Assembly: GCA_025359915.1 (NCBI GenBank)
Contig: JANYDE010000049.1
Coordinates: forward strand, 1 to 46,023
Direction of reading: 5' to 3'
Length of the DNA: 46,023 bases
DNA from: Chamaesiphon sp. 336R_metabinner_41
GTDB taxonomy: Bacteria > Cyanobacteriota > Cyanobacteriia > Cyanobacteriales > Chamaesiphonaceae
Part shown: positions 1 through 46,023 of the stretch, piece by piece
Position numbering within the stretch: position 1 is the first letter of the stretch
Layout of the letters: each line of letters starts with the position of its first letter
Translations under genes and position numbers: made by a program
The notes under the pieces: generated by a model
What the model was told of the DNA's origin: nothing
The model's database searches: none
The model's input: the letters and a program-made list of their open reading frames with translations, nothing else

Positions 1-83
1 ATCGACACTTTTTTTGTGATATTTGAGTTTGGATGATTAATAAAAATTATAACTGATGCCGATCGGCTCCTAATTGCTGATGG

Positions 84-109
84 ATTCAATTCGATCGATC
101 GAATTGAAT
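84..109. repeat. 26-bp perfect palindrome
   Basis: Bases 84-109 read identically on both strands, centred on a CGATCGATCG core flanked by ATTCAATT arms. It lies just before the open frame of the truncated tnpB remnant. It could be a cruciform-forming HIP1-like site or a relic of an insertion end. No binding protein can be named from the sequence. Confidence 0.7.
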
Positions 110-122
110 GCCATTTTATTGA

Positions 123-779
123 CTTATTCAGCAAGCCCTAATTAGTCGAACCGCCAACCGCTGGTTTATATCTTTTAGCTATGAAATTCAGATTAAACAG
201 ATCGATAAGATCCGAGCTATTGTTGGTGTAGATTTAGGAATTAAAACTCTTGCCACTCTCAGCAGTGGCAAAACTTTTGCAAATCCTCAACCTTACCGCC
301 AATCTCAAGCTAGATTAGCTAGACTTCAAAAAGCAGTCAATCGCAAAGTCAAAGGCTCAAATAATCGTCGCAAGGCGAATATGAAGGTAGCCAAACAACA
401 TGCAAAAACTGCCAACATTCGCAAAGATACTCTCAACAAATTGACAACACACTTGGCTAAAAACCACAGCCAAGTAGTTATCGAAGATTTGAATGTCTCT
501 GGCATGATGAAAAATCATTGCTTGGCTAAGTCAATTGCTGATTTAGGTATGTATGAATTTCGCCGTCAATTAACTTATAAATGTGAGTTATATGGAAGCG
601 AACTAATTATTGTTAATCGCTTTTTTCCTAGTTCTAAAACCTGTTCTTGCTGTGGACATATCCAAGATATGCCGCTCAAAGAACGTATTTTTAACTGTCA
701 GCAATGCAATGTTACTATCGATCGCGATCTAAATGCAGCATTGAACCTGGAACACCAGGCAGCTCTTGTAGTAGCTTAA
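123..779 (+). pseudogene. tnpB: 5'-truncated IS605/IS1341-type TnpB (RuvC-like nuclease) remnant
   Basis: An open frame of about 218 codons runs from the stop at 120-122 to the stop at 777-779. Its first ATG is only at 381, so any annotated protein would be 132 residues. The translation matches the C-terminal half of TnpB, the RNA-guided nuclease of IS200/IS605 elements. It shows the RuvC aspartate in VGVDLGIKTLA, the glutamate in VVIEDLNVSGM and the last aspartate in IDRDLNAALNLE. A zinc ribbon CSCCGH...CQQC lies between the second and third. Family members are usually near 400 residues, so the N-terminal recognition and wedge domains are missing. No tnpA is seen. I read it as a decayed insertion sequence; expression as a short nuclease-core protein is possible but unlikely. 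Confidence 0.85.
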
Positions 780-863
780 ACACTATACTGGGTGCAGCTT
801 GTGCCTGGAAGCTTACCGAGGGATAGCCGCTCCGATGCCCCCGTTGAAGTAAGAAGTAGACAT

Positions 864-887
864 CAAACATAGACAAGTCTATGTTTG
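864..887 (+). other. Stem-loop 3' of the tnpB remnant (possible IS right end / omega-RNA relic)
   Basis: CAAACATAGAC (864-874) pairs with GTCTATGTTTG (877-887). A realistic fold keeps about 9 bp with a 6-nt loop. In IS200/IS605 elements the region after tnpB encodes the guide (omega/re) RNA and ends in a transposon-end hairpin, and this structure sits about 85 bases past the tnpB stop. Assignment to that role is by position only; a simple terminator is the alternative, although no T-run follows. Confidence 0.4.
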
Positions 888-1002
888 TGTAGGTTCTATC
901 GAGCGGTATTGCAGTAATGGCGAGATGTCCTAATCGCCCCTGTGGTTGCTATAGTAGCTGTTTGCCGACAATCTTCGATCTCTGGCAAATTAGCCCTCTC
1001 CA

Positions 1003-3513
1003 CTAATTTACAAACATGATTTCTTCATCTGAATTGAGGGTGAGTAACCTGTCACCGATACCATCTTTGCCGTAGGTTTGGATTTTGTCGATCGAAATCA
1101 ACTGATGACGGTGGCTAGTAGTCACCAAATCTAGGTTTGCGGGAGGAAGGCTCAAATGCAGCAAACTATCGGTTTTGAAGGCAAATTGCATGGCGTGGGT
1201 GCCCATATTTCCGGTTTGGACGATGCGGATGCTCGCAATCGGAATCCGTTTGGCGTATCCTTGACGACTCACAAGCAGAATTTCGTCTGTGTTATTGGCA
1301 GGGATACAGCCGACGATGTGCTCTCTACCACCAACTTTCAGGGCTTGGATCCCTTGGGAAATTCTGCCCATGAGGGGGATTTGTTCGGAGGCGAGGGCGA
1401 GGCGAAGGATCCGTGCGCCGGAGGTGGCGATAATGATTTCTCGTTGGGTGGTGAGGGGAGCGATGGTATGGAGTTTGTCGTCTTCGCGGAGTTTGATCAG
1501 GGTGGTACCTCGGTTTGTGAGTCCACTCAGTTCTTGGAGCAGGATCCGTTTGATTTTACCCTGGATGGTAAGGAGCAAGAGTTCGCGGAGATCTTCGGGG
1601 GTTTCGGCTGGGGTATGGAGGGTATAAATTATCGGCTCATTTGTGTCTTGCAATGCGGGAATTAAGCTGGTGAGAATTGTGCCTGGGGTATTGCCGACAG
1701 TGGGGGGAATATCTTTGATTTTGAGTGGGAAAGCTCTACCTTCAATTGTTACTAAGGTTAGCTCTTCGTCGGTGTTAGTTTGATATGTTTTGATGACAAA
1801 ATCATTGGTGTTAGGATTGAGTTTTGCACCTGTTTTACTCAGTCTTCTAATATATCCTTGATGGGTTATTTCTAAGGTGGTGGGTTGGGTTGGTTCTGCT
1901 TCAATTATTTGTGGTGGAGTAACTGGGATGATTCGATTTCTATCTACTTTTACTTTTGGAGCAGCTTCTTTGCCGATCTTCGCTTCGAGTTTAGGTGCTT
2001 CTAATTTGGTGATTTTGGTACGTCGATCGTCAGTGAATTTACGCTTGAGTGATCGCAAGTCTTTCTTGAGTGACTTCAACAATTCGCCCCGATCTTCGAG
2101 CAGGTTATTTAAACTATTAATCTGCTTAGTTAGCTCTTGAAATTCTGCTTCTAAATTCTTTCGTTCCATCCCAGTCAATCGGCGCATTGGCATTGCCAAA
2201 ATTGCGTCTGACTGAATCTCGCTCAAGTCTAATTCTGTCTGAAAAATGGCTTTTGCAGTAGTTCCATCTGGAGCGTTGCGGAGGATATTAATTACCGCAT
2301 CGAGATTATCTAAGGCTTTGAGTAATCCAGAAAGAACATGTACCCGTTTTTGGGCTTGCGTTAGTTCGTTTCCGTACTGACGAGTGAGGGTGACTTCGCG
2401 GAATTTGAGGAATTCTTCTAGTAGTTGTCTGAGGCTGAGTTGACGCGGTTGTCCCTCGACAATCGCCAACATTATCGCACCAAAGTTGCTCTGGAGGGCA
2501 GTTTGACGATAAAGTTGTTCGAGGACATTGGTAGGCTCTGCATCGCGCTTGATTTCGATGACGACGCGCATTCCTTCTCTGTCACTTTCATCTCGTAGAT
2601 CCGCGATACCATCAATCTTACCAGCATTAACCAGATCGGCGATCTTTTCGATCCAGGCGGCTTTATTTACCTGATAAGGTAATTCGGTGATGATGAGCGA
2701 ATCTCGACGTTTCTTCGACTTAGTAAGTTTAGCGCGATCGCTAGCAATTTCCACATGAGAAATTCCGCGCACGGTGATAATCCCTTTCCCTGTGCGATAA
2801 GCATCGTGAATACCTTCAATCCCCATAATTTCCCCACCTGTGGGAAAATCGGGACCAGGGATTAACTCCCACAATTTAGCGTCGGGAAGATCTGGTTTAT
2901 CGATTAACGCGATCGCCCCATCGAGCACTTCACCGATATGATGGGGAGGGATATTCGTTGCCATCCCGACAGCAATCCCGCTACAGCCATTAATCAACAA
3001 CAGCGGAACTTGAGCGGGTAAAACAGTCGGCTCCTGCTGAGAGTTATCAAAGTTTCCGGCAAAATCAACCGTCGCCGTACTGATTTCGCCGAGTAAAGCC
3101 TCATGAGCAATCGGAGCTAGCCGCGTTTCCGTATACCGCATCGCCGCTGGCGGATCGTTGTCAACCGAGCCAAAATTGCCGTGACCGCCCAACAGGGGAT
3201 AACGGGTAGAAAATTCCTGAACGAGTCTAACTAGGGCTTCATAGACCGATTGGTCGCCGTGGGGGTGATATTTACCCAACACATCCCCAACCACACGAGC
3301 GCATTTCCGATATGGACGATCTGGTGTCAATCCTAGCTCGTGCATCGCGTAAATAATCCGCCGATGTACAGGTTTCAATCCATCTCGTACATCCGGTAAC
3401 GCCCTACCAACGATCACACTCATGGCGTATTCCAGGTAAGATGTCTGCATCTCCGAATGCAGGGAAATTGGAATGATTTTTTCTGTACCCAGCAGATCCA
3501 ACTGTTTTACCAT
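1003..3513 (-). CDS. gyrA: DNA gyrase/topoisomerase IV subunit A
   Basis: This is the breakage-reunion subunit of a type IIA topoisomerase, 836 residues. The N-terminal winged-helix region holds [16 protein letters not shown] and the active-site tyrosine at about residue 127 ([10 protein letters not shown]), which attacks the DNA backbone. A coiled-coil tower with a [10 protein letters not shown] motif follows at about 490-500, then a C-terminal beta-pinwheel with GY(I/A)(R/K)R-type blade motifs. The canonical GyrA box QRRGGKG is not visible in the pinwheel (blade 1 reads [13 protein letters not shown]), so activity may be topoisomerase IV-like. Many cyanobacteria carry two A-subunit paralogues, and this one resembles the [14 protein letters not shown] type. 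It is transcribed away from the TPR gene with no obvious operon partner. The family is certain; the choice between gyrase and topoisomerase IV is open. Confidence 0.93.
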
Positions 3514-3680
3514 GAGTTCAAATGTCTATCTCGATCGCTTTAGTTAATCCTCAGTCTGCCACAAACTGTTCGCAATCGGGTTAGAGTGTGAAATAATAAT
3601 ACACAGTTACTAAGATAGAGGATAGAGGATAGGGGCTAGGGGCTAGCGGTTAGAACGCTTGCGTTCTCTCTATCTTTCAG

Positions 3681-3732
3681 TCCCTGTTCCCTGTTCCCTA
3701 TCCCCTGTTCCCTATCCCCTGTTCCCTCTCCC
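3681..3732. repeat. Low-complexity heptad-type tandem repeat (ccctgtt / ccctatc)
   Basis: Variants of CCCTGTT and CCCTATC are repeated head to tail just after the 3' end of the TPR gene. A purine-rich complementary tract (ggatagaggataggggc) lies at about 3620-3647 on the gyrA side, so the spacer can fold into a long hairpin with AGAACGC/GCGTTCT near its top. It resembles the short tandemly repeated repetitive (STRR) sequences of cyanobacteria. Confidence 0.65.
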
Positions 3733-4593
3733 TTACCCCTTACTCGGAGCCTTAGTAATAAAATCCCTAATTCTCGGAGTCTGAATCAATTTGCGGGTGT
3801 CGTTGAGGAGTTTATCGCCCCAGAGGTTCTCTTTGAGGTACTGAATATTGGCGTAGCGACTGTCGAGCACGATCGCTTTTTCAGCGGTGGTATAGGCTTC
3901 GGCTTGTTTGCCTTGAGCAAATAAAGCGACAGCAATTGCGAGCATTGGTTCTGCGGCTTTGGGATCGATCTCAACCGCTTTTTGCCAGTTTTGAATCGCG
4001 CCATTTAGATCGCCATTTTCATAACTAACCAAGCCAATATTATTGATTGCTGGCCAGAATTTGGGATCTTTTTTGACCGCTTTTTGATATTGAACGATCG
4101 CGTCTGGATACTTGCTTGATTTGTAATAAGCATTGCCCAGATCGAAGAGCGCGCTATTATTATCTGGCTTGATTTTTAGTCCAGTATTAATGACATCGAT
4201 CGCCTTTAAATTATCACCTTTCTGAAAATATGCCGAGCCTAGCATAAAGAGAATGTCTGGATCTTGAGGTTTAATTGCTTTAGCCTGCTGGAGCGCATCA
4301 ATTCCTTTTTGATACTTTTGAGTTTGGACGTATAAGGTACCCAAAAAAAACCAAGCTTCATGATTTTGGGGTACCAATTGGGTTGCTAATGCAACGCGAG
4401 GAATTGCCTGTTCGTACTGTTGAAATTGAACTAGTCCGGCTGCTTGTCTCAATAAACTCTTACTCGTCTCGATGAGAGATTGAGGATCTTGCTTGGGAGT
4501 GTAAGGTAGCAGAGCTTGGCTATAAGTTGCGGTTGGTAAACTGACAATCCCTAGACAGGCTGCAAGTAGTAATAAGTAAATCCGTTTGGGCAC
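3733..4593 (-). CDS. Secreted tetratricopeptide repeat protein
   Basis: A 286-residue protein with a cleavable signal peptide (MPKRIYLLLLAACLGIVSL, then TYSQA), so it is probably periplasmic or thylakoid-lumenal. From about residue 60 to 250 there are five to six TPR units with the usual pattern, such as AWFFLGTLYVQTQKYQKGI and ALFDLGNAYYKSSKYPDAI. These form a helical scaffold for protein binding. No enzymatic domain is visible. The gene is divergent from the HlyD-type adaptor at 4952 and the two share a 358-bp region with a strong hairpin. A specific partner cannot be named. Confidence 0.85.
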   Translation of the reverse strand: MPKRIYLLLLAACLGIVSLPTATYSQALLPYTPKQDPQSLIETSKSLLRQAAGLVQFQQYEQAIPRVALATQLVPQNHEAWFFLGTLYVQTQKYQKGIDALQQAKAIKPQDPDILFMLGSAYFQKGDNLKAIDVINTGLKIKPDNNSALFDLGNAYYKSSKYPDAIVQYQKAVKKDPKFWPAINNIGLVSYENGDLNGAIQNWQKAVEIDPKAAEPMLAIAVALFAQGKQAEAYTTAEKAIVLDSRYANIQYLKENLWGDKLLNDTRKLIQTPRIRDFITKAPSKG

Positions 4594-4951
4594 AATAAAT
4601 ATAGGTAGATTGCTAGTTGACAGTTGACAGTTGATAGCGAGGGATGACTGGTTTCTTTTCCGATTCCATCATAGGACAGATACTATCTCAATTTTCTATG
4701 AACTAGTCGCGTAGATCTAAGGGTACCCATAAAGGGCACCCTATAAGTTGTGCCCTTTATTGGTACCCACGGGTTATGACTTACCCCAAATAAATCAAAT
4801 GGATTGCCTAAAAGTAGAGATTTCACTACCCACCGACATGACTTTTGACACTGGCAATCCCTTCTAGGGAAGAGTTAGAATAAATGTAAATAAACGTAAC
4901 AGATGCTATTCACCAGTCGATCCTTTGTAAATTAGATAGCCTTGAGTTTCT
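4594..4951. promoter_or_regulatory. Divergent intergenic region between TPR and adaptor genes
   Basis: This 358-bp stretch holds the promoters of two divergent genes. It contains tgatag/tgacag-type tandem repeat remnants at 4615-4635 and the 48-bp hairpin at 4721-4768. No further gene is supported here. No clear sigma-70 boxes stand out. Confidence 0.5.
4721..4768. repeat. 19-bp stem inverted repeat (hairpin)
   Basis: The left arm 4721-4739 starts GGGTACCCATAAAGGGCAC and pairs with 4750-4768 with a single mismatch around a 10-nt loop. No T-run follows on either strand, so a rho-independent terminator is not the obvious reading. It lies midway between two divergent genes and could be a small mobile repeat or a protein-binding site. 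Confidence 0.7.
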
Positions 4952-6556
4952 ATGCAATTACCTCTACTAAAAAATCTGAAGCACCCTCTCCCTGTTGTAG
5001 CAGGTATTGCAGCGGCGACAATTGGTGTCGCAGCACTGGGAAGTGTTGCGGTAAATCAGTTTAAACCAGCTCCCAAAATTAATCTCGAACGCTACACTGT
5101 GATGGCGAAAGCCCAAGATTTGACTGATAAAATCACTGCTAGTGGAAGTATCATTCCGTTCCAGACTGCGAACCTCAGCCCGAAAACATCGGGAAGGGTG
5201 GCGAGAATGTTTGTCGAGCAGGGAGATAAAGTCATTCAAGGACAGAAAATCGCACAGATGGAGAATGCTGAGGCGCAAGCTGCATTCGCCCAGGCTCAGG
5301 CGAGTGTACAGCAAGCTCAGGCGAATTTGAGTAAGGCAAAGAATGGGACTCGAGTCGAAGAAATCGCCCAAGCCCAAGCTAGACTAGATCAAGCCCAGGC
5401 TAATTTTAGTAAAGCTAAGAATGGCAACCGCCCCGAAGAAACCGCTCAGGTGCGGGCAAAATTAGCCCAGGCACAGGCAAATCTGAGTTTGACGAAATCC
5501 ATAGCCCCACAACAAATCGAGCAGGCTAACGCCCAGATTTCCGCTGCTACAGCAAAGCTTAAACTCGCTCAAGCGCAAATTGATCGATATCGATCGCTAA
5601 AACAAGCAGGAGCGATCGCCCAAGATAAACTAGATCAGGCTACCGCCGATTATCAAACAGCCAGAGCCAATCTCCTTGACGCACAGCAGAAACTTCTACA
5701 GGTGCGCAATAATAGCCAATCCGAACTCAATCAACGCCAAGCCGTTGTCGCGGAAGTTCAGCAATCACTCCGTCAGTCTCAATTGGGAAGTCGATCGGAA
5801 GATGTCTCGAGTCTAGCTGCCCAAGTCGCCCAAGCACAAGCAGCATTTCAACAAGCAAAAAATGGCAGTCGCCCTGAGGATATCGCCCAATTAACAGCCG
5901 CAGTAGCTGTATCAAATGCTCAACTACAATCGGCTCGATCGCAACTAAATGATTCGGTAGTTATTGCACCTTTTGCAGGTTTAATTACGCAGAGATATGC
6001 GAGTGTCGGTGCATTTGTGACTCCCACAACTTCGGCTTCGACTAGTACCTCAGCTACCTCGACTTCGATTGTGGCTCTGGCAAAAGATATGGAAGTAAAA
6101 GCGAAGGTACCCGAAGTAGATATTGGCAAAATTAAGGTCGGTCAAAAAGTGGAAATTACCGCCGATGCTTTTGCTGACAGACCATTCCAAGGTACAGTAA
6201 GATTGGTTGCTCCCGAAGCAGTCGTCGAGCAAAATGTGACCTCATTTGAAGTCCGTGTCGCGCTGGGTAGTGGCAAAGAATTATTAAAATCGGGAATGAA
6301 TGTTAATACCATTTTTAGTGGTAAAAGAACTAGTAATGCTTTGACAGTTCCCACAACTGCCATCGGTTCTAAAAAAGGTAAGACAGGTGTTTATATCCCT
6401 GATGAAAACAACGAGCCTAAATTCAAAGAAATTAAAGTCGGCGGTACTGTTAGAGACAAAATTCAAGTCTTAGAAGGTCTGAAATCTGGCGATCGAGTTT
6501 TCATCGATATTCCGCCAGGATTCAAAGAAAAAATGATGGGCGATAGCGGTAAATAG
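4952..6556 (+). CDS. HlyD/RND-type efflux periplasmic adaptor protein
   Basis: A 534-residue membrane-fusion protein. It has an N-terminal membrane anchor at about 11-35 (VVAGIAAATIGVAALGSVAV), a first biotinyl-lipoyl half (GSIIPFQTANLSPKTSGRV...VEQGDKVIQGQKI), a long Q/A-rich coiled-coil hairpin at about 95-330, the second lipoyl half (VIAPFAGLITQRYASVGAFV) and beta-barrel and membrane-proximal domains to the end. The hairpin contains repeated modules (AKNGTRVEE, AKNGNRPEE, LGSRSED, AKNGSRPED), which make it longer than in typical AcrA-like adaptors. Such proteins link an inner-membrane transporter to an outer-membrane channel. No transporter or TolC gene is adjacent, so its partner is encoded elsewhere. 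It is convergent with the nitroreductase gene. Confidence 0.88.
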   Translation: MQLPLLKNLKHPLPVVAGIAAATIGVAALGSVAVNQFKPAPKINLERYTVMAKAQDLTDKITASGSIIPFQTANLSPKTSGRVARMFVEQGDKVIQGQKIAQMENAEAQAAFAQAQASVQQAQANLSKAKNGTRVEEIAQAQARLDQAQANFSKAKNGNRPEETAQVRAKLAQAQANLSLTKSIAPQQIEQANAQISAATAKLKLAQAQIDRYRSLKQAGAIAQDKLDQATADYQTARANLLDAQQKLLQVRNNSQSELNQRQAVVAEVQQSLRQSQLGSRSEDVSSLAAQVAQAQAAFQQAKNGSRPEDIAQLTAAVAVSNAQLQSARSQLNDSVVIAPFAGLITQRYASVGAFVTPTTSASTSTSATSTSIVALAKDMEVKAKVPEVDIGKIKVGQKVEITADAFADRPFQGTVRLVAPEAVVEQNVTSFEVRVALGSGKELLKSGMNVNTIFSGKRTSNALTVPTTAIGSKKGKTGVYIPDENNEPKFKEIKVGGTVRDKIQVLEGLKSGDRVFIDIPPGFKEKMMGDSGK

Positions 6557-6571
6557 TTGATAGTTGCGAGA

Positions 6572-6624
6572 AGATACCCAACTTCTCGTTGGCGGTAGCG
6601 GAGAAGAGAAGAAGTCGGGTATCT
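6572..6624. terminator. Bidirectional hairpin between convergent genes
   Basis: AGATACCCAACTTCT (6572-6586) pairs with AGAAGTCGGGTATCT (6610-6624) with one mismatch. It lies in the 78-bp gap between the adaptor and nitroreductase genes, where a shared terminator is expected. The loop carries a copy of the dispersed GTTGGCGGTAGCGGAG motif. Confidence 0.6.
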
Positions 6625-6634
6625 GTTCTGAATG

Positions 6635-7279
6635 TTAGCCTTGATAAGGACGATCGATTCGATCGAGTGATACATTAGACTCTAATGGTACCCGACCTGG
6701 ATTCTTGCGAGGTTCAGCAGCATAACCGATCGGAAGTACTAGCGCAATAGCGATATCTGGGTCATTTTCCGCACCGATTACCGCCTTAACTTTAGACTCG
6801 ATCCAGCCATTCATCATACAGCTAGACAAGCCCAAACTCTCAGCCGCTAACATCGCATGAGTGGCGGCAATCATTGCATCCTTAATCGCATATTCCCGTA
6901 CTTTTTCGCCTAATCCAACGGCAAAATCAGGAATAGCCTTCTTAAAATAACCAACGGTACCTTCATTCCAAGCACCAGTCTCTAAACCCTGCTCTAGAAT
7001 CGGCGTTAAATCCTTCTCTCCAGCCTTAATATCCGCCGCAAACACCAAGTTTACTGGTGCTTGGAGGATTTGAGGTTGATTGAAACAAGCAGCTCCTAAA
7101 GCCGCCCTCTGCTCGGGATCTTGAACGACGATAATCCGCCAATCCTGAATATTGAAACTACTCGGCGCGGCTACCGTAAGTTCAATAATTTGGCGCAGTA
7201 ATTCGGGCGAGATCGAGTCAGGCTTGAAATTCTTGATCGATCGGCGTTGTAAAATAGCAGTAGGTACGTCTAAAGGCAT
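6635..7279 (-). CDS. Nitroreductase family protein
   Basis: A 214-residue FMN-dependent oxidoreductase of the nitroreductase fold, probably cytosolic and using NAD(P)H. The N-terminal RRSIKNFKPDSIS motif contributes phosphate contacts to FMN, AAPSSFNIQDWRIIVV is the classic second motif, and GLSSCMMNGW with the C-terminal ALVLPIGYA completes the fold. Length fits the family. The substrate (nitroaromatics, quinones or a metabolite) cannot be deduced. The gene starts just before a ttgatag tandem repeat and is probably monocistronic. Confidence 0.88.
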   Translation of the reverse strand: MPLDVPTAILQRRSIKNFKPDSISPELLRQIIELTVAAPSSFNIQDWRIIVVQDPEQRAALGAACFNQPQILQAPVNLVFAADIKAGEKDLTPILEQGLETGAWNEGTVGYFKKAIPDFAVGLGEKVREYAIKDAMIAATHAMLAAESLGLSSCMMNGWIESKVKAVIGAENDPDIAIALVLPIGYAAEPRKNPGRVPLESNVSLDRIDRPYQG

Positions 7280-7288
7280 GTTAATTAG

Positions 7289-7316
7289 TTGATAGTTGAT
7301 AGTTGATAGTTGATAG
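7289..7316. repeat. Heptanucleotide repeat (ttgatag)4
   Basis: Four exact copies of TTGATAG lie directly upstream of the nitroreductase start. The same unit recurs at about 6554-6566, 35110-35128, 40149-40166 and, in complement, near 32497-32512. This is a typical cyanobacterial STRR heptamer. Confidence 0.85.
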
Positions 7317-7451
7317 CTAAGACCGACTATCAGCTCTCCATTTTAGTAGAATTTGCTGCCTTCAGATCGACCCTCTGCGCCCTCTGTCTTGATGTCCTAA
7401 GCGCGCCCTAGGAACAAAGGCGTGCGGACGCTAGAAAAAAATACCGTCACG

Positions 7452-8603
<1,152 letters not shown>

Positions 8604-8733
8604 TTACGCGAAACCGAGATGGTGAGCATTGCCCTACCTACATCTGACTATTATTCTAAAGCCCAAGACCGCACTTTTCGCTAAACCACTGTTCATTCCA
8701 GATGTCTAATTTGACACTGGGAATCGAGTGAGC

Positions 8734-9060
8734 CTAACTTGTCAGCTCTTCTTCACCAGCCCAACCACTAGGATCCATGTCTTCTTCATCTTCTTTGACG
8801 CGACGGATGGGCAAATTGGCGATCAAAGCTGTCGCACGGTGATTGCTCTCTAGGGTAAAATCTAGTCCTTGAGCATCCAGTTCGACATAGCGGGAGACAA
8901 CTTCGAGAATTTCTTGCCGCATCATCTCCACCATTTGGGGGCTAAGATCGGATCTATCATGGGCGATCACCAATTGTAGTCGCCGCTTTACTTGTTCTCG
9001 ACTGGGTACGATGTCAACACGGGGAAATAACATATCCAGGAATTCATTAATCATAGTCAT
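8734..9060 (-). CDS. minE: Cell division topological specificity factor MinE
   Basis: A 108-residue MinE. The N-terminal anti-MinCD segment ([20 protein letters not shown]) is followed by the dimerisation domain with [16 protein letters not shown]. MinE stimulates MinD ATPase at the membrane and restricts MinC to the poles, so that the Z ring forms at midcell. The acidic tail [18 protein letters not shown] is longer than in E. coli MinE. It is the last gene of a minC-minD-minE order, separated from minD by 233 bp, which is wide for an operon. FtsZ, the target, is encoded 29 kb away in this window. Confidence 0.95.
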
Positions 9061-9293
9061 AATTGCGGTCGGTAGAGGGAATTAGCACCTGAATGATAGA
9101 ATCGTTGATGGGTAAAGAATGGTGGCAATAATTACTGACAAGTTTTCCGACCCAGTACCCAGCTATTATGTAGCTATTATTTACCCAATTTTTGTAATTA
9201 AAGATCCGATTTAAAAGACGATCGAACGGCGAAGGCAATCGATTTACTGAAAATCTACAGCAGGGGATAACTGGAGATATCGGATTATTTAGC

Positions 9294-10097
9294 TTACTTT
9301 TTACTAAACATTTTACGGAACCGTGTAAACAAATTATCACGATTGAGTGACAAATCTAGATAAGGAATTGTTTCGCCACAGACGCGATGAGCGATATTAT
9401 CATAAGCTTTGGCAGCGCGGGAGGTAGTATTAGCATCTAGTACCAATGGTTCGCCACGATTGGTAGAAGTGATTACTTGCTCGTCTTCAGGTACAACACC
9501 GATTAATGGGATGGCGAGGATTTCACAGACATCTTCTACTGACATCATCTCACCTGCTTTGACCATTGCCGGACGCAGCCGATTGACAATTAATCTGGCA
9601 GGGGTAATGTTACTAGCTTCTAACAAACCGATTACTCGATCGGCATCACGAACAGCAGAAATCTCTGGAGTCGTTACTATCAGAGCTTCTTGAGCTGCTG
9701 CAATCGCATTTTTAAACCCCATTTCAATCCCCGCAGGGCTATCAATTAAAACATAATCAAACTGCGGTGCGAGTTCGCCTACCATCCATTTCATGTGATT
9801 GGGGGTAATCATCTCCGCCTTGCGATTTTGGGTAGCGGGTAATAGTACCAATCCTGGTTGGCGTTTGTCTCTGACTAATGCTTGCTCCAGCCGACATTCA
9901 CCCGCGAGTACTTCTACCGCCGTATATACAACGCGATTTTCCAATCCTAATAATAGATCGAGGTTTCGCAGTCCAAAATCACCATCAACTAGGGCGACTC
10001 GATGCCCCATTTTAGCCAGAGTCATGCCTAAATTTGCTGTGACGGTGGTTTTGCCCACTCCACCTTTACCGGAAGTAATTACAATAATGCGAGTCAT
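9294..10097 (-). CDS. minD: Septum site-determining ATPase MinD
   Basis: A 267-residue ParA/MinD-type ATPase with the deviant Walker A motif SGKGGVGKTT (residues 9-18), switch I region VDGDFGLRNLDLLLGLENR and Walker B-like YVLIDSPAGIE. The C-terminal amphipathic helix NLFTRFRKMFSKK is the membrane-targeting sequence. MinD recruits MinC to the membrane and is released by MinE. It is 162 bp downstream of minC on the same strand. Length and all motifs are normal. Confidence 0.97.
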   Translation of the reverse strand: MTRIIVITSGKGGVGKTTVTANLGMTLAKMGHRVALVDGDFGLRNLDLLLGLENRVVYTAVEVLAGECRLEQALVRDKRQPGLVLLPATQNRKAEMITPNHMKWMVGELAPQFDYVLIDSPAGIEMGFKNAIAAAQEALIVTTPEISAVRDADRVIGLLEASNITPARLIVNRLRPAMVKAGEMMSVEDVCEILAIPLIGVVPEDEQVITSTNRGEPLVLDANTTSRAAKAYDNIAHRVCGETIPYLDLSLNRDNLFTRFRKMFSKK

Positions 10098-10217
10098 GAA
10101 TTATTAATTATAAAATCTGATTACTGACAAACGATCGAATCTTGAGGGTTCGCAAAAAATAGGTACTGTTAAAGTTAAGTATGATTTATCATTTTTGCAA
10201 CAAACAATTATCTTACT

Positions 10218-10238
10218 CTCCCATCTCCCATCTCCCAT
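10218..10238. repeat. Heptanucleotide repeat (ctcccat)3
   Basis: Three copies of CTCCCAT lie in the minD-minC spacer. The same unit occurs at about 12548-12565, 32826-32849 and 35227-35252, each in a gap between genes. Confidence 0.8.
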
Positions 10239-10259
10239 CTCTAGCTTTTCAGCCAAAAT

Positions 10260-11096
10260 TCATTCAGATCTCAGTGCTGCTGGGAGAGCTAATTCGCGGA
10301 GATACGGGGTAGTTTTCATATCGACTGCTCTTGCAATCCGAATTCCTTGGGGGGTAACGTAAGCGATTTCTGGCTCAAACTGGGGCGGTGGAGTTTCTGG
10401 AGCGCGGGCGACTCGATCTGCAATCCGCAGTTGAGTTGGCTCCATCTGAAGTGCCATAATCAAACATTGAGGGTTATTGGGATAACCAGCATGGGCAATC
10501 CCCCGCAATCTCCCCCACACGATAATATCCCCTGCGGCAAAAATTTCACCACCAGGATTGACATCCCCCATGATAATCACATTACCTTGGTGCCGGATGT
10601 CCATTCCCGATCTCACAGTCATTTGTAAGTAAATCGGCTCGACGAGAATCGGTGTCGAGTCTGTTTCTGAAGGGGGGCTTAATGGGGCGATGATCGCCTG
10701 TTGAGTCACCGAATAACCTGCGGTAGCCGCCGCTACCGCCGTTTGTCTGCGGCTGGTAGCCACGAGCTGGAGTTGTAATGATGCCTCAGTTAGGGCATCA
10801 TTAATCCCCTGTAATTGTCGAGCGTCTAACAATCGATCGTTTGCAATCAGATGTACTGGGGCGAGTGGTTGCCAAAATCTTTTACCAGATTGAAGTCTTT
10901 GCTGGAGTTGCTCCCACAAGTCGTTCCAACTCGCAGAAGCCGGAGTTTCGGATTCTGTCGGGAGGATCAATTTCACCACACCATCTTCATTTTTGAGTCG
11001 AATTTGCAATTTGGGTTGCTGCGCTGGAGTCGCGGGGATGGGATCTGCTGACTCCTGAGCATTTATGGGCAAGGTAGATGAAGAATCAGCATTCAT
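10260..11096 (-). CDS. minC: Septum site-determining protein MinC
   Basis: A 278-residue FtsZ-polymer inhibitor. The C-terminal beta-helix domain, which binds MinD and dimerises, is clear at about 160-265 (RSGMDIRHQGNVIIMGDVN, GGEIFAAGDIIVWGRLRGIAHAG). The N-terminal part is divergent and begins with a Ser/Pro/Ala-rich, probably disordered, stretch to about residue 30, common in cyanobacterial MinC. It is first in the minC-minD-minE series. The ATG at 11096 is the likely start. Confidence 0.93.
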   Translation of the reverse strand: MNADSSSTLPINAQESADPIPATPAQQPKLQIRLKNEDGVVKLILPTESETPASASWNDLWEQLQQRLQSGKRFWQPLAPVHLIANDRLLDARQLQGINDALTEASLQLQLVATSRRQTAVAAATAGYSVTQQAIIAPLSPPSETDSTPILVEPIYLQMTVRSGMDIRHQGNVIIMGDVNPGGEIFAAGDIIVWGRLRGIAHAGYPNNPQCLIMALQMEPTQLRIADRVARAPETPPPQFEPEIAYVTPQGIRIARAVDMKTTPYLRELALPAALRSE

Positions 11097-11246
11097 GGAC
11101 TACAGAGTGACGATTGATTATGACAATAGCATCCCCATCTTACCTGCAAACGGATATTTCGCTGAAATGTTAAGCATGTATTTAGAAATATGCGCGAAGT
11201 CGTTCTATGATTTAGAAAGTTTCATGTATCAAATCAAAACTCGATT

Positions 11247-11444
11247 ATGCCAAAATTAGGATTAGTATTTTTGACTGTAATGCTTACATTAACTGGGTTT
11301 GGATCTATTCAAACAGCAACAGCAACTCAGCTTCGATCGCCGACAATTCGATCGATTTTTCCTCAGAGTGTCGTTGCAAAAGATGTGCGATTTTTTACAT
11401 TGGCGAAGAAATGTACGATTAGAAGGTATCGTCGCCCTCATTAA
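11247..11444 (+). CDS. Small putative secreted protein, unrecognised
   Basis: A 65-codon frame. Residues 1-27 look like a signal peptide: a lysine, a hydrophobic core LGLVFLTVMLTLTGFG and an ATA-TQ cleavage-like site. The rest is short and basic (KKCTIRRYRRPH). No Shine-Dalgarno site is obvious. It sits between divergent minC and the ABC-2 permease, just before a MITE-like element. I do not recognise a family, and a chance open frame remains possible. Confidence 0.4.
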   Translation: MPKLGLVFLTVMLTLTGFGSIQTATATQLRSPTIRSIFPQSVVAKDVRFFTLAKKCTIRRYRRPH

Positions 11445-11496
11445 TTCAGTGGACAGTTAACAGCAAAATTCTGATAACTAATTGAATTCACTTAGT

Positions 11497-11595
11497 TACT
11501 AGTACTAAGCGGCGGAAGTCAGGATACTATTTATTTCTCCCAGTCTCCCTATCCCCTCAAAATAGTAACTAAATTTACGCCGCCCAGTACTAGTA
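11497..11595. mobile_element. MITE-like 99-bp element with ~36-bp terminal inverted repeats
   Basis: The two ends begin with the same outer sequence TACTAGTACT, then (AA/GG)GCGGCG, and share TACTATTT at exactly the same spacing (11525-11532 and 11559-11567 in complement). The ten bases between those blocks have diverged. The interior has no coding capacity. A related end (ctagtactgagcggcgtaag) occurs alone at 35188-35210, and another (tagtacagtgcggcatgaa) starts at 11591. The TA-rich termini resemble miniature derivatives of IS630/Tc1-type elements, but no transposase is present. Confidence 0.55.
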
Positions 11596-11633
11596 CAGTG
11601 CGGCATGAATTAGGGGATCATTTCTTTATCCTC

Positions 11634-11657
11634 GTCCCCCCGTCCCCCCGTCCCCCC
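11634..11657. repeat. Octanucleotide repeat (gtcccccc)3
   Basis: Three exact copies of GTCCCCCC lie 20 bp upstream of the ABC-2 type permease start. The run of C tracts could affect transcription or slip during replication. Confidence 0.8.
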
Positions 11658-11676
11658 GATTGGTAAATCTATAAAT

Positions 11677-12492
11677 ATGATCAGTTTCAGTCAGATCCTT
11701 TGGACAGCATCTAAAAGAATAAGTTTAATTCGGATTTGGGCAGTTGCTAGTAACGTTTTTCGGGAAGTAGTGCGCGATCGGATTTTATTCGTAATCGGCT
11801 TCTATGCAGTGCTAATGTTGGCAGCTTCACGGATATTACCCGAAATTGCTGGTGCTGTCCAGGATAAAATTCTCCTCGACTTTGGGGCTGCTAGTGCCAA
11901 TTTACTCGGAGTGGTAATCGCAATTTTTGTGGGTACGAATTTAATTAATAAAGAGATCGAAAAGCGAACTGTGTTTGTAATTGTCACCAAGCCAGTTAGT
12001 AGTCTAGAATTTATTCTCGGCAAACATTTAGGTTTGTCTGGCGTATTAGCAATTTTAGTCGCTGGGATGATGGTAATTTATCTAGCTATCCTCAGTATTG
12101 CTCATATTAATTATCAATTGATGCCGCTGCTGTTGACGGGGTTCTTTCTGTTTTTAGAACTATGTTTAGTTACAGCGGCGGCGTTGTTATTCAGTGTATT
12201 CACTAGTTCCATTTTAGCGATTTTACTCACAGCTTCACTGTATTTAGTCGGACATCTCAGTGAGGGGATGGTGAAGTTAGCTGGCATCACCAAAAATCCT
12301 AGTTTTCAAGACTTAACCGACAAGCTATATTTGATTCTTCCAGATTTATCTCGTCTCGATCTTAAAAATGACGCTGTTTATGGCGTAATTCCACACGCAG
12401 ATACCATGCTGTTAAATGTTGGCTATGCAATAGTTTATACAGCGGCGTTGTTAGTTATGACGACGGTTATTTTTTCACGGAGACAGTTTTGA
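11677..12492 (+). CDS. ABC-2 type transporter permease
   Basis: A 271-residue integral membrane protein with about six hydrophobic segments. An N-terminal amphipathic stretch reads FREVVRDRILFVIGFYAVL. NLINKEIEKRTVFVIVTKPVSSLEFILGK is the typical coupling-helix region of ABC-2 permeases, seen in cyanobacterial proteins annotated as ABC-type transport of multidrug or unknown type. No ATP-binding subunit is adjacent, so it would need a partner encoded elsewhere. It starts after a C-rich octamer repeat and is convergent with tyrS. The substrate is unknown. Confidence 0.82.
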   Translation: MISFSQILWTASKRISLIRIWAVASNVFREVVRDRILFVIGFYAVLMLAASRILPEIAGAVQDKILLDFGAASANLLGVVIAIFVGTNLINKEIEKRTVFVIVTKPVSSLEFILGKHLGLSGVLAILVAGMMVIYLAILSIAHINYQLMPLLLTGFFLFLELCLVTAAALLFSVFTSSILAILLTASLYLVGHLSEGMVKLAGITKNPSFQDLTDKLYLILPDLSRLDLKNDAVYGVIPHADTMLLNVGYAIVYTAALLVMTTVIFSRRQF

Positions 12493-12563
12493 AGGTGGAT
12501 AGTGAATGGGTTGTTAGTGTGTAGCGGTGCTCGAATATTTGGGGATACTCTCCCATCTCCCAT

Positions 12564-13802
12564 CTAATCAACTAATTTTTTAAACCGTTTCTTGCCGACT
12601 TGAAGCACCTTCCCAACTAGATTAGCTGCGTCATCATAGGTGAGTTCGATATCGGTAATGGGTTGTCCATCTAATTTGACAGCATTGCCTTGGATTTGTC
12701 GTTTGGCATCGTTGCTACCAGAACACAAGCCGCTAGCCGAAAGGAGTTGAAATATTTTGGCGGGGAAATTGACAGCCGCTAGCGAGAATTCGGAGATACT
12801 GTCGCCACCTGCATTTTGCCCTGGTTTGGTGATGAGCGCGATCGAGTCGGCTTGAGCTTGAGTTGCTTGAGCCGTGCCGTGATACTGAGTAACTACTGTG
12901 AGTGCGAGGAGTTTCTGGGCAGCTCTGGGGTTCTCTGGGAGTCGATCGATCGAAAGGTCAGTTAGCAGCGTAAAATAATCTTTGATGATGCTGTCGGGCG
13001 TTTTCTCTAGCTTAGAGTACATACTTAGGGCATCTTCCCCCAAGCCGACATAGTTATTCAGGGATTTGGACATTTTTTGGACTCCATCGGTACCCAATAA
13101 AATCGGCATCAATAAGCCAAATTGAGGAGTTTGTCCAAAATGACGTTGGAGATCTCGCCCCACAGCGAGATTAAACTTTTGATCTGTACCGCCAACTTCG
13201 ACATCAGCGTTGACAGCCACCGAGTCATAGCCCTGCATCAGTGGATAGAGGAATTCATGGAGAAAGATCGGGTTTTCCTGTGCGTAGCGGTTAGCAAAAC
13301 CTTCTTTGGCAATCATTTGCCCGACTGTCATCGTCGAAAGTAATTCCAGGGTTTGACCGAGATCGAGTTTGGATAACCATTCAGAATTGTAGCGGACTTC
13401 TAAGCGTCCTGGCGTATCAAAATCTAGGATGGGGCGAACCCGATCGAGATAAGCTAAAGCATTGGTAGTAACTTGCTCTGGGGTAAGTTGTTTACGAACT
13501 TCAGATTTTCCAGTCGGATCGCCGATTCGTGCGGTAAAATCGCCGATAATGAGTACAGCAGTATGTCCAGCATCTTGGAACGATCGCAGCTTCCGTAATG
13601 GGATACTATGACCTAAATGAATATCGACACCAGTGGGATCGATGCCCATCTTAACTCGTAATGGTCGGTCTGTTTGAGCTAGTCGCTGGGCAAGATTTTC
13701 GCCAGGATCTGTAGAGTTTGGTTGATGGGGAAAAATCTCAGTCAGCCCCCGAAACAACCACTCAAACCGATCTAATCCTGGCACAGATACACTAACAGTC
13801 AT
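12564..13802 (-). CDS. tyrS: Tyrosyl-tRNA synthetase
   Basis: A 412-residue class Ic synthetase that charges tRNA-Tyr. The HIGH signature appears as HLGH at residues 62-65, and the KMSKS loop is exact at 243-247 (QKMSKSLNN). [12 protein letters not shown] is the family's conserved binding segment. A C-terminal S4 RNA-binding domain begins at about 350 ([21 protein letters not shown]). It belongs to the longer TyrRS type found in many cyanobacteria. Convergent with the permease and followed by a ctcccat repeat remnant. Confidence 0.97.
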
Positions 13803-14020
13803 AAATAGAAAATCAAAAATCGGACGGAATCTAAAAATAGTTCCAAGTTAAGCTTATTATGGAAACTGAAATATTTTTACATACTCTGTTATTTTCGTTA
13901 ATATTTCCAGCTACAAATCCACCTCAATCGGCGATCGCTAGTTTATAATCACTTTACGTCATCAGATCGCCATCGACTAGCTTGCATTGATTGTCCCTAA
14001 TTTGAGAGAGAAAGATACTA

Positions 14021-15937
14021 GTGTCTTCTAGAGCTTTAAACAAAAAGAACCCCAAACCGATGAGACAACAACCCAAAGAACGGGGTTTCTTGGGCGGTAT
14101 CAGTCAAATTGCGGGTGGTACCATGTTGGGTGTCACGATGTTAGCCAGTTCGATTGTGGCTGGTAGCCTAGTAGGATTAGCCATTAGTTTCCGCAACTTA
14201 CCAGATGTGCGGGTATTACGGAGCTATGCTCCAACGGAAACCACCTATATCTATGATGTCAAGGGTGTTCAACTAGCCAGTCTCCATGATGAAGCCAATC
14301 GGGAAGTCGTACCACTAGATCGAATTTCACCACATTTGAAACGCTCTTTGCTAGCGATCGAGGATAGTCATTTCTACTATCATCAAGGTGTGGATCTCAC
14401 GGGTGTGGGACGAGCAATCACTGCCAACTTCAAAAAAGGTGGTGTGAGCGAAGGTGGTTCGACGCTGACAATGCAGTTGATCAAGAACTTATTCCTCTCC
14501 CAAAAACGTCAATTTAGTCGCAAGTTAGCTGAAGCCGTATTGTCAGTTCGACTCGAACAGATTTTCCGCAAAGACGAAATTTTGGAAATGTACCTCAACC
14601 AAGTTTATTGGGGTCATAATAACTATGGGGTGGAAACTGCCTCCCAAAGTTATTTTAACAAACATGCCTCCGAGCTGAATTTAGCTGAAGGAGCGATGAT
14701 GGCAGGCGCAATCGCCGCACCGGAAAAATACAGCCCATTTATTAACTTCAAAGTATCTAAAAAGCGGCAAGAGCAAGTACTGAAAAGACTTTTGGATCTA
14801 AACTGGATTACCGCTGCCGAAGAAAAGAAAGCAAGAGAATATAAAATCAAACTCGGTAAAATTAAGACTTGGCAGAGTAGTAAACTTCCCTATGTAACTG
14901 ATACCGCGATCGAAGAACTCAATCAACGTTTTGGTAGAGAAACTGTCCGCAAAGGCGGAATGCGGATTCAGACAACGATCGATTATAACTTCCAAATGAC
15001 CGCCCAAAAAGTGGTCGAAAATGCTTACGAGCGGATGGGAAATAAAAAATACCAAATTAGTTTAGTCGCGATCGATCCGCGTACTCACTTTATCAAAGCA
15101 ATGGTCGGTGGAGTCGATTACAAAAAAAGTAATTTTAACCGGGCCATGTACGCGAACCGTCAACCAGGTTCCTCATTTAAACCTTTCGTTTATTACACTG
15201 CCTTTGCCACAGGGAAATTTACCCCAGAGTCAACAGTTTATGATACCCCCGTGCGCTATCGCGACGGTAGTGGCTACTATTCCCCCCGCAACTACGGTGG
15301 CGGCTATTCTGGCGCAATGAGTATTCGGACTGCACTAGAACACTCCGCCAACGTTCCCGCTGTCAAAATGGGCAAGGAGGTAGGCTTGGACAAAGTGATC
15401 CAAACTTGTCGCACGCTCGGTATCAAAAGTCCGATCGAACCTGTTGTCTCCTTACCATTAGGCGCAGTTGGCGTTACCCCCGTCGAAATGGCTGGAGCCT
15501 TTGCCACATTTGCGAGTAATGGGTGGCAATCCGAGACTACCAGTATCCTCCGCGTAACTGATAGCGACGGAAATGTTTTACTAGACAACACCCCTCAGCC
15601 CCAACTGATTCTCAATCCCTGGGCAACAGCGCAACTCAACAGCGCACTCCAATCAGTCGTCAGCAATGGTACTGGGAAAGAGGCCGCTATGGGTCGTCCA
15701 GCCGCTGGAAAAACTGGAACCACTTCATCGGAACGAGATGTCTGGTTTGTGGGCTACGTACCTCAGCTAGCCGCCTCTGTGTGGATTGGCAAGGATGACT
15801 ACACTCCTCTAGGCAAAGGAGTAACTGGTGGTACCTATGCTGCCCCCATTTGGCGCAGTTTCATGAGCGAGGCTCTCCAAAATGAACCAGTAGAAGCTTT
15901 CGCGCCTCCGGCTAAATTTAAACGCCCAGGCGGGTAG
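14021..15937 (+). CDS. Class A penicillin-binding protein (PBP1A type)
   Basis: A bifunctional peptidoglycan synthase of 638 residues, starting at GTG with GAGAGAG about 14 bases upstream. After a short basic N-terminus there is one membrane anchor (about 33-57). The GT51 transglycosylase domain carries the catalytic glutamate at about 114 (IEDSHFYYHQGVD) and GGSTLTMQLIKNLFLS. The transpeptidase domain has S384-SFK (PGSSFKPF), S442-AN and KTGT at 564-567 (AAGKTGTTSSERDVWFVGY). All catalytic motifs are intact. It polymerises glycan strands and crosslinks peptides in the periplasm. Not obviously in an operon. Confidence 0.95.
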   Translation: MSSRALNKKNPKPMRQQPKERGFLGGISQIAGGTMLGVTMLASSIVAGSLVGLAISFRNLPDVRVLRSYAPTETTYIYDVKGVQLASLHDEANREVVPLDRISPHLKRSLLAIEDSHFYYHQGVDLTGVGRAITANFKKGGVSEGGSTLTMQLIKNLFLSQKRQFSRKLAEAVLSVRLEQIFRKDEILEMYLNQVYWGHNNYGVETASQSYFNKHASELNLAEGAMMAGAIAAPEKYSPFINFKVSKKRQEQVLKRLLDLNWITAAEEKKAREYKIKLGKIKTWQSSKLPYVTDTAIEELNQRFGRETVRKGGMRIQTTIDYNFQMTAQKVVENAYERMGNKKYQISLVAIDPRTHFIKAMVGGVDYKKSNFNRAMYANRQPGSSFKPFVYYTAFATGKFTPESTVYDTPVRYRDGSGYYSPRNYGGGYSGAMSIRTALEHSANVPAVKMGKEVGLDKVIQTCRTLGIKSPIEPVVSLPLGAVGVTPVEMAGAFATFASNGWQSETTSILRVTDSDGNVLLDNTPQPQLILNPWATAQLNSALQSVVSNGTGKEAAMGRPAAGKTGTTSSERDVWFVGYVPQLAASVWIGKDDYTPLGKGVTGGTYAAPIWRSFMSEALQNEPVEAFAPPAKFKRPGG

Positions 15938-16039
15938 TGAATACTCGAACATTAGATGGTATTCACTGTCTTGAAGCACCATCAACGTTACACACGAATA
16001 ACCCATTCACTATCCACTATCCACCATCCACTCGTTATT

Positions 16040-16357
16040 CTACTTATCAATATCTAATTTCATCCGCTCAAGAGCTTGATTCATTTGCTCGAACATTTGG
16101 AGCGGAGTCATCCCAAACTGGCTCATTTGCGTGTTCATTTGTTCGACAGTCATCTTTGCCATGAAATCATCGGAAAGTTCAAACCGTTTCATGAAAATCC
16201 GGTATCGATCGAGTAGCGTTTCCATCCGTTCGATAAACACGATCTTACCATCGCGGTCAAATTTACCATATTTACTGCCTAGCTGCGTCAGTTGTTGATA
16301 ATCTTCAAACAACTGCTTTGCTTCTTGTTGGATGATGTCAGAATCAAAAAATCCCAT
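16040..16357 (-). CDS. DUF1825 family protein
   Basis: A 105-residue, mostly helical soluble protein (MGFFDSDIIQQEAKQLFEDY...). It matches the DUF1825 family, small proteins found almost only in cyanobacteria and of unknown function. The conserved N-terminal FDSDI and the methionine-rich C-terminal part (MTPLQMFEQMNQALERM) are present. It is convergent with the penicillin-binding protein. Function is not known. Confidence 0.85.
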   Translation of the reverse strand: MGFFDSDIIQQEAKQLFEDYQQLTQLGSKYGKFDRDGKIVFIERMETLLDRYRIFMKRFELSDDFMAKMTVEQMNTQMSQFGMTPLQMFEQMNQALERMKLDIDK

Positions 16358-16478
16358 GACAGATAATTATAGTAATAAGGTTAAACTTGAGAAGGCATAG
16401 TAATCGATGCTCATAATTATATTCTAAGTCAGTCTCGAACCACTGAGAACTGCGGTTTCCCGTATTAGAGGATTGGTA

Positions 16479-16883
16479 ATGTTCGACCTTAACCAGGCAG
16501 CGATTAGCTATCAAACCACACCCAAAAATCGTCAAGTGTCGATAATTTTAGCTTTTGCAGGTGTGATCGCCCCAGTAGCTGGATTTCACAAATTTTATTT
16601 AGGACAACCCTTTTGGGGTATAGTTTACCTATTATTCTCCTGGACTCCGATTCCGCACATTGCGTCAGCGATCGATGCTGTCTGGTATCTTACTCAAGAT
16701 AGTACCCACTTTGAAAGTAATATTAGATCGATCGAATTAGCGACGACTGCCTTAACAATCCGCCCACAACCCATAGCTAGTGTCGCCGAATCCATCCGTG
16801 AGCTAGAAAAACTTCGCGCTGATGGTTTGATCTCCGAATATGAATTCGAGCAAAAACGTCGTCAATGGCTGGATAGGGGATAG
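16479..16883 (+). CDS. TM2 domain protein with C-terminal SHOCT-like helix
   Basis: 134 residues from the ATG at 16479, which follows AGAGG by about 8 bases; a TTG two codons upstream is less likely. Two hydrophobic segments with the TM2 pattern lie at about 22-65 (ILAFAGVIAPVAGFHKFYLGQ, GIVYLLFSWTPIPHIASAIDAVWYL), including the GxHKFYLG motif. The C-terminal SIRELEKLRADGLISEYEFEQKRRQWL is a SHOCT-type short helical domain (L..L...G.I.E.EFE.K). Such proteins are small inner-membrane proteins of unclear role. Divergent from DUF1825 and followed by a tgaatag repeat. Confidence 0.85.
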   Translation: MFDLNQAAISYQTTPKNRQVSIILAFAGVIAPVAGFHKFYLGQPFWGIVYLLFSWTPIPHIASAIDAVWYLTQDSTHFESNIRSIELATTALTIRPQPIASVAESIRELEKLRADGLISEYEFEQKRRQWLDRG

Positions 16884-16890
16884 GAGATAG

Positions 16891-16939
16891 TGAATAGTGA
16901 ATAGTGAATAGTGAATAGTGAATAGTGAATAGTGAATAG
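16891..16939. repeat. Heptanucleotide repeat (tgaatag)7
   Basis: Seven perfect copies of TGAATAG follow the TM2 gene stop. Perfect identity of the units suggests recent slippage or gain. The array is the longest exact heptamer array in the window, and copy number may vary between strains. Confidence 0.9.
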
Positions 16940-17021
16940 TAAATTGAATCTAAAGCCTATCCCCTATCCCCTAAATAACTTGAGTCACGATCCTACGCGT
17001 ACCGTTCAGTTTTTTTTTAAG

Positions 17022-17513
17022 ATGTCCTTACGATCGCGTATTATCGAAGACCCTTATTATCGGTTTAAGTCAGCATTTGAGATTGCTGTCGCTGCCGATT
17101 TGGGGGTGCAAATTGATGTCAATCAGGCTGGTGTTGATGATTGGTTACGATTACCAGGACTTTCGATTCATCAAGCACGTCAATTAGTAACTTTGAGTGA
17201 GGCGGGAGTAGCTTTTTATTCGATTTCCGATCTTGCGGCTGCGCTGAATATTCCCCTCCAGAGACTGCAATGGTTGGCTCCAGTCTTGAGCTTCCAGTAT
17301 TATGATACCGCGTTAGCTCTACCCTCTGTCCAGATTAATCGATCGACAGTAGCCGAATTAGTCCAAATTCCCCAAATATCCCCAGAATTAGCCACTGAAA
17401 TCATCAGCCAACGCGAACAGGGTGGAAACTTTACCGATTTAGTCAACTTCCAACAGCGATTAGGATTATCGGGCGAATTAATTGGTACATTGATGCATTA
17501 TTTCCAATTTTGA
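17022..17513 (+). CDS. ComEA-like helix-hairpin-helix protein
   Basis: 163 residues from the ATG at 17022. An in-frame start upstream at 16932 is rejected because its first 30 codons fall in low-complexity repeat DNA. Two helix-hairpin-helix units are seen: IDVNQAGVDDWLRLPGLSIHQARQLV at about 35-60 and VQINRSTVAELVQIPQISPELATEIISQRE at about 105-135. The second has the ComEA-type I-N-x-S-T-x-x-E-L pattern. Such units bind DNA backbones non-specifically. There is no signal peptide, so this is probably cytosolic rather than a periplasmic uptake receptor. Confidence 0.82.
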   Translation: MSLRSRIIEDPYYRFKSAFEIAVAADLGVQIDVNQAGVDDWLRLPGLSIHQARQLVTLSEAGVAFYSISDLAAALNIPLQRLQWLAPVLSFQYYDTALALPSVQINRSTVAELVQIPQISPELATEIISQREQGGNFTDLVNFQQRLGLSGELIGTLMHYFQF

Positions 17514-17545
17514 TATTTACCCCACCCTAACCCTCCCGTTGTTCA

Positions 17546-18622
17546 CTAAACCACCAAATTCAACGCTGCTACCAATCGATCGTTTTCGGCAATCGTCCGC
17601 ACAGCAACCCGAAAGAATCGATCTCCCAGTTCGGGGAAACTAATACAGTCCCGAATTAAAATTTGATGTTGTTGCAAAAGCTGGGTTTGGATCTCCGTCG
17701 CCGATCGATTAGATCGAACTAAAATAAAGTTAACAGCACTAGGATAGGCATGTAATCCAGCTATCTGTTGCAATCCTTCAAACAGGCGATTTCGAGCGGG
17801 TAAGAGCCAATCCCAGGTGCGCTGCTGGAATTCGGTATCAGGGAGCACGGCGATCGCGGCTGCGGCGGCTAGAGCGTTTACTGGCCAAGGATCGCGCCAA
17901 TTTTTCCAGCGATTTAATCTGTCTGGATGAGCCAGACAGTAACCCAGTCGCAATCCTGGCAAACTATAAAACTTGGTGAGCGATCGCAAAATCACCAGAT
18001 TGGGATACTGGGCAATGAAGGGGATGAAACTTTGCTGCTCTGCGGGGGGTAAAAAGTCCATAAAAGACTCATCAATGACCACAAGGTCAAATTGTGCCAA
18101 ATAAGGGAGGATTGTCTCTTGCCGCCAAATTTGCCCCGTTGGGTTGTGGGGATTATTAATTATCAGTCCGAGGGCATGAGGAATCTCGCCAGGGAGATGG
18201 CGTAAGGCAAAATCGAGATCGCCAATTTCCCCATCGGCGGCGATCATCGATCGAGTGATGATTCTGGAGCCGAAGGTTTGGAGCGATCGCCAATAGTCCC
18301 CAAAGGCGGGTGTGGGGATGATAGTGGCATTGAGCTTGGAAAACTCCCAACCTGCCCAAGTTAATAATTCTGCCGCCCCGTTGCCTGGGAGCACCCAGTT
18401 AGCGTCGATATTATGATGACTGGCGATCGCCCGACACAGTTCGGGATAATCGGGGTCGGGATAGTTTGTCAGATGGTTTATTTGCAGCTTAATGGCAGCA
18501 AGTGCCGTTGGGGAAGGTCCCAACGGGCTGATACTTGCTGAAAAATCTAAGATCAGAGAGGGGGGACATCCCGCTACGGTAGCTGCCCAGTTTGGGTTCC
18601 CCCCATGTTGTGGTCTATTCAA
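17546..18622 (-). CDS. cobD: PLP-dependent aminotransferase, threonine-phosphate decarboxylase (CobD) type
   Basis: A 358-residue fold-type I PLP enzyme. It starts with HGGNPNWAA, the motif of CobD-type threonine-phosphate decarboxylases, followed by DFSASISPLGPS. PGNGAAELL binds cofactor phosphate, NNPHNPTG and DESFMDFLP are the classic motifs, and the Schiff-base lysine lies in ILRSLTKFYSLPGLRLGY. The closing arginine motif is FFRVAVRT. CobD makes (R)-1-amino-2-propanol phosphate for cobalamin or pseudocobalamin. A histidinol-phosphate aminotransferase role is the main alternative, since the two families are close. No other cobalamin gene is adjacent. Confidence 0.8.
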   Translation of the reverse strand: MNRPQHGGNPNWAATVAGCPPSLILDFSASISPLGPSPTALAAIKLQINHLTNYPDPDYPELCRAIASHHNIDANWVLPGNGAAELLTWAGWEFSKLNATIIPTPAFGDYWRSLQTFGSRIITRSMIAADGEIGDLDFALRHLPGEIPHALGLIINNPHNPTGQIWRQETILPYLAQFDLVVIDESFMDFLPPAEQQSFIPFIAQYPNLVILRSLTKFYSLPGLRLGYCLAHPDRLNRWKNWRDPWPVNALAAAAAIAVLPDTEFQQRTWDWLLPARNRLFEGLQQIAGLHAYPSAVNFILVRSNRSATEIQTQLLQQHQILIRDCISFPELGDRFFRVAVRTIAENDRLVAALNLVV

Positions 18623-18659
18623 AGAATATTTCCGAATGTAGATTCAGCAAGACAAGAGT

Positions 18660-18944
18660 CTAGTCTTTGTTAGCAGAAACTTTGTCCTTGAACAATTTAC
18701 CTGCGGAGAATGCAGGTACCTTAGTTGCGGGAATTTCCATTTTCTCGCCAGTTCTAGGATTGCGACCTTCACGTTTTTGACGATTTCTGGGTTCAAAGGA
18801 ACCAAATCCTACTAAAGTAACCTTGTCACCTGTCGAAACAGCTTCCATAATGGCTTCCAATGCGGCTGACAATACTGTATCAGCTTGCTTCTTGGTCACG
18901 CTAGCTGTTTCAGCTACCCGATCGACTAATTCACCTTTATTCAT
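18660..18944 (-). CDS. hup: Nucleoid-associated DNA-binding protein HU
   Basis: A 94-residue HU/IHF-family protein. The N-terminal helices (MNKGELVDRVAETASVTKKQ) are followed by the beta-arm signature VGFGSFEPRNRQKREGRNPRTG and a C-terminal FSAGKLFKDKV. It bends and compacts DNA as a homodimer, as cyanobacteria usually encode one HU. A 35-bp hairpin lies about 100 bp upstream and could act in its leader. The gene is followed by cobD on the same strand, 37 bp away. Confidence 0.96.
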   Translation of the reverse strand: MNKGELVDRVAETASVTKKQADTVLSAALEAIMEAVSTGDKVTLVGFGSFEPRNRQKREGRNPRTGEKMEIPATKVPAFSAGKLFKDKVSANKD

Positions 18945-19041
18945 GTGTAGATCTCCGTTTTTGATGTTGTATGTAGATAAAGCACAATACCATGATTCAT
19001 GTCTGTGTCATCTTTTGTCATTGGTGGAAAGTTGAATTATT

Positions 19042-19076
19042 GGATTGAAAACGTGTCTATGAGACGTTTTCAATCC
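19042..19076. promoter_or_regulatory. Perfect 13-bp stem hairpin upstream of hup
   Basis: GGATTGAAAACGT (19042-19054) pairs exactly with ACGTTTTCAATCC (19064-19076), leaving a 9-nt loop. It lies about 100 bp upstream of the HU start. No T-run follows on either strand. It may be a leader structure or operator; the GATTGAAA arm only superficially recalls a CRISPR repeat. Confidence 0.55.
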
Positions 19077-19396
19077 TTACTTCTCGAAGCTTACAGATCT
19101 GCTGGCGACTCGATGGTTTGCCTTGATAGGTAGAAATTACCAGTCCAGTTTGCCACCTTTGTTGCTGAAACTCTCATGCGATATTACTTCCACTGCATTA
19201 TTCTAATGTCTACAAGCCTAATCTGGATCGCTGAAAGCTTTAATTTATGTTGATTTTCATTATTTTGGGTATTGTTTGTATGAAATTTGACCAAAAATAG
19301 GGGTCTGGACGATCAGATGGAGGAATTAAGGCTATCGATAGTCTCTAATTTCCCCCAGCCCTGAATATTCCAGACCCGATATTAATTGATTCTTTT

Positions 19397-19691
19397 GAGT
19401 TGCTGCGGAGATTTTTACCCCACCCCAGCCCTCTCCGAGGATGCGGGGAGGGAGCAAAGCTTCCCCTTTATAAGCTACATTGTATACACAAGTCTGTTGG
19501 AGTTGCTGCGTAGTCCTGATACCCCACCCTAACCCTCCCCGAGGATGCGGGGAGGGGACAAGAGTCCCACTTTTCAAGGGGAAATTCATCTCATACCAAG
19601 TTTAAGGTAGTCAAGGATAACTTAGCTCCTCCCCGCATCCTCGGGGAGGTTGGGTGGGGTATAGATCTCCGCATCATCTCCAACAGACTTG
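19397..19691. repeat. Cluster of three ~70-bp repeats with internal CCCCGAGGATGCGGGG hairpin
   Basis: Copies lie at about 19397-19452 (plus), 19489-19558 (plus) and 19627-19691 (minus). Each joins a (caagtctgttg)gagttgctgcggag segment to ACCCCACCCTAACCC and a palindromic core CTCCCCGAGGATGCGGGGAG. The first copy is shortened at its 5' end. The inverted third copy can pair with either of the others, giving long hairpins at the pilQ 3' side. Such elements are typical of cyanobacterial dispersed repeats. Confidence 0.8.
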
Positions 19692-19722
19692 CCGCACCGT
19701 AGCCTCTCTCAGGGATGTAAAT

Positions 19723-21912
19723 TTATTTTCCAATCAACAATCTGGCATCAACACCAGGGGTGTAATTAATCTGACCGCGACTATCGTTGAGAATTTGAGG
19801 GGTGAGTAGGACTACGACCTCTTGGCGTTGATTGGTTTTGGTGGTACTGCGGAACAGGGCACCGAGGATCGGAATATCGCCGAGGATTGGTACCTTGGAG
19901 ACGCTGGTGCGATCTGATTCTTGGATAATCCCTGATAGGATCAAGGTCTGACCATCGCGCAGGCGAATTTCTCCAGAATTCATCGTCCGTGATTGTAACA
20001 AAGCAATATCGCCATCTTGGGTGGTTACAGTACTACCGATCGAGGATACAGTAGGTGTGACCCCAACCGAGATATAACCATTGTCATCAATCCGGTTGAC
20101 CAAGATATCCAAGCTCAAACCAGCTTGCTTGATAATTGGCTCTCTGGTACTAGTGGTTGCACCTGTACCCGCAACTGAGTTGATTTTGAAGCCACCAAAT
20201 ACATCTTGGGTCAAATTGACGCTAGACTTTTGACCTTCCTGAACTACTAAGGTAGGATCGGTCAAGATCTTGCCGCTACCACTGATGATTTGAGCTTGGA
20301 GAGTCGAGAGGAACTTGGTTGGAAGCTGAAGGTTTTGAGGCACCGCATAGGTAGCTTTTGCCGCAGTTGGTCTGTTTGTATTGTATGCGGCTGGTACTGC
20401 TGGAGTCGTCGTTGTAACTCCAGCGACTGCCGCTACAGCAGGGGTGATCGTACCGTCGGCATTGGTGATTGCAGGTGTTCCAGGGGTTCCGCCTGTCGTC
20501 GTTGTGATTGCAGGTGTCGCTGCTGTAATTAAGCCGCCTGGAGCAACAAGTCGTCCTGTGGTTGGACTGATCACAAATCCATCAGTAGCCGCAGTAACAT
20601 CAGTTGCGCCAGGTTGATATGGGTTTGCAGTACTCCCAAAACCTGGACGGGCAACGTTCCCTAGTCCATTACTATCAGTACCTGATTGACCACTTTGGTT
20701 AGCATTCGGCTGATAGTCAACGAAGGTTTGATTACCTCCAGGTAAATTGAGTCCAACAATCGGCGGAGTCGTTGGGCTACTGAGCACCTGACTAGTAGTA
20801 GCAGGATTGTAGCCACCATAGTTGTAGACTGCAGCACCTTTATCGACGGAGAGGAAGCCATCGCCGACTTTGAATGACAAGCTATTGCTCATGCTGTCAG
20901 CGTTGGAGAGGTTGACATCCACGATTTTGACGTTGAGGGCAACTTGACGACGGCGAGCATCTAGTCTCATGATCATCGCCGAGGCGATTTCGACTTTGCG
21001 GGCGGTGCCGACTAAGGTAATCGAGTTGAGACGTTCGTCCACGTTGACAGCCATCCCACGTAGTAGCACAGGTGCATTAGCGGTATTGATGCTAGTCAGC
21101 CCGACTTGGATCGATTTTTTAACAGTTGTTTGTGTTACTTCACCGACTTTCAGCGTTTCCGATACGGTTGTTTCCTGTGGGGTTCTGGCTTCTGCACCTT
21201 GAGAAGCCAAGAATGCCGCAGCCGCAGGCGCTGAAATCTGATTGACGCGAAGAGTGCGAACAACGTTTTCCTGAATTGAGTCAGGTAGTTTTGGTCCAAC
21301 GAAAACAGTTCTGCCTACGCGCACCGCTTCATAGCCACTCATTTTCAGCACATAATTAAATGCACTCTGAACGGGTTCATTGCGAAGATTGAGCGTAATT
21401 TTGGCTTCAGGCTTTTGCGCACTTACCCCCTCTACACGTACCCCTCCCGCAGTTGCATTATTTTTATCATCAGGATTATGAGCTATGTATGCCAGGTTCA
21501 GACCAGAAGTTTGAACGAGGATTTCTAGTACTTCCCGAATTGGCGCGTCTTTTAATAGCAATTTGGGAATGTTTTTGTCGCTACCCAAATCGACGGCATT
21601 GAAAATTGTCGCATCCAGGTTGGAAACGCTGATATCGCCGACTGGTGGTGCTACAGCCCGCGTAATTCCAGGAGTTGCTAGCCCGACACCAGGGGTGGGG
21701 GTGACACCATCAATGGTGATGCGAGGATTGGGGACGAGGGGCTGTTGAGTTGGTGCTGGGGGTGGTGGAGGAATTTGGGCGAGTAAATCGCTCAGAGGGT
21801 TGTTGTGAGCTGACTGGGCAGGTTGTGGTGCTGCATTAACATTAGTGGCAGATAATGCGGCAACCGCGCTACCCATCACAATACTAGTAATAATCTGTTT
21901 ACGTTTTCTCAC
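19723..21912 (-). CDS. pilQ: Type IV pilus secretin PilQ
   Basis: A 729-residue outer-membrane secretin through which the pilus fibre exits. It begins with a signal peptide (about 1-27) and a proline-rich linker (IPPPPPAPTQQP). An STN-like domain at about 105-200 has LLLKDAPIREVLEILVQTSGLN. NolW-type N-domains follow at about 215-330 with VDERLNSITLVGTARKVE. The secretin core runs from about 520 to the end (GSGKILTDPTLVVQEGQ, ILSGIIQESDRTSVSKVPILG). A Thr/Ala/Pro low-complexity stretch of about 120 residues interrupts it near 390-510. It is the last gene of pilM-pilN-pilO-pilQ, with no pilP, as is usual in cyanobacteria. Confidence 0.95.
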   Translation of the reverse strand: MRKRKQIITSIVMGSAVAALSATNVNAAPQPAQSAHNNPLSDLLAQIPPPPPAPTQQPLVPNPRITIDGVTPTPGVGLATPGITRAVAPPVGDISVSNLDATIFNAVDLGSDKNIPKLLLKDAPIREVLEILVQTSGLNLAYIAHNPDDKNNATAGGVRVEGVSAQKPEAKITLNLRNEPVQSAFNYVLKMSGYEAVRVGRTVFVGPKLPDSIQENVVRTLRVNQISAPAAAAFLASQGAEARTPQETTVSETLKVGEVTQTTVKKSIQVGLTSINTANAPVLLRGMAVNVDERLNSITLVGTARKVEIASAMIMRLDARRRQVALNVKIVDVNLSNADSMSNSLSFKVGDGFLSVDKGAAVYNYGGYNPATTSQVLSSPTTPPIVGLNLPGGNQTFVDYQPNANQSGQSGTDSNGLGNVARPGFGSTANPYQPGATDVTAATDGFVISPTTGRLVAPGGLITAATPAITTTTGGTPGTPAITNADGTITPAVAAVAGVTTTTPAVPAAYNTNRPTAAKATYAVPQNLQLPTKFLSTLQAQIISGSGKILTDPTLVVQEGQKSSVNLTQDVFGGFKINSVAGTGATTSTREPIIKQAGLSLDILVNRIDDNGYISVGVTPTVSSIGSTVTTQDGDIALLQSRTMNSGEIRLRDGQTLILSGIIQESDRTSVSKVPILGDIPILGALFRSTTKTNQRQEVVVLLTPQILNDSRGQINYTPGVDARLLIGK

Positions 21913-22006
21913 TTTTAGATCTCCTATTCCAGGAAAATATTGACGGGGTGGTTTAATAATTAATAATTAATAATTGATGATTAATAATTAATTGAATACT
22001 GCGGTC

Positions 22007-22786
22007 TTACTTTTTAGTTTTAGCTGGGGGTGGGGGTGGGGCTGCCGCAGCTTGTTCGGCGGCATTGAGTGGGATGAGAGCTTGGATTTTGAATGAGGTT
22101 TTGATGGTAGCTTCTGGCTGGGGGATGAGTTTTCCTTGCTCGTCTACTACGGTTTTTTGTGTTTCCTTATCTACATCCGCCTTAAATTCCTTGATAATGA
22201 GTAATTGATCCAATCTTTCGATCGTGCGTAAAATCGATTGGACTTGATCGAAGTTGCCTTTGACGACGATATTTACTCCTTTTCGTTTGATTTTGTTGTT
22301 CAACGCCGATCCTAGCGAGCCATCGGTGATAATGGCGGCACCACTACTGCCACCACCAGGTACGGGTGCATCTGGTGAGAATTTTTGCAATTGTCCTTGA
22401 CGGATATTTACTAATTTATTCAGATCCAGGAGCAGTGTATCCAACTTTTTATCACTGGCAAATAGTCCGAGGACTACTTGCTTTTGGGCATTGGCTCGAT
22501 CGAGACTTTGTTCAGCCGCTGCAATTTTTTTGGCGTTATCTTTCCGTTGCTGAATTTGGTCTTGAGTCTGAGCTAGTTTAGCTTCTAGCTCCTGATTTTT
22601 AGCCAGTTGTGGTTGCAAAGAACTCACGAATATATAGCCAGAAATACCTAGCCCAAGCGTTGCAATACATAAACCAACAACTGCTGGACTAAAGGTAATT
22701 CCAAATACAGATGGATAAGTTGGTGCTGAAATAAAAGATGTATTGCTTACTAAATCGCTTTCGATTAAATCGCTATTGTATGTCAT
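22007..22786 (-). CDS. pilO: Type IV pilus assembly protein PilO
   Basis: A 259-residue bitopic inner-membrane protein. A short cytoplasmic N-terminus precedes one membrane helix at about 30-55 (VVGLCIATLGLGISGYIFV). A periplasmic coiled coil follows (ELEAKLAQTQDQIQQRKDNAK), then a ferredoxin-like domain with VVKGNFDQVQSILRTIERL. It pairs with PilN to form the alignment ring linking PilM to PilQ. Its start overlaps the pilN stop by four bases (ATGA), showing translational coupling. The C-terminus is proline-rich (APPPPPAKTKK). Confidence 0.93.
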   Translation of the reverse strand: MTYNSDLIESDLVSNTSFISAPTYPSVFGITFSPAVVGLCIATLGLGISGYIFVSSLQPQLAKNQELEAKLAQTQDQIQQRKDNAKKIAAAEQSLDRANAQKQVVLGLFASDKKLDTLLLDLNKLVNIRQGQLQKFSPDAPVPGGGSSGAAIITDGSLGSALNNKIKRKGVNIVVKGNFDQVQSILRTIERLDQLLIIKEFKADVDKETQKTVVDEQGKLIPQPEATIKTSFKIQALIPLNAAEQAAAAPPPPPAKTKK

Positions 22787-23847
22787 GGTTTGATCACCTG
22801 CTGTTGTTGAAGACTTTTGAGTCGAGCGACTAAACCAACAGCACCTTTACGCTCCAGTTCGCGGATCAGATCTGCCGCTGGAATCCGTTTGAGTGAAGTT
22901 TGAATTTTGTATTCAACTACTGCGGGTAGTTCTAACCGATTTGGTTTAGTTGGAACAGTTGCTGTAGTGCTCGCAGCTTTGGCAATTGTCGGTCTAGTCA
23001 ATGTGACAACAGGCATCAGTCCAGCACTGAGGAGCTGGGTTTCATCAGGATTGAAGAATGCTGATTGCTTGAGTGTCAAGATGAAATTGTTGACTTCATC
23101 GAAGGATTTTGCCGTTCCGGTGATATCCAACTTGGTGGTTGGGACATCTGCCGCCAGGGGAGTCGCTGGAACGATTGGAGCTTCAGCTTTGTTACCACCA
23201 GGTGGAAATTTCGCCGCGATCGAGTCTTCTAATGTAGGGTATGTAGTGATTCCGCCAGCCGCTGGAGCCGCAGTTGGTGCTTTTGCTGGTGCTGCTGTTG
23301 CTGCTGGTGCTGGTGCTGGTGGTGTTAGCTTGGCTTCAGGGTTGGGAACAGTGGAGATTTTGGCAGCCAGACCACCCTTGGGTGCTACAGGAGCGGCTGC
23401 GGCTGTGACGATGGGCGAAGTGGACTTAACTTCACTTTGAGCAACAGTGTTAATCTGAACGCCTTGGGGAATGCTTTCCCGTAAGTCTTGGAGCACTGCT
23501 GACCAGGGTTGCACCTGATTAAAGACACTGGCGAAGGACTGAGTTTCATCAGTAACTTGGGTCACTTGCCCATTTAGTTCTCCCAGACGGCGATCTTGCG
23601 CCTGGAGACTGCCTAATTTCAGATCCAATTCTTTTTGTTTGGCTTCCAGTTGGCTGGTCTGTTGACCAAGCCAGAACCAGCCGCCACCAGCCGAGATCAG
23701 AGTCAATGCGGCTGCGCCGATGCCGATAAATAGCGGAATTTTGCTATATCTACTCGGTGCAATGGCTGTCCCGCCAGCGAAATCTGGCTGGGTACCTGTT
23801 TGGTATTCAGTCCTTTCTCGGAGTAAATTGATATCAATGCTATACAT
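22783..23847 (-). CDS. pilN: Type IV pilus assembly protein PilN
   Basis: A 354-residue bitopic membrane protein. The conserved cytoplasmic tip DINLLRERTEYQ binds PilM, one membrane helix lies at about 38-60 (PLFIGIGAAALTLISAGGG), and a coiled coil and a periplasmic domain with LDITGTAKSFDEVNNFILTL follow. It is much longer than the roughly 200-residue PilN of Proteobacteria because of an Ala/Pro-rich insert at about 145-205. Overlaps pilO by four bases and starts 4 bases after the pilM stop, so the genes are one operon. Confidence 0.93.
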   Translation of the reverse strand: MYSIDINLLRERTEYQTGTQPDFAGGTAIAPSRYSKIPLFIGIGAAALTLISAGGGWFWLGQQTSQLEAKQKELDLKLGSLQAQDRRLGELNGQVTQVTDETQSFASVFNQVQPWSAVLQDLRESIPQGVQINTVAQSEVKSTSPIVTAAAAPVAPKGGLAAKISTVPNPEAKLTPPAPAPAATAAPAKAPTAAPAAGGITTYPTLEDSIAAKFPPGGNKAEAPIVPATPLAADVPTTKLDITGTAKSFDEVNNFILTLKQSAFFNPDETQLLSAGLMPVVTLTRPTIAKAASTTATVPTKPNRLELPAVVEYKIQTSLKRIPAADLIRELERKGAVGLVARLKSLQQQQVIKP

Positions 23848-23851
23848 ATTT

Positions 23852-24964
23852 TTATACCTGGCGCATACCTAATCCTAGAACTACTCCTAGTCCAGGTCGT
23901 TGACTGATGGGAATATCCATTTCTGGATCTAAACCCAATCCGCCGATAGGATCGACTTGAGTGGTGGGAATGCTCAATCGCTGAGTGAAGAAGAGATCCA
24001 GTTGTCCCATACCACCACCTGGACCGGCGAGTAACAGTTGTTCGAGCTTGAGATCTTGACCGTTGTGGCTGAGGTAAAAATCGATACTGCGGCGAACTTC
24101 ATCGGCTAATTCCGCGAGAATCCGCATCATGGCAGCCATCCCAGGATTGATACTGGTCATGCTGGAACTAGTATGAATGCTACTTACTGGCATATCAGGA
24201 ATGGTGATATCTAGCAGTGCTTCGGAGTTTCTGGTGACAGGGAGATTCATCGCACTACTGAGTGCTTCCTGGAGTTGATAAGTCCCAATCGGTACAGTCC
24301 GATTAAATTGGGGGATACCATTGACGACAATGGCGATTTCAGTACAGTCAAATTCGATATCAATCAAAACTACTGCTTCTTGGGGCGCGAATTGGCGCAG
24401 TTGTTCTTTGATTGTGCGCAAGACTGAGAAGCTACTAATCTCTAGAACTTTTACTTCTAATCCAGCATATTGGAATGTCTCGATATAACTATCGGTAACT
24501 TCCTTCCGAGTTGCTGCTAGCATCACTTGGACTTTGTCCAAACCATCTTCGTCTGTGATTAAATCCAGCTTTTGATAATCGAGATCGACTTCTTCACGCG
24601 GATATGGTAAATATAATGCTGCTTCTTGATTTAGAATCAGATCGTGGACTTCTCGATCGTTTAATTCGGCGGGTAATGGAATTAATTTGATCGTGGCTTC
24701 CCGCATCGGTACGGAGGTAGCGACATGAGTAGCTTTAATTTTATTATCGGCTAAGGTCTGGCTAATCAACGCGCCTAACTCTTGGGGATTGACAATTCTC
24801 CCTTCCTCAAAAATTCCTGCGGGAACTTCAGCAGAACAGAGATGTTTGAGGGTGAGATCGGCACCTTTCTTTTGGAGTTGGGCAATATTGATCCGTTCGG
24901 ATCCAAGTTCGATTGCCACTCCATTACCCCGCCGAGGAAACAGATTTTTTAATCGATTAAGCAT
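23852..24964 (-). CDS. pilM: Type IV pilus assembly protein PilM
   Basis: A 370-residue actin-like ATPase of the FtsA/MreB fold. The N-terminal phosphate motif is VAIELGSERINIAQL, followed by VATSVPMREA and the second ATP motif VVLIDIEFDCTEIAIVVNG. The adenosine motif LLLAGPGGGMGQLDLFF is near residue 310. It is a cytoplasmic partner of PilN. It is first in the pilMNOQ operon; the promoter must lie in the 395 bp upstream. The start ATG at 24964 is clear. Confidence 0.95.
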   Translation of the reverse strand: MLNRLKNLFPRRGNGVAIELGSERINIAQLQKKGADLTLKHLCSAEVPAGIFEEGRIVNPQELGALISQTLADNKIKATHVATSVPMREATIKLIPLPAELNDREVHDLILNQEAALYLPYPREEVDLDYQKLDLITDEDGLDKVQVMLAATRKEVTDSYIETFQYAGLEVKVLEISSFSVLRTIKEQLRQFAPQEAVVLIDIEFDCTEIAIVVNGIPQFNRTVPIGTYQLQEALSSAMNLPVTRNSEALLDITIPDMPVSSIHTSSSMTSINPGMAAMMRILAELADEVRRSIDFYLSHNGQDLKLEQLLLAGPGGGMGQLDLFFTQRLSIPTTQVDPIGGLGLDPEMDIPISQRPGLGVVLGLGMRQV

Positions 24965-25359
24965 ATAAAATTTTTACTCATAGCCTGGAATATGCCACTG
25001 GGGAAAGTAGCGAAGACGGGAGGATAATTTAAAAAGAAACAAGAACTAGAGTGTCAGAGAAAGAATGCTGTTTATCCTGCTCGATCGAAACCGAAGCAAA
25101 TTATTCAGCTATTTAATCCCTCTCCTACTTAAATTACCCTCATCAACCTATCGAAATTAACATTGCTAATGTTTTTTTGAAATATTTTTCAGATCGCCCG
25201 CCGCTCCCCTTTTCCCCCTTCTGCTTACACCCCCTGCTCTCGTCCAACTTGAATACTTTCTGGTTTGAACCAGTTATGATGGAAAGGCTAAACACTCAGT
25301 ACTTAATTTGCCTGAACAGGTCGCAGAACCTTTAAAATTAGCTTATCTGGAATTTAACT
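24965..25359. promoter_or_regulatory. 395-bp divergent region upstream of pilM and the 70-aa gene
   Basis: No gene is supported. The stretch is AT-rich near 25140-25190 (a T7 run at 25172-25178), followed by a pyrimidine-rich block (25203-25245). A small inverted repeat CTGGTTTGAACCAG lies at 25260-25273, with TATGAT just after it (25275-25280) that could be a -10 box for the plus-strand gene. The -35 spacing is not convincing. Confidence 0.4.
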
Positions 25360-25572
25360 ATGTCAGTACCCCCAGCTTCTGTCGTTTCACCATCTGTACT
25401 TGTCAGTCTCGCCGCCACCCCCTGGTTGGTGACAATCGTTACGCTCAAAGCTGCCAGTGGGTTGCTCGAACAGTTAGGATTAGTTAGTGAGGAAATATTT
25501 CGCGGCGATCGATTGCCAGTGTTACATCTTCCTGTCAACGAAACTACGGTGACGGCGGCTCCTCACGACTAA
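25360..25572 (+). CDS. Small conserved-looking cyanobacterial protein
   Basis: A 70-residue frame. A hydrophobic middle (VLVSLAATPWLVTIVTLKAASGL) could be a membrane segment or signal. The C-terminal motif EEIFRGDRLPVLHLP resembles short proteins I recall from other cyanobacteria. It stands 77 bp upstream of ppc on the same strand. No function can be stated. A real gene is likely because the frame ends in a motif rather than random sequence, but no strong ribosome site is visible. Confidence 0.6.
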   Translation: MSVPPASVVSPSVLVSLAATPWLVTIVTLKAASGLLEQLGLVSEEIFRGDRLPVLHLPVNETTVTAAPHD

Positions 25573-25649
25573 AACCTCACCCCATCTCGATTTCCCTGCC
25601 CTGTTTTGGGTAAGTCCATTTTCATGTCCATCCCGCGAGCAACTGTAAT

Positions 25650-28600
25650 ATGCATCCGCTAGCCCACCCTTCGGAACCAGAATTGATGGTCACAAATCCA
25701 TCCAATCTATTACTAAACCATCGACTCAGGGTAATCGAAGACTTGTGGGAACGAGTACTACGGGATGCCTGTGGACAAGATTTAGTCAATCTGCTCAACC
25801 AATTGCGCGAAATGTGTTCGTCAGATGGTAGTGCTCTCGAACCGCTATCCCAAGAAGTACATCAACTCATTGAACAACTCGATCTCAAGGATGCGATTCG
25901 CGCCGCGCGAGCATTCGCGCTCTATTTTCAACTGATCAATATTGTCGAGCAGCACTATGAACAATGCGAGCAAAAGCTCGCTTTGAAGTTGTCGATGCAT
26001 TCTGCGCAAACAACCGCTCCAGGTACAGAAATAGCTACATCTCTGGGTGCGGGGCTACTCGAAAGAAATTGGCAATCCAATGGCGAACAGGAAAAAGCTC
26101 GCGGTACATTTACGGCTCTATTTCCGCTGATCAAAGCCGCCGGAGTGCCCCCTCAGCAGGTACAGAGATTGTTTGATGAGTTGGACATCGGTTTGGTATT
26201 TACGGCTCACCCGACGGAGATTGTGAGGCATACAATTCGGGACAAACAACGGCGGGTGGCTCAAATTTTAGAGAAACTCGATCGAGCCGAGGAGGATATG
26301 CGAAACTTGGGGATACCATCTTCCTGGGAAGTAACAGAATTAGAAGGACAATTACTCGAAGAAATTCTGCTCTGGTGGCGGACTGATGAGTTACACCAAT
26401 TTAAGCCAACGGTACTGGATGAGGTAGACTATACTCTTCACTACTTTGAGGAAGTTTTGTTCGATGCAATTCCGAAGCTTTCCCAAAGGTTGAGTCTTGC
26501 TCTGAAGCAATCTTTTCCCCATCTCACTCCACCGAGCAATCGTTTCTGTCGATTTGGTTCCTGGGTAGGATCAGATCGCGATGGTAATCCTTCTGTCACT
26601 CCGAAGATTACCTGGCAAACTGCTTGCTATCAGCGCGGAATCGTGCTCAAGAAATATATTAAATCCACTCGCGGATTGACTAATTCGCTCAGTCTTTCCC
26701 TCCATTGGAGCAATGTTTTACCCGCGTTATTAGAATCACTAGAACAGGATAAAGCGCATTTTCCTGAGATATACGACGAGTTAGCCATTCGCTATCGTCA
26801 AGAGCCGTATCGACTCAAACTTACTTATATTATCCAACGGCTCTCAAATACACTCGACAGATCTCGTCAAGTAGCTGACTGGGATAGTTTGCAGTTGCCC
26901 AAAACCGAGCAAAATCCCCATACCTGCTACCATTCCGGTGCGGATTTTCTCAATGAATTAGGCTTGATTCGTCAAAGTTTGTCCCAGACTGGTTTAACTT
27001 GCCAAGCCTTGGAAACTCTAATCTGTCAGGTAGAAATCTACGGCTTTAATCTCGCGCAACTAGACATCCGCCAAGAGAGTAGTCATCATGCCGATACGAT
27101 CGCCGAGATTACCAATTATCTGCAAGTATTACCCACATCCTATCACGACCTGTCGGAGGTCGATCGAGTCACCTGGCTGGTTCAGGAACTCCAAACCCGC
27201 CGCCCACTAATTCCAGGCGAACTCCCCTTCTCACCCAAAACTGTCGAAACCGTCGAAACATTTCGGATGCTGCGGCGGCTCCATCAGGAATTTGGCCCCG
27301 AAATTTGTCAGACTTATGTGATTAGTATGAATCGGGATGTCAGTGACGTACTCGAAGTGCTACTATTAGCTAAGGAAGCCGGATTATACGATCCAGCCAC
27401 CGGAATTACGGGAATCCAAGTGGTACCATTATTTGAGACTGTCGAAGATCTCAAAAAAGCTCCGATTGTGATGCAATCTCTATTTGAATTGCACCTCTAC
27501 CGATCTGCCCTCACAGGTGGCTACGAGCCAACTCCAGCGAATGCTGTTCCTGGTTTAGTTCCCCATCTTCAAGAGGTGATGCTGGGCTATTCCGATAGTA
27601 ATAAAGATGCCGGATTCCTCAGTAGTAACTGGGAAATCCACAAAGCCCAAAAAGCTCTGCAATCGATCGCTGAGAAATTCGCCGTGAAGCTGCGGATTTT
27701 CCACGGTAGAGGGGGAAGTGTCGGTAGGGGCGGTGGGCCATCTCACGAGGCGATTTTAGCCCAACCAGGGCAGAGTATTAATGGGCGGATCAAGATTACC
27801 GAACAAGGTGAAGTGCTTGCGTCGAAATATTCGCTCCCCGAACTCGCCCTCTATAATCTCGAACAGGTAGCTAGTGCGGTAATTAAAACCAGCCTGATGT
27901 CTGGCGGTATCGATGATATCGAACCCTGGAATGAGGTAATGGAAGATCTCGCAGATCGATCGCGTACCCACTATCGTGCTCTAGTATACGATTGTCCCGA
28001 CCTAGTTAAATTCTTTCATCAAGTTACCCCGATCGATGAAATCAGCCATCTCCAAATCAGTTCCCGCCCAGCTCGTCGGGGTGGTAAACGGGATTTAGCC
28101 AGTCTCCGCGCCATTCCTTGGGTATTTAGTTGGACGCAAAGCCGCTTCCTTCTTCCCTCCTGGTACGGTGTCGGTGCAGCACTCCAAGAATTTGTCGCCG
28201 AAGCTCCCGAAGAAAACTTCCAACTGCTGCAAGGATTCTACCGCAAATGGCCATTTTTCCGCATGGCAATTTCCAAAGTAGAAATGACGATTTCTAAAGT
28301 AGATCTCCAAATCGCTCGTCACTATATGGAAGAACTTTCTCATCCAGATAATCGAGCAGAGTTTGAGGTACTGTTCGATCGAATCACTCAAGAATATCAT
28401 CTTGTCCGCGACATGGTACTGCGAATTTCTGGACATGAAAAATTCCTAGACGACAACCCCGAACTCCAACGCTCCATCCAACTCCGCAACGGTAGCATCG
28501 TTCCCCTCGGATTCCTCCAAGTCTCCCTCCTCAAACGTCTCCGTCAACACGGCGGTGCGGGGATGATCTATTCTCGCTACAGCAAGAAGGAACTCCTAGA

Positions 28601-28655
28601 TGGCGCGTTACTAACTATCAATGGTATTGCTGCTGGTATGCGAAATACAGGTTAG
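25650..28655 (+). CDS. ppc: Phosphoenolpyruvate carboxylase
   Basis: A 1001-residue PEPC that converts phosphoenolpyruvate and bicarbonate to oxaloacetate, feeding the open TCA pathway and amino-acid synthesis in cyanobacteria. The catalytic histidine is at about 187 in [48 protein letters not shown] and the glycine-rich [14 protein letters not shown] follow. The C-terminus ends GMRNTG as in the family. No plant-type N-terminal phosphorylation site is seen. An alternative start at 25686 would trim 12 residues. Length is normal for cyanobacterial PEPC. Confidence 0.97.
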
Positions 28656-28803
28656 GGATTAGGGGATAGGGGATAGTTTAAATATCTGTGTGTGTTGATT
28701 TCAAAGAATGAAACTCAATAATATCTATCCCTCTTCACTCTCTAAACTCTCTTCCCTAAACCCTAAACCCTTTCCTCTTTTCCCTATCCCCTATCCCCTA
28801 ATT

Positions 28804-29031
28804 ATGTGGCGTATAACGATCAACTGCTCCGCCGACGACTGGCGGATTAACGGTGTAGCTTTTAAAAATCTGGCGACAAAATATCCAGTTACATTACTAT
28901 CATCAAAAAAGATGCATGGTGACGAACGACGGATCATGGAATATCAGATTGAAAATGTCAGTGATGCCGAAGATTTTACCGATGAATGTATGACATTATC
29001 AGGATTTACCGCAGTGTTTGAATCGCTCTAA
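28804..29031 (+). CDS. Small protein of unknown function
   Basis: 75 residues from the ATG at 28804 (MWRITINCSADDWRINGVAF...). An upstream in-frame ATG at 28708 is rejected because the intervening codons come from the ccctatc-type repeat. The protein is soluble, acidic toward its C-terminus (ENVSDAEDFTDECMTL) and has no signal peptide or membrane segment. I do not recognise the family. It stands alone between ppc and the DUF58 gene on the opposite strand. Confidence 0.6.
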   Translation: MWRITINCSADDWRINGVAFKNLATKYPVTLLSSKKMHGDERRIMEYQIENVSDAEDFTDECMTLSGFTAVFESL

Positions 29032-29118
29032 TGTCTTCTCCGGCGTTGCTAAACCACTATTCACTAAGCAACTAAACCACTATTCACTTGACGTTTGACA
29101 CTAGAAAGCGAGTAACTT

Positions 29119-30471
29119 TTACAGTTGATTTCTAGATTTAATTTGGAGATATCGATCGACTAGTTTATCGCTAATTTGAGTCGCTGGAGCATCCAAAACT
29201 AACACACCTTTGCGTTTGAGATTGGCGAAGGCGAGTTCGCGTTGACGGAGCAAATCTATTGCGACAGCTTGAGTATACGCGCCTGGGATATTTGTGGCTA
29301 ATTCATGAGCGCGAAGATCGACTTGAGGATCGCGCAGGGTGACACAGAAAGGGAGATAACGGGGTGTCAGTCTACCCAGTGCAGTAAGCAGCTCATTGGA
29401 GGCGATATCGTCAATAATATCGGTAATGATGACGACTAAAGCACGGCGACTCTGTTGTTTGAGAATATTGGTGACTGCGCTGAGATAGTCGGGTTCAAGC
29501 AATTCGGGTTGAATCCGGCTCACTCGATCGAGTATTCTGGAAAAGTGATTTTGTCCCTGCTGGGGTGGAATCCAGGTAGTCAGATATCGATCGAATACAC
29601 CGACACCGACTCGATCTCCCCGTTGAATGGCGGTAAGCGCGAGGCATAGTGTAGCATTTAAACCAAAATCAAATCGTTTAGAGCCTTGAATATTTGCGGT
29701 CATGAGCCGACCGCGATCGAGTAAGATAATTACGGTCTGTTCCTGTTCTGGTTCTAAGACGCGAATTAATGGACGATTGCGACGAGCCGTGGCTTTCCAA
29801 TCGATCGATCGTGGATCATCTCCGGTATTATATTCTCGGAGTTCGCTAAATTCTGTCCCCATTCCCCGCTTCCGCGATTGCCGCATCGCTCCGCTCGACT
29901 GGAGAGCCAGTCGGATTGAGAGAGCTTTTAAACCAATCAAATCAGGATAGACAGCCACAGTTTGAGTCGTATCAACCCGCCACTGTTGCCAAGCCAATCC
30001 CCACTTGCCTAATTGTCTGACTTGGATGCCTTGCCATTCGTACTCGCCACGGCGATAAGGATGGACTGTATAGGTGCTAGTTTGAGTATTACCCGTTTCT
30101 AATTGTCCGGTAATTAATTCAGGCGTTCCAGGCAGATCTGGCGGCGCACCATCCCGAATCTGGTAGATAATCTGTTGGGATTTCCCACTATCCTGCCCAG
30201 CTTCAATCGTAATTGTAACGGGATTATCCCGCCCGATCGATAGTTTTCCTAGTTCCGATCTATTTACCTGCACTCGATCGGATTTACTCCCTACCGCATC
30301 AATAGTTGCGAGGATAAGCACGATAAAATACCAAGCAAATGTCAGTAAAATTGCAATTGGAATTCCCTGAGGTGCAGGTATGAATATCGCAATCATTGTA
30401 TTAACAAATCCCCCGCTAACTAGCAACCATAAAGTCTTAGCACTAGGAATAAAGCTGAGGATTTGATTCAT
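29119..30471 (-). CDS. DUF58 domain-containing membrane protein
   Basis: A 450-residue protein with two N-terminal hydrophobic segments (about 8-30 and 35-58). A beta-rich region follows, then the DUF58 signature at about 200-245: RGMGTEFSELREYNTGDD with RSIDWKATARRNRPLIR. A VWA-like domain follows (TVIILLDRGRLM, RALVVIITDI). DUF58 proteins often pair with MoxR-type AAA ATPases and act in envelope or cofactor assembly, but no moxR gene is adjacent. It overlaps nothing and is 3 bp from the pentapeptide gene upstream, so the two are probably cotranscribed. Confidence 0.88.
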   Translation of the reverse strand: MNQILSFIPSAKTLWLLVSGGFVNTMIAIFIPAPQGIPIAILLTFAWYFIVLILATIDAVGSKSDRVQVNRSELGKLSIGRDNPVTITIEAGQDSGKSQQIIYQIRDGAPPDLPGTPELITGQLETGNTQTSTYTVHPYRRGEYEWQGIQVRQLGKWGLAWQQWRVDTTQTVAVYPDLIGLKALSIRLALQSSGAMRQSRKRGMGTEFSELREYNTGDDPRSIDWKATARRNRPLIRVLEPEQEQTVIILLDRGRLMTANIQGSKRFDFGLNATLCLALTAIQRGDRVGVGVFDRYLTTWIPPQQGQNHFSRILDRVSRIQPELLEPDYLSAVTNILKQQSRRALVVIITDIIDDIASNELLTALGRLTPRYLPFCVTLRDPQVDLRAHELATNIPGAYTQAVAIDLLRQRELAFANLKRKGVLVLDAPATQISDKLVDRYLQIKSRNQL

Positions 30472-30474
30472 ATA

Positions 30475-31245
30475 TTAGAAAAACTTGAGTAACATCGAAC
30501 TTAAACCAGTTAGTAAGTCTACAAAATTACCATTCCCCACACTATTTACAGGAGTTGGTTGGCTAGCTAGATTGATTTTTGCGAGCAATGCTTGAGCTAC
30601 TTGAGTTCCTTCTCGATCGGATTGAGCGAAAAACAATCGTTCCGCTACCATAGCATCTTTGACTGCACCTCGATCGTCTTGAACTCGAAATTTAGCCATC
30701 GCTCTGGCGAGATACGCACCTGGGAATACAGGTTTGAGACTAATTGCCCGATTGTAATTTTCGATCGCACTGGCAAAGTCATTTTTTTGCCATTCCGAAA
30801 ATCCCCACTTATAAAAATCGTCAGCGGTGCCTGAAGCCATTGGAATACCCACAGCACCTTGTAAATAAGCACTGCGAATATCTAATCCTTGAAGATTAGC
30901 ATTTGTCAAATAAGCCGATCGCAAATCTGTACCAGCTAAATTTGCACCGCGTAAATCTGCACCTGTCAAATTTGCACTATTAAGCGATGCACCAGCCAAA
31001 TTTGCACCGCGTAAATCTGCACCCATCAAGTTGGTTTGACTAAGATTTGCGCCAGCTAAATTTGCTCGTTCTAATTTGGCACCAGCTAGATCGCTCATCA
31101 CCAATCCGGCACCACTGAGATCGCATTCGGAACAGTTTTTTGTCGATAGTAATTGTCGTAATTGAGAGCTATTTTCAGCATTAGCAACACCAGCAAAACT
31201 AGCTATTAATAAGGCTGTCGTGAAAATGGTTGTAAATTTCATCAT
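30475..31245 (-). CDS. Secreted pentapeptide-repeat protein with TPR C-terminus
   Basis: 256 residues. A signal peptide ([23 protein letters not shown]) is followed by pentapeptide repeats of the A(N/D)L(R/A)(G/N) type at about 40-135 ([20 protein letters not shown]...), which form a quadrilateral beta-helix. A TPR-like segment at about 145-220 has the [28 protein letters not shown] pattern. Probably lumenal or periplasmic. It directly precedes the DUF58 gene on the same strand. Function unknown; scaffold or adaptor roles are likely. Confidence 0.87.
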
Positions 31246-31382
31246 TAGGGGATAGGGGTTGGGGTTTAGGAAATAGGGGTTAGAGATCGGATTTTAGAGA
31301 TTTAATTTACCTATATTCATCAGTAAATTAATTTACAGGGTGAATTGAAAATTCTTTTATTCCCTAACCCCTTTCCCCTAAT

Positions 31383-32009
31383 TCAAAAGGGTAAATCACT
31401 GAGATCGTCAGTATCATTTAGTTGCTCTGACTGTGTAGTAGATCGAGCTTGTTCCCAAGCTAGTTCGGCTGATTCAATTTGTTTAAATAAGTCAGCCGAA
31501 TGACGGAGTGGTTGTTGTAATAATCGATCGATCTGATATTTCGATCGAATTGCTGCCAACTCAGTCGGGGAAAGTCTAGTTTCCGTCCATTCAAAGTCAG
31601 ATGCCGTATAGACTGGGAGCCTAGAACCAAGTTGTTCGACGGCAATATCTGGCAGCCTTACTAGTAAGTATTCCCGCACGCGGCGGATTTCTGCAAATCT
31701 ATTTTCAATTTCATTGAGTACACCGATAAATTGGCTCAGATGATGTGTCGTAATTGATACTCGCACTTCGATATCATCTAATGGAACACCCAATCGCTCC
31801 GCTTTAAGTAATACTTCTGGCGGAATTTTATCCAGTGATGGGGGGGTAGAAGCAGCCAAAAGTTCGGCTAAAGATCGATTAATTTGTTCTACAGTAGTAG
31901 CTATAGTTTCTCTCAATGGTTGTCGATCTTCAGGCATGGCTGCTAATTCGATCAGACTTTGAGTAGCTAACTGAAGTAGTGAGATTGCCTCATTTAAGTG
32001 ATTATTCAT
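31383..32009 (-). CDS. Unrecognised helical protein with SSB-like C-terminal acidic tip
   Basis: 208 residues, strongly helical and soluble. Early heptads (AISLLQLATQSLIELAAM) and a second helical block around KAERLGVPLDDIEVRVSITTHHLSQFIGVL suggest a coiled-coil protein. The last residues, DTDDLSDLPF, resemble the D/E-rich P-F tip by which SSB recruits repair proteins. I do not recognise a family. The ATG at 32009 lies only 8 bp from the start of the divergent gene at 32018, so the promoter must sit inside the other gene. The TATAAT at 32027-32022 on this strand could serve, giving a very short leader. A start at Met25 is an alternative. Confidence 0.65.
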   Translation of the reverse strand: MNNHLNEAISLLQLATQSLIELAAMPEDRQPLRETIATTVEQINRSLAELLAASTPPSLDKIPPEVLLKAERLGVPLDDIEVRVSITTHHLSQFIGVLNEIENRFAEIRRVREYLLVRLPDIAVEQLGSRLPVYTASDFEWTETRLSPTELAAIRSKYQIDRLLQQPLRHSADLFKQIESAELAWEQARSTTQSEQLNDTDDLSDLPF

Positions 32010-32017
32010 CAGAGCAT

Positions 32018-32431
32018 ATGAATTATAGTCAGATCGATCGTACCAATTGCCTGGAGATTATTCTCCAAAATTTTCCAGCTTTTCGGACTCAATGGGATTT
32101 ATATTTGGAGTCATGGAATTCCCTAATTGAACGCCCCATCGCCTTAGATATCGCTGAATTTGCGGACTTTGCGATCGAGACTATCTGTCTTGGTGCCGAT
32201 CTGGAAATCGATAAACTCGTCTCAACTACTGAGCTAATGCTCTTGCAAGGTGACTCCATTATCCAATACGCTTTTCAACGGATGTTTCTAGAGCAAATTG
32301 CTCATCGCTCTAACCGAGGTGGATTTCCTGTCGATCTATTCACCAGCAAGCTCCAACCATTGACATATTACTATTGGCAAGCAATGGATCGACACCTGAT
32401 GATTCGTCAGTCAGGTATTGCGGTTGAATAG
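32018..32431 (+). CDS. Small helical protein of unknown function
   Basis: 137 residues from the ATG at 32018; an upstream ATG at 31979 is rejected because it would overlap the divergent gene by 31 bp. The protein is acidic and helical with conserved-looking aromatics (WDLYLESWNSLIERP, LTYYYWQAMDRH). No membrane segment or signal is seen. No family is recognised. It forms a very tight divergent pair with the minus-strand gene, which suggests the two are co-regulated. Followed by ggaagat-type repeats. Confidence 0.6.
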   Translation: MNYSQIDRTNCLEIILQNFPAFRTQWDLYLESWNSLIERPIALDIAEFADFAIETICLGADLEIDKLVSTTELMLLQGDSIIQYAFQRMFLEQIAHRSNRGGFPVDLFTSKLQPLTYYYWQAMDRHLMIRQSGIAVE

Positions 32432-32512
32432 GGAGATGGAAGATGGGAGATTGCAGATGGAAGATGGAAGATGGGAGATTGCAGATTAGGTGCTATCAAC
32501 TATCAACTATCC

Positions 32513-32779
32513 TCAACCACCACTAACAGGGGGAATTAAGACAACTTCATCTCGATCGAGCATAACTTGATCGGGTTCAACGAATTCGAGATTAAGCCCA
32601 AATCGCGTCACATCGCGCCATTTTGCTAATTGGGGTCGATCGAGTATCACCCGATCTAACACCGCGCTTACAGGCGTATTTGGCGGGAATTGGTAGGATA
32701 TTTCGGACAGCCCAAAAGCTTCTTGATAAACAGCAAAAAGTTTGATCGTGACAGTAGTTTCGAGAGGATGGGAAGTCAT
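32513..32779 (-). CDS. MoaD/ThiS family sulfur-carrier protein
   Basis: An 88-residue ubiquitin-like protein ending in the diglycine PPVSGG, the site of AMP activation and thiocarboxylate formation. VTIKLFAVYQEAFGLSEISYQF and DRDEVVLIPPVSGG are the usual beta-grasp segments. MoaD-type proteins donate sulfur in molybdopterin synthesis, and ThiS-type ones in thiazole synthesis. No partner gene (moaE, thiF) is adjacent, so the pathway is not fixed. The C-terminal segment favours MoaD. Confidence 0.85.
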   Translation of the reverse strand: MTSHPLETTVTIKLFAVYQEAFGLSEISYQFPPNTPVSAVLDRVILDRPQLAKWRDVTRFGLNLEFVEPDQVMLDRDEVVLIPPVSGG

Positions 32780-32787
32780 TGAATTAG

Positions 32788-32820
32788 TTGTTGGCGGAGC
32801 CTTTCCGTAGGAAAATAGTC
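32788..32820. repeat. Short copy of dispersed ttggcgg...cctttccgtagg repeat
   Basis: TTGTTGGCGG joins AGCCTTTCCGTAGGAAAATAGT. A longer copy at 35126-35182 has the same flanks but contains 24 extra bases between them. It lies just upstream of the MoaD-like gene. Confidence 0.7.
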
Positions 32821-32947
32821 AATTGTCTCCCATCTCCCATCTCCCATCTTCCGTCTTCTAAATTTTTAACTCTAGCAATTACGCGCTCTGACCGCAAACC
32901 CTTATAATAAAGGCGATAATCAAAATTATTTAAGATAGGTAAGTATT

Positions 32948-34021
32948 GTGGTCGCTACTGTTCAATCGCCCGCTACAGCGAGTCGAGTTGTATTTCCGTT
33001 TACCGCCATTGTCGGACAAGAGGAAATGAAATTAGCTCTGTTACTAAATGTGATTGACCCCTTTATTGGTGGGGTGATGATCATGGGCGATCGAGGTACT
33101 GGTAAGTCTACCACGATTCGGGCATTGGCAGATTTACTGCCAGAAATCGATGTCGTTGCTGGTGATGCGTTTAATAGTCATCCGAGCGATCCCGATCTGA
33201 TGAGTGAGGAGCTACGTCAGGAATTTTTGACTACTCATGCGGCTTTCCCTGTCTCGACAAAGAAAGTACCGATGGTAGATTTACCATTGGGTGCGACAGA
33301 AGATCGGGTCTGTGGCACGATCGATATTGAGAAAGCTCTATCGGAAGGTGTCAAAGCATTTGAGCCTGGACTGCTGGCTAAAGCCAATCGCGGCATCTTA
33401 TATGTAGATGAAGTCAACTTGCTCGACGATCACCTCGTTGATGTCTTGCTCGATTCCGCTGCTAGTGGCTGGAATACTGTCGAACGAGAAGGAATCTCCA
33501 TTCGTCATCCTGCAAGATTTGTGCTTGTAGGTTCGGGAAATCCAGAAGAAGGCGAATTGCGCCCACAATTACTAGATCGGTTTGGGATGCACGCCGAAAT
33601 TCGTACCGTCAAAGAGCCAGTCTTGCGTGTCCAAATCGTCGAACAACGATCGGATTTTGACCAAAATCCCAACAAATTTACGACTGAATATCAAGCAGAG
33701 CAAGTTGTCCTCCAACAGAAAATCGTTGAGGCTCAAACCAGATTGGAACATGTTACCCTCGATTACGATCTGCGGGTGAAGATTTCGCAAGTCTGCTCAG
33801 ACTGCGATGTAGACGGTCTCCGTGGCGATATTGTTACCAATAGAGCAGCTAAGGCTTTAGCTGCCTTTGAAGGGCGAACAGAGGTCACTCTAGATGATAT
33901 TCGCCGGATCATCGCACTCTGTCTGCGTCATCGGCTGCGTAAAGATCCGTTAGAATCGATCGATTCTGGCTACAAAGTAAATAAGGTCTTTTCTGAAGTA
34001 TTTGGCGTGGAATTGGGGTAG
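32948..34021 (+). CDS. chlI: Magnesium chelatase ATPase subunit I
   Basis: A 357-residue AAA+ ATPase, subunit I of the Mg-protoporphyrin chelatase that commits porphyrin to chlorophyll. It begins at GTG, with AGG about 9 bases upstream. Walker A is GDRGTGKS (47-54), Walker B is LYVDE (151-155), and [35 protein letters not shown] carries the sensor 1 and arginine-finger region. It forms a ring with ChlD and acts on porphyrin held by ChlH. Downstream is a strong terminator hairpin at 34115. Confidence 0.97.
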
Positions 34022-34114
34022 ACCTCAAAATCGGTGGTAGGAGCAATTCATGGAGCGGCGTATCCTAGCGGATCGTCTGACTGGAATAGCATCGCAGCCA
34101 CTATATCGGCTAGG

Positions 34115-34148
34115 AAAAAACCCGATTTTTTGGAAAAGTCGGGTTTTT
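34115..34148 (+). terminator. Rho-independent terminator after chlI
   Basis: AAAAAACCCGA (34115-34125) pairs with TCGGGTTTTT (34139-34148); the right arm ends in a T-run. It lies about 94 bp after the chlI stop. The A-run on the left arm means it may also work for the minus-strand SIMPL gene. Confidence 0.75.
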
Positions 34149-34251
34149 AGCTAGCACTAGTCTTACAGCAATAACTAATTCAACCACTCGATCGCTTTGT
34201 GAAAAAGCGGCTAAATAAAAATTATCTAGATCGAGCAATCTCTTTATCTTC

Positions 34252-34998
34252 TCAATCAATTCCAAATTTAACTGATACTACTGCGGTGATATCTTTCTCG
34301 ATCGAACTGGTATCATAGCTACCACCATTACTTACCGCAGTTGAATTGCGAGGAGTAATTTGAAATACGCCCGTATCAGCACTGCGCACGCCACCGACCC
34401 GATTTCCGGTAGTTTTGGCAATAGATTCGGCTCTGGCTTTGGCATCTTTTGTGGCTTCCGCTACCATCTCGATGCGGAGTTTACTGAGTTCGTTGTAGAG
34501 ATATTCCGGTGGCTCAGAAGTTAAGGGAATGCCTTCATTAATGAGTTCGGTAATTTGCTGTGATAGTTTAGAATAGCGATCAACTTGGTTCGATCGAATC
34601 TCCAGTCGTTGACTGAGTTTATAAGCAAGCGTTTTTCCAGTTTCTCTGCCATTAGTTACTTCGGGAATTGCGGCTGTTTCTAGGGAGTTAAAAGAAATCT
34701 CCGAGTCAGGGACTTTTGCTGCTTTGAGATATAGTTGAACTCGATCTGTCCAGCCTTTGAGTTGTTTATAAGCCACTTGAGCAGTAGGTTGTTGACTCGA
34801 CACCGCTACTCGCCACACGATATAATCCGATTTTATCGGTCTTTTTGCCGAGCCAGTAATTAACAACGCATCATCTACTCGTTTGATATTCCGAATTGCC
34901 CCAGCCCATAAAAATGAGCTGACAATTAGAGCCGCAGATAGCAAAGTTAATCCAGCAAATAATTCAGGGAACCGAGAGCCAACTCTAGTGCTTTCCAT
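34252..34998 (-). CDS. SIMPL (DUF541) domain-containing protein
   Basis: 248 residues from the ATG at 34998; a 21-residue upstream extension (start 35061) lacks membrane-targeting sense. One N-terminal membrane anchor (FAGLTLLSAALIVSSFLWAGAI) precedes the extracytoplasmic DUF541 domain, with ITGSAKRPIKSDYIVWRVAV and KDAKARAESIAKTTGNRVGGV near the end. SIMPL proteins are envelope proteins of uncertain role in stress or signalling. It faces the chlI terminator and is followed by no operon partner. Confidence 0.83.
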   Translation of the reverse strand: MESTRVGSRFPELFAGLTLLSAALIVSSFLWAGAIRNIKRVDDALLITGSAKRPIKSDYIVWRVAVSSQQPTAQVAYKQLKGWTDRVQLYLKAAKVPDSEISFNSLETAAIPEVTNGRETGKTLAYKLSQRLEIRSNQVDRYSKLSQQITELINEGIPLTSEPPEYLYNELSKLRIEMVAEATKDAKARAESIAKTTGNRVGGVRSADTGVFQITPRNSTAVSNGGSYDTSSIEKDITAVVSVKFGID

Positions 34999-35125
34999 TG
35001 TTTGTGCCTCACACACAAAAAAATAAATTTGTTCGGCATCATGACAGTCCATCAGCCTCAAGTATAGCTACCACTTGTCGATCGATCATTCCCGAAAGAT
35101 TCTTTGATTAGTTGATAGTTGATAG

Positions 35126-35182
35126 TTGTTGGCGGTAGCGGAGCGTTTGCCCTAGCAATAGCCTTTCCGTAGGAAAATAGTT
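35126..35182. repeat. Long copy of dispersed ttggcgg...cctttccgtagg repeat
   Basis: It has the flanks TTGTTGGCGG and AGCCTTTCCGTAGGAAAATAG around 24 extra bases containing AGCGTTTGCCC. Related pieces occur at 6588-6606 and 41386-41435. A ttgatag repeat adjoins it on one side and a MITE-end sequence (35188) on the other, so it is a nested repeat site. Confidence 0.7.
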
Positions 35183-35268
35183 GATAGCTAGTACTGAGCG
35201 GCGTAAGTTAAGCCATCATGACCTCTTCTCCCATCTCCCATCTCCCATCTCCCCACCTCAGCAACGCC

Positions 35269-36426
35269 CTAATTCCCAACGGTATCATGCGCTGACAAAC
35301 CTTCGCTGTTGGCTCCAAAATACCAAATCGCGACAGCCACCTCACCCAAGCTCACCGTTTTTTTGGGTTGGAATAAAGTGGTGTAGCCAAATACCCGTCG
35401 GATATTTGATTGTTCGCCATTTTGAAAATCAGCTAAAACCGCTCGCAGTGCTTTGGGATCGACTTTACCCGCATCCTGAAATCCCCACGTCTGTTTTACG
35501 GCATCTAGAGAGGCTGCTGGCAGGGGTTGACGGGTATCAAGAGGGATTTTCCATAAAATCATTTGTTCTCTCGTCAGCGGGGTGTCAGGGCGGAATAGGA
35601 CGCTAGTTGTGTCGCCGCTGAGGGGGCTGGGAATCAATCCGGCTTCGGCTAACCCCTGGATACTGGGGAAGTCGGGATTGGTGCTGGGGACATCTTGAAA
35701 GGCGGGTTTGGTGTCGGTGGTGGCTAGTTTGATCTGTTGGGTTGGTTTGGTACCTGTAATTTTGTTATGCGCTGCGACTAACCAGCGGGCGTATTCACGG
35801 CGGGTGACGATACGATTGGTGGCGGTGTCCGTGCTGGTGAGTACGCCGATTTTGGTTAAGTCTGTTAAGTAATCGGCTGTGGCGGCGGGGAGTGTGCTGC
35901 TAGGTTTGGTGTTAGCGGGAGTGGGATTATTGGGTGTTGGGGTTGGGGTTGGAGTTGCGGATAACAGGCTAATTGTATATGTGGTAATTCCAGGTTGCTG
36001 TTTGTCGGTGGTGGTTTGAGGTGCAATCGAGATACTCGTTTGTGCTTGTTTTACTGCTAGTTTTGGATTACTATCGCTGGGTGCGGTCACAATCTCCCAT
36101 TGCTTGGCTGGTAGTTCTGTTTGGTAGAATTTATAGACAAACTCGATCGGATCTGAGGTTGTCCAAGTGCTCACTGTGCCTAGCTCCTTAGTTTCTACTG
36201 TAGATTGGAGTTTGGCTTGAGGATATAAGGGGAAGTCGGCGGGGAGGGAGTTGGTTGATGTTGCGGGGGTATCTGAAGCTGGTATCCCAACAGCGGCTGT
36301 ATCTTTGAGTTTTGGATCTGGTGCGAATGTATTTTGTAACGATTTTCCACCATTACACCCAGACATGGAGATGAGCATACTAATTGCTAGACAGCGCAGC
36401 AATAACGATCGACTAGAATAAATCAT
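35269..36426 (-). CDS. S-layer homology domain lipoprotein
   Basis: 385 residues from the ATG at 36426, chosen because it places a short lipoprotein signal (LRCLAISMLISMSGC) at the N-terminus; the GTG at 36471 adds 15 residues without such logic. After the lipid cysteine comes a Thr/Pro-rich linker (TPTPTPNNPTPANTKPS, about 190-210). SLH-type motifs follow: NRIVTRREYARWLVAAHNKI and FRPDTPLTREQMILWKI. SLH domains bind secondary cell-wall polymers and, in cyanobacteria, anchor outer-membrane proteins to peptidoglycan. Upstream of the linker is a domain without clear family. Confidence 0.8.
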   Translation of the reverse strand: MIYSSRSLLLRCLAISMLISMSGCNGGKSLQNTFAPDPKLKDTAAVGIPASDTPATSTNSLPADFPLYPQAKLQSTVETKELGTVSTWTTSDPIEFVYKFYQTELPAKQWEIVTAPSDSNPKLAVKQAQTSISIAPQTTTDKQQPGITTYTISLLSATPTPTPTPNNPTPANTKPSSTLPAATADYLTDLTKIGVLTSTDTATNRIVTRREYARWLVAAHNKITGTKPTQQIKLATTDTKPAFQDVPSTNPDFPSIQGLAEAGLIPSPLSGDTTSVLFRPDTPLTREQMILWKIPLDTRQPLPAASLDAVKQTWGFQDAGKVDPKALRAVLADFQNGEQSNIRRVFGYTTLFQPKKTVSLGEVAVAIWYFGANSEGLSAHDTVGN

Positions 36427-36637
36427 ACCGATCCAGAGTTGCGATCGCCAATTAGTCTGGGAAGAAGACACAATTATTTGCTAGTGAGGGATAGTGTAAT
36501 AATTTTACTATATCGATTCCGTTCTAATGTTCGGTTTTCGCCACGGTAAGTTAGATTCATTCACCATCACCGTTACACACTAACCACCTATTCACTATCA
36601 CCGTTACACACTCACCACCCATCCACTATTCACTATC

Positions 36638-37408
36638 ATGAAACTCACTTTTATCGGTTTAAATAGCTGGCTGCTGAATATTGACGGTGTTCAGATTTTA
36701 ATCGATCCGTGGTTGGTTGATTCAGTCGTGTTTTATGGTGCGCCGTGGCTATTCGAGGTAAAGCATGCAGAGCCACCTTGTTATACGCCAGCAACCTTAC
36801 CTTCGATCGATCTAATCCTGATCAGTCAAAGTCTCGACGATCATTGTCATCAGCCTACTCTAGCGCAATTATCGAAGCAAATTCCCGTAATTGCGGCACC
36901 GAGTGCGGTGAAAATTGTCGAGAAATTAGGGTACGATCGAGTCATCTCACTCTCACCCTGGGAAACTTATACCCTAGATGAGATAATCAAAATCACGGCT
37001 ACTCCAGGTGCAAAGATTCAGGGACAGACCGAAAATGGATTTTTGATTAAATCCCTGCCAACTGATAAAACACTCTACTACGAGCCACATTTAGCTACCG
37101 ATCGAAGCACAATCGATCTAATCGATCAGCTAGGCAAAGTTGCGACAATTATTGCGCCGATTGTCGGTCAAATTTTCCCCCTCTTGGGAAAAGTAATTAT
37201 GAATCCTCAAGATGCCTTCAATCTGGCGGACGTACTTCAGCCACAGTGGTATGTACCAACAGCGATGGGCGCACTTGATGCTCAAGGTATTTTACCGCAA
37301 ATGACTCGATCGATTGGATTGATCGATGACTTTGAGCAACTACTCGCACAATCAAAAATATCCACCCAGCTATTAATGGCACAACCAGGTGAAACTGTTT
37401 CGATATAA
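36638..37408 (+). CDS. Metallo-beta-lactamase-fold (UlaG-like) protein with altered metal motif
   Basis: A 256-residue MBL-fold protein: MKLTFIGLNSWLLNIDGVQILIDPW is the usual N-terminal sandwich, with DP retained. The metal motif that would read ISHSHYDH is ISQSLDDH at residues 62-69, so the first two histidines are Gln64 and Leu66 while Asp68 and His69 remain. WYVPTAMGALDA is the C-terminal family segment. Such substitutions recur in cyanobacterial and plastid homologues, so an altered or absent hydrolase activity is likely. It is convergent with the 44-aa RHH gene, 9 bp apart. Confidence 0.82.
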   Translation: MKLTFIGLNSWLLNIDGVQILIDPWLVDSVVFYGAPWLFEVKHAEPPCYTPATLPSIDLILISQSLDDHCHQPTLAQLSKQIPVIAAPSAVKIVEKLGYDRVISLSPWETYTLDEIIKITATPGAKIQGQTENGFLIKSLPTDKTLYYEPHLATDRSTIDLIDQLGKVATIIAPIVGQIFPLLGKVIMNPQDAFNLADVLQPQWYVPTAMGALDAQGILPQMTRSIGLIDDFEQLLAQSKISTQLLMAQPGETVSI

Positions 37409-37417
37409 GGATGGGGA

Positions 37418-37552
37418 TCAAATTTTAGTTTGGAGAGATCTGATGAATTCCCTAATAATATCTGTCTTAGTTCGTTCCGTTTTTTCAGCAAAGGCTTCGA
37501 GGATTCTCAATTCCTGTTCGGGGATTTTGACGTTCAATTGTTTTAAAGACAT
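37418..37552 (-). CDS. Small ribbon-helix-helix (CopG/MetJ-like) DNA-binding protein
   Basis: A 44-residue frame on the minus strand, starting ATG at 37552 and ending TGA at 37420-37418. The translation, MSLKQLNVKIPEQELRILEA then FAEKTERTKTDIIREFIRSL, has the RHH pattern: a short beta strand (KQLNVKIP), helix A, a turn with T-K-T and helix B (DIIREFIRSL). AGGT lies about 10 bases upstream. RHH dimers of this size are usually repressors or antitoxins, but no toxin gene is next to it. A 15-bp palindrome at 37608-37622, 55 bp upstream of the start, is a plausible operator. Confidence 0.75.
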   Translation of the reverse strand: MSLKQLNVKIPEQELRILEAFAEKTERTKTDIIREFIRSLQTKI

Positions 37553-37607
37553 AAGACGTTTACCTGTATGAATGCTATAGTTTACTGATTGGGTCATTGT
37601 GTTTAGA

Positions 37608-37622
37608 TCGGTTTTAAACCGA
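37608..37622. promoter_or_regulatory. Palindrome upstream of the RHH gene
   Basis: TCGGTTT (37608-37614), one central T and AAACCGA (37616-37622) form a perfect odd palindrome about 55 bp upstream of the RHH start codon. RHH repressors bind palindromes and often autoregulate. The assignment is by position and symmetry only. Confidence 0.4.
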
Positions 37623-37663
37623 CCCCTAGTTGGTTATTGTCTCTCCATTGATGTGCGAAAAGG

Positions 37664-37846
37664 TCATTGCCGCAGCGAAATCGAGACTAGCGATAGTGCT
37701 AGCACATCAAAGTTGAGCACAGATTTTGATTCAACCGTGGAGGTTGGTATTGATGTTGCACCCGATTGAGTCAGGGTGACAACAAGCCCAACTAGTAGCA
37801 GCAACCCAACTATTTGAGTGACTGCTACCTCGCATCTATTCGCCAC
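37664..37846 (-). CDS. Possible small membrane protein downstream of ftsZ
   Basis: A 60-codon frame starting at GTG 8 bp after the ftsZ stop. Residues 12-30 (IVGLLLLVGLVVTLTQS) could be one membrane segment; the rest is Ser/Thr-rich. No ribosome site is clear and no family is recognised. Its closeness to ftsZ fits co-translation, but composition alone cannot separate it from a chance frame. Confidence 0.3.
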   Translation of the reverse strand: MANRCEVAVTQIVGLLLLVGLVVTLTQSGATSIPTSTVESKSVLNFDVLALSLVSISLRQ

Positions 37847-37853
37847 ACCGAAT

Positions 37854-39074
37854 TTATCGGTTAGGGCGACGACCTTTTAGTAGATCTGAGAAATCAGGTA
37901 AACTAGTAGTAGTCTGTTGAGGTGGCTGAGGCTCACGAATACCGTTACCAACCGAGGTTTGTGACTGCGAGCGTGGTGGTGTTTGTCGTCCGCCAGGATT
38001 CCCTAATGGTGTATGAACTCGTGTCGTTTGAGCAGGCGGCTCTGAAGTCTCACCAGTAAAGCCTGTGGCAATCACGGTAATTCTCATTTCACCTTCCATG
38101 CGCTCATCCACAATCGCTCCAACGATAATATTTGCATTGGGATCTACGATTTCATAAATCGTGTCAGCCGCAGTAGTTAATTCCGTTAAAGTCATATCGG
38201 AACCACCCATGACACTCAATACAACCCCTCTGGCACCTTCAATCGAAGATTCCAATAGGGTTGAACTAATCGCGACCTTAGCTGCTTCCTGCGCTCGTGA
38301 CTTGCCAGATCCTGTCCCAATTCCCATCAATGCTGAACCTGCATCTGCCATCACCGAGCGGACATCAGCAAAGTCAACATTGATCATGCCTGGAATCTGG
38401 ATAATATCCGAAATTCCTTGCACCCCAGCTCGCAGGACATCATCGGCACGCCGGAATGCTTCCTGGAGTGGAGTCTGTTCATTGGTAGTGTGGATCAGCT
38501 TGTCATTAGGGATGATAATCAAGGTGTCAACTTGACTCTGCAATCCACTAATTCCTTCCTCAGCTTGGTTGGAACGTCGTCGTCCTTCAAACCGAAACGG
38601 ACGAGTCACAACACCGACGGTTAATGCACCCATTTCTTTCGCAACTTCCGCTACGATTCGCGCTGCACCTGTTCCAGTTCCACCACCCATCCCAGCAGTG
38701 ATAAAAACCAGATCCGCTCCTTCGAGCGCGAGGGCGATTTCTTCACGAGATTCTTCTGCCGCTTTTTGCCCGATGGCTGGATTGCCGCCAGCCCCAAGCC
38801 CACGGGTAAGTTTTTGACCTAGTTGAATCCGACGTGTCGCAACTGAATGAGACAGAGCTTGCGCGTCAGTATTCATTGTCCAAAACTCAACGCCTTGGAT
38901 ATCACTGGCAATCATCCGATTGACGGCATTGCTGCCACCACCGCCGACACCAATTACTTTGATCCGGGCGACTGGATAGATAAACATATCGGACATTCTG
39001 TCATCCGGTAATGAGTAGCTATCTTGGTCAAAATGATTGTTAGATCCTGGATGCAATGGAATGGAATTATTCAT
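37854..39074 (-). CDS. ftsZ: Cell division protein FtsZ
   Basis: A 406-residue tubulin-like GTPase that forms the Z ring. An N-terminal extension of about 35 residues precedes [18 protein letters not shown]. The tubulin signature GGGTGTG is at 130-136, and the T7-loop [15 protein letters not shown] activates GTP hydrolysis. A Q/P-rich linker leads to the C-terminal peptide [12 protein letters not shown], the contact for partner proteins. The preceding gene on this strand is ftsQ, 246 bp upstream. The MinCDE genes in this window act on it. Confidence 0.97.
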
Positions 39075-39320
39075 GTGGTAGTTATTCGATAAACCCTTTA
39101 AAGCATATTAACTCGCATTTATGAATGTTGTGGTGGTTACTTAGATATATGGTGTATAGAATGTGGGCATTCTTGATAAACTCATGCGATCTGATTTATT
39201 TTAGACTTTGATCGATTAGGTAGTCGATCGACATGCTAGAATATAGAGATTATAAAAAAGTTTTTCAAGGATATAAAATTGCGATCCATCATGCTATTGA
39301 TGTAGTTAAATGCATTATTT

Positions 39321-40142
39321 TTACTTCCGATCGAGACTAGGCTTATCAGTATCAATACTTGCCAACTTGAGTTGGAATCTAGGTGAGTCAGTGTTTTCTA
39401 GATCTAGATAATCAATTTTAGTAGGATCGGTATCTTTCTGCCAATTGCGAAGTCGATCGAGTTGTTGAATCTGAGTAATTAATCGAGCTTGATCACCACT
39501 CGCGCCTAGCCTGACTTTGCCTATTTCTGTTTGCAGAAATAAATTCTGGGGATTGCGACAATCAACAATACCGATGGCAACAGGACTAGTCTGAATAGTC
39601 TGATACAGTTGTGTCCATTCAGGACAAATTCCAGCAGTGGGTAGTCTCAACTGTAGCTTGGGTAAAGACTGCCAAACTGTAGGTTGGTAACTAGAAATTG
39701 GCAATTGACGACCGCGTTCATCGACAAATGCTTGCGCCTCGCTATTCTCATCCTGGATAATCCCAGCAACAGGCGGAAGATCGACGATATGAACGAGCAA
39801 ATGGGGCGGTAATAGTCCTCGATCGATCTTAGCATTGGAGATCGAACCTTTGGCAATTAGTTTTGCGGTCAATTCCTCTGGTGCTAATTCCAAAATCAAC
39901 GTTGGATACGGAATTGCTAAGATCGATCGAATCGTTTTCTCTGTGAGATACTGATTGCCTTGAACTTGGATCTGTTCGTCCCTAGAAATTTGCCAATCAG
40001 TTTGACTTACGCTCCAGATTAACCCAATCAAGATCGCACTCATACAAACAAGTCGCCAGGAGGATATGACGGTTCTCGCTCGTCGTTGCTGTTGCAGTTT
40101 ACGGCGACGTTTTTTTAGCTGTGTGGGAGGAGTTGGTTGCAC
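39321..40142 (-). CDS. ftsQ: Cell division protein FtsQ (POTRA domain)
   Basis: 273 residues. A basic cytoplasmic N-terminus (KKRRRKLQQQRRARTVISSW) and one membrane helix (VCMSAILIGLIWSVS) precede a POTRA domain: IQVQGNQYLTEKTIRSILAIPYPTL and VDLPPVAGIIQDENSEAQAFVDERGRQLPIS. FtsQ scaffolds the divisome in the periplasm. It lies upstream of ftsZ as in most cyanobacteria, but the usual murB/murC neighbours are replaced here by an LptC-like gene 30 bp upstream. Confidence 0.9.
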   Translation of the reverse strand: MQPTPPTQLKKRRRKLQQQRRARTVISSWRLVCMSAILIGLIWSVSQTDWQISRDEQIQVQGNQYLTEKTIRSILAIPYPTLILELAPEELTAKLIAKGSISNAKIDRGLLPPHLLVHIVDLPPVAGIIQDENSEAQAFVDERGRQLPISSYQPTVWQSLPKLQLRLPTAGICPEWTQLYQTIQTSPVAIGIVDCRNPQNLFLQTEIGKVRLGASGDQARLITQIQQLDRLRNWQKDTDPTKIDYLDLENTDSPRFQLKLASIDTDKPSLDRK

Positions 40143-40172
40143 AAGGGGTGAATAGTTGATAGTTGATAGTAC

Positions 40173-41294
40173 CTACTTGGGAATAAATTCTGTGCGAACT
40201 TGTTGTTTATTACCGCCGCTGACGATGATTGATTTGTCTTGCAGTTTACCAACGCTGCGAGTACCTGTAAACTTAATCACAGGATCCATTTGTTGATAGA
40301 CTACATTACCAGTTCCGACGAGCTGTTGGGTAGTAATTTCCCAGACTAGTAGATCTGCATTCAATTTTGCTCGATTGCGAGTTGCTAATCCTTGTGCATT
40401 TCCGGTTAGTGTGGCAATCGATCTTTGAAGATCTAATTCTCCGGCATTAGCATTGAAAGTAACAGCTTCCTGTTGATGAAATATCGTTAGTGGTAGAGTA
40501 GATGTGACTAATTCTCGATCGATATTCCAGGAAAATGATTCCCCATTGACCTGTATTGGTGGCTTGGTAGCATTTAATTGAACCTTACCTTGCAAGTTGA
40601 TGATTTTGCTAGCGAGTGCGGTAGCAAAGCTATTTGTGGTGACTTGAAAAGTGATTTGCTTATCTTGATAGCGTTGAATTTGGGTAGTTTTATCCCCAAT
40701 TACTTTTTGGTCTTTGACTAGCCAGGTAATATGTTCCGTTTGCAATGCCAATCGGGGATCGCTGGAAAACGCAGTGATTTTTCCAGTTAAATCTAGTCTT
40801 TGTGTCCGACTGAGATATTTGCCCTCATTGGCATTTACCTGAAATTTGGGTTGATTTGCTTGAACTCGATCTCGAATAGTTAATAAATCTACTTTAGGCT
40901 GCCATTCTACTTCTTGCCCGATAATCACCAAATTATTGCGAGTTTCTTTGGTGACAACATCCCCGCGCAAAATCACTTTTTCGCCCTCTTGTTCTATCTC
41001 TCCTGTTTTTGCCGTAACATGCAAAACAATTTGGCCATCTTGATAAAGATCGCCATCTAAATTAGTCACTTTCGCACGCTTTTTATCGGGGGAATATACC
41101 CCATGTTGCGCCCGAACTTTCCACATCGGTTTACCCTGTTTATCTACTTGCTGGAAGCTCAGATTATCTAGTTCTAGTTTAGCTTCAATTGTTACTGGAG
41201 TCTGGCTAGGCTGTGTTTTCATCGTTGGACTACAACCCCCGATCCCCACAATTGCGATCGAGCATAGCACACCAATCCAGCAATATCCTTTCAT
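40173..41294 (-). CDS. lptC: LptC/OstA-like LPS-export lipoprotein
   Basis: A 373-residue lipoprotein. The signal peptide ends at a lipobox (IAIVGIGGCSPT). It then has LELDNLSFQQVDKQGKPMWKVRAQHGVYSPDKKRAKV, the LptC beta-jellyroll start, and continues with repeated beta segments of LptA/OstA type (ITGKITAFSS..., LQGKVQLNATK, LTGNAQGLATRNRAKLNADLL). It is nearly twice the length of E. coli LptC, as in other cyanobacteria, suggesting a fused LptC/LptA-like bridge that carries lipopolysaccharide across the periplasm. Downstream neighbour is ftsQ. Confidence 0.87.
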   Translation of the reverse strand: MKGYCWIGVLCSIAIVGIGGCSPTMKTQPSQTPVTIEAKLELDNLSFQQVDKQGKPMWKVRAQHGVYSPDKKRAKVTNLDGDLYQDGQIVLHVTAKTGEIEQEGEKVILRGDVVTKETRNNLVIIGQEVEWQPKVDLLTIRDRVQANQPKFQVNANEGKYLSRTQRLDLTGKITAFSSDPRLALQTEHITWLVKDQKVIGDKTTQIQRYQDKQITFQVTTNSFATALASKIINLQGKVQLNATKPPIQVNGESFSWNIDRELVTSTLPLTIFHQQEAVTFNANAGELDLQRSIATLTGNAQGLATRNRAKLNADLLVWEITTQQLVGTGNVVYQQMDPVIKFTGTRSVGKLQDKSIIVSGGNKQQVRTEFIPK

Positions 41295-41394
41295 GTTTCA
41301 CCCAAATATTCTATCGATAGAATAACAGCAACAGTCAAAATATAATTATGCTCCTACGAATAGGCTTCTGTTTTGACGTTGGCAAAGCGTTTGC

Positions 41395-41445
41395 CTGTGC
41401 CTAAGGCAGGCTAACGTTAAAAGCAATAGCCTACCTTAGGCACAG
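41395..41445. repeat. 19-bp stem hairpin in the NYN-lptC gap
   Basis: CTGTGCCTAAGGCAGGCTA (41395-41413) pairs with 41427-41445 with one mismatch around a 13-nt loop. The preceding GTTGGCAAAGCGTTTGCC and the AGCAATAGCCT on the right arm are shared with the dispersed repeat at 35126-35182, so this is a diverged member of the same family. No T-run follows. Confidence 0.7.
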
Positions 41446-41470
41446 ACAGATGCTAAAAACTATCAACTAA

Positions 41471-42061
41471 TTAACTCCATACATCTGGAGTGACAGCTAA
41501 AATGGTGGAATTGTTTCTGGGTGTTTTTTGAATATCTTCTTTGACATTTTCGAGGTCAATATATCGATCTGACACATTAATTAGACTATCACTAGTCATC
41601 GATCGTAAACTAACGACTTCTACCCGCACACCGCGATAGCTGACAGCATCGACGGCATAAGCTAGATCCCCATCGCCACTGACGAGTACAGCGGTGTCAT
41701 AGGAGCCAACTAATGCCATCATATCGACAGCAATTTCGACATCCAGGTTCGCTTTTTTCGAGCCGTCTGGCAATTGAATCAAATCTTTGGCAATCACTCG
41801 ATAACCATTGCGTCGCATCCAGAGCAAGAATCCTTGCTGCTTCTCATTTGTTCGATCTACTCCAGTATAAAAAAAAGAACGTAATAATCGCGAACCACCC
41901 GTTAGCCGAGCTAGCAGTTTGGTATAGTCAATTTCAATATTCAGTTGCAGTGCGGCGTAAAATAAATTAGATCCATCAACAAAAATTGCGACTCGTCCAC
42001 GATTTTCTAAGACTTGCTGTGCTGAAAAGATTGAATTTTCATCATGATTGAAACTATTCAT
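41471..42061 (-). CDS. NYN-domain (LabA/DUF88-like) protein
   Basis: 196 residues with a PIN-like NYN fold. GRVAIFVDGSNLFYAAL supplies the first acidic residue and SKKANLDVEIAVDMMAL the second pair. VLVSGDGDLAYAVDAV is the third, so the acidic nuclease site is intact. LabA of this family affects circadian output in Synechococcus, and other members are RNases. A specific substrate cannot be given. Upstream of lptC on the same strand with a hairpin between. Confidence 0.88.
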   Translation of the reverse strand: MNSFNHDENSIFSAQQVLENRGRVAIFVDGSNLFYAALQLNIEIDYTKLLARLTGGSRLLRSFFYTGVDRTNEKQQGFLLWMRRNGYRVIAKDLIQLPDGSKKANLDVEIAVDMMALVGSYDTAVLVSGDGDLAYAVDAVSYRGVRVEVVSLRSMTSDSLINVSDRYIDLENVKEDIQKTPRNNSTILAVTPDVWS

Positions 42062-42183
42062 TATGAATTGAGGTGATTATTAATTTTTAAAAAGATTTTG
42101 AGAGATTTGAAAAAAAAGATTTATATTGTCGAGGCAATAGATTATTTCTAATCTACTTCTTGAGCATAACAGATTGAGCCGAA

Positions 42184-43821
42184 TTAATTGTTTGCAACAA
42201 GAGGCAATTCTAGTTTAGTGAAGATCGGGCTGGGTTCTCCAAGGAGATCGTTCGCTTTTAGAATGCCCCAGCCTAAGTGATGCTCGCAGTTTGTCGATGA
42301 ATTTGATACATTCATGTCTACTGTGGTAACGTTATTTCCACCCACCAGATCGAAGTCAAATTCCAATCCTAATTGTCGATAAATATTGGTGCTAATTTTG
42401 GGGAGAATTGGGGCTAGAAGGTAGGCTGCTAGACGAGCTGACTCCAAAGCTGCATATAGAACTTGCGCTAATTCAGCCTGTTTATCTTGCTTAAACAATG
42501 CCCAGGGAGCGAGGTCATCTATATACTTATTACTAGAGTGTGCCAAAGTTATAATTGATTCACAAGCTTCCTTAAATGCTAAATTATCATAAGCAAGACT
42601 TACTTGAGTTCCTAACTTTTCGCCCAATAGTTTGAGTGGGTTATCAGGTGAGATATCTTCTGGATTGCAATTTGGTACGCGACCTTGACAATACTTTTTG
42701 GCCATATTTAAGGTACGGTTGACTAAGTTACCCAAATTGTTGGCAAGATCGGCATTAACGATTTCAATAAAGCGGGTCTCGTTGAAATCTCCATCTTGAC
42801 CAAACTCAATCCCCTTGAGAAAATAATACCGTAATGGTTCGGCACCATATCGATCGACTAATTCAATCGGATCGATCGCATTACCCTCACTTTTACTGAT
42901 TTTCTTACCATCTTTAGTAAAGTAACCATGTGCGAAAACGCGATCGGGGATCGATAATCCTGCAGACATTAACATCGCTGGCCAATAGACAGCGTGAAAG
43001 CGTAAAATATCTTTGCCAATGATATGTAAATTGATCGGCCAACGTTGCGCTAAAGCGTTGTCTAGACTGGCTTCAGCATCGGGATCGAGCAGTCCGGTCA
43101 TATAACCCAACAAGGCATCAAACCAGACATAGATTGTTTGTTTGGGATCGGCCGGCAGGGGAATTCCCCAATCAACATTCACACGAGAAATCGAGAAGTC
43201 TTGCAACCCTTGAGCGACAAATTTTAATACTTCATTCCGCCGACTATTTGGCAGAATAAAATCAGGATGCTCGGCGTATAAAGCTTCTAATTGTTGTTGA
43301 TATTTGGACAGTCTGAAAAAATAATTGCTTTCATCCCGCCATTCCACTTGCTTGCTCGGATGCATCGGACAATGCTTGTCCTCAGGCAGATCCCGCTCTT
43401 CCTTAAACTCCTCACAAGAAACACAGTACCAACCCTGTTGAGTCCCTTGATAAATATCGCCACTCTCCCACACTCGCTGGAAAAAATCCTTGACAATCAC
43501 CTGATGATTGGCTGCTGTCGTCCGACTAAATCTGTCGTATTTAATATTCAACTTACCCCACAGCAAGTCAAACTTCGCTACAATTCGATCGCAATGAACC
43601 TGGGGATCGACACCAGCCGCAATTGCTGTGCGTTCAATTTTCTGTCCGTGTTCGTCAGTACCCGTGATTAGTAGTACGTTACGCTGTTGGAGTCTGTGCC
43701 ATCTAGCAATTGTATCGGCAGCCATTGTTGTATAAGCATGTCCGATATGGGGAACGTCATTGACATAGTACAGTGGTGTCGTAACGGTAAAAGAGGCTTG
43801 GGTTTTGATGGGATTATTCAT
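42184..43821 (-). CDS. metG: Methionyl-tRNA synthetase
   Basis: A 545-residue class Ia synthetase. HIGH is exact at residues 25-28 (DVPHIGHAYTT), and the KMSKS loop appears as KKISKS at 306-311. A knuckle with C133, C136, C151 and His154 (WYCVSCEE, HCPMHPS) stands where the zinc knuckle lies; the fourth ligand is a histidine. The anticodon-binding helical domain follows from about 370. There is no C-terminal tRNA-binding (EMAP/Trbp111) extension. The start ATG at 43821 is clear. Confidence 0.96.
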   Translation of the reverse strand: MNNPIKTQASFTVTTPLYYVNDVPHIGHAYTTMAADTIARWHRLQQRNVLLITGTDEHGQKIERTAIAAGVDPQVHCDRIVAKFDLLWGKLNIKYDRFSRTTAANHQVIVKDFFQRVWESGDIYQGTQQGWYCVSCEEFKEERDLPEDKHCPMHPSKQVEWRDESNYFFRLSKYQQQLEALYAEHPDFILPNSRRNEVLKFVAQGLQDFSISRVNVDWGIPLPADPKQTIYVWFDALLGYMTGLLDPDAEASLDNALAQRWPINLHIIGKDILRFHAVYWPAMLMSAGLSIPDRVFAHGYFTKDGKKISKSEGNAIDPIELVDRYGAEPLRYYFLKGIEFGQDGDFNETRFIEIVNADLANNLGNLVNRTLNMAKKYCQGRVPNCNPEDISPDNPLKLLGEKLGTQVSLAYDNLAFKEACESIITLAHSSNKYIDDLAPWALFKQDKQAELAQVLYAALESARLAAYLLAPILPKISTNIYRQLGLEFDFDLVGGNNVTTVDMNVSNSSTNCEHHLGWGILKANDLLGEPSPIFTKLELPLVANN

Positions 43822-44344
43822 ATAACTAAAATGTATCGGACTCGTTCGCGGAATATGGGTGGTTCAATCGACGAAAAATTATTCCAGAGACGTAAGTTGG
43901 CAAGACGAAGCGGTCCGAAGCTTTGTCTATAACTAGATCTGTTGGTATTAATGTTGAGATAGATAAATGCTAATATCGAGTACCAGATGGACTTCAAGGA
44001 TAATTTTTGACATTGCAAACTTAAAATAAGAGCGTGTCTTTCGTAGAGTCGTTGGCACACCTTGGCTCCCATTTCACTACACTCATGGCCAGCCGCTCAG
44101 TGAGAGCAAACTCTGCCTTTGTAGAAAAAGAACCGTGATTGGGCAAAGCCCACACCTTGTGAACGAGTGCGCCCAGACTTAGCTCTAGTCTCCATCATAG
44201 ACGATTTTGCACCCAATTTTACCGAACTTCAAAGCTTTGTGCCTAATAATCAGTAATCTCCGATATCCCACTTGTTACTGTTTCTCACGCAGCAGAACTA
44301 TCTCCATCAATTAGTTTCTTCTGGTAGAATGGTCTTATTACCCA
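43822..44344. other. 523-bp intergenic region between metG and tRNA-Lys
   Basis: No coding gene is supported. The segment 44100-44215 can form several small hairpins in sequence: TGGGC aaa GCCCA (about 44141-44153), AGACT/AGTCT (about 44177-44193), and CTC agt GAG (about 44097-44105). It might hold a small RNA, but no known family is recognised. Confidence 0.4.
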
Positions 44345-44417
44345 GGGTAACTAGCTCAATCGGTAGAGCATCGGACTCTTAATCCGTTGGTTTGGGGTTC
44401 GAGTCCCCAGTCACCCA
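44345..44417 (+). tRNA. tRNA-Lys (anticodon CTT)
   Basis: A 73-nt tRNA. D-stem GCTC/GAGC, GG at D-loop 18-19, anticodon loop CTCTTAA with T33 and anticodon CTT at 34-36, T-arm TGGGG/CCCCA with TTCGAGT, and discriminator A73. CCA is not encoded. Two mismatches are seen: A5-C68 in the acceptor stem (GGGTAAC/GTCACCC) and T27-T43 at the top of the anticodon stem. It decodes AAG. The fold is otherwise complete. Confidence 0.9.
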
Positions 44418-44426
44418 TATCGCCAA

Positions 44427-44445
44427 ACCTCAGCATGTGTGGGGT
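44427..44445 (+). terminator. Hairpin after tRNA-Lys
   Basis: ACCTCA (44427-44432) pairs with TGGGGT (44440-44445), with a T-G wobble, around a 7-nt loop, followed by ctttgagtttt. It probably ends tRNA-Lys transcription before the convergent AmpG-like gene. Confidence 0.45.
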
Positions 44446-44457
44446 CTTTGAGTTTTC

Positions 44458-45798
44458 CTAGCTAACTTCGGATTCCGGTGAATTCCAAGGAGCCAAGAAC
44501 ATTAATAATAGTAATCCTGGAATCGCCGCAAAAATACTCAACAGGAAAAAATTAGACCAACCAATATCTTTGGCAATCCCACCCATCGGTGCAACGATAA
44601 AACTTTTACCCGATAACATCAAACTACTGAATAGCGCGTACTGAGTCGCCGAAAATTGCCGATTGCATAAACTCATCAAAAAGGCTGTAAAAGCCGCAGC
44701 CTCCATCCCCGCACAGAAATACTCAGAATTAATTGCCAGGAGTAATAACGCCTCACTCGGACTTTGCCCTGGGGCTAGCGATTGAGACATCTGAGCCAGT
44801 AACCAATAAGGGATGATCCCGATCGATAGTAACCCAATTGCCACCCAAAGCGATCGATTAATCCCAATTTTACTCAGCACAATCCCGCCCACCAATGCAC
44901 CAATAATTGTCGCGACAATCCCCAATCCACCTTGAATTGCACCGATTTGAGTTTGGCTAAAATGAATCTCTAATAAAAATGGCGTGGAGACTCCTTTAAC
45001 CATATAGTCTCCAATTTTGTAAATTACGATCAGCAGCAACATCAACATCCCATTGACTACACCTCGTCGCTGGAAAAAGTCCTGAAATGGCAAGACTACC
45101 GCCGCCACTAAAGATGGTGGTGTAGACTCATCCGCAATCGGCTGAGGTGCCCATAAAGTCGTCGTTAGCCCTACACACATCAATCCAGCTAAAATCAGAT
45201 AAACCGCCTGCCAGCTCAAATGCCCCTCACGAGCAGGATCCGCCGCAATTAAAGCCCAACCACTGGCTAGCAACATCGCAATCCGAAAGCCAAAGGTAGC
45301 TACCGCAGCACCAGCACCCATTTCGAGCTTTTCCAATACATCAGTCCGATAGGCATCAGTCGCAATATCCTGAGACGCACTAAAAAATCCAATTGCGACA
45401 GCAATCATCGTCATTGATTGCAGATTATTTGGCGAGGGTTGCTGTACCGCCATCAACGCAATACTAATAATCAGCGCAACCTGCGTAATTAATAACCAGC
45501 CGCGTCTCCGCCCTAAAAAAGGTGGAGCATATCTGTCTAATAATGGAGACCACACAAATTTAAACGCATACGGAAGCATTGCCGCCGCCGACAATTGGGT
45601 AATCGCCGCGATATCAACACCTGATGTTGCTAGCCATGCTTTTAATGGAGCATCAATAATCTGAGACGGTAATCCCGACGCAAAACCGAGAAATAGCAAA
45701 GCTGCCATTTTTCGGCTCTGAAACACTTGCAGTAATGATTTCACAGTCAGCACCCGATCTAATTTCAACCGATAATCATCCCACAAAGTGGTAGTCAT
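44458..45798 (-). CDS. ampG: AmpG-like MFS permease (muropeptide transporter family)
   Basis: 446 residues with about 12 hydrophobic segments. The N-terminal FLGFASGLPSQIIDAPLKAWL, then LPYAFKFVWSPLLDRYAPPFLGRRRGWL and SASQDIATDAYR are AmpG-family motifs. AmpG imports anhydromuropeptides released from the peptidoglycan for recycling, across the inner membrane. It is divergent from psbA, with 129 bp between. Function in cyanobacteria is inferred from family alone. Confidence 0.88.
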   Translation of the reverse strand: MTTTLWDDYRLKLDRVLTVKSLLQVFQSRKMAALLFLGFASGLPSQIIDAPLKAWLATSGVDIAAITQLSAAAMLPYAFKFVWSPLLDRYAPPFLGRRRGWLLITQVALIISIALMAVQQPSPNNLQSMTMIAVAIGFFSASQDIATDAYRTDVLEKLEMGAGAAVATFGFRIAMLLASGWALIAADPAREGHLSWQAVYLILAGLMCVGLTTTLWAPQPIADESTPPSLVAAVVLPFQDFFQRRGVVNGMLMLLLIVIYKIGDYMVKGVSTPFLLEIHFSQTQIGAIQGGLGIVATIIGALVGGIVLSKIGINRSLWVAIGLLSIGIIPYWLLAQMSQSLAPGQSPSEALLLLAINSEYFCAGMEAAAFTAFLMSLCNRQFSATQYALFSSLMLSGKSFIVAPMGGIAKDIGWSNFFLLSIFAAIPGLLLLMFLAPWNSPESEVS

Positions 45799-45806
45799 CA
45801 GAGAAC

Positions 45807-45823
45807 CTGATGAGAGTCATCAG
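45807..45823. promoter_or_regulatory. Inverted repeat between ampG and psbA
   Basis: CTGATGA (45807-45813), gag, TCATCAG (45817-45823) form a 7-bp stem, extended by GAA/TTC across a bulged C. It overlaps the upstream region of both divergent genes and could be an operator. Confidence 0.35.
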
Positions 45824-45843
45824 TTCTACTGAAATGAGAATAC

Positions 45844-45872
45844 TTTACAAACGTTAACAATCGGGTTAAGGT
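45844..45872 (+). promoter_or_regulatory. Candidate psbA promoter
   Basis: TTTACA (45844-45849) stands 17 bp from TAAGGT (45867-45872). The -35 box is good, the -10 box weak; TACATA at 45876 is an alternative. The start codon lies about 55 bp further down, leaving a leader typical of psbA genes. Confidence 0.3.
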
Positions 45873-45927
45873 AGATACATACATAAAAAACATTCCGTTC
45901 TGCAAAGAACACAAGCAATCATTACCA

Positions 45928-46023
45928 ATGACCACAACCTTACAACGCACCCAGAACGCGAACGTCTGGGATCGCTTCTGTAGCTGGATCACATCCACCG
46001 AGAACCGCATTTATGTTGGTTGG
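45928..46023 (+). CDS. psbA: Photosystem II D1 protein, partial (N-terminus)
   Basis: The first 32 residues of D1 are present; the gene runs off the window edge. [20 protein letters not shown] is followed by [11 protein letters not shown], which matches the D1 N-terminus. D1 is the reaction-centre core subunit of photosystem II in the thylakoid membrane and binds the primary pigments and the manganese cluster. psbA expression is usually light-regulated and cyanobacteria carry several copies; which one this is cannot be told. Confidence 0.95.

Follow-up and report, generated by a model that had tools for sequence, protein, structure and literature searches.

In Chamaesiphon sp. 336R_metabinner_41, an unnamed cyanobacterial family was found to join a free C-terminal tip of the SSB type to a helical core. 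By profile similarity this core has homologues within larger proteins, of which some possess O-like or DnaD-like N-termini, a relationship that is new here. The window, by which we mean the whole stretch of 46,023 nucleotides that was analysed (GCA_025359915.1, contig JANYDE010000049.1, positions 1-46,023, forward strand), carries one member of this family. We tentatively read it as a chromosomal accessory replication protein working as a primosome or restart adaptor, with a rough probability of 0.42. The gene and its parts are as follows.

31383..32009, minus strand: gene for a 208-aa protein of the unnamed cyanobacterial family (ORF with ATG start and TGA stop, ending DTDDLSDLPF)
31848..32009, minus strand: residues 1-54, N-terminal two-helix hairpin (H2-24, H33-54; AlphaFold2, block pLDDT 80-95)
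31572..31847, minus strand: residues 55-146, conserved four-helix domain (clade identity and matches in other genomes)
31434..31571, minus strand: residues 147-192, short helices and the first part of the long C-terminal helix (H170-199; AlphaFold2)
31386..31433, minus strand: residues 193-208, acidic low-confidence tail (pLDDT <50)
31386..31415, minus strand: SSB-Ct-like tip DTDDLSDLPF at the C-terminus (family conservation and synonymous variation of the Pro codon)

The ORF represents a real gene, as argued by its relatives in 12 further genera of the order and by a dN/dS of ~0.15-0.19 against six Chamaesiphon orthologues, which indicates purifying selection (dN 0.077 and dS 0.50 against the orthologue at locus L003); family-wide, synonymous change lies far above non-synonymous change. 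The preliminary description of an unrecognised, helical, coiled-coil protein with an SSB-like acidic tip is confirmed and strengthened by the present analysis. The ORF read-out ends in DTDDLSDLPF, residues 185-208 carry a net charge of -5, the AlphaFold2 model is all-helical (mean pLDDT 79.6), and no Pfam, NCBIfam or PHROG family reaches its threshold in the window protein. Only the term coiled-coil needs revision, since it suits the two-helix hairpin of residues 2-54, while the conserved region, residues 55-146, forms a distinct four-helix domain with the motif HHxSQ..G..EI..R...I...R.Y...R.P....E.LG.R.P...A.DF.

Of the 388 genomes searched in the order, 45 yielded a near-full-length member in a six-row profile search, which also turned up one end fragment bearing the tip; in the window genome's taxonomic family, 10 of 11 genomes carry the protein. 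The 45 genomes yield 44 distinct sequences (those of G509 and G255 are the same), and identity to the window protein ranges from 34 to 85% in the other 43; three close matches in named genomes stem from assemblies of metagenomes, and two of these are Chamaesiphon. In a sample of 386 genomes spread across the phylum, 19 had a match at E<=0.01 and 6 of these a full-length one, and the domain profile applied to 367 genomes of the phylum returned the same six full-length ones and nothing more at E<=1e-4. Such a patchy family (45/388 in its own order) cannot be a generally essential loader. Excluded from all counts as probably unrelated were weak rows in conserved ORFs (L025-L035 and similar) that range from 147 to 289 aa, the majority close to 175 aa, and match profile positions ~37-97 at E 7e-5 to 0.009, together with a few weak rows in frames of 61, 882 and 1362 aa; one of this group had no Pfam family over the cut-off.

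The conservation of the tip carries much of the argument. An [ILV]PF ending is present in 34 of the 44 distinct members, against 0.09 expected from the Pro and Phe content of their own tails, which gives these 34 the free C-terminal Pro-Phe of an SSB-Ct. Examples across the family include DDLPF, EEIPF, EEVPF, DDEIPF, DEELPF and DEDIPF, and within Chamaesiphon DLSDLPF, DISNLPF, NLSNLPF and DLRNLPF; the acidic residues ahead of PF are mostly retained. The family alignment that the preliminary description had proposed, with absence of the tip from orthologues named as the refuting outcome, did not refute that description, as 7 of 10 clades keep the ending. Among the 34 tip-bearers, Pro is encoded by CCA in 10, CCT in 9, CCG in 9 and CCC in 6, and the use of all four codons points to selection on the protein; Phe is TTT in 30 and TTC in 4. 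In seven clade representatives, which were picked for bearing the tip, identity reaches 81% in the last three residues, 12% at -7 to -24 from the C-terminus (22% with the linker aligned), 33% in residues 1-54 and 59% in the core (55-146). Within the tail, conservation is highest at PF, and the linker just before it is poorly conserved. At the DNA level, the pattern for [DE]-hydrophobic-P-F-stop occurs 3 times in the window genome, versus 32 for the reversed pattern, and the three are the window gene, one that ends in TGG (no stop) and one that closes no ORF of at least 80 aa; the SSB of this genome lies outside the pattern because it ends in KIPF.

The tip is absent from the other ten members in several ways. 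Three clades with six sequences (f17, g144 and g199, two each) keep the domain and have no tip, the member at L009 ends in DLRF instead of [ILV]PF, and at L005 the end of the gene, tip included, gives way to sequence resembling an intergenic repeat. Short GGGATAGGGG-type intergenic repeats also lie near the stop codon in the window (31236-31383) and at L005 (3400-3538). Two members still encode the tip: an intact IPF lies behind a stop codon at L058, and DDLPF is out of frame at L047. As these genomes are incomplete drafts, assembly error is possible in these two cases. On the tree, a tip label under a stricter definition (33 bearers) needs 8 changes versus 10.0 in shuffles, with 34 of 500 shuffles as low, which makes it weakly clustered. 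The simplest reading of this distribution would be an early tip with several losses, the alternative being several independent gains. Likeness of the tip to that of SSB is by itself no proof of function.

In the full AlphaFold2 model, the helical hairpin is followed by a four-helix core with pLDDT mostly above 90, and the tail (193-208) falls below 50 and is probably disordered; a domain-only model built from 57 rows has a pLDDT of 85.7. Neither model has a PDB fold match at E<=0.001, and no solved primosome-protein fold was matched. With VIA-align, the full model aligned chiefly through its two-helix hairpin, and for the domain the best Z among 8 chains compared is 4.7. The viral fold library returned a single unnamed protein of 308 aa at E 0.034 and probability 1.00, with 27% identity in 74 aligned columns, and PDB sequence searches gave best E-values of 0.062, 0.59 and 0.049. 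DnaD, DnaT and DnaB-binding folds are not among the fold-search matches, a result that rules none of them out.

Profile searches for known families were similarly sparse. The window protein has no match at E<=1 to PF00436 (SSB OB fold), in keeping with an all-helical model, nor to PF05258 (DciA), and its residues 1-54 form a helical hairpin rather than a winged helix, with no match to an HTH Pfam family or an initiator PHROG. NCBIfam models matched the 44 members weakly in 26 families, the commonest being the YlbF/YmcA competence-regulator model (9/44, best E 0.00099), with Rad50 in 2 of 44 (0.0012); Pfam matched the 58 domain rows weakly in 10 families at E<=1, among them GGDEF_2 (9/58, best 0.025) and MerR-DNA-bind (8/58, best 0.0014). 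Both sets were taken as chance helix likeness and rejected. PF07261, which we take to be the DnaB_2/DnaD C-terminal family of Pfam, is not among these 10 families, and divergence could mask a match. A beta-clamp-binding motif was also considered and set aside, the invariant Pro ahead of the C-terminal Phe being unlike the clamp motif.

Further evidence on the core comes from its larger relatives. Beyond the full-length family, the order-wide profile gave 22 matches in 16 other genomes, mainly to the middle part (E 1e-19 to 4e-7). Thirteen of these 22 rows were fetched and read, and a Calothrix plasmid copy brought the relatives to 14. In a small search set, the domain profile recovers all 13 fetched relatives, with E-values from 2e-14 to 2e-21. 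In 12 of the 14 the frame measures 299-515 aa and carries the domain in its second half, and the other two (L086, L087) are short proteins that have no N-terminal part. Initiator or DnaD-like PHROGs, labelled "DnaD-like helicase loader" or "replication initiation", fall below 1e-3 in 3 of 8 relatives scanned (L077 at 3.9e-20, L076 at 5.7e-9 and L075 at 7e-5); of the remaining five, L085 reaches 0.012 and L080, L083, L084 and L086 give nothing meaningful. The N-terminal part of L077 matched 73 phage records, and among the 20 of these matches listed, 10 bear a replication-initiation or O-protein annotation, others being given as hypothetical, regulator or primosomal protein. These PHROG and phage matches fall on the N-terminal part of the relatives and not on the shared domain. 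The L078 domain drew 5 phage records (best E 0.6), the C-terminal part of L085 had no phage match at 1e-3, and neither the L085 domain nor the window protein had a relative in viral contigs. The "DnaD domain" protein of Aphanizomenon phage CL131 was rejected as a relative, giving no score with the domain profile. A DnaB helicase gene lies 1.5 kb from L082 on the same strand, and integrase genes occur at L076 and L079. A PF ending is absent from all 14 relatives read, and a fully supported, undirected branch separates them from the tip-bearing family, which is compatible with domestication of a mobile-element domain or with the reverse.

The gene neighbourhood was also inspected. Near the family's genes, of whose neighbours a few were checked against Pfam, no gene for replication was identified. 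In the window, a divergent gene at 31979-32431 encodes DUF7674 (PF24722, E 1.3e-10), and its in-frame ATG at 32018 would sit 8 bases from the start codon of the tip-bearing gene. The next gene downstream of the latter (30475-31245) encodes a pentapeptide-TPR protein, and such a protein lies ~2 kb from the family gene in L068 and L094, from two other families, with L095 listed alongside. At 9 loci of family f7, a small tryptophan-rich gene stands directly upstream on the same strand, for example at L088 4682-4924 (matching DUF2389, PF09493) and L091 5403-5645. Elsewhere in the window, a 193-aa ORF (16932-17513) matches a helix-hairpin-helix family (PF12836, 3.2e-17) and, more weakly and under the cut-off, PsbU.

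Because the tip resembles that of SSB, the SSB genes of the same genomes are of direct relevance. Each of the 22 genomes tested has at least two SSB matches, a short and a long one, a pair that resembles the Alr0088 and All4779 types described in Anabaena (PMC3976300). The short SSB lacks a PF end in all 21 genomes where it was read, and the long, main SSB ends in IPF in 18 of 22 read, including the window genome (DIDKIPF). In addition to its two main SSB genes, the window genome has three weaker SSB-like ORFs (G000:C119, C132 and C133; E 4e-9 to 8e-7) that are over the Pfam cut-off. The Chamaesiphon SSB tips at L134 (DKIPF), L135 (DNIPF) and L136 (DNIPF) have K or N at -4, and N at -4 is also seen in four Chamaesiphon members of the tip-bearing family, whose genomes are not always those of the SSB tips.

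All four exceptions among the long SSBs belong to genus g35, where 9 of 10 genomes carry a 33-codon extension behind PIPF (SSB loci L169-L177 and L127); in the tenth, G262, the SSB stops right after PIPF, with a decayed-looking remnant behind it. The extension is probably translated, as suggested by its pN/pS, which is 0.41 when all pairs are taken and 0.28 for eight close ones (the pairs are not independent), and by the excess of third-position changes in its last 22 codons (178 versus 120 and 75). A free Phe carboxylate is described as contacting the pocket of DnaG, with similar pockets in other partners (PMC5872125), so that by analogy the PIPF buried by the extension may bind partners poorly. 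In 7 of the 9 extension-bearing genomes the tip-bearing family protein has a free DLPF end, and in the remaining two it ends in DLRF (G157) or is frame-shifted (G649); its end is also intact in G262. The extension is not the general reason for the tip, which also occurs in genera with a free SSB end.

Taken as a replication-restart adaptor, the protein would act through both of its conserved parts. The SSB-type tip would dock on a genome-maintenance protein that has an SSB-Ct pocket, PriA being the likeliest candidate and RecO the second, while the core would bring or hold helicase-loading factors (by analogy, DnaB with the genome's own DciA). In this way the protein would link the partners of SSB at exposed single strands with the loading of the helicase. 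In initiators the region that recruits the helicase usually follows the winged-helix part, and in the larger relatives the shared domain lies in just this position. PriA is found in 12 of 12 genomes tested and RecO in 11 of 12 (10 over the cut-off), with and without the family or the tip, and each of 12 genomes tested has a separate DciA match. The weak RecO match at G591:C1:324072-324550 consists of two overlapping pieces, one with a stop, and the family member of that genome is tipless. On the side of the tip, the final Pro-Phe of SSB is described as sitting in a hydrophobic pocket of RecO (PMC7913777), and the B. subtilis SSB tail is reported to bind RecO, RecG and PriA, the contact with RecO being required for repair at nicks (PMC12748557). 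An artificial fusion of PriB with the SSB tail is reported to stimulate the PriA ATPase 22-fold, versus 15-fold for PriB and 4-fold for SSB (PMC8509808), and since the fusion outperforms either protein alone, an adaptor of this design can work. We consider it doubtful that the family is the natural counterpart of that fusion in the narrower sense, an initiator-type domain whose own tip would recruit SSB partners without SSB, with tip function perhaps handed over in g35, where free tips were judged on SSB proteins only and not on whole proteomes.

The preliminary description had read the tip as a means to recruit, or to compete at, the partners of SSB, which is plausible, if unproven. Homology of the core to initiator-type proteins points to a recruiting role, in replication or restart, more than to competition alone. 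A pure decoy, filling the SSB-Ct pockets of RecO, PriA or nucleases and keeping them off SSB-coated DNA, for example to restrain recombination or mobile elements, would draw on the fact that any strong tip would compete and that the core domain is also found on a plasmid and near integrase genes; yet a decoy would need no core at 59% identity between clade representatives, and we regard it as improbable. Self-regulation, in which the acidic tip folds onto the protein's own basic helices and is released by DNA or partner binding, is also rather unlikely. The charges would permit it, with mean net values over the 44 members of +3 (range 1 to 6) in residues 103-121 and +4.1 (range -1 to 7) in residues 147-184, against -5.3 in the last 15 residues of tip-bearers, and the SSB tip is described as binding its own OB fold (PMC8509808). 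However, such a contact needs charge and not a strict terminal Pro-Phe, which is the best-conserved part of the tail, and in the window protein residues 147-184 have a net charge of 0.

The ending could instead serve as a proteolysis signal or as the ligand of an unrelated receptor. This reading has little to recommend it, given that the SSB of the same genomes ends alike in 18 of 22 and that the acidic residues ahead of PF have mostly been kept. A chance ending can be dismissed almost entirely: the tip is missing in three clades and only weakly clustered on the tree (8 versus 10.0 changes, 34/500), but the 34 of 44 members against 0.09 expected, the synonymous turnover of the Pro codon and the poorly conserved linker ahead of it refute this explanation. 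The restart adaptor remains the reading we prefer.

The significance of the family lies in the SSB tip being a hub for >17 partners, as described in PMC7913777. A conserved, unrelated protein with such a tip would make these partners addressable by a second, regulated ligand, and would give a lead on replication restart in cyanobacteria. A keyword search of the literature returned no paper joining replication restart, PriA, SSB and Synechocystis, and no prior report of a cyanobacterial non-SSB protein with such a tip was found in the open literature.

The family can be compared with several known systems. Bacterial SSBs (E. coli SSB and the cyanobacterial All4779 type) share the acidic tail ending in [IL]PF, whereas the window protein has no OB fold, is modelled as all-helical and has a core of other origin. 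The O-like or DnaD-like initiators of phages and plasmids (phrog_678, phrog_6493) are linked to it by relatives that carry the core behind such N-termini, yet the family has a helical hairpin in place of the winged-helix N-terminus, plus a tip that none of the 14 relatives bears. E. coli DnaT is a small two-part primosome protein that is similar in layout only; DnaT is not known to carry an SSB-type tip, and its family is absent from the Pfam matches of the 58 domain rows. Deinococcus DdrB promotes ssDNA annealing, and its motif is reported to be dispensable for radioresistance. The artificial PriB-SSBc chimera, like the window protein as read here, unites a primosome-type protein with an SSB tail and is reported to have stimulated PriA (PMC8509808); that chimera was engineered, however, and PriB is structurally SSB-like, whereas the core of the window protein is not.
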